Source of the DNA: Scenedesmus sp. ARA3
Taxonomy: Eukaryota; Chlorophyta; Chlorophyceae; Sphaeropleales; Scenedesmaceae
Direction of reading: 5' to 3'
Length of the DNA: 64,000 bases
NCBI GenBank assembly: GCA_004335835.1
Contig: RWJK01001755.1
Location: 40,089-104,088, forward strand
Positions 1 through 64,000 of the stretch are shown here, piece after piece (the stretch's first letter is position 1; every line of letters starts with the position of its first letter). The translations under genes and the position numbers were made by a program. The notes below the pieces were generated by a model, which searched no databases, had not been told where the DNA came from, and saw only the letters and a program-made list of their open reading frames with translations.

Positions 1-689
1 ACACCATGAAACCATACAAGACTTCACCCCACCACATAGACCTGATGCTTGTTCCACAAAACTGCTCATCAATACAATCACGAAGGTCTGGTACCTTTTC
101 AGCATTATCCAAAAACCAAACAGCAGACGGGGCGGGTGGAGGTAGCTACAGGTCTGCGCTCACCGAACAACAATATCTGGATCATGCATGACTGTGAGTG
201 GTCTGCCGCAGACTCTGCAGCAGTGCACTGGTATTGTACAAGCCACACATGCAAAATACCACTGCTTCAAGGAACCAACATCACCACAGTGAATGATTCC
301 TGCAGCAACCAATACATTGACAGATCCCTCTGCCTTGCTATGCTCCAACCAACATCCCCGGGTCAAGAAAGGCAGGACTGCCTGCAATGCATCCTTTTGC
401 ACAAACACTTCGGGAGCAGCTCCCTGATAGCTGTGCCAGTAGGCACAGGCTGCTGTGCTTTGAAGCAGGCAGCTGGTTTATGCACACTTCTCTTGCAGTT
501 GCAGCAGCAACGCCCACTCCCCAGACGTGCATGCTGCTGGTGCTGCCTCGCAGCGCGTCACTGGTTTTGTCCGCAACACCTCTCATTCAAAGTGCATGAA
601 AATGAACACAGAGGAAGAAACACTCGCATGCATGCCAAAGGCAAGCATTAAAATCATTACGCATATCTGTTGAACTTGTTTGGTTCCGG
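1..689. other. Left-edge stretch without a recognisable gene
   Basis: No reading frame here has exon-like composition with matching splice sites. The stretch lies just 3' of the minus-strand channel gene, whose stop codon is at 690-692, so part of it is probably that gene's 3' UTR. Short open frames on both strands have unlikely composition (many Cys and His) and look like chance. Confidence 0.5.
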
Positions 690-3600
690 TCACACATCAC
701 TCAGACTGCCTGCACTGCTACCTGTGCTGCTCGTACTGCTGGCACTGCTCGCGCTGCTGCCTGCGCTGCCAGCGCTGCCGCAGCTGCCGGCGCTGCCACC
801 CGACCTGCTGCCGGCCCTGCCCGCCACCCATTGTGCACGCTGCGTGGTCTCCAGCTCCTTGTCGTCGTGGCTGCCCGTGGTGGCCACGTGCGGGTGCGCC
901 GCCATGCCGCGCAGCACGATGAACTTGAGGTGCCCGTCGCCGCTGTTCCACACGCGCGGCTGGCAGCGCTCCTGCAGGAGCAGGCAGTGGCACAGACAGC
1001 GGCGCAGATTATGACTCAGCAAGTCGCACCTGTTGACACAGAGACAAACCGGTCACCTCGGTCTGTAACAGGGCTCATGGCAGGCACGGCAGCTGCGCAG
1101 CAGCAACTTTCACCCTGCAGCAGCCCCACGCGCCACTCCCCTACACTCCAAACCCCAACCACAGCACCATGCTGCAATGGCCTAAGCCGAGCTGCAGCAC
1201 CAGCCATGCAGCCGTGCAGGCCCAGCACCACTCAACTCACGCACCTCCATGCCTACAGGGTCCACCACTGTGTGGAGCGGCTCGTCCAGGTGGTCGGGGA
1301 TGGCGTAGTAGCCCAGCAGCACGTCGCCCACCGCCTGGCAGCGCGCCACCAGCTGCCAGAAGTTGATGGCCTCGTGCAGCCCGGCATATGCGGAGGAGTC
1401 CACGATGGTCAGCTGCGCGTCCTCGCCCAGCCGCGTGACCGGGTACAGCATCAGCGGGTTCACCGCGAGCTGCAGCGCACATCAGCAGGCCACAGCAGCC
1501 GTTTGCATCCTGTTGTTGAGCGCTGTGCTTGCCTGAAGCAACAACACGTACGCGTCTGACAACTCACGTACCAGGAGGTCTCCTGTCATGTAGGTACATC
1601 GTGCGCATGCAATCCGTTCTGGAACACGCTCAAAGCATGCCGCAGTGATCACTGCCGTGTTGGCGCAGTATTGCAACACTGTTGCAGCAACTGGCGCAAT
1701 GCATGAAGCTGGCCGCTGCGCTGCTGCCGCTGCGCCGCACCTGTGCCAGCATCTTGGCGGAGAAGCTGTTGAGGTTGACGCTGATGCCCAGCGGCAGCCT
1801 GTTGCGGTCCTCAAAGCGCGTCAGCCCCTCAGTGGCCACCTTCTGGCAGATGATGTCTGCAGCGAGCCAGCAAGGCAGCCATCAAGGCAGACAGGCACCA
1901 GCACAAGTCAGTCGCCGGCCATGCAGGCATGACTTGCGGCGGCTTGTAGCAATGCCAGTGGCAGCGGCTGACGCTGATTTCAGCGCTGCAAGCTGTACTT
2001 TAACCACAGCCTCATAGCCCCACCCCTGTCCACTCACTGATGGGTGGCAGCCTGCTGTCCTCCAGCAGCTTGCGCACGTTGAGCTGCGTGACCATGACCA
2101 GGCTGTCCAGGCGCAGCACGCTGGGCTCGTCCAGGGAGTCAATGCCATTGCCATCGTAGCTGTCAGGGTCCACCCACAGCTCATCGCACAGCACCAGTGC
2201 GCAGCGGAAGGTGGACATGTCCAGCTTGGCGGCCAGGCTGCTGCGCTGCAGCGGATTGGCGTTCACGTGGTGCACCTGCGCACGTGCAACACAGTTTGAA
2301 AGGAGTGGTGAGCATGTTGTAGCCATGCACATCGCACTTGCTGCATGCTAGGGACGGGCTTAGCAGCAGCACCATGCAGCCGTACAAAAAGCCTTCCGCG
2401 CAGCGCCGTGCCGCACCTTGATGTAGTCCAGGGTGGTGTTCTGCAGCACCGCGCCCAGCGTATCGTCGGGGTTGTGCGTGTTTGCGAACACCACCTCGCT
2501 GCCTGCGGGCAGCGGGCTGAGCCCGTGGTCCAGCTCCTTAATGAGGTCCGCCATGAGGCACTTGGGGCCCCAGCCCAGCACCAGCACGCGCTCAGGGCCC
2601 TCGTCAACCTGTGGGTGGGTGGGTGTGTTGGCCGGCACAACAAATGAGGCGTTGCGTACGCGTAAGCAGCTGCTATGTGGTGCCAAGCTTACAGGAAACA
2701 CACGTAATGCGGACCAGAGATGGGCAGCTGTGCGTATGGCAAAAGCTGCAAGTGGTGATGCTGCTGCGTCCCTCAACACCAACTGTCATCAAGCGCCCAC
2801 CAGGCAGGCAGCAAGCCAGGTGATCGGCAGGACTCGAAACGTACACACCTGTAGGTACTCTGACGGCACCATCAGCGTCGCCTGCGCTGTGGCAAAAGCC
2901 TCAGCCAGGGGGTCAGCACTGCGCGCAACAGGCATGGCCAGCGCCCCGGCATTGCTGCTGCCCAGCCCCATGGCCCCGCTGCCACCCACTGGCCGCTTGC
3001 TGCTTGCAGCGCTGCTGATGCCTGGCATGCTGAACCGAGGCCAAAGCGCCCCAGTAGCTTTGTGCGGTGCGCGCACGCCTGACAGCACAGGCCAGTCTGT
3101 CGTGCGCAGGCCTGCTGGGGTGCTGCGGCCGCTGCTGCTGTTGCTAGCATCACAGTTGACTGAGCCAGGCCACTCACAGCGCGGGCCACTCACTCCACTC
3201 AGCCAGTGCTGCCGTGGCAGCAGCGCCGTGCTGCTGCCACCTGCAGCAGTGCTAGCAGCGCCAGTGGCGCGGCCGTGCGCTGCAGCACCAGCAGGCACAG
3301 CAGCCACAGCTGCTTTGCTCTTATCCATGGCGTGGCTGGCCGCTACCAAACTGCTGGCTGCCACCAGCTGCGACACGCTCACAATGTTGTTCTGCAGCTG
3401 CGGTGCCTTGCTGCTGCCACTGTCATTGCTGCTGCTGCCGCCCGCCTCCACCTGCCTCCGCAGCGCCTCCACCTGGCTCAGCCCCGCCTTGCTCCAGTCC
3501 TCCATCGCTGGCAGCCACTCATGGCTGACACTGGTGGCATCATGCGAGTGCATAGAGGCAGCCGCTGCTGCCGCCAGCGCAGGCGTCGCCAGCTGCGCCG

Positions 3601-6600
3601 TGCCGTGCACCACCCTGCCCGGCTGCCGCTCCCAGTCCAGCACGGTGTTGCTGTAGCTGTGCAGCATCTGGGCCACGTTGGGCGGCTGCGCCAGCGGGTG
3701 GTAGGCGTGGCTGCGTATGCTTGTGGGCCTGCAGATCACAAGCGCCTGGCTGCCCAGCACCACATAGTCCTGGGAGGGGGCCATCCTGCGCGCATGCATG
3801 TATGCGGCCACAATGCACAGCTTTCAAATGAAGTTGCAGACCACATCGTGCAGATGCAACAACAAGGCAGCATACAACCTGGAGCAGTACCATTGTACTG
3901 TAGCAGGTGTGGATCCGGTCTGTCAGATGCAGTGATGCAGCTTGGCAGACGTTGCAGGATGCACAAATACAGGTCGTGCTGCTCAGACACTGTTGTTGCG
4001 CACCGTGCCTTGCCGCTGATCCTGTCCACGAGGCCCATCACGATGCCGTCTGGGAACAGGTACGCCAGCTCGCCAAAGCGGTGGCCCACCACTGCACAGG
4101 CACAGCAGCGCGCCAGCACATCAGTTTGCCAGGTGATACTCACAACGCAGCACATCAGCGCATAAGGGGATGAACCGTAAAATGCACACGCACGCCAGGC
4201 TGCCAGGCTGGCAGCATTGCTGCGCTACTCACGGTGCGGGTAGTAGTGCACGAAGACGCTGACCCTGTTCTCAAAGTTGAACAACTGCTGGCTGACAATG
4301 CTGATCACAGGACGCTTCACCATCTTGGCCAGCTGCAGCAGGTGCACAGGCAGGCAGGCAGGCAGCAGGCAGGGAGTTCAGGAACATGCCTTGAGCAGCA
4401 CCGCACCGCCTGAGCCATTGCAGTGCATGTGTTGTGCCACGTGCTGCATGGTGGGCTCAAGCCATTGCAGTGCATGTGTTGTGCCACGTGCTGCATGGTG
4501 GGCTCACCCGCTGCGCGTTCAGCTGGCTGGTGGGCAGCGCCACCGTCCTGTTGCTGCAGGCGTACTTGAGCAGCGGCAGCGCGTTGCTGGTCTTCAGCTC
4601 CACCACCACCTGCCGCCCCACCACAGACAGGTCCAGCACCTGACAGCCGCACGTCGCCGCCTCGTCATACGGCGGCAGAGCGGGCGCAGGTGCCTCACTG
4701 CTGCTGCTGCTGCTGCTGCGCTTCTTGGCGAAGGCTGCATCCCGCTCTGCTGAGCACTCCATGCCCAGCTCATCCAGCAGGATGGCACACCTGCAAGTGT
4801 GTAGTGGTACACCACAGCAGGCAGCAGCAGCTGTCAGAGGCATGACAGGCGCTACAAACAGCAAAAGGCATTGGCAAAGCGCGCCAGTTCATTGGGTGAC
4901 ACACACTACAGCGCATGCGTGCTGCCTGAGCTGTGCAGCAAGCAAGCTCCCCCTGCTCACAAGCGAGGTGGTGCCTGCAGCTGCACACCAGAGCTCAAGC
5001 TGCGCAGATGCAGCAAGCCGCACCTGACCGCCTGTGCATCTGCCTCTGCTGCGTTCCTGCTCTGGTCGCTGACAATGACCGTGGACGCAGCACGGTTGGC
5101 GCCCACCACCTTCAGGTCTGCAGCAGCACCACAACCAGCAGCAGGATAGGCATCTGCCCTGTAGCCTCTTCCCCACAGAGCCAGCTGGTGACACATCACC
5201 CCAGCCTGTTGTTCACACTCGCTCTTGCTGACACAGCTGCTGCACATGTCTTGCGCACCGTGCCGCATGCATGCACCTCGCGCTCGCACCTGACGGCACC
5301 AGCGGCGAGCCCTGCCTGAAGATGAGGCACGTGCCATAGCGCTTGTCGGCAGGCAGGCAGCGCCAGAAGATGCCCTCCATCTCCAGCTTGCTGCGCTGAG
5401 TCAGCACCACCACCTGCGACCAGCGGTGACAGCAGCGGCAGCAGCTGCAATCAGCAGCTGGCTGCAGCTACTATGTTTTTTATGACCGTACCAACAACGC
5501 AGCAGTATGGCACGCTATCACACAGTACTTCCTGCAGCCCCAACGTGTTGCTTGCATCCTCCGCCTGGAGCCGAAGTAATCACAGCTGCTGCTGCTGCCA
5601 CTGCTGCCGCCGCGCCGCACCTTGGTGCCTCCCTCTGGCGCGTACGCCACGCAGATCTGCTGCAGCATCTTGCGCACCACCTCCAGGTCGCGCTGGCTCA
5701 CACACCAGCCCAGGATGAGGTGCTGCAGCAGGCGGGTGGCAGGGCAGGACCAGGCAGCGCGCACAGGCATATGTGTTGACGCCATGATAGCCAGAACACA
5801 CAGTACAGATGTCCGCACCTTTGTTGTGCAGCAAGCCAAATGTTAAAGGTTGCACGGCGGAGCTGCCCTGTGCAGCACCAGCAGCAAGGCAGCTGCTGGC
5901 CAGTGCATGCCACCCAGCTGCCTCCTTACAGCCCCACCAGGCTCCAGCAACACAAACACAAACAATCAACTGCTCAGCCACTCACGTGCCCCGACTCGTA
6001 CACGCTGCTGCCCCGCTTCACGTTGGCCTCCATGCCCTCCAGCACCACCTGCTCCACCAGCGCCAGCACCAGCGCAAACGCGCACAGCCCCACCATGGCC
6101 GTGACCACAGCAAACGCCTGCTGCGACACGGGCGACTCAGGCCCGGGGAACTCCTGGCCAAACACCCACTGGCACACCTGCAGGAGGTGAGGCATGTTAC
6201 ACGTCGTTGCTGATGCATGTGCATAAACGCGAAGACGTGCAGCGCGTTGCCTGAACAATCACAGACTCATCATGCATCTTGGATGAAGCGCTGTGCAAGT
6301 GTCGTGCACTACCAGATGCTGTGGTGCATATGTGCAGCGGCAGCAGGGCCTGCAGCGCCTCATCCTGCAAGCACTTGCCTGGTACACGTCATTCCACAGG
6401 CCGCCCATGCCCCGCTCGTCCGGGTTGTCTATCACCCAGCGGTGCGTGCAGCTGCCCAGCATCACAAAGGAGAAGAAGAGCGCAAAGATGAGCAGCAGGT
6501 CCTTGGCGGTGTTGTCCTGGCGCCAGTTGAAGTAGTCGTACAGCAAGCGGCCCCAGTTGTCCTGCAAGCGGCGGCTGACCTGGTGCCAGCGCTGCAGCAG

Positions 6601-7175
6601 GCGGGTGACAAGGCCAGTGAGGCCTGCCTCCTGCTGCTTCTGCTGCTGCTGCGGGAGCGGCGGGGGTGCTGCTGGCGGCAGTGGGGACAGCAGGCGTCCT
6701 GGGAGGGGCCGCACGTGAGGCTTGTCACCAAACCTCAGCCGACGGCGGCTGCAGGCACGCAATGGATTAGAAAGCAGCTCAGTAGTTGTGCTGGTTGCAA
6801 CACAAGGGTCACAACGGTTGCATTTGCTGCGCCTGCTTCCTAAGTGCATGGGCACAGTGCTTCTGCTGTGCCAATGTCGTTACAGAAAACAGAGCAGCAA
6901 CTGCAGCATCTGATGGTTAGTGCTCGTCACACAGCAATGATGTTGTTTCAGCATCTTCAAAGTGCTGCACCCTGCAGTACGGTGCTGTGCAGTAGTGTCA
7001 GGCTGCCACACCTGAGGTCCTCATATGTCTCTCCAGGCTTCAGCTTCTGAGGGGCGACTGCTGATACTGCAACACTTTTGTTGCGGCACCACGAGCAGCA
7101 AGCAGGTCGTGTTGTCGTGGTTGCCAGCCTCCTGGGCAAGACATGCCTGCTGGGGTTTGCCAGACACTGCAGCAT
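690..7175 (-). CDS. CASTOR/POLLUX-like ion channel, plastid type (15 exons)
   Basis: Predicted cation channel of the CASTOR/POLLUX/DMI1 (DUF1012) family, about 1,168 aa. Exons: 7012-7175, 6379-6748, 5986-6177, 5621-5722, 5290-5413, 5024-5117, 4508-4790, 4233-4332, 4004-4091, 2849-3785, 2417-2608, 2038-2275, 1741-1856, 1245-1469, 690-971; phase closes throughout. The N-terminus is Arg/Thr/Ser-rich and looks like a transit peptide. Two membrane segments lie at about residues 138-155 and 199-222, followed by the family motif SSVYESGH and an RCK-like Rossmann start (HLILGW). A second RCK-like start (RVLVLGWG) begins exon 11. The order of two membrane spans then two RCK-type domains matches the plastid POLLUX-like (PEC-type) proteins of plants. 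Exon 10 adds 312 aa, mostly low-complexity Ser/Ala. Intron 2 has a GC donor. I chose ATG 7175 because the reading frame upstream holds no earlier ATG nearby. The family call is firm; the exact subfamily and plastid location are inferred. Confidence 0.85.
4413..4506. repeat. Perfect 47-bp tandem duplication in channel intron
   Basis: Two identical 47-base units (4413-4459 and 4460-4506) lie in the intron between channel exons 7 and 8. The second copy abuts the 5' splice site of exon 7 (exon ends at 4508). The copies show no differences, which suggests a recent duplication. Confidence 0.9.
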
Positions 7176-7651
7176 CTCTGCAGCTTCTTGGTCAAAGCTC
7201 TTCCCTTCAAACACCAAGCAATATAGTACTAATACTATTAAACACTACTGCTCTTAACGGCGACGCTTTTTCCTCATGTGTGTTGCAGTCTACAAGTGCG
7301 TGTGGCTAGTGATGCTTCAGCCAGTCAAGCATGTTGAGCCATACAACACAAGCCTTCCTTCGAAGTGCTTCCTAGACGCTCAACTCCTCGCACGGGCTCC
7401 CCACTCTCGGTGTGACAGTGGTTCAATTATTAACACAACTGCCACGTCTACTGACGCGTATGGTACGTGTGTATTCCCATGCTGCACTTTGCAGAGCGTA
7501 TCTTGGTATGCTGTTGATGCGCAGTGCTGCCAATTTCACTCTTACCAAACCACAGGACCACCCACCTGTCACTGCCTCAAGCTTCTCACCTTGTGCCTCA
7601 GTTGCCCTGACCACTGATCCACAGTGAACGTTAGCCCTGAACACGTCCAGT
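7176..7651. promoter_or_regulatory. Shared divergent promoter, channel / TMEM14
   Basis: This 476-bp stretch separates the divergent start codons of the channel gene (minus) and the TMEM14-family gene (plus). It includes an AT-rich patch at about 7220-7250 in an otherwise GC-rich region, as expected for a promoter. I see no defined binding site that I can name with confidence. Confidence 0.4.
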
Positions 7652-8896
7652 ATGCCTACAGGATCATCTCATATCAATGCCACCCTTGCTGGCTTGTGTG
7701 CTGCTGGAGGAGTGATGGGCTATGTCAAAGCACGCAGCATGCCATCAGTGAGTGCCACATTGGCACACAGTCTTGTGTGCATGCCTTGTGATGCTGTGCA
7801 AATTCACAAAGCAAACCTGCAGACAGCAGCATCCCTATGCCTCGACACGCTCTTCCAGTGGACACACCACTTCAGCTGAGCAGCTGCCATGTGCTGGGCT
7901 GACAGCTGCCCTGTGCTGGGCTCGCTTTAGGCGCTGTTGTACTCGTCAACTACGCACTGAGCTGATGTTAACTGTCATGTGCATTGCAAAGTTTGGATGC
8001 TACAAAACAAGGCTACCGGCCCGGCAGGCCCTCGTTCTGCCAATGTAACAGCATGACGCCACATTGTCATCTGTTCAAGCTGCTCTGTTCTGCAGCTGGT
8101 TGCAGGTGCAGTGTTCGGAGCAGCTTATGGTGCTTCAGCCTACCTCATTAACGTGAGTGCGCGCTTTCGTTACTGCTGGCAGCACTTTGAAATGAACTCG
8201 CCAGTCCTTGCAGCAGCCTGACAGCAAGCATCAGGCACAGATATGGGTAAGTCTGGTGGTGATGGCATGGACTGCACCCCATCACAATCAGTACACCATG
8301 TCTGTGCAGCATCTGCACATTCTTGTTTGGCCCATCTGTCTCACTCTGGCTCAATTTGTGTGTCCTGGCCCGCAGTCTGGTGACCCAGCAACAGGCCACA
8401 TGTGCGGCCTAGTCAGCAGTATGCTGCTAACAGGTAACCTTGCGTTGTGCAGTCTGCTGCTGCGGAACAGGCGCTAGGAACAGTGTCTGTTTCAGTACGG
8501 CAATACACCACACAACAAGCAAGACAGCAACAGCAGCGTCTCCATGACGAAGATACACAGATGTTTCATGCGCAGACAGGCTGCAGGAGCGGAAACACCA
8601 GCAGCATGCTCGCCAGACAAGCTTGGCGTGGCTTGGCAAGCTCCATCAAAGCTTGGCATTGCTCGCAGTCCATGAGCAGTGTGTGCTGTCAGCCAGAGAC
8701 ATATTTGCGTACACAACAAGCATGCAAATGTTTTCCCGTGCGTGCTGCTGCTGCTGCTGCCGCGTTGCCGCCGCCAGGTGCCATGGGCCTGCGCTTTGCC
8801 AAGACAGGCAAGGTCATGCCAGCTGGCGTGATGGCGGCTGCAGGTGCCCTGGGCAGCATCTACAACTTCCAGAAGCACCAGGAGTGGACCAGCTGA
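7652..8896 (+). CDS. TMEM14-family small membrane protein (FAX-like)
   Basis: A 109-aa protein of the TMEM14/UPF0136 family, which includes the plant FAX fatty-acid exporters of plastid envelopes and animal TMEM14. Exons: 7652-7747, 8096-8152, 8376-8433 and 8778-8896; phase closes and the length fits the shortest family members (about 105-115 aa). Gly/Ala-rich helices appear in the expected order: residues about 9-25 (LAGLCAAGGVMGYVKA), 33-50 (LVAGAVFGAAYGASAYLI), 57-70 and about 85-100 (GVMAAAGALGSIYNF). The KxGKxMPAG loop before the last helix is typical. There is no transit peptide, so the location could be mitochondrial, ER or plastid outer envelope. A role in moving fatty acids or lipid/haem precursors is known for relatives and only inferred here. 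Confidence 0.88.
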
Positions 8897-11800
8897 GCGG
8901 CGCTGCGGCGTATGGCTTGTGCTGTTTTGCGCCTGGCTCTGGCAGCAGCAAGTTGCAAGCAGCGCTGCTAGCAGCATTGCCACGTGAATGGCCGTGGTGC
9001 CAATTACCATTGAGGCGTCTTCTGGGCCCGGCAGCCGCAGGAGAAAGTCCTTTGCCATTGAGGGTTACTTCTGAACGTGTTTGCATGGATGCATTCAGGG
9101 ACTTTTGCGCCTGTGTCACGACAGCGCGCTGCTATTCAAATGAGGTGACCCAGATGGGCTGCCATGCGCTGATGTGAAACTATACGGCGCAGACGAATGG
9201 TGTGGCGGCTGCGTCTCAATGCTGCACCAAGCCTGCTGCTGACTTTGGAGTGCCGCTGGTTTTGGTACGACTTGTAAGTATAGATATACATGTGCTCTCC
9301 GCCGAAAGTATCTCTGTGTTACAATCACTGCATAACCTGCAACCTCTACACAACGTGGACAAGTTCTGCTGCGGGCTTTTGCGCCACTGGAGCAGGCCCC
9401 TACAAGCGATGCTAATGCAGTGCCAATGCAATGTCAATGCGCCGTGTGGCCCTGCACCAGTACCCTGGGTTCACTACAAAGATAGCATGCAAGGCACGGG
9501 CACCTGTATGCAAGAAACCCCGGCATGCGTAGAAAGAGCAGTGTCAGGGGCCAGCAAAACAAGCACGTCCGGCAACCTGCCAATTCAGTGCTCGCAAAAG
9601 CTTGAAGTTCACGCCGTTCCCTACAAGAACGGCACGGGCGCGTTGTTCCATGCTCAATCTCTTGCACGCTGAGGACGACAACGGAGTCGTGGACTTCACC
9701 AAGAGTGTAGCCCAGAGTGGAGTATACCAAGGGTGAGGACCACAACTCCGTCGCCCTCCTCAGCCTGCAAGATATGGAGCATGGAACAAGGCCCCCGTAT
9801 CAGTTCCTGTAGGCAACTGACACCGTATTCCACACGTCACGCTTACGCACGTGATTGTGCTGCGTGAAAACCAAGCTGCACTCGCTGCATGCGTTGCAGC
9901 TGTCAGCGTGCCAACAACGTGCAGCTGTTCAAAGCAAGTGCCTGGCGTCTTCCCACTACAACATCGCATATTTATGTATTTGCATGTGTGCACAGCCCTG
10001 CCCTGCCACACAACTGCACAGGCGCAAGTTGGCTTCCAAAATGACACAGGGGAACAGCTGGCAGTCAACCGACGCCGTGCAGTGTGAGCAGAGCAAGCGC
10101 GCGTGTCTCACGATGCCGCACCGAAACACACATACAATACGGTGCACTCTCCACCACACAACAGCACATGTGGCACAACCTGACACCACTGACAAGCAGC
10201 AGCCTGTGAGCATGTTGTGCCGGCTGCTGCCCTGGTCGCATTAGATCACATCTCGTAACGCTCCGTCACATGCTGCAGCACCTGGGCACTGTGCATGGCA
10301 TGTTGCATGCCATGTGTGCGGTGCATGCCGTCCCCGATTGTGTATGAATATATGTGTGCTGGGAACACAGGCCTGGGGCCAGTGGCCAGCTCCACCCACC
10401 CAACAAGCAACTCCCAACACTTGCTAGCTGTCTAGCACGCCACCATGCAAGCTGTAGTCAAGCACTGGATCAACAACCAGCTGCCCTCTCCGGCACCACC
10501 AAGTTCACATGCCCTGCAGCCCCAACCCGCCAGCATGCACTGTAAGCGCTGCAACGACAGGGTTGCAGAACGCGGTGGCAGGTGGCGCCTGAGAGGTAGC
10601 TGGCTCGCCTGAACTCTTGTGCGCGCAAAGGTGCGCGACACAAATATAACCCGACACAACAAGATAGTTATACTGCGCCAACCCTGGCAGGAGCTGAGTG
10701 GCGGCGCAGTGCAAGCCACAGGGGCTGGCTCATTCAGCAACACCCCCATCTGCTTGCACTGCCGCGACTCCTCTGTTAGCACACGGCACGCACAACACAG
10801 GTTAATGCATGCACGCCAATCAGGCAGCCTGCTGCGGACATGCACGGTCCGTGCTGCTCTGTTGGCCATGAAAGAAAGTATCAACACATCGTATCACAGC
10901 CGCTCAGCTCTCTCCAAACACAACATGCGCCTGGCAGGCACTACTTGGCAGCCACACCCACTCCCAGGAAGCTGCCGGGCGCCAGGCAGCACTGCTGCAG
11001 CTCGCTTTGTCTGTGTGGATGCTGGCCAGAGGTGTGTATCAAGTGAGTTGATGCTGACAGCATGCATTCTCTCTACTCAACCGTCCAGCCAATTGGACGC
11101 AACTACATGTATGCAACTGTAGACTGCAGAATGCGACCACCTGTTGCTGCATGGCGTATGCATGCACTGCGCAAACATGGAACATGTGGTCCCGGCAAGA
11201 GCACTACGGTCTGTGCTGCTGTTAACCTGTATGTAAGCAGCAACAGTGACACTGTAATGCTTGCCAGGGCACACAGCTGTCAACTGCCGAGCCACATGCC
11301 GTGCAACACATTGCACGACAGCAAACACGCGCACGCACCTTTGCCTGGTGCAGCATGCAGCACATGCAGATGCAAGATGCATGTGATGCATGCACTGCTA
11401 CGGGTGCTGAAGCTGGCGGGCTGTGCAGCTCTGTGTGACGTGTATACATCACCCAGCTTCCGATAAGTATACTGCAGATTGACGCCGATGTCCGACACCA
11501 GCCCTGATGAGTTTGCTGGCTGTGTGCTTGCACAGCAGTCATGCCCCGCACCCCCGCCAGCAAGGCAGCACAGGCTCTGCCGTGCACCGCACCGCGGTAT
11601 TGATCACAAGCTGTCTTCAATGCCCGCCTACTGCTATATAGCATACAGCATATATGCCATGCAAGGCGCCCATCAAGTTTAGGATATGTATACCGATCTG
11701 ACCATGGTTTGACCATAGACATGCCATGCTGTACGTGCATTGGTCCGAGCCATGGCCCTGCAAGACACACAGCAGCTGATGACTGGCATGCCAAGGCAGC

Positions 11801-12400
11801 TGCTTGGGCTGCTTGCACAGCCCGTTGCCTGTTTCATCAGGGCTGTTTGCTGCCCTGCAGGCATAACCAGCGACCGCTTGCTGCCCAGCAAGCAAGCTGG
11901 CCATGTTGTGTATGGTCATGCACGCAACAGTGCGATGCACTGCACGCCTGGCAACAGCTGGTCCATGGCCAGGGTATGTGTAAACCTGAGGTAAGTATTC
12001 AGATATCCAACTATATTGCACTAGCACGATGCAATGTGCAAATCTGCAGCCTTCTTCAGCCCTGTATGGCTGAGGGCTCCATGGTTTGCACACCAACGAT
12101 GCACACACCGCCCACGTGCTGCTTCAGCTTCACAATTCAAGCGGTAACTGCAACACCCAAACCTATCAGGCCACTGCGCACTGTGAGAGGCAAGGGCTGA
12201 CGCTCAGCCTGCTATGCACACAAACCCTAGCTTCTTCACATCCAAGCAAGGTAAGCTCTGAATCAAGCCACACAGAGACAAACAAGTCAAGCTCTGAAAA
12301 ACCAAGCCTCAACTCAACTGGACTACCCCATCCATCCACAAGCACCCAGCACACCACACCAACAACACGGCTCTGCTCCTGCTTCTTGCAAATTATCAGC
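8897..12400. other. 3.5-kb intergenic stretch without supported genes
   Basis: It separates the 3' end of the TMEM14-family gene from the 3' end of the giant U-box gene, so both flanking genes terminate into it. Open frames on either strand are short, rich in Cys/His and lack paired splice sites. The one clear structure is the long inverted repeat at about 9620-9815, listed separately. A small perfect inverted repeat (CATGGCAT/ATGCCATG) sits near 10296-10316. I found no transposase or reverse-transcriptase motif. Confidence 0.5.
9620..9815. ncRNA. Long imperfect hairpin, candidate small-RNA precursor
   Basis: Bases 9643-9703 pair with about 9731-9789 as an inverted repeat. The arms are about 60 bases with roughly 80% identity by eye, with blocks such as TTGTTCCATGCTC and GCTGAGGA conserved in both. 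The loop is about 27 bases. Weaker pairing continues outward to about 9620 and 9815 (CCCTACAAGAAC against CCTACAGGAAC). Mismatches are spread along the stem, as in algal miRNA or endo-siRNA precursors. It could instead be a MITE or an inverted copy of a gene fragment. The strand of any transcript is unknown. Confidence 0.5.
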
Positions 12401-13981
12401 TCACATCAGGCCTGCTGCTTGCAGCTTGGCCAGCTCAGCGCCAATGGCCTGCCTCAGGCTGTAGTTGGGTTGCAGCACAGCACTCGACAGCGGCTGGCCC
12501 GTCACCGGTGACACATCACGCAGCCGCAGCCAGTCGCCGATCGCGCCGCGCTCGTACGTGTGACCATCAGCCGCCATCACAGGATCACCCATGATCTGGC
12601 CGCTCAGCGGGCAGATGAAGTGCCGCGGCCACTGCACGCAAGCGCTGCTGCTGCCGCCGCCAGCAGCGCCGAGCCCAGCTGCGCCTGCCATGCCGCCCCA
12701 CCCTGCTGCATGCTGCTGCTGGCTCAGGTCGCCAAATGCACTCGCAACAGCCGCCGCCATTGCATCCCGGTTCGCTGCACTGCTTGCTGAAGATGGCCCG
12801 ATAGGCCCCAGCCCTCCGCCCATGCCTCCAGGCCCCGCAGCGCCTGCTGATGCCCCTCCAGGCCCCATCAGGCTTGCGCCAGTTGTACTGGCCCTAAAAG
12901 CCAGCTGGCTATGCCTGCCGCTGCCATCGTTCAGGCTGCCAAACTCAGCCATGGCTGCATTGCCGCCAGCCTGCTGCTGCTCCCAGGTGGCCCCAGGAGC
13001 AGCGCCAGGGTATGATCTACGTGGCATGGATGCTGCCTGCTGGCCACCCATGCGATGCAAGCCGCCACCAGGACCAGCCCCAGCAGCAGCAGCAGCGCCG
13101 TAGCCGCCGCCGTGCCCTGTAGCAGCTAGCAGTGGGTTGATGCCGCCTGCTGGTGCGCCGGATGCAGCAGCAGCAGCAGTAGCAGCAGCGAGCTGCGCCT
13201 GCAGCAGGGCCTGGTCCATGCCTAAGGCAGCGAGGGAGGCAGGGTCACGGCCGCCTGAGAGCTGCAGCGCTGCTGCTGCTGCTGCCGCCATGTGTGCGTC
13301 CTGCTGGCCATGCATGGGCATGGAGTAGCTGCTGGCCATCTGCTGCAGCAGCGCAGGGTTGGCCTGCAGCGAGGGAGGAGAAGATGCAGCAGGTGAGACG
13401 CAGTCAGGAGGCAGCACAGCACGTTGCAGCAGCTACAGCAGCCCTGCAGTACGGTGCAAGCCGCTTCAAAGGCCATCGCCCACAACCCCACTCAACGAGT
13501 ACGACAAGTAGTTCAGGCACAACAGGATGCCTTGAAACACAATGAGCTTCAAGCAGGCGTGCAGGCCCCCGCACCTGGCCAAGCAGCGCCGCATGCAGCC
13601 CGCCTCCGCCAGCCGCCGCTGCTGCTGCCAGGTACTGCTGTAGCCCTGCGGCCCCTCCAGCCATCTGCCCAGCAGCGCCACCATACCCTCCTAGCTGCGC
13701 CAGCAGGTCAAGCTGCCTGTTCGCTGCTGCTGCTGCTGCACCCTGCTGGCCAAGCCCTGCTGCCGCCCCCAGCCCTTGCGCGTTCAGCGCTGCTGCTGCT
13801 GCCGCTGCCTGGTAGGGGTTGGCAGCAGCAGCACTGCCCCAGGCACTCTGCAGGCTGGCTGCTGCCGGCATCTGCTGGTAGAGGCCCGCAGCACTTGCCC
13901 CGCGGGCCTGCGCTTGCGCTAGAGCTGCTGCTGCTGCCAGCTGCGGGTTTGCAGCAGACATCAGCTGGCCGTAGATGGAGG

Positions 13982-14012
<31 letters not shown>

Positions 14013-17000
14013 ATTGCCTCCTCCAGGGTGCTGCAGCTGCTGCTCGAACAGGGTCCCTGGGGCACGCTGGCCTGCTGCTGCTGCGGAGGCTGCTGCCGCT
14101 GCTGCTGCCGAAAAGAGTGTGGCTGCTGCTGCCGGGTTGTGCTCCAGCTGCTGCAGCGCCCTGTCATGTGCCCACAGCGCCTCCTTCTCTGCCTTGGACA
14201 TGCGCTTGTAGCTGCAGCAGGAGCATGGTGAGGAGTCAGGCATAGTGAGATGGCACGTTGATATGGTACAGTGCAGCAACAGTTCTGGTCAGTGTGTGGT
14301 GTTGAGGCATGTACAGCCGCCACACCTCTGGCAAGCAGCATGGTTCAGCCAGCCAGCCAGCCAGCATGCTGCTTCCATTGGCGCGGCTACCACGCAAGCT
14401 TGCACACAACTGACACAATAACACCCTGCGAGTGCACAGCCATCACAACCTCCAAAACATTGTCCTAGTCCTGTGCATAGTGTCTGCTGGATCCTGCTGC
14501 CGCAACGCACCGTGCGGCCAGCTCCCTGTCGAAGTGGATGTTGTTGGGGTTGAGCTTGTTGGAGAGGTTCACCGCGGGCTCAGCAGCAGCCAGCTCATCC
14601 TCACCCAGCCCGCCCAGGCTGCCGCCGCCACCCGCTGCGCCAGGCGAGGGGCCCAGCAGGCCCGTCAGCGAGGTGCGCGGCACAGCACCCTCTGCAGCAG
14701 CAGCAGCAGCAGCATGGTACAGTCAGTGCAAAGCCATGGAGAAGCAAATCATGTGCATCATCATGCTGTTAGAGCACTGCGCGATTGGCATGGCTCGTGG
14801 ACTAGTGTGCTGCAGAAGAGCAGGCAGCACCCACGGCAGCGGGTGTGTTGTGTGTGCATGACTGGCCGCAGCAGCAGCTGCAGATGCAGCCTAGGGTCTT
14901 AACCCATGCATCTCGCAGCAGCTCGACCACGCCGCAACACCCATGGCTCTGCACAGCTGCACAGCACCGCACCACACAGCCGCCGTTGTCGCCACTCACT
15001 GCGTGCGCGCGCAGACGCAATGTCCACGCCGACCTTCGCCACCGTCCCTGCCGGGGGCACGCCTGCCGTATCCTTCTGAAACCTAATCACCAGTGGCTTG
15101 GGCCCTGTGATGTGTGGGCTGGGCTGGCCGTCCAGTACGGCCTTGGCCTGTATGGCGTGGCCTGCTGCCACAAAGTTGACGAATGCAAAGGTCTTGCCCG
15201 GGAACACGCGCACGCTCTCAAGCGGCCCGAAGCGGCTGAACAGTGCCTCCATGGCTGTGCGGTTGGGCTTGAGCGGGATGTTGCCCAGCCACAGGTGCCT
15301 ATGGGGAGGAGGGCGGGTAAGGGTGCAGCAGAATGAGCAGCATCTTGAGGTAGGCGCATGGGTGCGGGAGATGACAGTGTGGCGCGTGCTGAGGAGGGTT
15401 GCCTGCACAGTCAGCTTGTGGGAGGCTGGCAAGTTGAGTAATGAACGAGACAGTGGATGGATCACGCCGCCCGATGTAGCAAGGAGCATTCACCATGGGA
15501 TGAGCGAAGCGTGGCATCATCGTGGCCCTCATCACCAGTTGTATGCGTTTCACACATAGTAGCAGCTACACACCAACTTGCGTGGCATAGCACGTGGCAG
15601 CGTCACGCGGCCCACCTGGAGGGTCTCCCTTCAGGGATGTCACAGTCATCACCACCTGCAGCATCACTGCTGCCAGCAGCAGCAGCAGCAGCAGGGCCCT
15701 GCGGCAGCCCAGCATCAACAGCAGCAAGCGCAGCAGCAGCAGCTGCCACATGTGCTGCAGTAGCCGCATTGCTGTCCGTGCTGCTGCTGGCGACAGCTGC
15801 TGCTGCAGCGGCAACTGCAGCTGCAGCGGCTGCTGTACTGCTCAGGGGCCCTGGTGTGCCTGCTGCTGCAGCAGCCGCTGCTGCCGCTATTGCTGCTGCG
15901 CTGCCGCCCTGTGTCTGGTCCAGTGCTGCAGCTGTGTCAGATGCATGGCTGTCTTCAGCAGTTGCGTCAGCTGCTAGTGATGCTGAGGACAGCGAGTGAG
16001 GCAAGCTGGCCCCTGCACTACTGGCACGCTCAACAGCCTCATCTGCTGCTGCCGCCGCTGCTGAAGTCCCAGCTGCTCCGCTAGTTGCTGCTGCTGCGGC
16101 TAGCCAACCCAAGCTGCTGCTGCTGCTACTCCGACTCGCCTCACCGCCTGCTGCCGCCTGCGCCGCACCCCCTGCTGCTGCCAGGTTGCCGCTGCTGCCT
16201 GCTGTGCTGCTGGGTGCGCTGCCGCTGGCGTTGCTGCTGCTGGCGCTGCCTGCGCGGGCCGGCTCCACCAGTCCTGGCACCATGGCCTCCGCCACCTTGC
16301 CCAGGGCGCGCCTACTGGGCCTGAACTTGACCACCAGCCGCCTGGGGCCAGTGATGAGCGGCACCTCCTTGTCCTGCAGCAGCAGCAGCAGCAGCAGCAG
16401 GGTGTGTTGGCAGGTGGTGCAAATACTGCAGTTGCAGTTAATGAGCCAGAGGGAACGTTGCACAAAGCAAGCCTCCAGAGCACACGTACACACGTACAGC
16501 TTGCAGATGCCGTGGCTGCATACACACACATCTCTGCGGCCCTCACCAGCATGTGCCACACGCGACATACACTACCAAGCTGCCTCAGCCGCCACCCGCT
16601 AAGCGGCCACAGTCCCAAGCTACAGCTGTCAAACATTCAAACTGCCGCAGCCCACCTGCACCGCCTCAGCCGCCTTTGCTGCATCGCCCGCCTCCTTGAA
16701 GTTCACGAACGCGTACATGCGCCCCGGAAACGTTACCACGTCGTCCACCGGCCCGTAGCGCTCAAACACGCCTCGCAGCACGCTGCGTGGCAGGCGCTGG
16801 TGCAGGTTGCCCAGCCACAGGTGCCTGCTGGGCTGGCCCCTTGTGAGCTCCGCAGGGTCATACTCGTTTGAGGAGTCTGAGGGAGTGAAGGAGGGTGAGG
16901 GGCTGGGGGCATCCAGGGTTGCAGCGCCTTCGAGTGAGGTGTTGTCTGCTGGGGCAAATGATGTTGTGGGGCAGGAGTGGGCGTCCTCGCCTGCTAGGGC

Positions 17001-20000
17001 GTCTGCAGGTGTGGGCCTGCTGGGGTGATAGGTGAGCAGGGGCAAAGAGGGCGGGGAGAGCAGTGCGCTGAGTGGAGAGTAGGGCTTGATTGCGCAGCGA
17101 CATCAACTAGAAGCCGTGGCAGATGGACGTCGCGGGAGTTTGGTTTGCAGCCGGCGTCATGCTACCATGGCATGGCTGTCGTAGGTTTGGCTCAGAACCC
17201 TCTTTACACATCCAGCTGTGAGAGGGTACCCAAGAACAACATCCTATTGTTGCCCCGCATGCTTGCAGGCACTTTCCATGCACACCTGTCAGTTGTAGGC
17301 TGTGCCCCCGCCTCTTGTGCCGTCGCCGCCGTCGCCGCCGCCGCCGCCGCCGCCGCGTCTTGCTGCTTCTGCTGACGGCGGGCAATTGACGCCTCCACGT
17401 TTGCCGCGATGGCCTCCGCCTCTTCTAATGCCGCGGCAAAGGAGGCGCTGCTCAGGCGCATCGCCTCTAGGTCCTCCAGCGAGTCGCCTGCAGGGAATGG
17501 GTGAAGGCAGTTGGAGGGGCACAGGTGGCGGCAGCAGGTGTGAGTTCTGGTCTGGCGCAGATGGCTGTGCAGATGGCAGGCCAGGTGAGACTGTGGGTGT
17601 GAGGGCAGGTGTGCGAGTGTGCATGGTGTTAGGCGCCCCTTCGCGGCAACGTCTGATCGCTGCACAGCAATCAGTACAGGCACAGGATGGAGCAGAGGCT
17701 GCCAAGACATTTTAAATGTCTGCAGCGCACACACCTGAGTAGGAGTGTGCCATGCTGCCGCCCGCGCTGCTGACACTGCCCGTCCTGCTCATGCCGCCGC
17801 TGCTGACTGACGCAGCAGAGCTGGCGCCAGCAGCAACAGCAGCAGCAGCACTGCCAGGGGCCAGAGGGGGCACACCAGGGGCTGTGCTGCCTTCTGCCTT
17901 CTGCGCGCTTGTAAGACTGCCACTACCACCACCACCGCCAGCAGCAATTGTGCCGAACGTGCTGCTGGGCTTGATTCCAGGCGGCACAGCAGGGCCCTGG
18001 TCCCGCATGCGCGACAAGCTCACATCACTACTGTCCTTCGGCTGCCGTGCTGCTGCTGCCACCTTGCCGGTTGCTGCTGCCTTTTGCTGCTGCTGCAGAG
18101 CATCCTGCTGCTCTGCAGCTGCCTGCTGCTGTGCATCTTGGGCAGGAACCAGCCCAGCCAGGCAGGCTGCTGCTGCAGGCTCTGCAGTCACTGCTGCTGC
18201 TGTGTGCATGCTGCCGCTGCTGCTGCTGCCAGCCGCCCCTGCCCTGCTCAACTCGTCGCTGCTGAGCCAACTCATCAGGTGCTCGTGCTCAGAACTCGCA
18301 AGCTCCCTGCCAGCCAGTGCCGCCAAGCTGGGATCGCTGCTGCCAATGAGCCCCATCAGGCCAGGGTTCAGCAGGTGCAGCTGGCCACACAAGTGCCCAG
18401 ACAGAGCCCTGCGGCTGCCATCTAGCCGTGTGTTGCCGGGTGCGCCAGGCTGGCCGCCTGATGCTGCTGGCGACAGCAGCAGCGGGGAGCCTGCCGGGCA
18501 GGGCGGCCGCGGCGCTGCTGCTGCAGCTGGCAGCGGTGCCCGCGGCGCAGCAGCCACTGCTGATGCCTGCTGCTGCTGCTGTGGCAGCAGCCCATGCAGC
18601 CCTGGTGCACCTGCTGATGCTGTGCCGGGCCACGTGTCAGGCAGCAGCCCACCGCCAGCCGCCTGCTGCTGCTGCTGCTGCTGGAGAGCCTGCTGCTGCA
18701 TGTGCTGCGGGTGCTGCACTGGCACAGAGCTCCAGCCGCCGCCACCCAGCCCACCAAATGCACCAAACCCTCCCCCAAAACCGCCCTCACTCAGCCCACT
18801 GGACTCACTCGCCCTGCGGTGCATTGCTGCTGCTGCTGTTGCTGCTGATCCACTGGCCAGGCCCCAGCCAGAGAAGCCGCCATGGCCCAGTGCAGCAGGT
18901 GGCGTGCGGGGCAAGCCTAGCAGCGCGTGCTGCTGCTGCTGCTGCTGCAGGAGGCTGCTGAGGCCCTGGCCATAGCCTGACAGCCCCATAGGGGATAGCA
19001 GGGCATCTGCAAGACTGGGGCTGCACCCTTGCTCCTGCTGCTGTGGCAGCGTGAGCGGTCCAAGGTTTAGGTTTGCAGGGAAGGCAAAACCGCCTAAGCC
19101 GCCTGCGCTGCTGCTGCTGCCCGTGTTGCCCACTGGCGTGCCTGGTGCTGCCATGGGACTCAGCATGCCAGCTGGCAGTGGGCCTGAGGGGGTGCTGCTG
19201 CTGCTGATCATCAGGCTGGCAGGTGTGCCGTACAGCCTCAGGCCTGGGCTGGTGCCCAGCGCAGCAGCAGCAGCAGGCACCACCACAGGGTCACTGGCGC
19301 TGCAGCCAACACTGGCGGCTGCATCCGCTGCTGCTGCTATGTCTGCTGCTGCTGCATCTGCAGCCTCAGTATTGGCTGGGGGTGATGCCGGCTGCGGCTG
19401 CTGCTGCCTGCTGTTACGCCTATCGTCATCGCCTCCACTGCTGCCGCCACTGCCACTGCTGCCGCTGCCAGCAGGGCCGCCGCCGCCGCTGCTGCTACCA
19501 TCACCCGTGCTGCCGCCGCTGCTGCTTCCAGGCGCTCCTGAATCACCACTGCCGTTGCTGTTGCTGCCAGCCCCGGCGCTGCTGCTGTTACCGCTGCCGT
19601 CTGGCCTGCCGTCCCCGCACGACTTCATGCTGCAGCTGCTGCTGCTGCGCTGCGGCATCTGCTGCTGCTGCTGGTCTGCACTGCTGCTGCTGCCACTTGT
19701 TTGCTCGGCTGGGTCAATTGCCACAGGATGGGACTGCAGTTGCTCACCCTGCTGTGATGCAAGCATAGCATCCACATTACCCAAGTGCTGCTTCTGCTTC
19801 TGCTGCTGCTGCGGCTGCTGCTTGTGTTGCTGCAGGTCTGGGATGGCAGGAGGTGGCTCTGGTTGCAGCTGCTGCCCGTCTGCTTTTGCTGCTGCAGGTG
19901 CATCTCCGCAGCTGATGAGCAGTTCGTCCCTGCCACTGATGCTGATGTCACTGTGGTCGCTGCGCCTGCCCTTGCTGCTGCAGCTGTCCTTGTCATCACA

Positions 20001-20671
20001 GCCGCTGCCTTTCTCTGATGGGCTGCCAGCATACACCACCTCCACTGTGGCCACAGCTCCTGCTGCTGCAGGACATGTCGCTAGCTGCGGCAGCAGCGGC
20101 AGTGCAGTGCTGCTCTGCTGCTGCTGCAGCACTGCCATCACAAGGCAGGCTGGCAGCTGCCTGATGCCATCTGCGCCATGGTGCCTCAGCTGCTGCTGGT
20201 CGCTGCTGCTGGTGTCATCATTGCTGGGTGTTTGCCAGTCGCTGCTGGCAGCCTCCACTAGCTCTGACAGCGCTGCTGCAGCCGCCTGCACAGCAGCAAA
20301 TGCAGCAAATGCAGCAGGGGACACACGAAAAAATTAATCTCAAGCTGCAGGCGATGAGACAGACCAGGGCAGAAGGCATGCACCAAGCGCATGCATGAGG
20401 AAAACAATCAGGGATGCAGTGGTTTGTGAACAGAGGACGAGCTACTTCTGCTTCTGCCTGGGTGTGCCCACCTGCACCGGAGCTCCAGCATCCAGCTTGC
20501 TGCTGCCGGCAGTGGTACCCTGCTCAGAGCCCCATCTGGACACTGCTGCCAGCGCGCACAGCAGCTGAACCTTGGCATCCGCAGCATCTGCTGCTGCTGC
20601 TGCTGCAGGGGTGCTGGGCCATGTTGCAGGGGCCAGGACAAAGCAGCAAGCAATGCACTCTGCAGCAAGCC

Positions 20672-20706
<35 letters not shown>

Positions 20707-22490
20707 GTCCCCATGGCCTTGCTGTCACCCACAGCATCTGCCACAGCTGCAAGGAGCTGTGTCACCGCAAGCAGAGTGCTGCAGAACAGCTGCTGCTGAG
20801 CTGACACACTGCTGCTGCTGTGGAACTGCAGCAACTGCGCAGCGACCTTGGTTATGGCCCAAACAGCTGCACCAGCAACACTATTGCTGCTGCTGCTGCT
20901 GCTGCCGCATTTTTCCAGCTGCTGCTGCAGCACACCATTCAAGGCTGACAGGCTGCACTGCAGCTCCTGCTGCGCTGTTGCGTCTGTGCAGCCTGCTGCC
21001 TCTGCAGCAAGCCCCAGCAGCAGGCAGCAAAGCTGCAGCACGACTGCAGCAGCACCAGCAGCTGATGACAGCACTGCAGGCAGCAGTACAGCAAGATTGT
21101 GTCAGCAGTTGCAGTGCCATGGCCCGGCTGCGGGTTGTGCACATCTAGCAACAGCCTCCAAGGACAAGTGCATGGGCTAGTGCACTTAAGCAAGGCGGCA
21201 CAAACATGACTGGAACTTCCAGTTGAATGCGGCACAGTTGCTGCACCAGCAGCGCCGCTGCAGCCACCCACCAGCATTCAGCAGAGCGCCTGCGCCTGCC
21301 GTAGCCAGCCGCTGTGCATTGCCCACATTGCCGCAGCAGACAAACAGCAGCGCCAGCAGCGTGTCTGCCAGTGCACTGCTGCTGCCACCTTGCTGCTGCT
21401 GTGCTGCCAGTGCTGCTGTGAGCTGCTCCACCACGCCTGCAGCCCCTGCCGCATCTTGCCAGGCCCTGCAGCACAACCACAACATGAGGTTCAGATACAT
21501 GGTGGATAAGCCACGCATGCTCACACAACTGCAGGCTGGGGTCGTTGCCGACAATGACAAATGGCGGAGGTGCTAACTGCCCCTGCTCATGTTGCAATGC
21601 CTCCAAGGTTTGTGACACTGCTGCCACTGTGCTGCTGCTGCTGTGCCCTGGGCGGTCTCACAGCAGCACTGCACTGTTTGCTGTTGCAAGCGCACCTGCT
21701 GTTGTGTGTGCAGCACCTGGTGCAGCCTGTCATGGCGAGCACCTGCCCCACTGCAGCAGCTGCCTCAGCGCCTGCTGCTGCTGGGCTGCTGCAGCGCTGC
21801 AGCAGCTGGCTGACTGCAGACGGCTCCTGCAACACCAGCACAGCACACAACGATACAAACATTGCAAGAAAAGTCAATGTGCAAGAACTGGCGAGACACT
21901 GCTGCTGCTGGTGTAGGTGCTGCCGCAGTTTGCTTGCTCGCAGCCTGGCAGTTTCAGTGACGAGGTGATGCTGCGTGGTCTGATGTGAGCGTGACCATGC
22001 ATCACAGAGTGCATTCTGTTGCTGCGGGTGCACTGCAGGCAGCTGGCCTCCTGCTGCTCACCAGGCTGGGGCCAGGCCTGCGGCATGCTGCACAGCCCTG
22101 CTCCCCTGCAGCACGGCACCCATGCCATGCCTGGCCCTGCAGTGCACAGCAGCAGCCAGCAGTACTTGTTAGACTAAATTACTGATGCGCAGGCTTGCTG
22201 TAAGCCTGGCATGCAAGCAAGCTGGCCCAGCCTTGGATGGGCAGGCCCCTTCCCGCCTGTCCCTCACTGCCGTCCACTGAAGGCACTGCCCCTGGCGATG
22301 GTTCTAAACCGCCGACGACGCGCCACTGCACAGCCAGCTGATGGGCGCGATTACAATGCAACAAGTATTCCAGTGAGCTGTTGTCCTTCAATTCGCGGGC
22401 AACCGGCCCGCTCGCACTCACCACGCCAGTTGTTGCACCTGTCACAGTCGCTGGTGCATCCCTCAGAACAAGGCTAAGATGCACATTCAT
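12401..22490 (-). CDS. Giant ARM-like / RRM / RRM / U-box protein
   Basis: About 2,343 aa, presumably an RNA-binding E3 ubiquitin ligase. Exons: 22422-22490 (tentative start), 21717-21826, 21527-21631, 21272-21465, 20472-21073, 17735-20285, 17286-17487, 16656-17016, 15616-16373, 15000-15298, 14511-14691, 13575-14211 and 12401-13363; phase is consistent from 21826 to the stop. Residues about 24-360 form Leu/Ala-rich helical repeats of armadillo type. A long Ser/Gln/Gly/Ala low-complexity exon follows (361-1210). RRM1 is at about 1345-1415 (RNP2-like HLWLGNL, RNP1-like YAFVNF) and RRM2 at about 1651-1730 (HLWLGNI, FAFVNF); both are followed by an ITGP-(L)V-(K/R)F strand. The C-terminal U-box is at about 2269-2335 (FICPLSGQIMGDPVMAADGHTYER), complete with the P-V-T-G-Q-P loop. 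The 5' end is uncertain: other small exons may lie between 21826 and 22490. Splitting into two genes is possible, but phases fit across every junction. Confidence 0.75.
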
Positions 22491-25400
22491 CACATATCGG
22501 CCATTGTTTATGCCACGCCTTGCTGACCGTGCTGCCAGGCTGCTCAACTGCCCGCCCAGCGGTGCGCACTACAGCCAAATTACCAATGATGTAGCAACGA
22601 AGTGCAAAAAGACTGAAAAGAACATGCGAACACATTCTATGGTGACCTGTGCGACGATCAGTTTTATCAAGTCTAGCGCTGACCAGTCGTGCTGTTTCCT
22701 GCTTGTGGACCACCGATCAGAGAATATATACATATTTCTGAACCTATGTATTTTATTGCACCAACCAATGATCAGAAAGACTGTCTCTGCAGAGAGAAGT
22801 GACCCAAGTGACACTTGTCGCCTGCACCATTCTAATCCCGTTCTTTTGCTTGTTTATGATAGGCATACAAGTTTTAAGCGCTCGTGGCCTCGCCTCACAT
22901 ACCTTGTCCAGGACTGTCACCGGCCTTGGCTCCAGGAGTATAGCTGCACGCCAGTCAAGCGCTGCATGACAAACTGAGGTGTTTATTCGTTGCGCATCGT
23001 GGGCCTCGGCATGGCCTGTTGCTGGCTGGCTTTCGTGCATGCCATCAGGGAAGAGCGCCAGTGACCGGCGCTGCTGCACAGCGCTTGTGTGAGCTCGATC
23101 TGCAATGACTTGAGCTCTCAATCGGTACTATTTGCGATCCAGGCTGTGAGGCGTTGCGATGCCCTGCCCGTTTGCAGTGAACGAGCTGGTTTATGCCCGG
23201 GCGGGGTTTTGAGTTCCACAGCGCACTGGCCTTAATCGTTCGCCAACCAGAAATCAAAGCTAAGTTGAACACATGTAATAGTGTGGTCGTGATATGGGTC
23301 TGCTGGTGCTGACTGCCTGCCAGGGCGTTGACCGTGCCAACGCATGACAAGTGCAGCATTACTCCATACCCAGCAGATCGGCACAGTCAGTGCATCACCT
23401 GCACTTTCCCTGCAGGACATAGGGTAGCAACTAAGTTCTATCCAGATCTTTTTGGGCGCTTGATAAGTGCGGATTGCTTACGGTCACCGCGCTGGCTGCA
23501 GGCCACCAGCTCCCAGGTAAACGTGCAAGTGAACCAAAGTGCATGTACAATTAGTCCTGAGGCTGTTTCCAGGTGTTGAAAGTGCATGCAGATCAGCTTC
23601 AAGCGTGCCCCACATGCACCACGCTGCAAAACGGTGGGCCAGCGTACCATACTGGCAGTGGCATGTGCCCCACCAGCTCAGCTGCTCTCGCGCACAACTT
23701 TTGCCAGCAGCATGCACGGCTGCTGGGTGTAATAAACGCACGACCTTGTTACAACACTGTAGGTGGGTCACAACAGAGTGGGCCAGTGTGAACTCAGCCA
23801 CCTTGGGCACTCACTTAACGTGCACAGTGTCACTTCAGCTGCATGCCATGCACGCAGTGCTCTGTCCCCTCACACCTCGTGAGCTTGATGCGGCGCACTG
23901 ATATGCACAATGTACAACAGCATCGCACCAGCACACCAACACAGCGAAGCGAGTCGTGCAATCGGCTCACCGGTAAGAAGCACACCTGCTGTTGCGGTTG
24001 CAAGGGCGCAGGTGCCCTTCCGCATGGCAGCGCGCTGCCAAACAGTTATGCACACGGGTAGATGTGCCAACTCAAACTGTATGGCCAACAGCACCTCGCA
24101 CTGCACAACTTGGTCACATTCACTTGAATGCTTCAATTGTGCTGAGGACGTAAAGCACCATCAAACAATGACCCGTCGCTGCCTCTGTAAAATTTTGCAG
24201 CTTGACAAGCTCTGGCACCGGTTTCTGTATACATAGCCAGCACATGAAGCGCCACCAGCTCTTCACTTCTGCACCAACACCACCCTGCTTGCTTCAGGCT
24301 CATCGCAGTGGCTTCACATTCCATGCTCTCACTTGCCGCATGGTGTTCTGATTCTCTCCACGTCCCACTCTCACTCGTCAACCCGCATGCAACCATCAAC
24401 ATACACAAAGCTGGTGCCAAGGCGACGCACCCAATGCCATGCAGCTGTTGCAGCACAGGTGATGTGCGGGCATGGTCGAGGCTTCACAAGGCATGCTGCA
24501 CCATTTGCTGCACCTTGAAATGCATGTGGTATGGAGCTGCAGCTCAGCTGTAGACACAGTCAGCACCAGTTGCTACACAACAATGCTCGCATCAGAAGAA
24601 ACTTCACTACAATGCAATACTGGCAGGAAGAACACTGGCAGATGTCTGTTGTACACTCTCATGCAAGCTACAAGCCACGGCCTTCACACGTTTAGATTGT
24701 GTGCTACAAGAACAAAGCACAAAGGCATGCACTGCCGTCTCAGCCTTTCTCTATGTGCATTTATATGCTGGTTGCACCAAACACCTGCATGCTCTTTGAC
24801 ATGCAGCCGGCCCCGTGTCACCTAGGGGCTGCCTGCAATCCACACGGAGCAATACAGCACTAGGTGCATCACACCCATTCAAAACACATGCATTGCTTCA
24901 TCAGTGCTGCTGGCCTCCGCAACTAGTGTACATAGAGGGGTTCACCACAGCATACAGCCGTGCTTAGTGATACATACACTGTGTCTTTGACAGCACGGCA
25001 CGCACCAGTCCATGCAGGCAACACGTACGATCACGCATGCAACCGCGGCCAAAAAGACCAGCAGCGTCATCTACACATACAGCTAGGAACTCGAGCTGGG
25101 CTTGCAGTAGCACACCTCCAGCACATGCCCACATCCATACTGTTACAGCCAGGAATGCACAGCAGCCTGGTAGTGCATGCAGTGTCGCCACTATGGTAGC
25201 TACTGCTGTGTACACATGCGACGCCAGAACGCCTCCAGCGTCGCCATTACCCAACACCTCAGCGACAACACACAGTACAGGGAGCCTGGATACTGCGCTA
25301 CATACCAACCATGCAGGGCAAGGCGTGTGCCTGAAGAGCTGCATTGCCACAATATGCCCCACCATGCTGAGAGGGGTGCAGGGTGAGGGCACACCACTCG

Positions 25401-25502
25401 GCTGAGCAAGCGCTTTGAGCCCTCCACACATCAGACACTACTCACGCTGCATCCCTCGGTATCGTATCACGCGAGGTTTGTTGTGTCTCGGCCCTGCTGC
25501 TG
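22491..25502. other. 3-kb stretch without a supported gene
   Basis: It runs from the start of the giant U-box gene (transcribed leftwards) to the stop of the plastid membrane protein gene (also minus). It should hold the promoter of the former and the 3' UTR of the latter. About 22560-22900 is clearly AT-richer than the surroundings. A minus-strand ATG frame of 155 codons at 24967-25431 has hydrophobic runs but no recognised motif, so I do not call it. Confidence 0.45.
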
Positions 25503-28163
25503 CTACTGCCTGTCGCCGGTGGCCTTGATCAAGCTAGTCACGCTCTGCCGCCGCGCCTGCCACTCTCCCAGCCACAGCTCTGCTGCGGCGTGCAGGAAGG
25601 CAGCCGCCGTTGGCGCGCCCAGGTTGCCTGTTGCATGCCACACCACGCCCAGGTAGGCCACGTTGAGCGAGGTGAGCATGTACGACAGCCGCGCCACGCG
25701 CCGGCGTGACAGGAACCACACCTGCAGAGAAAAGAGCACGCAGCGACCAGCACGCAAGCAGCTGTTGACGAGGTGCCAGAGACGCCACATGTCTGCAGGT
25801 TGCCTGCGGGACGCGCTGCTGCCTGCTGCATTGCCTGCTAGGCAGCCCTAGCAGCTATTATGGCATGATGCACAGGAGAAGCCAAACCATCTCCCAGCTG
25901 CAGCTGCGCACAGCCTTGAGCGAGATCCAAGTGAGCCTGCCTGCTTACCATAGACACCATCCTGAAGGCATCTGCTGCTGCTTTGCTGCTGGCGGTGGTG
26001 GCGACCTCCTGCTGCTCTTCTTCTTCCTCCTCCTCATAGCTGCTGGTGAGCCCATCAGCCAGCGTGCTGGTTGCAAACATGGTGGGCATTGCAGCACCAG
26101 CAGCAGGCGGCAGCAGCGGCCTTGTGCTGCGCTGCGCCTTTGGTGAGGGTCGAGCAGCAGCAGCGCCGGCCGCCTGTGCCTGTGTGAGCCTGAAGTATGC
26201 GTCAGCGTTGCGCAGCGCGTCGCGCACCACTTCAATCTGCTTGGGGCGCACATTGAAGCAGCACGCGGCAGCAAAGCCTGCAGCACAGCATGGCGACAAA
26301 CAGGAGGAGCAGAGGTGGGTAGCATCACGAGCGCCCTGGCAGCAGATGCAATTGACAGCACAGGCAGAGCTGCTCATGACCTTGTCCCCGTGGGGCCAGG
26401 TTGCATAGTGTGTGCTGGGCTGAGGCTGACAATACCATGCCCCAGCCAGACAAGTGTGTGCTGGGCTGAAGCTGACAGCACCACCCCCCAGCCAAACAAG
26501 TCAACCACATGAATGCAGGTCGCCCAGCGACGCCCTCAGCGGCTACCCAGCAGCATTTCTCCAGCAGGTGCATTAGCACTTCCACAAATGCCGTGCACAA
26601 TCTGCCTTTTCAAACACGCCATGCTGCCATGTGCAGTGCCCAGTCTGCAGCCGCCTGCTGCACCCCTCACCTGCTAGGCAGCCGCTGAGCACTGGGGGCA
26701 GCACCTGGCCCAGCGGCCCCAGGCTGATGTGGCCCAGGCTCAGCTTGTCAGCCCACGTCTGCAGCAGCGCCTGCTGGCAGAATGCGCCCGCCCACACCAG
26801 CACTGCCTTGCTGGTGGGCAGCAGCAGCAGCAGGCTGGGCAGCAGCACAAACACCAGCCAGATGCCGCGCTGCGCCAGCGTCATGTCTGCAGCAAGCGGC
26901 ACAGCGTGGCCCGGGTGTGTGGGCGAGTCATAGGCTATGCAGTACGGACGTCGCACAGCACCCATCATCGAGACTAGCATACTAACCACGCGCAGGCATG
27001 TTCAACGCAAGTTGATGTTACGGCCAGCTCAGAGAGAAGCAAAGCTGAACACATGTGCACGCAGAAGGCGCTGCTGCTGCTGCTAGCCGCCGCACCTGCC
27101 GTGAAGTGGCGCAGCAGGTCGTGCTGCAGCTCGTGCATCTCGCGCAGCACCGGGAAGGGCCTGCTGAGGGCGCTGCGCGAGGCAATGCTGCACGCCAGCA
27201 GTGGCAGCGCGTACAGCACGCCCTGGCCCATGGCGTCCAGCGTGTATGCGTCCAGCCACATGCCCCCTGACAGCGCAGCCACAGCAGCAGCAGGTTTGTT
27301 GAGCAGCTGAGGATATACTGGCCAAACACAAAGTGCGAGCTGCTGCTCATGTGCACGCTTCGGCTGGTCAGGGCGGCTACGGTGCAGCACGCATGCAATG
27401 CGCGTCCCAAACAAGGAACACACGCGAATTCAAGCAGCATGCCGCTGCTGGCATTGTATTGAGCGGCTGCTGCTATAGCTCATGCGCATTCTCTTTATAT
27501 TTCTCTAGCCTTTGCAGGCTTCTGCTCCCCGCCAGCCACGCAGCTCACCCAGAGGGTCCAGCTCCCCAAAGATGAGGCAGATGGCAAATGCCGACATGAT
27601 GGTCAATGAGCTGATGTTGGCAAACAGGGTCAGCCGCTCGCCAACGCTGCACGCATCAATGTAGTCGATGGGTACGACGTCCTTGTTGCTGCAAGCATCG
27701 CAGCACACACCAGCAGGTAAGCAGCAGTGGCAGTCACAGCAGCAGCAGCAGCAGTGCCTAGTCTGCCTTGCTCTGTGCGATAGCTCAACAGAAGCTGCAC
27801 CAGCAAGGCTAAATGAGGTGGAATCACATCCTGTTGCTATTGCCAGCATACTGATGACTTGAAGGTCGCAGGGTGTGAGTCAGCAAGTTTCCCGGGCGTA
27901 CCGAGCAACAGCTTTGCCTCTTACCTTAACGCTGCGTCTGTAAGCAGCTGCTGCAGTCGAGCTGTTGCTACGTAGTAAGCATCGAGCTCAAGGTCTTCTG
28001 TTTGCTTGGAATCGGCAGCTGGTAGCTGAACACGCTTGCTGTCTGCTGTGACGGCCCTCGCCAATACTGCAGCGCGCCGAGGCTTGGAGATACATATCGA
28101 TCCTGCAGCAACTGGTTGCGTTGGTGAATGCACCACGCGGTGTGACTGCGCCATGGCCATCAT
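25503..28163 (-). CDS. Predicted plastid multi-pass membrane protein, unknown function
   Basis: A 437-aa protein from six exons: 27925-28163, 27549-27688, 27096-27266, 26671-26886, 25949-26277 and 25503-25721; phase closes. It starts at tandem ATGs (MMAMAQS), and the first about 45 residues are Ala/Arg/Val/Ser-rich without acids until ADSK, like a chloroplast transit peptide. Hydrophobic spans follow: LTLFANISSLTIMSAFAICL, VLYALPLLACSI, IWLVFVLLPSLLLLLP and LPPVLSGCLAGFAAACC. A seven-Glu run (about residue 340) lies in a soluble loop before the last exon. The motif REMHELQHDLL in exon 3 might recall CPBP/CAAX-type membrane proteases, but I do not see the EExxxR core. I do not recognise the family. 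The model is well supported; the function is unknown. Confidence 0.72.
26409..26500. repeat. Imperfect tandem duplication, about 46 bp
   Basis: Two diverged copies sharing GTGTGCTGGGCTGA and CCCCAGCCA lie in the intron between exons 4 and 5 of the plastid membrane protein gene. They differ by several substitutions and small length changes, so they are older than the perfect 47-bp duplication in the channel gene. Confidence 0.7.
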
Positions 28164-28362
28164 CTTGCTCCTCGTTGTGAGGTGTAAGCGTTTCTTCTTT
28201 GTTTACGCCACACGAACAAGAACAATGTGGCGTGCTATTGAATTGTATAGGTCGAAGCTTGCAAACTACGTGACTGCACCGTCATCAGGCCAACGTCATG
28301 AGTTAGGTGGCGCTTAGGGTTTCAAACCAGGTCAACAACAGCTGCCACATAACGCAAGCACC

Positions 28363-31300
28363 CTACGCCGCAACATCTTGCAGCAGCTGCGGGTATTTCG
28401 AGGCTACTTCACTGCTGCTGCGCACGTCCCACACGCCCACGGCGCCTTTCGAGCCCGCCATGGCGATCAAGTAAGGAACATCCCCACAGAAGCCTGCTGA
28501 AAAGATGGCACCCAGCTTGGGCTCCTTCGATGCCAGCAGCTTTGGCTTGTTCTCCGCCACGTCCCACAGCTTCACAACCTTGTCGGTTGAGGCAGTGGCC
28601 AGCAGCCCAGGCGCAGCTGGGCAGAAGCTCAGCGCACAGGTGGGCTTGTCGTGCGCTGCCAACCGGAACAGCGGGCTGCTGCCTGCAGTACAGGACACGC
28701 ACAGGGCAGCACTTTCGGCAGCCACAAACATAAAAGCTCAGTACTCCTGTAGTCACCCACATGTGCAGAGATCGACGGCAAGTTCACTAGAAGTGTGCAT
28801 GCTATAACGCTCTGACACTGCTGCACGTCCATGACAGCAGACAGGCCATGGCTGTAGCTGCAGGCCCTACAGCAGCTGCCTACTGCCACCCAACCTCACT
28901 GTGCCAACCCCTCTGCCGCCCACCTGCGCCGCCGCGCGCGTCAAAGGCTGCGACAATGCCGTCTTCTGATGACACCAGGAAGCAGGTGGGGCTGCCGGGG
29001 TTCCAGGCCAGCGCCTCCACATCAGCAGACACGCCCCACACCAGCGCCGCTGCGCCCGGGCTGCGCACGTCAACCTGGAGTTTGCAGGATGAGTAGTTTG
29101 CAGGAAGCAGGACGGCAGAGCACGATGCCACGTCAGTCAGCTGATGCTGCTTGCAGGATGCAGGGCATTAACGAGCTTTGTCTACATTGGCCGCCACGGC
29201 ATCGAAAACACCATGCTCATAATGCACAATGCTGCTGGCTGCTGGCCGCCTTTACATGCTGCCGATGCTGCGCAATCCAAATACAACACAAGCAAAGCAT
29301 GCATCAAGCACACGCACAGCCGCTCAGCCCCTCAAGCTCACCAGCGCTGCGGTCCTGTCAAAGCTGCCGGTCAGCAGCACGGGGCTCTCAGCAGGGTTCC
29401 ACGCCACCGCCTGCACCTTGCCGCTGTGGTGGCTCAGCGTGTGCTCACACTTCTGCGCCGCTACATCCCACACCTTGACCGTGCCGTCTGCGCTGGCGCT
29501 GGCCAGCACATTGCGGTACTGCCTGTTCCAGCTGAGCCCCAGCACTGCATCGCTGTGGCTGCCCGGCCGCAGCTGCTTCTCTGCTTTCTCCGCCTTCTTC
29601 TTTGCTTTCTGCTTCGCCTTCTTCTTGGCGGACTTGCCGCCAGCTGCTGCTGCCGCCTCTGCTGCTGCAGCAGGCTCTATGCCGCCTAATACTGCTGCCG
29701 GCTCCACTGCGTCTGCTACATCCAGGTCCCATATCTCTATACCTGGGTCCATGCTGCCAATGGCAACCATGTTGCCTTTGCTGCCGCTGCTGCTGCTGCT
29801 GCCGGGGTGGCAGTCCATCCAAGCGAGTGCCAGGGGGAAGGCTGGCAGCAGGATGTCGTGATGTACATAGATGTTGGCTTCGCCACCTGCAATGACAATG
29901 TTGCACAATGTGTCAACTTAATACGGTGCTGTTGGTGTGTGTGGGGGGCAGTGGCAGGTACTCGCTGTTACTACACTGGTGAGGAGAAGGGACCTTTGTA
30001 GCAAAACATTGCGAGGTGTGTGCAAGGCACATCTGCAGCACTGCCTGCAAGGAGCCTGCTCTTGCCAAGGAGCCAGGCAAGACACAACAATAGCCTGCAT
30101 GCATGCAACTTATTATTCCTATGTCAACAACATGTGCAGCACTCGCTGCAGTGATGTGGCAGCCATTGCCCACCCCACCAGCATGCATTACCGCCCAGCC
30201 CATGCTCCTGCCAGCGCCTGCGATCCATCATGACCCACCTGTGCTGCTGCTGGCCTCCTCGTACACCCACACCTCCAGCGTGCTGACGTCATCCTCATTG
30301 CGCGCCGCCAGCACCAGCAAGTCACTGTCTCTGAGCGTGTAGTCATCCACCTCCTCACTGTCCATGCCTTCTAACCCTGCAGCAGCCCCATCCTCATCTT
30401 CACTGTCACCCCCAGCAGCAGCCATGTAAGGGTCATCCACAATGATGCCTGCTGAGCGGCCGCCCAGCGCGCGCGCAATGACTGCAGGGCAGGGCGCGTC
30501 AGGGTCGTCCGCCACCTCTGCTGCTGCCTCGTCCTCGTCGCTGTCATCGTAATGGTCCATGTCCAGCTCTGCTAGCGCGGCTTCCAGCGAGCCTGCTGCT
30601 GCCTGCGTCATGTGGGTGCAAATGATGGTATTGGAACAAGCAGAACAGGTGGGACGATGGGCAAGGAGCAGCAGGAGCAGCGAGAAGCTAGAAGAGGTAA
30701 CAGCACAGAGTGGCAGCAGCAGCAATGTGCAACAGGCGCCCCATCGCAGTTGAGTTGATGCCAGGGCTGCAGCAAGCTGAGCATGCTCGGCACATTGCAG
30801 CAGCTTGAGGGTGTGCATGCAGCTAGCTGGTTGACTGACTGACGCTGGCTGCGTCTTGTTGAGCCTGTCCTGCAGCTGCTGGAAGCAATACAGCCCCTCT
30901 GCACGAGTTCCGCTTATTGCGACCGTGTTGTCTTGCAGCTGCTGTGCACAGTAGCAGCAGTACCCGCAGACATAGCACAGCCAGAGGGCGCACAGCAGCT
31001 GCATCGACTTAGAGCTACATCCAGACCTCATCTGTCCGTTACTCAGCAGCCGTATCAGCTAGTGGCTACATGCAAGCTGACACGTGCCAGGCACGCGGCC
31101 AGTGGCAGCCTGCTGCAGCACAGTGCAGCAGAGCCACAGCAGCTGCATGTGCCTCACCTTGGCTTTGCTGCTGGGCTTGGCTGCTGACTTGCCGCTGTTT
31201 GCTGTGATAGCTTCTGCAGCAGCTCGTGCCTTGGCCACTGCCGACTCCACATCCATTTCCTCGCCCTCCTCTGTCGCCCAGCCACTGCTGTCGCCTTCGC

Positions 31301-31516
31301 TGCTGGGCTCTGCATCCTCATCATCCTGAGCAGGGCAGGACGCAACATTACGTCAACATGTCAACATGCACAAGCTTCTGCAGTGTGTTGCAGCTGTGCT
31401 GGACGTTGAGCAAGCTACGCCACGTCCTGCATTCGCTCCGCATGCATGGGAGCTTAGCATAGCATGGCAGCAGCAGCAGCGGCAGCGGCAGCGGCAGCGG
31501 CAGCGGCAGCGGCAGC

Positions 31517-31550
<34 letters not shown>

Positions 31551-31734
31551 CTGGCAGCAACACTGGCAGCAGCAGAGCACCTACACAGGCACACCACCCA
31601 CGCACCTCCAGTACGCCAGCAGCCATTCCTGCTGCCTGTTCACGCATGGCTGCTAACTCCTCTTCTGTCAATGGGGCGGGAGCTGGCACAGGCTTGGCTG
31701 CGCCTCTCGGCAGCCAGCATATAGACGATATCAT
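28363..31734 (-). CDS. PWP1: PWP1 homologue, WD40 ribosome-biogenesis factor
   Basis: A 558-aa homologue of Periodic tryptophan protein 1, a nucleolar/chromatin WD40 protein needed for rRNA synthesis and large-subunit assembly in yeast and animals. Exons: 31606-31734, 31158-31325, 30239-30602, 29342-29886, 28924-29074 and 28363-28682; phase closes. The start MISSICWLPRGAAK is the family's conserved N-terminus. Acidic stretches follow (DDEDAEPSSEGD; HYDDSDEDEAAAE). The WD repeats then include IEIWDLDVADAVEP, ADGTVKVWDVAAQK, TGSFDRTAAL, STDKVVKLWDVAE and GAVGVWDVRS. A Lys/Ala-rich insertion (KKKAKQKAKKKAEKAEK) sits between the first two blades. It starts 436 bp from the divergent peroxiredoxin gene and ends 199 bp from the start of the downstream minus-strand gene. 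Confidence 0.93.
31464..31553. repeat. CAG / CGGCAG microsatellite in PWP1 intron 1
   Basis: A run of CAG and CGGCAG units fills this part of the first PWP1 intron. It is translatable as poly-Ala or poly-Gln on the plus strand, but it lies in an intron of a well-supported gene, so those frames are not genes. Confidence 0.85.
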
Positions 31735-32169
31735 GGCTGGTGAGCAACCAAAAAGGCGTCACGATGCAACTTTTCAGCAAACTATAACCTCTGAAACACT
31801 ACAAGCTTGGAAACGAAACGAAGCTCGAATGCAGACCCTAATTACGTGCCTTGCGCGGCTTGTTGCAGCGAAGCCGGCAGCGCTTTAGGCATACTGCCTC
31901 AATCTAAAACGGTCTTCGATGGGTCCCTTTGCTCGACGCAGCCCACACTGTCACTAACTTGCTGCGTCTGCTCTGTTCCTCACCAACCTCGGAAGGCTGG
32001 GCTTGCTGACCTTTCGCACCAGTACACTGCATGATGTCTGACTGTTTTGAGAAATTTGGAGATTGCTCCGCAGCTTGCTGAGACCGTAGTGCTGTGCAGG
32101 TGTGCTTTCGCAACAGTGTCTGTGCAGAAGTGCACAGTCCCCACGCCAACCAGCACATACAAAGGAACC
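31735..32169. promoter_or_regulatory. Divergent promoter, PWP1 / peroxiredoxin Q
   Basis: This 435-bp stretch separates the two divergent start codons. It is AT-richer than its flanks (for example 31745-31830). An in-frame upstream ATG at 32047 could lengthen the peroxiredoxin by 41 residues. I prefer ATG 32170, whose context (AACCATGGG) is good and which begins a basic, nuclear-looking N-terminus. Confidence 0.4.
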
Positions 32170-34764
32170 ATGGGTCCCAGACCAAAGCGCGGTGCTGCTA
32201 AGGCTGCAGCCGAGGAGGAGTCCAAGAAGGCAAAGAGCGGGCTTGCAGTTGGCGATCAGCTGCCTGAGTTTGAGCTGCAGAACGATGAGGAACAGACTGT
32301 ATCGTCAGCAGACCTGGTAAGATAACGGGATCAGGCACTTGCGTCACCTCGATAGTGCCCCTTGGCCATGCAGCTGCCAAGACCGGCTTTGCCGTCCTGC
32401 AGTGCACGAGGGCATTTTTCGTAACTTGTAGCATGGTTCGCGCCCGTGCTGGCATGCAAGAGCACCCATGCCGTGCTCAACAACAACAGCCCACCACTCG
32501 CGCCCACCGGCTCGTTGCGAGGCTGGCACCGCACGGCACGCTTACGAAAGCATTCCGCATCACCCAACAACTACATTTCCGGGCTGCTGTGCGTCCTCTG
32601 TGCTTCTGCTGTCCAAACACAATCTGCTGCTGCTGTGCGCTGCTGTTTCTGCTGCTTGGCAGGTCCAGGACTGCGGCATCGTGCTGTTTGCATACCCCAA
32701 GGCCAACACAAAGGGCTGCACCAGCCAGGCTGTCGGCCTGAGTGAGAAGGCTGAGGAGCTGGCTGCTGCCGGCTACAAGGTGTATGGCATCAGCGCTGAC
32801 AAGCCCAAGAGCCAGGCCAACTGGCGCAGCAAGGAAAGCCTCGCATTCAACCTGCTGTGCGACCCCTCGTATGAGGTATGCAGCCGGAGTAACAGCTTCC
32901 TGCTCAGTGGGCAGCTGCATGTGCTGGCATATGCACAGCAGCGAGGCTGCAGGCATGCTGCATGCACTGGGTCAGTGCATGCGGAGAACAGTGCGTGGTG
33001 GCGGGCATCAACAGCTATTTGCCTGCCAACACCAACGCATGCAGACAGCATGTGCTGCTGCCTGAAGCTGTCTAGATGTGTGCACAGGTTTCCTTGCCGT
33101 GTCTGGCAACCCACCCCTGCTGCATGCATCCACCTCAGCCTTTGCACCTCTCTTTCCCGCATCCTCCTGCACCCCGCCGCCACACAGGCCATGCCCAAGC
33201 TGGGCTTCAGCAGCGGTAAGAAGATCAACCGCTCCCACATCATTGTGGAGAAGGGCGGCAAGGTGCTGGATGTGCACTACAGCATCACACCCAAGGTCAG
33301 TGTGAAGGAGGCGATTGAGTTCTGCCTGGCCAACAAGGGAGAGCCTGTGCCAGGCGCTGAGCCATCAGGCAAGGCAGCAGACAAGGAGGAGGCAGCAGCA
33401 GCAGGCGAGGAGGCGGCAGCAGCAGGGGAGGAGGCAGAGGCAAAGGAGGAGGCAGCAGAGAAGGTGGGCATCTTGTGTGACTCTTAGTGCTGGTGTTATT
33501 GCATGACAGCAGCTGCTGAACCAAAGGTGCAATTGGTTGGCAGGGTGGTGCTGCTGTCTGCCTGTGCATGCTGTAGACATAGAGACATAGAGTTAAGATA
33601 AATTTGCATTGTTCATGTAAGCAGGCATATGCTGTGGTTTTGTGCACACTTGCTGAACTGTGCATTGGACATGTAAGCAGAGGCATATGCTCTGGTTCCA
33701 TGCACACTTGCTGAACTGTGCTGCTGCTGCTGCAGGCTGCTGACGAGCCAGAGGAGCAGGAGGCTGGTGACAAGGCAGCGGCCATGGATGTGGATGGGCC
33801 AGCTGCTGAGGAGGAGCAGGTGGGTGCCAGGCTGGTGCCGCAGCAGTGCAACGCAGCGCTGAGTAGCCGTATCACTGGCTGTGCTCGCATGTATCAACAT
33901 GCACAGCCCAGGGATCAGGTTTCGGTCTCTGAATGCACGTGTTTACGCTGCAACAGGCAGGTGCAGGTGCCCCACACAGTGTGGTGCTGACTGTTCATTG
34001 CTGCGCACTTCCTGCTGCTGCTGCTGCTGTGTGCAGCCTGCTGAGGAGGAGGCAGCTGCTGAGGAGAAGTCAGTTGAGGAGCAGAAGGCTGAGGACAGGC
34101 CTGCTGACAAGGTGAGGGGGCTGGTGCTTGCGCTGCAGTCTGTGTTGAGTGTGGATTGGTTGTGGAAGCACAGCGACAACAGCTGTCATCAAGACTACCT
34201 GCTTCGCAATGTGTGTTGCAAGTAGCATGTTGACATGTTGACTGTTTGTGGAGGCGTGAGTCTTGCGTGACTGCCCATCACATGTGTTGATGCTGACGCT
34301 GCCGTGTCTGCTGATCTGGCTTTTGAATGCAGGCTGCTGATGTGGCAGCAGCTGATGACAAGCCAGCAGAGGAGCCTGCAGCGCCAGCAGAGGAGCCAGC
34401 AGCAGAGGAGCCAGCAGCGGCAGCAGAGGTGAGCTGCAGGGCAGGCGCAGACTCTTCTGCCAGCAGGGCTCTTCGGGCGTCAGTGTGTGTGTTTGGCTGT
34501 GCTGCATTGCATGGCAGGTGTTACATGTGCACCTGGACAATGAACTGTCTGTTCTGCTTACCCCTGCTGTGGGGCTAGCACTGACTTTTTATAGATTATC
34601 ATAGATGTGCTTTCGCTGAGACCTGCTTGCCTTGTCACCTGGTTGCCTGCCTGGTGCAGGAGAAGGAGGAGGAGAAGCCTGCAGCTGAGGAGCCGGCTGC
34701 TGCTGCTGCTGCTGCTGCGGAGCCTGCTGCTCCAGCTGCAGAGGAGCCCGCCGCAGCTGAGGAG

Positions 34765-34795
<31 letters not shown>

Positions 34796-35007
34796 AGGAA
34801 GCACCGGCAGCAGCTGAGGAGCCTGCTGCAGCAGTTGAGGCGCCGGCTGCTGAGGAAGCAGCCAAGCCAGCTGAGGTGGCGCCAGCAGCAGCAGCACCTG
34901 CAGCAGAGGAGAAGCCTGCAGCAGCTGAGGAGCCTGCTGCTGCTGCTGCGCCTGCAGAGCAGGGTGATGTGCCACCCCCGCCACCACCACCGCCAGCAGA
35001 TGCTTAA
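32170..35007 (+). CDS. Peroxiredoxin Q (BCP type) with long Glu/Ala/Pro tail
   Basis: A thiol peroxidase of the PrxQ/BCP family, 412 aa. Exons: 32170-32316, 32663-32875, 33188-33463, 33736-33819, 34037-34111, 34333-34428 and 34660-35007, all phase 0. The catalytic domain is about residues 25-190. The peroxidatic Cys68 lies in YPKANTKGCTSQAVG, where the usual Pro before Gly-Cys is Lys and the resolving Cys five residues on is Val73. The GISADKPKSQANWRSK and NLLCDPSYE segments are typical. The N-terminus (PKRGAAKAAAEEESKKAK) is basic and lacks a transit peptide, as in nuclear Dot5-type enzymes. The C-terminal half, four exons plus the end of exon 3, is a repetitive EEPAA/EE-A-A-P tail ending in poly-Pro. 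Common phase-0 exon ends suggest growth by exon duplication. Standard PrxQ proteins are 150-220 aa. Confidence 0.9.
33600..33722. repeat. Imperfect tandem duplication in peroxiredoxin intron 3
   Basis: Two roughly 57-base copies share CATGTAAGCAG, GGCATATGCT and the 20-base block TGCACACTTGCTGAACTGTG. They lie just upstream of the acceptor of exon 4. I see no function. Confidence 0.8.
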
Positions 35008-37260
35008 GCAGGCAACTACCGTGCAGCACGTCAAACATCAGAGGATACTAGCAGCCACAAGTGATGCTGCTGTGACATGATGCAGCGTTGGCTGCGGTTG
35101 CCACTTGTGCTGATGCTGGCAGTGCAGTGTTGGAAGCATGCGCAGACTGCATGCAAGCTTTTTGCAGCATATTACGATTTTGCCGAGTCATCTGTAGTGG
35201 GTTAATGTTTCGTGCCACTATCTGTTGGGCCAGGGTGCGTGCTGTTGCGCACATTGTGCGCATGCATTCGGGACCGTCTGTTGTGCATGCCGCCATGCAG
35301 CTGTTGGCAGCTGCTTTTGACCATGGCGCATGTGGTGCTGCTTGGATCCAGCACCCAGCAAGCACAAGGCGGCTGACAAGCATGAGGCGTGTGACAAGCA
35401 TAGTAGTGAAGGGTGCACGGCATGCAACGCATGATACATCACATATATTATACCTTTACCCTTTTGACATGACGTCGACCTGCCAGGGCCGTCTGTGCAG
35501 CACACAGCAGTGCGTCTGTGCTGCAGGTGTCAGCTTTTGACTGTCGGCGGCTGCCACAGCATTCTGGTCTGGCAGCCGCCCTGACCACAAGGGTTGTTGA
35601 CCCAATTGTCCGGTGTTATTTAGTCTGTGACATTTTGAGTCTGCTATATACCACCAGTTGGCCAGCCAGTTCAGCGCTTTGATGTTACTTACTACATAAC
35701 ACATACTTCTGCATGCGTGCCACTGAGGAGTACATTTACAGCTTTGCTCCTGCAGGGGTTGATGCTATGGCTTGATGAGTAACATGATGATGAGGGGCCG
35801 CCAGCTTTTCCCTTCACGCCTTGTCTGAATGTGCGTGCAGCGGTGCATGTGGTGATGCCTGCCATCCGCATTGTTTGCAGGCTGTCAGCGCACATGGCGT
35901 ACATGCCCATATGATCGCATGCAGCACTGTGTGCACACCGTGCAGTGCACATGCACGCACAGGAAGCGCAGGTCTCTACTTCGCCTGGTTTGCTTTGTCC
36001 AGGTGTAACGCATATGTTGGATCCTGCAGCGCTGACCCATCTGCTACACATTCATCGGTTGCAACATTAGCAACAGAAACTGACCGACCAGCTCGGTCCA
36101 GAACAGGCCTGTTCCAGACACAACCGTAGAAAATTGCTCACAGCACGTACACATGTACAGCTGATGTCAGTCAACCCACAGTAGTACAGCACACTGCGGT
36201 GTCATGCGCACACCTGCCACCATGGTCGCTGACCAAAGCCTAACATGGAACCAACAGACCTAGGTGATCAGCCTCAGAATGTGTTGGCATGCGAAGCATG
36301 GGCAGGGCACACCACGACACTGGTAGCAGCCAAATCAGACCGCAGCGGTCTGCATGGGTGCACTTTGACAGCTGCACGCGCACCCAGCTGCACAGCATGC
36401 TGCCAGCATCGGCAGTGAGCGCACGCATCACAGCTACTAGCTAGTAGCAGCCGTGCCATCGCGGGCAGCCCTAGCCAGGTGCGACGGCATTGCTACTACT
36501 AGGGCCGGTGATGCAGCTCAGCACCCGCCTGTATATACACATAAATGAGTTCGCCGTGCATGAGGCGACAAGCAACAGCAAACAGCTGATGCAGCGCGCG
36601 TCCAAAACAGCACCCACCACGTCAGGCCGTGGCAAGGCCCCAAGCAACATGCCAGCTGCTTGCAGGCAGGGGGGCACCCCACGCACGCGGTGGCAGAGAG
36701 CCACCTAAATTTATAAGGGGTGTATGCTGGCCGGCCCACAGCTGCAAGGCGCCGCATACACAGGCCCTGCCGCATCAGCCATGCTTGCCACAAGCTCACC
36801 ATGATGGTGATGATCACCCTAGCGATCAGCAGCGTATCGGGCTGGATGAACCAGAGTACACGTTGCCATGAGTTGCTATGGCGCTTGCCATTGATCTGAC
36901 AGTTGCTGCAGCCACCGATTGTACGTGGCCTTGGCGACACGTCGCAGTGCCGCTCACGCTTGCCAACACACGACGTACTGCAACCACCAGCCAGGTCCCA
37001 TCAAACCATACCAATGGACGCCCGCGGATGGCAACGCAGCTGCACGTACATGCATGGCTACCCGGCAGCAGCCTGTGCTGCTGCCACTCCTGCTGTGCCT
37101 GCTGGGTGCTGCAGCACTGGCTGCCCCTCCTGCATACGCGCATGCAGCACTGGCTGCCCCTCCTGCATACGCGCATGCAGCGGCATGTAACTCACCCTCC
37201 AGTCAAACTCAGCCTCACTGGCATGCTGTAGCCCCAGTGCAGCAGCCGCAGCAGCACGGC
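35008..37260. other. 2.25-kb convergent intergenic stretch
   Basis: It lies between the 3' ends of the peroxiredoxin (plus) and CSN2 (minus) genes, so it should carry both 3' UTRs and terminators. A perfect 33-bp tandem duplication is at 37111-37176. No reading frame here shows gene-like composition with splice sites. Confidence 0.5.
37111..37176. repeat. Perfect 33-bp tandem duplication
   Basis: Two identical 33-base units (37111-37143 and 37144-37176) starting GCAGCACTGGCTGCC lie about 85 bp downstream of the CSN2 stop codon, probably in its 3' UTR. Confidence 0.9.
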
Positions 37261-38835
37261 TCACAGCACCTTGTTGCAGACTGTGGTGTGTATGCTCTTG
37301 ATCTGGCTGGCCCACTTGTCCATGGCCGTGTACTTGTTCATGCCCTGCGCCTTGTCGCCAACCTCCAGCAGCTGCTGCACCTGGCAGCAGCAGCAGCAGC
37401 AGCAGCGGCGGCGGCAGCATGAATGTCAGCTGGCAGAATAGGACAGGCACAGGCGGGCAACAGTCAGTTTGGTAGGGTGCCCTTGTGCAGGAGCTGCTGC
37501 AAGCATGCGTGAGTGCGTGTGTGCACTGCCGCACAGTGTTGCTCACAAATCTGCCCTCCAGCCACACCTGCCATACAGCCAAGCAAAGCAAGCACAGCCC
37601 CCCTCACGCAAAACCATGTCCTGCTGATCACAGCCCCCACCCCCTACCCAGCACCTGCTGCGCTGCCTCAGCAGGCAGGCAGGCAGGCATTATTCCCACA
37701 AGCAGCTAGCCAGCCAGCCAGCCGGGTCAGCAGGCAGTGTGGCAAATCCCATTGCCCACAGATCAAATCCCATTGCACAGCTGCCCCAAGACACCCCAGC
37801 CCCAGGCCCCCTCAGGCGCCCCACCTGGTCCACGTGGCCCTGGATCCTGTTGTCCAGGATGAGGGACACCAGCAGCTGCTCCACGTCAGCCTCAGGGATG
37901 GCCAGTGCGCGGCTGATGAAGGGCAGCCGCACGCGCGTGTACGGCTGGATCAGCTTCAGCAGCACCTGCGGCAAGGCACATATAATACACAGCAGCACGT
38001 ATGGGGACGTGCACAGGGTTGAGAGGTGCACTGGGTGCGCGAGGTGTGACGGCTGGATCAGCTTCAGCAGCACCTGCTCGCGGGGCGGCAGGGGCGTACA
38101 TAGTGTAGACGTGCTAAGAGGTGAGATGGGTGCGCCAATGGCTGAGCAGCAGCATTGGTGTTCATGCTGGATCAGGTGCAGACTGCAAGTGCTGTGTGCA
38201 GGGGCGTGGTTGCGGCACATGCAGGATGCAGCCCACGAGCCACAGCCCCAGCTCAACTGGGTGGGCAGGCACGTCGCGCCCAGGGTCCACTTGCACAGCA
38301 ATGACACACACCACAGTACAATGCCAGGTTCTTGACGGCATGCAGCCTCCATTTTGTTAAGGCGGCGCTGGCTGGCACTTCCACCCACTGCGCTGTCCTC
38401 TGTACCAGCTTCCATTGCAGGCCCCCCCCCACCTGCGTGCGGATCTTGCGCAGCAGGTCCTCCACGTACTGCCGGATGAAGGGGTCGTCCATGATGGTGC
38501 GCCTGCAGCACGGCAGCAGCAGCAGCAGCGGCGGGGTGGTGGTAGTGGTGGGCGGCACAGCTCAGCTTGAGCACAGGCACAGGCCGCCATGTGTGCTTGA
38601 TTGCAGCATGATGCGTACGTTTGTGGTGTGCGTTGTGCTTGCAGAGCTTCAGCATGACGTGCCGGCCTACTGCCACTGGCCCGCTGCTGTGCTGAGCAGT
38701 TGCCATGCGCACAAACTTGCCGCACCGCCTGCCCCCCCCNTCTCACTTGTTGTGTGCCAGGATCTTCTCAAACTCCCGGATGTTGTTGGCCTGGTAGGCT
38801 GCCACCAGGTTGGTCATGGCCATCACCTGCAGGGG

Positions 38836-38867
<32 letters not shown>

Positions 38868-41800
38868 CTGCTTGGATGCGGTAACACCTGAGCACTCAGA
38901 GAATGCATGCAGCCCCTCAGCCACTGCAGACGACCGCCACCCAGCCACTGTTCCGATGCTGAGCGCCCGCATACCGCCTGTGCCTGCCTTTGGCCCGTGC
39001 GCGAGGTCCAGCAAGCAAGCAGACAAGCAGGCAGCCGCAGCACAGCAGCAATACACAAGAGACGTGCACAGCGCTGTGTTCAACGTCACTCAACCCTGCA
39101 CCCCTCGTTAGCAATGCCCATCTCGACAGCAATGCACACAATGTCAAGGCCAGTTCAGCATCCACGCCCTCAGGCCCACCTCTGGGTCCTGCTTGTATGG
39201 CTTGGCCTCCTGCGCGTCGAAGGGGTCCACCTTGCTCTCCATGAGCATGGCGGCCAGCACCATGTACTTGAGGCACTGCACGCGCCGCACGTTGCCCGCC
39301 TCGTCATAGTTCTTGAACGCCTGGACGCGGCGCAAATGTGTGAGGTGAGGCAGTGTGTGAGAAGGTGTGGGGTGGGCGGCCGAGGCCGCACAACAACATG
39401 CGCAGGCAGGTGTGTATGCAAGTGTGCAGGCCAGGCGGCAGGGGCGGGATGCAGTGCTGTGTGAGGAAGCGCCGCATGTGGCATGACGCGGAGGGACCAG
39501 ACATATAAAAAGAACACAGCCGCTGTCATGTAGGCTGTACGCCAATGCAATGCTGCAGCAATGCCTGCTTGCTACCAGGCACCATCCCATTATGAACATG
39601 CAAGAGAACAGCCATGCAGCTGCTGCCATGCCACACCACCCGCTGTGGCTGCTGCCAGCCGCTGCTGCCACACGCTGCTGCTGCTGCTGCCTCACCTCGA
39701 AGAAGTCTGTGGCTGCCTCTGACCAGAGCTGGTCGTGCATGTTCATCTTGCCGCCGCACTCGCGGATGATGCCCATGATGCGCGGGTGGGGGATGGCGCT
39801 CTTCACGCCCAGCGCCTGCGGCAGCCAGCAAGCAAGAAACTCAAGAGTGGCAGCGTTGACAATGCAGGACACACAAGAAATATGCCCGAGAGTGCAATTG
39901 GCCCAGAGGTCGCCAGCGTGCGTTTAACCCCTTTCCTGTTCCTGTGAGGCATCTTCCACTGACATGCTCAATATGCAGGGCATTTGCTGGACGCACGCAA
40001 GCCGGCTGCCGGCTGCTGCCAGCAGCCGCCGGTGGCTGCTGCTGCTGCTGCTGCCGCCTGCCCCCACCTTGTGGTAGAGCTGCTTGAGTTTCTTGTTGTT
40101 GCGCTGCTCGGTGTACATCTGGATCTCCACCGCGTACACCTCCAGCAGCTGCGTGCCCTTCTTCAGGTCCTCGCTGCCGTCCTCGCGCCGGCACGACCTG
40201 CAGCGGGGCAGGGCCGGAGCTTGGTTACAAGGTTGCAGGGTGATGATCGGATGGCACCAGCCAGCTGCACATGGCCAGGCCGCAGAACATGGGCGTCGCA
40301 CTACGTAAGGTTCACTGCTTTGCAACGCCGTCAGACCACCACCCTAGCTGCCATGAGCCCACCACCCACCCATCCAGCAGCAACCCCACCCACCATCCCC
40401 CACCCCCACAGCATCTCACCTGTGCAGGTCCTTGAGTATCTTGTGCATGCGGCCGTACTCGCGCGCCTTGAACCACAGCCCCACCAGCTTCAGGTTGGTC
40501 TTGAACCACAGCCGGTCGTTGCGCGCGCGCTCCAGCGCCACCAGCGTGGTCTCGTAGAACTCCTGCGGCGGCAACGACACGGCAGCCGCATATGTGGCAC
40601 AAGACTTTAAGAGTCAACGCAGAAGGACAGTACCGCTCTTCAGCACCAGCACAGAGGCGTCGTCAGTGAACAGCAGCAGGACCGCAGGTAAGCCGGGGAA
40701 GGAGGGTGCAGCCATACAAAGCACAAGTGCCGCTCTGCGCATGAGGCACGCCAGCAAAACAGTCTCCATGCTTCACACGCCGCTGTCATCCTGCATCAGC
40801 CCTCCTCGCCCCATGCCCTCACCTGCAGCAGGTCCAGGTCGCTGCTGGCGCTGATGTGGTCCAGCAGGCTGTTGATCTTCTTTTCGCTGGCGTTGCGCGT
40901 GACGGCAGAGTCGGTGTACTCCAGCATCTGCCTGCAGATGACGCACGACGGATGCAGCGCAGCGCACAGCAGGCGCTGCAGCACGTCAAGGCAGGCACGC
41001 ATTCCACAGCGCTGCTGGCAGGAGGCGTTGCAGTACGATGCTGTGTGGTGCAGCTGGCTGGCTGCACAGCCTGCTGCTTCGCTCAGGCCACGCGCACAGC
41101 GCTGCTCCGACTGATGGCACCCAACAGCACACACATGGCTCCTACAGGTGCTCAAGAGGCGGCTGCAGTGTGTGTGCAGCACCATGTTAGCAGCCCGTGT
41201 AGTGCTGTCCCTGCACCTCATGGCAGCGCCCACCTGTAGGCCTCCATCATCTTCTGCCTGTCGCCCTTCTTGAACAGCAGCTTCACGATCTGCTTCAGCG
41301 CCTTGAAGCCCCTGCACAGCAGCAGCAGATGAGTGCAGCAGCCACAGGGACAGTGCTCAGCACTTGGTTACCTCGCACCAGCATGCTTTCAGAACCAGGG
41401 GCTGCTTGAAGACAATGCCTATTTTGATTGTTCCCATTCCGCATCGCCAAAAAACACATCCGGCAGTGCAGAGCAATGCCCACAGCACCTGCCTGCCCCT
41501 GCAGTTACACACACGTGTCCGCTTCATCAGCTGCCGTCACAGCCGCTAGCAGCTCCTGCCGCGACCTGCTGCTCCTGCTGCCTGCCTGCCTGTCTGCCTG
41601 CTGCTGCTGCTGCCTGCCTGCCTGCCCGCCTGCCTGCCTGCCCGCTGCTGCAGCTGCTGCCCGCTGCTGCAGCTGCTGCCCGCTGCGGCTCACCACTCGC
41701 CCTTGTCCTGCTCCATGGACAGCACCTGGCGGAAGCCGTCCAGCGCCTCACGCGGGTCATCGCCCTCCAGCATGCCTGGCGCAACGCAGCGCAAGGGATG

Positions 41801-42372
41801 ATTTGCATTTGATGCAGCTGGGTGTGTGTGCGTGTGCGTGTAATGTGCAAGAGAGGGCAAGCGCAAGCGGCTAGGCACTAGGCAAGAGCATGCAATCACT
41901 CTATGCTGTAACACGCATTTTGTGCTTACACCCTCAACCACTCTCACACCGCCTGCTCAGCACATGGCCAACTGCGTGATGTGGTTATGCTACCCACATA
42001 CATACCACAATTGTTTCGATGTGCCGCACAATGAGGAGCAGGAGCTATTGCAGCAACATCATGCTGGGATAGGCACGTGCAAGCTCGCAACGGTGGCAGT
42101 GGGTGCCATGATGCCTGTGAGTGCTGCTGCTGCTGCTTCTGTGCTCCAGCAGCAGCTGATCTCACCCTTGGAGTTGTAGTACTGGTTCTCAATGTCAACA
42201 TCCTCCTCCTCTGGCTCCTCATCTGAGTACTCAAAGCCATAATCTGCGGGGCAAGCAACGCAGCGCCCACAGCAGCAGCAGGTCCAAAGTAAGGCACTTG
42301 GCGGTGCTGCAACGCTTGATCCAGCTGCAGTTAGCCTTGTGAATGCCACATACCTTCCATGTCGTCGTCCAT
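37261..42372 (-). CDS. CSN2: COP9 signalosome subunit 2
   Basis: A PCI-domain subunit of the COP9 signalosome, the cullin de-neddylase, 436 aa (family about 440). Exons: 42354-42372, 42166-42243, 41694-41775, 41234-41311, 40823-40931, 40420-40562, 40068-40197, 39696-39815, 39180-39320, 38747-38826, 38433-38502, 37825-37965 and 37261-37380; phase closes. The acidic N-terminus ([20 protein letters not shown]) is the cullin-contacting start typical of CSN2. TPR-like helices follow ([38 protein letters not shown]). The PCI winged helix is in exons 11-12 ([32 protein letters not shown]). The C-terminal helix ends [17 protein letters not shown]. An N at 38740 falls in intron 10 just after the donor. 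A partial copy of the exon 12 start lies upstream at about 38046-38075. Confidence 0.95.
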
Positions 42373-42824
42373 GGCGCCTGCTATTGAGAAAGCTCCTGAG
42401 GAAAGGAAGGACTGACCTGATCAGTCACGTCTGCTGCTCAAAGCACCTCCTCTTACAGTTGCTACGGCAATCACTGCAAACTTCACCAGTAAACGCCCAA
42501 AGCCGTCTGACGTATAGGTTGCGGCGGACTAGAGGTGTATCGGGTGCTCCGGACCCTCGCCTTGAACCAACGTGTACTGCCTGCGTGCATTACGCCTACC
42601 AGATCAGGCTCATTGTTCATATTGTTTCATGTCAGGTATTTCTTGTTCTAAGTCGACGCAGTTCCGCATCCAAACGTATCTGTAGCCTCGTGCTGTACAC
42701 AACTGAACAGCTGCTGCTGGTGAACAAGCCCGTTGCCTGTGTCTTGACCTTGAACAGTTGTTGACTCAACTAGCATCAGCTGCTTGCTGTAATAGCTCAG
42801 CATTGCCTTGCTGGCAGCAGCAGG
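42373..42824. promoter_or_regulatory. Divergent promoter, CSN2 / zinc finger-UBA-PUB gene
   Basis: This 452-bp stretch lies between the divergent start codons of two ubiquitin-pathway genes, which might allow shared control. I see no recognisable operator or TATA box. Confidence 0.4.
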
Positions 42825-45800
42825 ATGGCAGTCTCACTGCTGTGCAAGGACTGCAACACGCTGCTCAAGAACATAGCAGAGGCGCAGGCCCACAGTGATG
42901 CTACAGGTGAGCTGTCCTGCCGCAACACCTGCTTAAATGCTTTTAAACTGCTGCAAAGCAATTGCAAGCCACAGCTTGGCCAGAATTCCAGCTGGGTGCA
43001 ATGCTAATCAGGCACTTCAACAAGCTCCCAACTGCTCGACTTGCAGGACACGCCAACTTTGAGGAGAGCACACAGCCGGTGCGCGGCAGCGCCTGCACCT
43101 ACAGCTGACTCTAACACGACGTGTCTAACCCTGCAGGCAGCTTAGAACCTCTTGTTAAGTTGTTGCAGCGCTTACTACTGACATGCAGCACATCACGTGC
43201 TTTGCCTGGACAGTGGTCCTGACATGCATGCATGCGCGAGCAGGCCTCTTTTTGCTGCGATGCTTTATCACAGCCTCAACAGCACTGTTAGCAGCAAATC
43301 CTTCACATGGACCAACCTCAGCAGCCGCCACGGCCAGCAACACTGAACCTGCTTGCACCTGCGGCATGTGCGCTGCTGGCTGCTGCCGTACGTGCTGCAG
43401 GTGACGCGGCTGGTGTGCACTGCCTGCGGCAAGCCGTGCCGCACAGATGCTGAGAAGGCGCTGCACACAAAGTTCACGGGGCACACCGAGTACGTTGATA
43501 AGGTGCGGATGGCTGCAAGAGTGATTAGACAGGCAGAAGACAGACCACGAGGGAGCATGCCGCAGCACCTTCGACAAGTCGCATAGTGCCAGCACAGCGC
43601 TTGCAGAGCGCCTGCTAAACACCTGTGTGAGTATGATAGTTGGCAGCAGCTACCAGTGGTGTTAAGGAGTAGAGAGGATGGCTGCACGTTGGCCTGACGT
43701 ACCGCTTGCAGCACTGGCTGTCAACTTTGACATGAAACCCCCGCAGCAGTTCTACAGTGCAGTCAACGATGTGTCCATTGCCTGCCTTGTACATACATCT
43801 GCAGACTGGCGAGGATGTGCCCATGCTGGACACGGAGCAGCAGATGGCAGCAGCCAAGCAGCAGATGGAGGAGGACCTAGATGCTGACGCGGAGCTGCTG
43901 GGGGTCAAGAGGAAAAAGAAGCCGGCGGCAGCAGCAGCAGCAGGCGGCGAGGCAGGCGCAGCAGCAGCAGCAGCAGCAGCAGAGGGCGGGGATGCAGCAG
44001 CAGCTGCAGCAGCAGCTGGCGATGACGAGCTGGTGAGGGTGCTGGCAGCTGTGCTGGCGCTTTATTGTCTAAGCTGTGCCACCTGATTGCTGCATTAGCA
44101 CACAGCAGATGCGGAGGAGCTGCTGTGTCTGCGCCAGCCCGCACCCCAGCCGCTGAACAGCTGCCAGCAATCGTCTTATGTATTTACTCTGCACCTGCAC
44201 TATGCAGCAGCTTGTTTTGTCTCTGTGCACTCTCGTCACCCCAGCGCACTGCGCACCGCAAGCAGCACTGTTTCAGCTTGCCCACAACTTATCAACTGCT
44301 CTTTCAACACCACCCCTCCCTCACACACACATACACGTACACACACTCTCTTTGCAATCCGCAGGTGCCTGTGGAGGTGTCACCCGAGCTGCTCACAGAG
44401 CTGCTGGGCATGGGCTTTGGCGATGCGCGGGCCGCGCGCGGGCTGCACTTCAGCGGCAACAGCACACTGGAGGGCGCCATCAACTGGCTGGCAGAGCATG
44501 AGGCTGACGCTGACATAGACGAGCCGCTGCTGGTGCCCAAGGTGGGGGGGTGCTGCTTTCCTGGGGAAGGGGGGGGGGATGCAGTGAAGCAGGAAGAGGA
44601 GCCAGCGAGTGCTGCGTGCTAGAGTTGCGGTGCCAGCTTGAGTTGAAGCCATGGGTGAGCAGCGTGTGTCTCCATCCTGCCCTCTTGCGCACGCACGACA
44701 CCTTAAGCCATTGTTTTGTGACGTTGATTGGTGATCATCAAGCGAATTAGCAGGTTCAACCCTTGCCTTCTGTGTCTGCCCTGCACCCTGCCGTGGCTGG
44801 CCACACTCGCCACACCTGTGCAGTCCACGGTGAAGCAGCAGCTGTCAGCGGAGGAGGCGCGTGTGCAGGCCGCGGAGCTGCTGCGCAAGGCCAAGCTCAA
44901 GCGGGAGAAGGAGGAGGCGGAGACAGCACGCATACGGGAGCGCGAGGTAAGGCGTGGTATCGTGCGGCGGCCAGCTAGTGGTGTCGGGGGAAGGTTGAGC
45001 TGGTGGTGCAAGTGCAGGTCGACCAGCAACTGTTGTACTGCAGCTGCTGGGTTATGCGCTGTTTGAGACAAGGTGTGCCTGGTTGGTTAGAGCCGGAATA
45101 CAAGTGCAAAGCGTGCACGGCACTGCACGTTTTGCACGTGTAGCATGTTTACGCTGTTTGTTGGATGCAACACGCCGCTGCCTGCCCATGTTCCTGCCAC
45201 GCAGCGCATCCGCCATGGCAAGGAGCTGCAGGAGGCCAAGCGCAAGGAGGAGGAGGGCGCGATGCGGCGCATAATAGAGGAGCGCAAGCGAGAGAAGGCC
45301 GAGGAGGCGCGCGCACGGTGCGGTCGCCGCTGCTGTAGCAGCTATAGTCAGAGTGTGGTGGTGGAAGACGGAGGGTCAGACAAGCTGCTGATGGCGTGCA
45401 GTGTGCAGCTAATGGATGGGGTTTGCTTGGGGCCACAGAACGACGCGGCAGTATATATGATGAGATTGCTGCAGCGACAATGGGTGTCCTTTGCTGACGG
45501 TCACAACCGCATCATGCCCCTGTACACCAACAACTCCCTTGCGCGCCTTGCTCCCCTTGCTGCTTTCGAACTTCTGTTGCATGCCACCTTCATCTGCCGC
45601 AGCGAGGCGCTGCGCGCCAAGCTGGAGCAGGACCGGCGTGAGCGCCGCAAGAAGCTGGGCCTGCCCGAGGAGCTCACTGAGGAAGAAAAGGCGCGCGAGG
45701 CTGAGAAGGCACGCAAGAAGGCGGAGGAGGAGGCGGCCAAGCACTACGTGTACGTGAAGCCCATCAGCGGTGAGCAGGGGCGGGCCTTGCGGATGGCTGG

Positions 45801-46631
45801 CTGGGAAGAGTGGCAGCAGCGGGGACAGATCTAACGCTTGCACTGTGCACAAAGCAAACATACTGCTTGGTTGCGGCCTTACGGGCTGCTCTGACGTCGT
45901 AATCCAGAGCGTCACTGCATGCTTGCTGGTGATTGTCCCGCTGGCAATGATGCGCTGCTGCGTGCCGCAGTGATCGAGAAGCTGCGCGGGCAGCTGGTGT
46001 CCATGAAGAAGGCAGGGGGGGAGGAGCCCTTCAAGACGGCAGCAGGCACGATGCTCAAGTACATCGGCAACGTCGCACGTGCACCCGATGAGGAGAAGTT
46101 CAGGTGGGGAAGGCTGCAGCGGCAGGAGCTGTGGGTGCGGATGTGCAGCATCGGGGATGTCTTTGACTTTGCAGAGATAAAAGGTCTTGTTGCATCTTGG
46201 AAGTCCCACCGCACTTGCCTGAACACGGCAGATCAACTGATGATGGGTAGTGTTGTATCCTGTGTGCATTGTGAGGAGGTGTTGTCCCGCTGCTTTCGGC
46301 CGCGCGCAGGTCCATCAACCTGGGCAATGCAGCATTCCAGGCGCGTGTGGCATCCGTGCCTGGGTCAGTGGACTTCCTGAAACTCGTGGGCTTTGAGGTG
46401 CGCGTGACACTGTGTGCATGCAAACTCTCTGGCAGCACCAGCCAATTGTAAACAAGCAAGTGGTTGTCAGCGACCCAGGCAGCGGTACGGTACGTACTAA
46501 GCGGCCTGGGGGATCGGTGTCTCTGTTGGGTGCAAGGGTGGTCCATGAAGTTGCAGTTGTGCACCTGGCATCACCAAGCAGCACTGTCACGACCGGTTGT
46601 GCAATTGTGTTCTGTTCAGTTGCATTAATGA

Positions 46632-46682
<51 letters not shown>

Positions 46683-46800
46683 GCAGGAGGCTGATGGTGT
46701 GCTGGTGCTGCCACGCGACAAGATCAACATGGAGATTCTGAATTCAGCAGGTGGCGAAATCAACAACGCACTCTCAAACCCCTTTTTTGGCATGCTGTGA
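42825..46800 (+). CDS. Twin zinc finger-UBA-coiled coil-PUB protein
   Basis: A 452-aa ubiquitin/p97-pathway adaptor resembling the plant UBA/PUB proteins such as Arabidopsis At1g04850. Exons: 42825-42906, 43047-43078, 43401-43502, 43805-44032, 44365-44541, 44824-44946, 45205-45317, 45603-45769, 45971-46103, 46310-46397 and 46687-46800; phase closes. Two C2H2 fingers have identical spacing, C-x2-C-x12-H-x5-H: Cys7/10 with His23/29, and Cys44/47 with His60/66. A poly-Ala linker follows. The UBA domain (about 155-195) contains LLGMGFGDARAARGL and NSTLEGAINWLAEHE. A charged coiled coil covers about 205-310 (KRKEEEGAMRRIIEERKREK). The C-terminal PUB domain (about 325-452) contains TAAGTMLKYIGNVARAP and GSVDFLKLVGF and should bind the p97/CDC48 tail. 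Ubiquitin and p97 binding are inferred from the family. Confidence 0.9.
46633..46680. repeat. (CTG)16 microsatellite directly before a 3' splice site
   Basis: Sixteen CTG units run to 46680, followed by CCGCAG and the last exon of the UBA-PUB gene at 46687. The repeat serves as the intron's 3' end, in place of an ordinary pyrimidine tract. Confidence 0.9.
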
Positions 46801-47551
46801 CCAGCCAGCCCAGGCAGCTAGGCTTGGTTGTGGTGCTGCCAGTTGCCGGCAGACATCGTGGCCGTGTGCCACTGTGTGGTGCAGTAGGCAGAGGGATGTG
46901 CTGCTGGCAGAGTGCCAGCCGGCTTGGATTGCAGCCTCTGCTGCAGCTGCTGCATCCCCATCAATGCTGTACAGCATGTTGAACATGTTGGCGGGGGCTG
47001 CCTGGTTGTGGTTTGCCTGGTTCTGGGTGTCTGGACTTCTTGCTTGGGGCTGTAACACACAAGGCACGATGCATTGGTCAACCGTTATGAGGTGCACAGC
47101 TTGCTTCTTCACGCCGTGAAGTTCACCGTGTCCAGGTACTGTTACATGTACTTGCAGTTCAGCATCAGACCTGCCGCAGGCGAGCGGCTCGAAGCACTAC
47201 AACTGAAGCAGCATTCAGCTGATAACAAAAGCATTATGCAAGACTGTTAGGGTCCATGTGCAAGTAACAAGTACGGATTTCTCCAGCACAGAATGAAACA
47301 GCAACATAATGCAGTATGCCTCAGCACGGCCAGAGTACTTGAGCAATTATACGTTTAAAAGCATGCTGTTCAGGGCTGCTGATGCAAGTGGCACGTCTTT
47401 CAGCGCCAACTGTCCAACATCGCAAGCAGGCTGCGGCAGGCACCATGCACATCACCAGCCTGTACAGCAGCGCTAGCGCCCTTCCCGAACCCAGCCACTT
47501 GGCAAGTTGCCTGTGGGAGCCACGCACGGGCACGCCTTGCGGCAAACTGCA
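46801..47551. other. Convergent intergenic stretch
   Basis: It holds the 3' flanks of the UBA-PUB gene (plus) and the MDP-1-like gene (minus). TGTAA, the volvocalean poly(A) signal, occurs on the plus strand at about 47051 (GGCTGTAACAC), which would fit the plus-strand gene. Nothing else was recognised. Confidence 0.45.
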
Positions 47552-49499
47552 TCACAATGCCTGCTGCTGCTGTGCTGCAAACTTGTCCAGGCCCTCCTTG
47601 AAGGTCTTCAGGCACAGGCCTACACTGGTAGGCACCAGCACGCTGCACACACCTAGCCGCGACACCTGCGGGCACACAGCATTTGTGTGAGGCAGTACAG
47701 AGCAAATTGCCACAGGGAGCAGCAAACACTCATGTGCCTACTGTGCAACGCAGCTGTCCGCATCACATCATTGTTCAGCTAAGCTGCTCTGGTCCAGCTT
47801 GAACTGATGCGAGACCTGAGGCATGTACCTTTGTTACATTGCCTCTCTCGTCGTCGAAGAAGAGCATGCTGCTGTACTCGCAGCCTGTGGCCTGGCGTAT
47901 GATGGGCAGGTGGCAGGTGTCCTTCTGCGCAGAGTGTGAGTCGTAGCCGTTGGCTGCGGGGATGAGCTGGATGTTGTCAAACCTGGCATCCAGCCCTGCA
48001 GCAGCAGCAACAACAGTAGCAGCAGTGCAACTTGTGCCGCAGATGGGCAACATGCGTGGCTTTGGTGGGAATCTCCCCCCTTGAGCATCATCTCAGCTGC
48101 TGCAGGGATTGTAAGGGAGGCAGACACAGGCTCTACTGTGGTGCCTTGCACACAGCAAACACAAAGGCTGTTCTTGCTTGAATCTGCAGCTGAGTAAACT
48201 GGTGACCCACAGACCGCGTGCTTCACCGGCACAAGTACAGCTCCACCCAGCAGGCTCACCTAGCTTTTGCATGAAGGCTCTGCAGCAGAACGGCAGGGAG
48301 CAGGTGAGGGCAGCAACGGAGCTAGCATGGCAGTATATAGTGCTGGCCCTGGCGACGCACGGCTGCCGGGGGAGCCTGCCAGGCTTGCTGAGTGCGCATG
48401 TGCAGCTTGTGAAAAGACGTATTTGTAACATAAATGCACAACAACGCACCTGCAAGCAATGCTGGACCAGGAGACCCCCGCTTGTGATGCCGGGCTTCAC
48501 AGTGCTGCTAGTGCTGGCCAGGGAGGGCTGCGCACTCACCTAGCTACCTCTGGTGTGGGAGTTCTGGATGCCGCAGCAACAAGCATCTGCCTCTCCCTGC
48601 ACCAGAGGATGGCAGCAGCAAGCCAGCTTGCTGTGGCGGTTTTGTACCTCAGGCGTAGTCACCATCTCAACCAAAACATGCACGGCTACGTCTGTCAGGA
48701 ACTGCACACCGATATGGTGCAAGACTAATGCCAGCCTGGCGTTGTGCTAGTGGCTGTAGCTGCAACAGAATGCTAGCAGACCTCTGTTTGGTGATGGTGT
48801 TCGTTATGTCACTTGGAGCCTGCCAGCTGACCTGCATGCGTCTATGATGGCGCCTGCTTCTGGGTACAGCCCAGGCGGCTTGTCGCTTGGAGAGTACATC
48901 TCACACCTGCACAACACATACTTTTGAGTTTCAGCTGAATGCAAAGTTTTACTGACTGGTCATAGTCATCAGCGTCCCATAGCGGCATAACAGGGCAAGC
49001 TGTAGCACGCAGACACCAGGAGACAAGGAAACACAAGACATCTGCATGGCATGCTGGGGCCGCTTGCAGCGCAACTGTAGATCGACACTTGTTGCGCACC
49101 AGTACGGCCACACTGTGTAGTCCAGATCCAGGACCAGCACTTTTGGCAGGCTGCTGTAGCTGTCAAGCAGCTGCCTGGCCTATGCAGGCAGGATGTAACA
49201 CAGAAAGCACGCAGCAGGTTGTGTGCAGTGAGTGTGTGCAATGGGTGTGCAGCAGTGCAGTGCCTCTTGCTGTTAAGGACAATAGTAGCAGCATAGAACC
49301 AGTAGCATCTATCCTTGGTTTTTTGTCACCGCAATAGCAGGTACAGGCATGGGGTAGGCTGGTACCAGCAGCAACAGCAGCAGCAGCAAAATGATCGGAA
49401 GCTGACAGTTCACAGGGCGGTTCGCGATGACGACCATAAATGTAGATTTAATCGAGTCACTGTCGTTGTCACCTTATGCAGCGCTGCAGGAGGCCCCAT
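47552..49499 (-). CDS. MDP1: Magnesium-dependent phosphatase 1-like HAD phosphatase
   Basis: A 179-aa HAD-superfamily phosphatase of the MDP-1 type, which acts on phosphotyrosine, sugar phosphates and fructosamine-phosphate-type substrates in relatives. Exons: 49473-49499 (tentative), 49100-49179, 48832-48906, 48540-48596, 48260-48279, 47829-47995 and 47552-47665; phase closes. Motif I is LVLDLDYTVWPYW (nucleophile Asp27, acid/base Asp29). Motif II is ASRTPTPEVA. Motif IV is SSMLFFDDERGN. The C-terminus is the Rossmann strand GVCSVLVPTSVGL followed by a Gln tail. A TAG lies in frame directly before exon 2, so an upstream start exon is required; the 9-codon exon at 49499 fits in phase but is weakly supported. 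Exon 5 is only 20 nt. Confidence 0.88.
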
Positions 49500-50158
49500 G
49501 CGGACTCTGCCTGCCAAGCCCGGCTGAACTGATAGCGGAACTGCTGCGTACGGACCTTGCTTTCGCAACAAGAGTGAACGGTGCATGTCGTTCTTGCAAC
49601 AAAACGGTTTTATTCGCTGTTATTGATGGCGCACGGACAATTACACGGTCGCACTTGCCAGAGACACGTGCTGACTCCAGGACCCTACTCGGGTTCTGCC
49701 AGCTGCAGTGGCTGACTTTCACCCCTGGCAGAAACAACACGCGCGTTATCCTATGATAGCATTGGTGTCTCCTCTCCCTGTCATCAGACCCATGACGGTG
49801 AGTTACAAGCTACAAGTTCTACAGCATCCCCGGGGCCCGGGAACCCCGGCTTGCTCTGGCGTGCGTCTATTCAGGAAGAGGGTGCGTGAGCCGAGACTCA
49901 CGTCACTGTATGTTGTGACAAACCCCCTACCATGGGTGATGCCTTACCATTTTGCGCGGTACCATACGCATCTGCTGTTGATGCAGCAGCCAACAGCACC
50001 GGCTGCCAGCCATAGAAAAGCTTCGCGCCAGCTCGACAGATCTGTGAAACAGCTTCCAGGCAAACCAGCACAGACACAACTTGCACAAGCGCAGCCGCTG
50101 AAAACCACCAGTGCTGACACATTACACTCCTGAGCAGGCGCAGCCGTTGGGATGCAGC
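49500..50158. other. Intergenic stretch, presumed MDP1 promoter
   Basis: It lies between the MDP-1 start and the stop of the PAZ/OAS-like gene, both on the minus strand. It contains short GC-rich palindromic patches near 49829-49850 (CCCCGGGGCCCGGG). A plus-strand ORF at 49427-49756 overlaps the MDP-1 first exon on the other strand and is not called. Confidence 0.4.
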
Positions 50159-53100
50159 TCAACCGTGTTGCCGTGCAGGGCAGCACGCATCCCACACTGC
50201 GCCTAGCGTGCTGATCCTGAGCAGACGCTTCCACATGTCACCGTCATCAGCACATTCGTCACATCCATCTCCACCCTGGCCAGCAGCAGCAGCAGCAGCA
50301 AGAGCGCTGCCACCCGCAAGCGCATCCGCCAGCTGCGCATGCAGCTTCTTTGCAGCTTCAGCCGCGATGTCCCACTCCCTGAAAGCCTGCCATTCTGTGC
50401 AGTTGAACGTGGGGTCCACTGGGTTAATTATGTATGGGGTGTTCAGCTGCTCGCTGCCCCAGGCGTCCCTGAACTGCATTGTCTCCTCCATAGTGTACCC
50501 GCCGGGGTAGACTCGGCTCATGTCAAGCACCACTGCACGCTGCAGCGCCTCCTCTGCCTCGCCAGTGCGCAACAGCAGCGAGGCTGCTGACAGCACTGCC
50601 ATGAACAGCTTGAGCGGCTGCCGCTGGTCGAAGGAAAAGGCACCAGCCGCTGCATCCTGCTGCAGCACAAACAGCACCAGGATCTCCCAGATGAAGGCGG
50701 GAGGGCCCTTGAAGGGCGCTGCTGCCGTACCGCCTGCGCTGCACTCTGCCAACTCACCACTTGAACTGCAGCCAGCCGTTGCAACCTTCAGAGCCCCGGC
50801 TCCGCAGGCCGCTGCTGTTGCTGCCGCTGCTTCTGCCCGGCGTGCTGCTGCTTCTCTCAACGCCACTGGCAGGCCAAACTTTGCAAAGGCCTTGCACAGC
50901 CTGATCACATCAGTGGCCAGCCGCCCATGTCCGCTGTGCTTGGCGTGCTGCTTCTTGTGCTGCTCTGTGGTCACGTCTGCTGTCAGTGCTTGGTGCCGCT
51001 CTGCATACAGCTTCTCATACAGCTCTTTTGTGCGCCGCACCACTAGCACTGACAGCTCGCTGAGGTCTGTGGTGCGCTGCCTGACTGGCATAACCACAGG
51101 CAGCTGCCCCGAGTCTGCTACTGCAGCTGCCGAGTCCTGTAGCTTCTGCATCACATTCTGCCACTGCTGGTCCAGTGTCTCACCGCGGTAGTGCGCAACC
51201 TGCATGCAGCACATGCAATGGCGCAAAATGCTTGTTGTCTGGCATGCTGTCATAACAAGAGCAAGCAGAGAGACAAGCCACATGCACAGGTGATCAATCA
51301 ACAGTCTGCCATGCGCGCGGAGCCAATTTCATTTGTGTCACCTACTGACAACTCGAGACACAACTGCTATGTGTACTGTGCGTGATGGATGCATTTTGAG
51401 TATGTGCCAGTGCAGACGTTGGCGTCACTGGCCGCACCTGTATGTCCAGCTGCATGCACAGCACGCGGTGCCTCAGCGACAGGAAGTAGTGAGGCACGCA
51501 TCCCAGCAGCTCCCAGCCCCCAGCAGCCAGCGCTATCAGCAGCTGATCCTTGTCCTCTGCAGTGCTCTCTGCAGGCAGCGGCGTGATGGGGCGGAGTTCT
51601 GTGCAGAGCTGCTGCTTCACCTGGCCCAGCAGCTGCTTGCGGCACTTGTCAAAGTGCTGCTGCTTGGGGTTGTGGCACCTGAGCAGGATGATGATGTCAA
51701 GGTCACTCCTGCAGCAGCAGGACACAAGCAGCAACAACACAAAGGTGCCAAACCCGTGTTTAGCATGCATTCAGGACTCTGCGCCCTTGGGTGTCAATGT
51801 ACACATTGCAGTAGACAGCATGATTGCACTGCGCCGTGTCCATGCACCGGTGTTCTGCCACATCAACACAGCATGCCGGGGAGCTGCAGTCCACGAGGAC
51901 AGCTGTATGGTCTGAAATGCTGCTGCCATGAACGCGCAACGCTGCCATCTGCGCAGCAGCTCCATTGCAGAGCAGGCCTCGCTCACGTGCCGGCCAGGTT
52001 GGTGCGCTTCTTGAAGCTGCCCACAGGCTTGGCCCGCGCCACCGTCCATGCGCCAGACTGCTCAGCGCTGGCAATGGCGTTGCTCACAGCCTCAACCACG
52101 CGCTTCATGCGCCGACGCTCAGCTTCAGGTGGCAGCAGTGCATCGATGAGGCGCTGGATGCCGCCTTCGACGGTTTGCCGAGGCACTGCTGCTCCTGCTG
52201 GCGCTGGCTGCGCTGGGATGTCTTCACCCATCTGCCCCTTGATCATTGCGTCTGCAATCCAGGATGGCGTGCGTGCAGTGGGGCCCGTTGCATTTGGCGT
52301 GACAGGGATAGGCGGCCAGGTGTGGCGTGGATCGCGGCGCTTGAGCACTGACTGGTGCTTGGCTGACTTCTGCTCCAGCCTGCAGCAGCAGCAGCAGCAG
52401 CAGCCACCCATCCGTTCATCACCATGCAAGGAGAAGCTGTTTGCCAGTCAATGCTGAGGCTGATATTGAAAGCCATTGATTGCAATTGCGCAAATAAGCA
52501 TGCGATGCCATGGCCCTTTGATCAGCAGCGTGCCGCAGTGGCTGTGATGCATAGTGACACATTCACAGCAGGCAATCCGGATTGCTTGGATCCAAGCCAC
52601 ATGTGATTGCAAGCCACATGTGATTGCAAGCCACATGTGATTGCAAGCCACATGTNNNNNNNNNNNNNNNNNNNNNNNNNNNNNNNNNNNNNNNNNNNNN
52701 NNNNNACATGTGATTGCAAGCCACATGTGATTGCAAGCCACATGTGATTGCAAGCCACATGTGATTGCTTGGATCCAAGCCACATGTGATTGCTTGGATC
52801 CAAGCCACATGTGATTGCAAGCCAGCTGCTGTTCTGGCCCAACACCCACCAGCAGAACTCCAGTGGATAATGCCGGTACAGCTCCTGTGCTGCAAGCCTG
52901 CTGTGCTGCTCCAAATCTTCGCCTCTGCTGTTGGTTTGCTGCTCTGCGTCCGCCCTGAGCTCCACCACTATGCAGGGGCAGCGCGGCAGCTGCAGCTGCA
53001 CGCCGTGCTTGCTGTGCAGGTAGCGCTCACAGCTGGTGGTGGCTGCTGCATCACCAGCCAACTGCTCGCTGGTGCTGACGTTGTGTGTGCTGTGGCTAAT

Positions 53101-53199
53101 CTCTGCTGCAGTGCGAGGGTCCAGGCATGAGATGACGCTGCTGAAGCTCGAACAAGCACGGCCATCCTTGGCAACCTCGCAGTACACCTGCATTGTTGT

Positions 53200-53272
<73 letters not shown>

Positions 53273-53595
53273 GCAGCAGCACCCAAGGTATTTCCTTGCC
53301 TGCAGAACTTCCAGGCAGATGGCGCAATAGCAACAGGTTGCCGCACATCACAAGCACCACACAAGCAGCGACTGCACCCACAGATTCTTGAACCACCTGC
53401 ACTGCATCAGGTGCATTGGCACAGCATCTGACAGCAGGGCGTCACGCACGTGGCTCTGCAACACAATCGGTAAGCCCTGCAGCTGTGGGACTCACCCTGA
53501 TGCTCTGCAGCTGCTCATTCAGGTAGGCATAGGCCTCCGGGTTTAGCCTCAGGCTGGCAGCCTCAGCAAGCTCCTCCACAGGCTGCTGCTCCTCC

Positions 53596-53628
<33 letters not shown>

Positions 53629-54175
53629 CATTTTTGCAGCAGCTCACCCACATAGTCCACGGCCCATTTGCGGGTGGTGTGCGGGATGGCTGGTGTGGCT
53701 GTCAAAATAGTTGGTTCTGGACGAGCTGCTGCTGTTGCTGCCGTTGGCGCTGCTGCCTGCGGTGCTGACACAGTGGTAGCGACTGCGGCAGTGACTGGCA
53801 GTGCTGCAGCTGTAGGTGGAGCTGCTGCTGCTGCTGCTGCGCTGCTAGAACTTGCTGCAGCAGGCTCCATGCCGACTGGGCGCGCCACGTGCACCCCTGC
53901 CTCACACATTGAAGGGGCGGCTGCTGCGCCTGATGTGCTGCTGGGTGCCAGCTCTGCAGCAGCCTGAGGCTTCCTGTGCACTGCTGCCACACTGGGCTGG
54001 CTGCCGTCACTAGTGATTGAGCGGGCAGAAGCCGCCAGCACAGGTGAGGGGCCAGCACAGCTGTGCGGTGAGAGATCAGACAGGTGGCTGCTGCATGTGC
54101 AGCTGGGGCTGCTGCTGCTGCTGTTCCCACCATCACTGCTCTGCTGCTGGGGGGAAATGGCAAGCTTCTCATGTG

Positions 54176-54206
<31 letters not shown>

Positions 54207-54506
54207 GACACTGCTGGGTGACTCTGTGCAGCTCTGTGACAGCAGCTGGCTGCCTGGCACTGTGTGGCCCTCTGCCGAACGCTGCTGGATGGCAGGCCTG
54301 ATTTCAAAACGGCCGGATGCTACCCTATCAAGAAACGAGCTGGTGTTGTGGAGCACCTGCTGCACATGCTGCGGTTCACCATCAATGGCTGGCTGAGGTG
54401 CAGGCTGCTGCTGCTGTCGCTGCTGTAGCGCCAGGATGAGGGCCTCGGGTGCGCCTAGGCGCGCTGCACACTGCGAATCCGTGAGGATGTTTCCTAGAGG
54501 TGGCAT
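50159..54506 (-). CDS. PAZ-like domain fused to OAS-like nucleotidyltransferase
   Basis: Predicted 1,017 aa. Exons: 53496-54506, 52850-53187, 51987-52379, 51438-51708 and 50159-51199, with matching phases. Residues 1-270 are Gln/Ser/Ala-rich. Residues about 278-450 look like a PAZ fold: an entry helix WAVDYVGELLQKW, then VISCLDPRTAAEISHST, then ERYLHSKHGVQLQLPRCPC and finally YPLEFCW, in the order of Argonaute PAZ domains (…eYFk.rYni.LkyP.lPc…YlPLEvc). The C-terminal part is a nucleotidyltransferase of the 2'-5' oligoadenylate synthetase type: GSFKKRTNLAGT, then SDLDIIILL (Asp583, Asp585), and a third carboxylate Asp669 in MQLDIQV. An OAS1_C-like helical domain follows, ending NPVDPTFN…EWQAFREW. 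The NTase call is firm. The PAZ call and the fusion are probable, not proven: an alternative start for a separate NTase gene exists at 52411. The true 5' end may lie further upstream. Confidence 0.72.
52579..52826. repeat. 17/25-bp satellite in intron 2 of the PAZ/OAS-like gene
   Basis: Tandem units of ACATGTGATTGCAAGCC alternate at the edges with a 25-base form carrying the palindrome TTGGATCCAA. The array is interrupted by 50 Ns. The units contain two self-complementary words, ACATGT and TTGGATCCAA. The array sits wholly inside the intron between the PAZ-like and NTase exons, so its true length affects only intron size. Confidence 0.9.
52656..52705. other. 50-base assembly gap
   Basis: Fifty Ns lie within the 17-bp satellite, with identical repeat units on both sides. 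The size is probably a placeholder, because the array could not be resolved. Confidence 0.97.
53202..53270. repeat. (CAG)23 microsatellite in PAZ/OAS-like intron 1
   Basis: Twenty-three uninterrupted CAG units lie in the intron just 5' of the second exon's acceptor boundary (exon begins at 53187 on the minus strand, where the repeat reads CTG). It is the longest pure triplet run in the window. Confidence 0.93.
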
Positions 54507-54944
54507 CTGCGGCTGCGTGGACTCAGCAGAGTCCAGCTGTCGCAATGCTGCTGTGTTGCATGATCAAGGTCTGGTCCGCTGCCACTGCTGGGAGTTGGTG
54601 GATGTTATCACGAGTAGAGCAGTGGTGTTAGAGTTGCGTTGGCTGTGGCCCGCGAATCAGCGTGTGGGTGGGACTTGGCACGGATAGCGGGCGGACAACC
54701 TCGGAACCCACACACTGACACAAGAGTTAACACGCACAAGCCCCTCAAACATACAGTTTGCAGTTGCATGCAAAAAATGTAAAGCGTAGGACCCAAGGGA
54801 ACGGCGCGACTGAATTACTGGGGTGTCAAAGGTGCTGCTCGGCACCAACTTGTCCAAGGCTGCAAGGTTACGGGTTGGGTATGAGAACTGCAACACTCCC
54901 TGACACCAATAGATGGCAGCCCTCAAATAGCTCGTTACACGTGG
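54507..54944. other. Intergenic stretch upstream of the PAZ/OAS-like gene
   Basis: It separates the bL20 stop codon from the first called exon of the PAZ/OAS-like gene, both on the minus strand. The reading frame of that exon stays open upstream to a TGA near 54566 but has no ATG there. The stretch may therefore hold either a 5' UTR or an intron and an unseen first exon. Confidence 0.4.
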
Positions 54945-55036
54945 CTAAGCGGTGTTGTTGCTTATGCTGCCAGCTGCTTTGCTGCTGCTGCTGTTGCTGC
55001 CCGCCTCCAAGCTGCCGACCGTTATCCTCTTAGCTA

Positions 55037-55073
<37 letters not shown>

Positions 55074-55932
55074 TGGCCTGCTGCCTCCCAGGCCGCGCAT
55101 GTACTGCACTTGCTCCACTAGCGCCTTGAAGCTGTGAGGCTCAAAGATGGCCAGCTCCGACAGCATCTTGCGGTTGAGCGTCACGTTCTCCTGCCGCAGC
55201 CCATTCATGAACAGCGAGTACTTGATCTGCGCGGCGGCAGCAGCAAGCACGTGCAACTTCAGCTGGCTGCAGACCAAGCTATAAAAAGTTCATCGTCATA
55301 AAGTACAACCTGCAATTGCTCCGCTTCTTGCATGGTGCTGTTTGCTAAATGGCTGCACACCGTGCTGCTGACACAGGCCCGGCGAGCGTCCAAGGGATGC
55401 CATGCGTACAAAGCAGCAGCAGCATCAGTGGACAGCCCAGCTGCAAGCAGCTGTACCACCAGCACAGCCTCCTCCGCGCTTATGTCATGGCCCCTGCACT
55501 GCCTTGCCCTGCTGCATCTGCCCTGGACGGGCAGCGCCGATAGCTAAACAGCAAATAGTCCAGGCTGCTGCTGCTGCTGCTGCTGCTGAATCCTCGTTCA
55601 GCATGCACAGAGCACGACTAAACAACAGCAGCCATGCTTATGCTGCCAGGCTGCCAAACCAGCATTATGTTCCCACACTGCTTCAGCCACATTGCATGCA
55701 GCAGCATGCGCAAGGGATCTTCAACGTTGCTGCGCCTCACCCCGTGCTCGCGTGCTGCTGCGTTGACACGCTGGATCCACAGCGAGCGGTTCTCGCCCTT
55801 CTTGTCCTTCCGGCCCTTGTAGGCATGCTGCAGCGCCTTCTCAGCCTGCTGGCGTGCTATCTTGATGCAGTTCTTGGCCCTGCCACGGAAGCCCTTGGCG
55901 ATCTCCCACACCCTCCTCCTGTGCAAGCCCAT
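54945..55932 (-). CDS. Ribosomal protein bL20, mitochondrial type, with Ser-rich tail
   Basis: A large-subunit ribosomal protein that binds 23S rRNA early in assembly. Exons: 55741-55932 and 54945-55226, giving 157 aa. The core matches bL20: WEIAKGFRGRAKNCIKIARQ, RSLWIQRVNAAAREHG, then IKYSLFMNGLRQENVTLNRK and LSELAIFEPHSFKALVEQV. Plastid bL20 is usually encoded in the plastome, so a nuclear copy is probably mitochondrial; the N-terminus is short, with no clear presequence. Bacterial bL20 is about 118 aa. The extra about 45 residues are a C-terminal tail with an 11-Ser run from a CTG-type repeat, then SIAKRITVGSLEAG and more Ser. I cannot exclude that the tail is removed by another intron or an alternative stop. 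Confidence 0.88.
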
Positions 55933-56024
55933 GGCTGGGGGCTGCTGCCTGCTGCTGAGTTAATGCGGCGTCTGACGGGCACGAGCTACTGTTGCACGGT
56001 GGGTCCGTGCTACTGCTACTGCTG

Positions 56025-56055
<31 letters not shown>

Positions 56056-56527
56056 AACTGCTCCTGGCACTGGATGTCAACGAAAGATTGTCACATTAAA
56101 CCCGATCGTATCACTTGCAAGCAAACGTTCAAGCAAATTAGCGAGTCTGCTGCTGTTGCTTCTGTGTCAGTCGCAGCACATCAATCCGTGCACTGTGCCT
56201 GCAATATCTTCGTTGGATCACAGGCAGTATCGCAACGATTCGTTGACGCCCACATCATGCTGGACTGCAGCAGCTGTGCTGTGGCACTAACAGGTGTCAT
56301 GTGCCTGCCCAGCTCTGCTTGGTACTGCTGGCACTTGCAGAACTCTGCGAGCCCCTGTCTTACGCTAGGTTGGGGTGCTCGTGTTGACTTCATCATACCC
56401 GGCCGTGTTCAAGCCCTGGATATGACACTAGTCCTGCTTTCACAGCAGTGTGCCGGTCGTCCTGCTGCGCTGCCTGACTTGCTGTACCTGGCAGACACTA
56501 CGCTGCCGCTGGCTGTCTCAATCCTTC
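55933..56527. promoter_or_regulatory. Divergent promoter, bL20 / glycosyltransferase
   Basis: This 595-bp stretch lies between the divergent start codons. It includes a CTG/CTACTG triplet run at about 56010-56060 and an AT-richer patch at 56080-56150. No specific element was recognised. Confidence 0.35.
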
Positions 56528-57474
56528 ATGCGCAAGAGTGATAGGGCCAGTGACGTGCTGAAGATCGGAGTGATCATTCCCAGCCTGGTGCGTGGCAGCG
56601 CAGGTGCTTGCCTGTTACAGCTGCTGCCAGTGAGCACGACATGAGCAGCTGCTTCTGCTGCCGCTGCAGAACGAGGAGCACACCATCAAGGAGACCCTAC
56701 AAAGGTTAGTAGCATTGCGTGACACTAATTATGTGACAACTCTACTGCCAGCCAGGACAGGTTGTGTTGTCCAGCAATGAGCATGCTTGACAACAGCCAG
56801 TGCTGCAGCCTACCGCCTGGTTCACGCACCCATGTGCTGCTACTGCTGCTCCCGCAGTGTGGCTGGCAAGGGTATCTGCGAGGTCCTTGTGGTTGACGGC
56901 GGCAGCTCAGACAGGACTGTCAAAGTAGCAAAGGCGCACGGCGCCAAGGTAAGTGCGGCCACAGCAGCAGCCTGGCTGTTCAGCAACCTTGCTACTAGTA
57001 GCAGTGCTGCCCATGTCGTGGAACGACTGCATGCACAAAAAATCACGTTGTGTGCAAGCTTTGGCTTGTGCCCACTGCTGCAGCTCGTTTGTGTCTACTG
57101 CTGCTGCCAGGTCATCAAGGCTCCACGTGGGAGAGGCCCGCAGCTGAACGCTGGATGGCGCGCCAGCAAGGCAGACTGGGTGAGGGCACGGCTGCATTAT
57201 GCAGCATGCAGCCATGATGGCTGGCAGCAGCTGCCTGGCCTGTCTTGCGCCTCAGTACAATGCAAGCAGTCTGATTGTACTTGGGACTGCAGCAGAGCAG
57301 GGCCGGTTTCTCCTTACAATGCCTCCAGGCTGTGGCAGTGCACTGCATACATGGTGGCTGGCAAGCTGCACTCACCCCGAGCACTCGCTGCTTCCTGTGC
57401 TGCTGGCAGTGCCTGTTCCTGCATGCAGACACACAACTGCCGGATGACTTCCCGCAGCTGATCACACATGCGGT

Positions 57475-57512
<38 letters not shown>

Positions 57513-57800
57513 GTTGGCATCTGCTGCAGCCGCGCCATCAGGCCAGCTGCTGGGGCTGCTTCCGCAGCATCAGGCTCACGCAGGTGCGGCAGCACGAGCT
57601 GTGTATGCGCTGGCCCTGCCATCAGCTGCTGGCAACTAATGATGAGGCGCTAATTGCTGTATTGCTTGATGGTTTTATAACTGTCTGCTTATAGCGCACA
57701 GTGGATGATTGCAGCTCAGCGAGATATTGCAGCAGTGGGACACATCTAATTGTGTTACACTGAGGGTCACCTGTGCATTGTGCTTGCAGCATTGCGCCAA

Positions 57801-57841
<41 letters not shown>

Positions 57842-58458
57842 CAGGTGCCGGGGTGGCAGGCGTGGCTCACTGAGGTGGCGGTGAGTCTGCGCACGCTGCT
57901 GCTCAGGATGCCGTATGGCGACCAGGCGCTGTTTGTGCGGCGGGAAGCATTAGAAGCAGTGCAGGTGCGCGCAGCACAGGCGGGGATGCGACACGCAAGC
58001 AGCACTGCAGTTGCTATATTGCCTGGTGCTGAGGGTGCAAGGTTTGTGTATCTGGCCTCTGCTGCAGGCACTGACCACCCCCTGGCTACACTGCAATTGT
58101 TACAAGCCGCGGTCTGCTTGTGGTCCGCGCAGCACAAACAGGGGTGAAACACGCAAGCAGCACTGCAAGCACCTCGGCACAATTTCCCATATTGTGCTAC
58201 CCATTGTGTGTGTGCGTGCAGGGCTTCCCTGACTGGAGGGTGCTCGAGGATGTGGGCATCGTGCAGCAGCTCAACCGGCTGTCACCACCAGCCATTGTGC
58301 CGCGCACCGTTGTCACCAGCGGCCGCAAGTACCAGGCGCTGGGCTTCTGGCGCACCGTGGCCTCGCACCAGGCCATCATGCTGGGCTGGGCAGCGGGCTT
58401 GCGCCACCAGCAGCTGCTGCAGCTGTACGACGCGTGCAGCAATGCACGCAAAGGGTAG
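56528..58458 (+). CDS. Family 2 glycosyltransferase (TIGR04283-like)
   Basis: A 261-aa GT-A fold glycosyltransferase. Exons: 56528-56587, 56670-56704, 56858-56948, 57111-57179, 57410-57583, 57845-57964 and 58222-58458; phase closes. The motifs run in family order: KIGVIIPSLNEEHTIKETL, ICEVLVVDGGSSDRTVKVA, APRGRGPQLNAGWRAS, LFLHADTQLPDDF (metal-binding HAD), MPYGDQALFVRR and PDWRVLEDVGIVQQLNR. This set matches the TIGR04283 group found in bacteria and algae, whose bacterial members are about 220-230 aa. The first exon begins with ATG shortly before the first strand, so no targeting peptide is seen. A 12-Gln tract encoded by CAG repeats (about 57474-57510) interrupts the domain after the HAD motif. 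Donor and acceptor sugars cannot be deduced. Confidence 0.88.
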
Positions 58459-59520
58459 CACAATGTGGGGCATGTGTGCTGAGGTGCTTGACTTGGCTGG
58501 GGTGTTTCACGGCTGCTTGGTGCCCACCATGTGGCATGCTGTATGGCTGCTACTGGGGGCATGTGCGCTCACCCATTGAGCATGCTCATTTGGCCTTGGG
58601 CCTCTGGGCATTATGCGGCTTGAATATGTTATTGGAGTCATCATGAAGTTTTCGTATATGTCGGGCGCCTCAGCGTGCTTTGTTGCCCGCACTAGCCTAG
58701 TGGGCGCACTCAGCTGTTCGCCTCTGCTGCAGCAGCTGGCGGGTAGCAGTGATTTGCCGGCACACACGGCGCCTTGTACCACGCCGTTGTTTGATTTTCT
58801 GCTAGAAAAAGCTATATTCGTTGTGATGCAGCGGAATGCCGCGACTAGGTGCAATGTGCTGCGAGGCGCGTGATTGGATCAGCATACTTGCCAGCGAAGG
58901 TACCCAGCTGCAAGGAATATGTAAACCTTTAGCATCACATAAAGTGTGTGAATGAGGTCAGGCAGCTTCATACCTGCCCGCCTCGGTTTTGGGGTCCTCC
59001 TCGCGCCTTTGTCTTGGCGCCCACCCCTTTCCCGCTCGCAGCTCAGGCGCCTGATCCACTCCACGAGTACCCATCTACTGCTATTCACAGCGTTTGCTCT
59101 CGCCGATCTGTGTGTCAAGGCTGTGGTTGTTGGCTTTGGCTGCTGCACGACCTGTATGCGCTGCCGAGCCGGGGGCGACTCATACTGAAGCTTCTTAATC
59201 CCTTACGTCGATTGTGTGTGGCACTGGGCATCTGTTCGGCTGGTGTGAGATAGCCTAGGGGACCCGCCACATCGGGCCACTGTGTGCAAAGGCAGTCATA
59301 GGGCACCATCGCTCCCATCTTTCGCTGTAGATTTAGCATATCATGGAAGCGAGCAGGCGGAAGGCCGATCAGGTGCGCTTGGGAACATGCAAGGCACGCT
59401 TATGTGGGCGCCATTGCTCGGTGCTCTCGGTGTCGTGCAGTGTTGGGTCCAAACAGGGCCTCGACACTTTGTTATCTATATTATAAGTGGCACTGACAAG
59501 GTGCTCGGCTTGCTCGCAGG
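58459..59520. promoter_or_regulatory. E2F upstream region
   Basis: This 1-kb stretch lies between the glycosyltransferase stop and the E2F start, both plus strand. It should hold the former's 3' UTR and the latter's promoter and 5' UTR. The E2F-type elements at 59014-59035 are listed separately. Open frames here lack splice-site support. Confidence 0.4.
59014..59035 (+). promoter_or_regulatory. Two E2F-like sites upstream of the E2F gene
   Basis: TTGGCGCC at 59014-59021 and TTTCCCGC at 59028-59035 lie about 490 bp before the E2F start codon. The second fits the E2F consensus TTTSSCGC exactly; the first is a near match. Autoregulation is known for E2F genes in animals and plants. Here it is only an inference, since such 8-mers also occur by chance. 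Confidence 0.35.
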
Positions 59521-62104
59521 ATGGAGACCAGTGGAGTGCTCGTGGCACCTCCAAAAGGAAAACCAGCCGTCGCATCACGCAACGCAGCCCTGACCAAACG
59601 GGCAAGGCAGGTGAGCGACCAAAGTACCTGCACGGCTGCTTGCTTAGACAGCTGGAGGCTGAGCAGCAGCTCATCAAGAGTACCCCCCATGCAGTGCTGC
59701 ATCATGGCCCATTAGCACCTGCTGCCACCCCAGCCCCCTGCATCTGCCCACTCTTGTGCTGCTTGTGGCTCTCAGGCTCGCCAGGCGCAGGCGGCTACAG
59801 CCATGTTGTGGGCTGCCGCTACGACAGCTCCCTGGGCATGCTGACCAAGAAGTTCATCAACCTCATCAACAAGGCAGATGATGGCGTGCTGGACCTCAAC
59901 CATGCAGCAGACATGCTACAGGTACAGGCCTTGCACCCATCAATTTCAGCCCCTATCACTGCCTGTATTGCAAGCAGACTCAGCCCAACCCCCAGCAGAC
60001 ATGCATGGATGCCAGCTGGCTGTAGTGAGCACCTGCAGGTGCTGCAACTCCCAGCTGTCCCGGACTAGGCTAGCACCTTGCCGTCGCAGCTGCCTGCCTT
60101 GCTGCTCGCCTGCCTCACCTGCTTCTGCACCACGCCTGCCGGTCTGTGCTGCCCCGCAGGTGCAGAAGCGCCGCATCTACGACATCACCAACGTGCTCGA
60201 GGGCGTCGGGCTGATTGAGAAGAAGAGCAAGAACAACATCATCTGGAAGCCTGCGCTGCCCAGCGGCAGCCCAGAGAACGAGGAGGATGAGCGCGCGCTG
60301 GAGCTGCTGCAGGGACAGATGGCCAGCCTGCGGGTGCGTGCCATTAGTATTGTACAAGTATTGCTGATCTTGCAAGCTTCTGCAGCCGGAGTGTTGGCTT
60401 TTATCGTGCTGGCGATGGCCGCTGCAGCTCACGTGCATTCCCTGCGCAGAGGCGTGTCGCCAGGGCGCTGTATGTGCGCCAGTACTGCTTTGCAGAGTTG
60501 ATGCGCATGCTTTCAGTGTGCTGAGAGCATGCTGCTGCTGCGCGTGCAGGACGCTGACGCCAGCCTTGACGCGCACATCCACCAGATGACCAGCTGCATC
60601 AAGGCCATGACAGAGGCGGCAGCCAACAAGCCGCACTTCTACGTCACAGACGATGACATCACAAACCTGCCCTGCTTTAAGTGAGCAACTTGGTGTTGGG
60701 CAAGCGCATGCGACTGACTTCAACAGCTGCAGGCAGCGGCGCCTGAGCTGTGCAACATGCATCCAGCATGCCTGAGGCTGGGCTGCTTGCTGCTGCCCAG
60801 GAGGCTTCGTACGTGGCTGCTGCATACTACATCGCAGATGGGCTCACAGCCTGCGCGGGTTCCATTGTTAACCTGTCCTGCAGACCACTTTTGTTGCGGG
60901 CTTATTGGTCGCACAGCTGGCACTCTTCGCATCACTCACGCTCCTACTGCCGCTGCCGCTTGCAGGGGTGACACCATCTTTGCTGTCAAGGCTCCTGCAG
61001 GCACCACGCTGGAGGTGCCTGAGCCTGAAAAGTACCGCATGGAGGACGGCAAGCTGGCGGAGCGCTTCAGGTGCGGCACGGCACAGCAGCAGCCCAGTCG
61101 GCCTTGTGTGCATGTGCTGCGTGTCGTGCGCATGCCAGCATATGCTGAGACGCATTGCTTGATCGTCACTGGCGTTTCAAACACGTGTGTGTAGTGCATC
61201 AGCTGCGAGCAGTGCCTCTTGCATGTTGATGCTCTTGTCGCTGACACTGCCTCGCCGCTGCTGTTGCTGCTGTCGTCTTCCCAGCGTGCTGCTGCACAGC
61301 AGCACTGATGCAGTGGAGGTGTTCCTGGTGCAGCACCCTGTGCAGCCTGGGGAAGGTGCTGCACCAGCAGCAGAGCCCCAGCAGCAACAGCAGCAGCAGC
61401 AGGCTGCAGCAGCACGCACGGAGCAGCAGCAGCTGCTGGATGCGCTGGTGCCGCAGCAACCCACCAGCCTGCAGCAGGCTGGCGCAGCAGCCTCTGCAGC
61501 AGCAGCAGCAGCACTAGCCGGTCCAGACATCAGCATGGAGCCGCCAGGTGGCCTAGCAGCGGCGGCAGCAGCAGCAGCAGCAGCAGCACAGCACTGCAGC
61601 GACAGCGCCAACCGCAGCAGCAACCGCCCGCCATCCCTGCAGCCGCAGCACCTGGCAGGTGGCGCCGGCGGCCCCGCCCCGCAGCCGTCGCCCATCACAC
61701 TGCTTGCCAAGGCCATCAGCAGCGGCGGCATCTCAGCAGCTGACATCGCTGTGGGGGCCAACGCGCTGATCAAGCAGGAGCAGCAGCAGCACCACGCGCC
61801 GCCTGGTGCTGCTGGCGCTGTTGCTGGTGCTGGCGGCGCGTGCGCCACACCCAACTTTGCTGCTATGGCCGGCCTCAATAGCCCGCTGTTCCCGCCTGCC
61901 GGCCTGAGCTCGCCCAACCTGGGGGCTGCGAGCCCTGCACAGAATGGCAAGTGGGCAGATGTGGGCATAGACCCTGAGGTTTGGTTTGAGGGCGACGGCG
62001 GCGCGCTGGGCGCGCTGGGCGACTTTTTCAAGAATGAGTCCTCCATCTTCCACCAGGCTGCAGCAGGCGACCAGCAGGACATCGGCACTGTGGCAGCCTG
62101 GTAG
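59521..62104 (+). CDS. E2F: E2F transcription factor
   Basis: Canonical E2F, about 492 aa. Exons: 59521-59610 or 59521-59623, 59776-59921, 60160-60333, 60550-60680, 60966-61070 and 61285-62104. The winged-helix DNA-binding domain spans exons 2-3 ([37 protein letters not shown], then [20 protein letters not shown]), with the RRIYD DNA-contact motif. Then come a dimerisation leucine zipper ([18 protein letters not shown]) and the marked box ([35 protein letters not shown]). After Gln/Ala-rich sequence, the C-terminus has [20 protein letters not shown] followed by GDFF, which resembles the acidic Rb-binding peptide. It presumably pairs with DP and is held by the algal Rb protein (MAT3). The exon 1/2 junction is the weak point: the best donor (59610) is out of phase with exon 2, while a weaker GT at 59624 restores frame. 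Confidence 0.9.
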
Positions 62105-64000
62105 GGGAGTGCTGGGTTGGGGCGGGCGCTTGGTAGTATGGCAGGTTGGCATGACACGAAGCGGGTGGGGGTGCAGTGGCTCTGCAGCAGTACGAGCGTG
62201 AACAGGCGCTACTTAGTGCGGTGATCATGAATGATTGTGTGCTGGCCCATCTGAAGCACAGTCCAAGCTGGCCTGTTCGTGAGCCAGTGTGGGCTGTAAT
62301 GGGCTAGGCGTGTTGCTGTAGTGCCAGGGTGACGCATGGGACGTGCAGCGGATGCTCTTCCAATGCGTTTGACATTAACATTTTCATCAACTGCATTTGG
62401 AGCCGCTGTTTGTGCTGTTGTCTCACGTTGTGTCCCACATGCTTTGATGGCTGCTGCTGGTGCGAGTGTTGGTGGGCTGTTGCAATCTGGTACATTCATG
62501 TGCTGGCACAGCGGCAGGGGCGTATGCCACAGACATGGGAGGGTGCTGGCAATGCAGCACACAGTTTCCTGCATTTCATTGGGTGGGGCATGCGCTGCCT
62601 GCACTTGACATCTGTGCCTGGCAGGGATGCAACGCAGCATGCAGAGCGGGACAGCAGCAGGGGTGTAGGGAGCTGCAAGCGCTCTTTTCTTTAAGTTATG
62701 CGCCAGCTTGCCCTGTTGTACGGGGCAGCAGCAGCAGCAGCAGCAACAGCAGGGGCCTGGCTGCAAGTGTGGTGGGAAGCAGGATGAAACAAGTCATTAC
62801 AGTGTGCATTATCTGGCGTTCATCTTGGGTTTTGTGGGAAACATTGGGTTGGCAGCAAGGGTGCCTGCAAGGGTGCCGCAACGCTGCTGGAGCGCTATGT
62901 TTTCTGTAGCTTGTGCAACGCGCTGCAGGTTGTTGGTTGGAGGCTCGTAAGCAACAACAGGATGCAGTGTTGTGAGGCAGGGCTAAGTTGGCATTAGGCG
63001 CGCGCTTTCATGCAGTGTGGCTGTGCTCTGTTGCTGCACTGCATGCGTCCATAGGGCAGGCGTGCTGCTGCTCCTCATTGCAGGTGTGTGCTTGGCTGTG
63101 GGCCTGTCTGTTGTGGGGTGGGACTGCCCTGTACATATGTGGGGTTGTGTGTTTTTATTGTTGCGTTGGACCTCACCGTGGGCTGTGTGTACAATGTTGC
63201 ACGCCCAGGATTGCACTGCTGTACGTCTACCGTGACTTGAGTACACTAGCGTATTGCCATTGCTGCTGGCAGCTGACATGGATCAGGCAACCTTAGCAAG
63301 CACCTGTGCCTGGCCTCACACACAGCAGCAGCTGTCTTTGTGTCAACACAGCAATTGCAGAAGGTTGCATCCAAGCAGGCGAGCATCCACCACAGGTGGA
63401 CACATCCCGCCAGAGTGTGTGCCATAGATGTTGACAATGTATTTTGTGTTGGGTTAGGTTGCTCTACCTCGGACATAATGCATTGCATGCACAGCATCTA
63501 GCAGCAGATGCGGCATGTATGTTGCGATTGGCCAAGCAGGACTTGGAGGACACTTACAGCAGGCTGTGCCGCGCTGCAGCCATGTCTTCGCTTGTATTGC
63601 TGCCGGCTGAGAAGCATCCAGCTGTTGCTGTTGGGCTGCAGTGTTCCTGCTGCTTCCGCGCAAGCCTTGCAGCCTTGGGCCGTAAGTCGTGCATGCCTAG
63701 GCTTTGTGGCTTGGAGGTGATCATCCGCCTCATCAAATGCACTTGCAATTGCACTGCAAGCACTTGACACACGGGCTTTTTGTGATGGACCAGGCTGGCT
63801 AGCGCTTTGACGAGGCTGGTGCCAGCATCTTGAAATTGTTCCTCAGACGACCATCTGATGCCGCATCAGCAGCAGCATCGATTTTCCAGTTGAGCCACAG
63901 CAAATGGTGACAACAGGCGATGTGCCTGCTTGTGGCAAATCAAGAATGTAAATGCAAGTTGAGTGAGTTATGTTGTGCTGTGTCGTGCGTGTTTGAGCTG
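62105..64000. other. Right-edge stretch without a supported gene
   Basis: It follows the E2F stop codon. The first part is likely the E2F 3' UTR. Frames of about 60-150 codons occur on both strands, but none shows recognisable motifs, codon bias or paired splice sites. A short CAG run is at about 62728-62748. The plus-strand frame at 63444-63767 is the least unlikely, yet it has no identifiable domain. Confidence 0.45.

Follow-up and report, generated by a model that had tools for sequence, protein, structure and literature searches.

We asked whether a single gene of the alga Scenedesmus sp. ARA3 joins a PAZ domain to an OAS-like nucleotidyltransferase (NTase), as an earlier note on this DNA had claimed, and what such a protein might do. 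The window analyzed is a 64,000-nt stretch of contig RWJK01001755.1, and all coordinates are given within it. The predicted gene comprises six phase-compatible exons on the minus strand (54506-50159) and encodes 1,043 amino acids, with GT/AG borders at the predicted exon junctions and a reading frame kept throughout; both the motifs quoted in the note and its in-frame joining of exons were recovered at their minus-strand positions. Exon 1 (53496..54506), identified as an open reading frame, provides the start codon and a low-complexity Q/A/S-rich N-terminal region and ends at the donor AGG|GTGAGT. Its end, RKWAVDYVGELLQKW, had no profile match to PAZ in the Pfam scan and may, by our own reading of the sequence, represent the first PAZ helix. 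Exon 2 (53378..53455) leads into PAZ and ends with FKNLW| at a phase-0 intron. The PAZ core lies in exon 3 (52850..53187), which contains ERYLHSKHGVQLQLPRCPC from 53028 and YPLEFCW from 52869 and ends with YPLEFC(TG|G), where the intron has phase 2; this assignment is based on a sub-threshold family match, similarity to Argonaute (AGO), and the introns.

The earlier note had pointed to the PAZ family (PF02170), and its Pfam profile does match the window protein, but the score of 19.7 bits is below the cut-off of 28.8. P0001, an annotated protein of Scenedesmus sp. NREL 46B-D3 with 56% identity to the window protein, scores 18.1 bits as a fragment and 14.5 bits as a whole protein against the same cut-off. 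With a profile built from four AGO PAZ domains, the window reaches 19.5 bits and P0001 16.0 bits, and 10,000 shuffles reach at most 11.1. The PAZ segment aligned to the AGO on contig C731 scores 87 (maximum 52 in 5,000 shuffles), and the profile comparison with the same AGO gives a probability of 92.5%. Similarity to the AGO on C1327 is weak, with a score of only 36 that was equalled by 175 of 5,000 shuffles, and the corresponding score for P0001 was equalled by 440 of 5,000. Used as a genome-wide query, the PAZ exon retrieved the C731 AGO as the fifth of six matches (E 0.165), and the exon itself was not listed in the genome search with the PAZ family. Against the PDB, the exon alone gave no match, and a two-sequence PAZ profile placed the polymeric immunoglobulin receptor first (E 0.063) and the AGO1 PAZ second (E 0.23). 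The spidroin and immunoglobulin receptor entries that head the PDB searches of both halves, all at E > 0.001, were taken as chance matches. A structure model of the 112-residue PAZ exon, computed with the P0001 alignment, is of low confidence (pLDDT 40.0, pTM 0.26).

The residues expected to hold an RNA end are partly retained. In the PAZ helix a Tyr is accompanied by Lys-His in the window and by Lys-Tyr in P0001, and human AGO2/AGO1 have Tyr with Arg-His or Lys-Tyr. By AGO2 numbering, counted by hand on the alignment, the positions Y311, which we take to be a residue of the AGO2 PAZ pocket, R315 (as Lys), and H316 (His in the window, Tyr in P0001) are retained, and F294 and P295 are lost from the window PAZ. 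The L339 position holds Tyr, the same residue as in the alga's own AGO on C731. F294, P295, L339, and R315 are named as pocket residues in PMC7265490; R315/H316 also appear in the name of a PDB entry. The C-terminal PAZ motifs YL..K.G..L.LP.CPC.VVEL and YPLEFCW are common to both Scenedesmus species. These similarities support the identification of the N-terminal domain as a diverged Argonaute-type PAZ at the sequence level.

The exon boundaries were compared with those of the two AGO genes in this genome that carry PAZ (C731 and C1327). The phase-0 intron after exon 2 has the same position and phase as the AGO introns at KGVK|V and KGAK|V, and the phase-2 intron after exon 3 coincides likewise with those at PLELC(AG| and PLEVC(AG|. 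In both AGOs the frame ends just past the second donor, and the sequence further on is again AGO-like (GQRY / TDQQT), consistent with phase 2; past the equivalent donor, the window continues into the NTase instead. Since both PAZ-bounding introns are common to the window and the two AGO genes, capture of Argonaute exons is suggested, and the evidence points to a PAZ domain that was taken, together with its bounding introns, from an Argonaute gene.

The join between the two halves falls in intron 3 (52380..52849), which holds a 17-bp minisatellite and, inside this tandem array, an assembly gap of 50 N at 52656-52705. The gap allows a reading in which a pair of genes, or an NTase gene next to a broken Argonaute, has been taken for a single gene, the missing part possibly being the Piwi half on C168, a contig that begins inside an AGO gene and has Piwi matches without a PAZ match. 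An ATG at about 52411 could also start the NTase on its own. Against such a merger, P0001 spans the end of PAZ into the NTase and thus has the same join in a separate assembly, produced with PacBio/Falcon and with gene models chosen on homology and transcriptome support, as described in PMC7955037. The P0001 model misses the front half of PAZ and starts in another frame. The motif LKRRxPRHxWPP, shortly past the splice site, is also conserved in both species. A 30-mer minisatellite probe has four exact matches in the assembly, all at this locus and two on each side of the gap; with three mismatches allowed, one further match appears at the gap edge and still none elsewhere. An Argonaute hidden in the gap was judged unlikely on the same grounds, namely the probe matches flanking the gap at this locus only and the join seen in P0001. 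We regard such a merger as the least probable of the explanations considered here.

Exon 4 (51987..52379) supplies the linker LKRRDPRHTWPP and then the start of the NTase palm, GSFKKRTNLAG, assigned from PADLOC and NCBIfam matches. The catalytic region GSFKKRTNLAGT|SDLD is split over exons 4 and 5 (52379-51987 and 51708-51438), and exon 5 (51438..51708) encodes SDLD (D609, D611) and the third Asp, D695, in MQLDIQ, all kept in P0001. Exon 6 (50159..51199) encodes the C-terminal half of the NTase, including GPPAFIWEILVL and INPVDPTFN (50402-50428), and ends with the stop codon at 50159-50161; no Piwi domain was found in Pfam scans of the pieces of the model. Relatives were sought in three protein searches, each scoring only the approximately 8,000 candidates with most words in common: the two earlier ones gave P0001 alone, and the NTase profile search added P0002-P0005. 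Among viral contigs and prokaryote genomes, tblastn confirmed no relative (0/0, 0/15, and 0/33 pattern matches). The GS...DxD...D triad is present in both sequences that cover it, the window and P0001, with P0002-P0005 falling outside this region, and the C-terminal motif NPVDPT[FY]NCT is found in all six family members.

The earlier note had also named OAS1_C (PF10421), which was listed for four of the six members (best E 0.049) but remained below its cut-off of 19.9, with 13.1 bits for the window. With an OAS profile, the window NTase scores 14.0 and P0001 6.4 bits, and 6,000 shuffles reach at most 4.4; the other four sequences, which are last-exon pieces, fell among the shuffles and outside the best 15. 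Profile comparisons between the NTase and OAS were weak (13.8% and 10.0%). Twelve PADLOC models match the palm, all of them oligonucleotide cyclases (best E 2.9e-7), from a library that covers defence proteins only and cannot weigh cyclases against RNA-tailing enzymes. SMODS (PF18144) scores 16.3 bits, below its cut-off of 26.5, and Mab-21 (cGAS-like; accession PF03281 from PMC10732462) was absent from the Pfam matches at E <= 10, of which the HMMER filters lose most above 0.1. PDB sequence searches with window and P0001 pieces gave nothing at E <= 0.001, the weak matches including an OAS-like protein (E 0.69 and 1.0) and NF45/ILF2 (E 0.57). Short exons were misplaced when exon pieces from the window were aligned with P0002-P0005, and folding was done without that alignment; the model of P0001 with window exons has low confidence (pLDDT 33.5, pTM 0.22). 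The data support assigning the C-terminal half to OAS/CD-NTase-like nucleotidyltransferases with an apparently intact catalytic triad. The claimed pairing of PAZ with an OAS-like NTase is thus upheld as a prediction by sub-threshold but consistent matches, Argonaute-type introns, and a protein with the same join in a second algal genome, where the note had suggested looking.

Based on these results, we tentatively favor, at somewhat less than an even chance, a single gene for a PAZ-gated OAS-like nucleotide synthetase that would bind an RNA 3' end and make a short nucleotide signal. The PAZ domain would grip the 3' end of small or double-stranded RNA and either deliver the bound RNA to the NTase or switch the NTase on, and the output would be a short nucleotide signal, 2'-5' linked or a cyclic or linear oligonucleotide. 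Splicing over the gap, RNA binding, catalytic activity, the product, and signaling are all inferred in this proposal. It is possible, if rather doubtful, that an Argonaute-derived PAZ which reads RNA 3' ends here directly controls an OAS/CD-NTase-type enzyme as an undescribed kind of sensor, wiring silencing and second-messenger immunity together.

The main rival is an enzyme that tails small RNAs, with PAZ presenting the 3' end and the NTase adding nucleotides, which we consider unlikely. Such tailing would resemble the control that MUT68 or HESO1 exerts, but would be carried out by an enzyme of another kind. A PAP_assoc domain together with the palm marks terminal uridylyl/adenylyl transferases of the MUT68 type. 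This domain was absent from the Pfam matches at E <= 10 (the HMMER filters lose most above about 0.1), which speaks against tailing, as does the C-terminal NPVDPT...W motif, which fits OAS1_C; the agreement of all PADLOC matches on oligonucleotide cyclases is a weak argument in the same direction, given the defence-only library. On the other hand, NCBIfam places the palm closest to an RNA-tailing family, that of the archaeal CCA-adding enzyme TIGR03671 (30.9 bits for the window, over model positions 6-76 of 410, and 24.2 for P0001; the cut-off is 281.3), and an MTPAP-like palm was listed sub-threshold by Pfam for the window. The genome also has two RNase III matches and Piwi matches, the latter on three contigs only (C731, C168, and C1327). 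According to PMC7265490, PAZ domains hold the 3' ends of small RNAs, and in human cells nucleotidyltransferases tail the ends that are exposed. A further explanation, improbable in our judgment, takes the PAZ as a decayed Argonaute remnant without RNA binding, a scaffold or spacer that leaves all function to the NTase. The PAZ exon alone indeed scores only 16.8 bits with PF02170 compared to 42.2 and 40.9 for this genome's own AGO PAZ domains, the F294/P295 equivalents are lost, and in P0001 the first half of the domain is either absent or out of frame; however, the C-terminal PAZ motifs have been kept in two species, which disfavors neutral decay.

If the PAZ-gated synthetase is real and active, it would directly link RNA interference with oligonucleotide signaling, two antiviral strategies that, to our knowledge, are otherwise run by separate proteins. 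It would also be a test case for the role of OAS-like enzymes in lineages without RNase L. The KEN-domain search of the assembly gave one match, on C1220, which was read as IRE1 rather than RNase L from domains assigned by eye in the ORFs (a PQQ-like domain, a kinase, and C-terminal CCCH fingers); no RNase L-type receptor was found in this possibly incomplete assembly, in agreement with the earlier remark that none is obvious. The common intron positions would make the gene, if real, a clear case of exon shuffling capturing a silencing domain.

Among known systems, the OAS superfamily resembles the fusion NTase in the GS...DxD...D order of the palm and in a C-terminal (D/N)PxDPTxN motif with a W after it, whereas the fusion differs by its N-terminal PAZ and the very low similarity, and no RNase L was found in the assembly. 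The bacterial CD-NTases and CBASS oligonucleotide cyclases have a similar palm, as matched by the 12 PADLOC cyclase models, although the fusion is an intron-containing algal gene with SMODS below cut-off. Class I (archaeal) CCA-adding enzymes score highest with the palm among NCBIfam models, but this match covers a short part of the model and is far below cut-off. In comparison with Argonaute, the fusion has no Piwi domain in the model, a diverged pocket, and a PAZ placed ahead of an NTase, whereas its PAZ is alike in motif order, in similarity to the AGO on C731, and in the two introns that bound it.

The PAZ core exon of the window gene (exon 3, 53187-52850, minus strand) appears to be derived from an Argonaute (AGO) gene, the strongest evidence being the agreement of both of its intron borders with two AGO genes of the same assembly, located on contigs C731 and C1327. 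In both AGO genes, a phase 0 intron lies just before the V that follows KGVK/KGAK, and a phase 2 intron splits the codon following the Cys of PLELC/PLEVC; the reading frame hits a stop directly past the phase 2 donor, and AGO-like sequence (GQRY; TDQQT) resumes downstream compatibly with phase 2. The window gene has the equivalent two introns, FKNLW/V in phase 0 and YPLEFC(TG/G) in phase 2, the splice sites in this comparison being predicted from sequence. Beyond the second intron, the AGO genes continue into the linker and Piwi, and the window gene continues into the nucleotidyltransferase (NTase).

The PAZ assignment of the earlier note is supported by a PF02170 profile match, but with scores under the Pfam cut-off of 28.8 bits: 16.8 bits for the exon by itself, 18.5 bits with its read-through tail, and 19.7 bits when joined with the neighboring exons. 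P0001, an annotated relative from Scenedesmus sp. NREL 46B-D3, scored 18.1 bits for its PAZ piece and 14.5 bits for the whole protein, and the C731 and C1327 AGOs scored 42.2 and 40.9 bits. In direct comparisons with the C731 AGO, the window PAZ scored 87 (shuffle maximum 52, n=5,000) and the P0001 PAZ 81 (equalled by 0 of 5,000 shuffles); comparison with the C1327 AGO was weak for the window PAZ (score 36, equalled by 175 of 5,000 shuffles) and gave 29 for P0001 (440 of 5,000). An AGO-PAZ profile built from four domains (two of this genome plus human AGO1 and AGO2) yielded 19.5 bits for the window and 16.0 bits for P0001 against a top shuffle of 11.1 (n=10,000), and profile-profile comparison with C731 gave a probability of 92.5%. 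The PAZ exon alone matched no PDB chain, and a two-sequence PAZ profile placed an immunoglobulin receptor on top (E 0.063), followed by the AGO1 PAZ (E 0.23).

The six-exon model on the minus strand (54506-53496, 53455-53378, exon 3, 52379-51987, 51708-51438, and 51199-50159, with the stop codon at 50161-50159) encodes 1,043 residues, and all five introns have GT/AG borders as read from the sequence. CAG/GCT microsatellites are abundant in 50000-55500 (e.g., 53202-53281), both in introns and in the poly-Q and poly-A coding parts of the gene; the adjoining upstream gene on the same strand (about 54945-55950) looks like organellar ribosomal protein bL20 from its open reading frame. In the 87.3-Mb assembly (1,567 contigs), the PAZ-exon and NTase queries alike gave the window locus on contig C1349 as the sole strong match, all remaining matches having E values of 0.04 or more. 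The intron joining the PAZ to the NTase exons (52849-52380) contains a 50-N gap at 52656-52705 with 17-bp tandem repeats on either side. A 30-base probe of this repeat had four exact matches assembly-wide, two per gap side and none elsewhere, and with three mismatches permitted the sole addition was a match bordering the gap. The sequences flanking the gap thus most likely come from a single locus; strictly, a large insert could still be concealed within the repeat array.

The PAZ-NTase pairing is also present, from the PAZ end onward, in P0001 (COO60DRAFT_6714, 626 aa), whose sequence YPLEFCWPVPTKPRDGSKLKRRNPRHIWPP... runs from the PAZ end into the NTase. Its identity to the window protein is 56% over the aligned part and 45% in the PAZ piece. 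The genome paper describes a PacBio/Falcon assembly with gene models generally selected by homology and transcriptome support (PMC7955037). The P0001 start, MPGPAHCSRD, corresponds to MPGPSHCSRD in the window, which lies in a different frame of the matching exon from the PAZ frame; thus, the PAZ front half is absent or out of frame in the P0001 model through a false start, an assembly indel, or real decay, with residues 1-10 probably reflecting a truncated model or an assembly indel.

GS, DLD, and the third Asp of the NTase are retained in both sequences covering them (D609, D611, and D695 in the window model), and NPVDPT[FY]NCT is found in all six family members, including P0002-P0005. These four JGI proteins (299-341 residues) match the last exon only and hence are uninformative on PAZ. 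The OAS1_C profile was matched in four of the six members, but always below threshold, and the window NTase had further sub-threshold Pfam matches to NTP_transf_2, MTPAP-like, DZF_N, and SMODS, plus two unrelated weaker ones. In PADLOC, a library of defence proteins only, 12 models matched the window NTase and 11 matched P0001 (best E 2.9e-7 and 3.8e-5), every one an oligonucleotide cyclase. An OAS profile built from four PDB domains gave 14.0 bits for the window and 6.4 bits for P0001 (top shuffle 4.4, n=6,000), with the four last-exon members ranking among shuffles, and profile-profile comparisons with OAS were weak (13.8% and 10.0%). Because of these weak comparisons and sub-threshold Pfam matches, we describe the predicted enzyme as OAS/CD-NTase-like, short of family membership.

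The assembly contains Piwi matches on C731, C168, and C1327, two RNase III matches, and a single KEN-domain match, on contig C1220, that reads as IRE1; this IRE1-like gene (C1220:11000-19500; PQQ-like domain, kinase, and KEN) apparently has CCCH zinc fingers after KEN, as judged from its reading frame. The third Argonaute (L024, C168:1-8000) has Piwi matches and is truncated by the contig start. No PAZ was found in the first 1.2 kb of C168, and the genome-wide PAZ family search recovered the two AGOs without a third match, yet this search also misses the diverged PAZ exon of the window.

In the best-supported reading of these sequences, the PAZ of the window protein would recognize RNA ends, and this recognition would be coupled to nucleotide synthesis by the OAS-like enzyme. 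The main rival, a small-RNA tailing enzyme, draws on the top NCBIfam match, the palm only of an archaeal CCA-adding enzyme (30.9 bits for the window, 24.2 bits for P0001), which is followed by CBASS cyclases; however, the window NTase has no PAP_assoc match and carries an OAS1_C-type C-terminal motif. Structure predictions were of low confidence (pLDDT 33.5 for P0001 with the window exons and 40.0 for the PAZ exon). Protein searches of 5.8 billion sequences, covering word-sharing candidates only, returned P0001-P0005 and no further relatives, and open-access literature, mostly at the title and abstract level, yielded no PAZ and OAS-like NTase pairing. OAS-like CD-NTases are reported from 8 of 12 eukaryotic supergroups (PMC10732462). 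The PAZ and NTase parts are each already known, and it is their combination that appears to be new.
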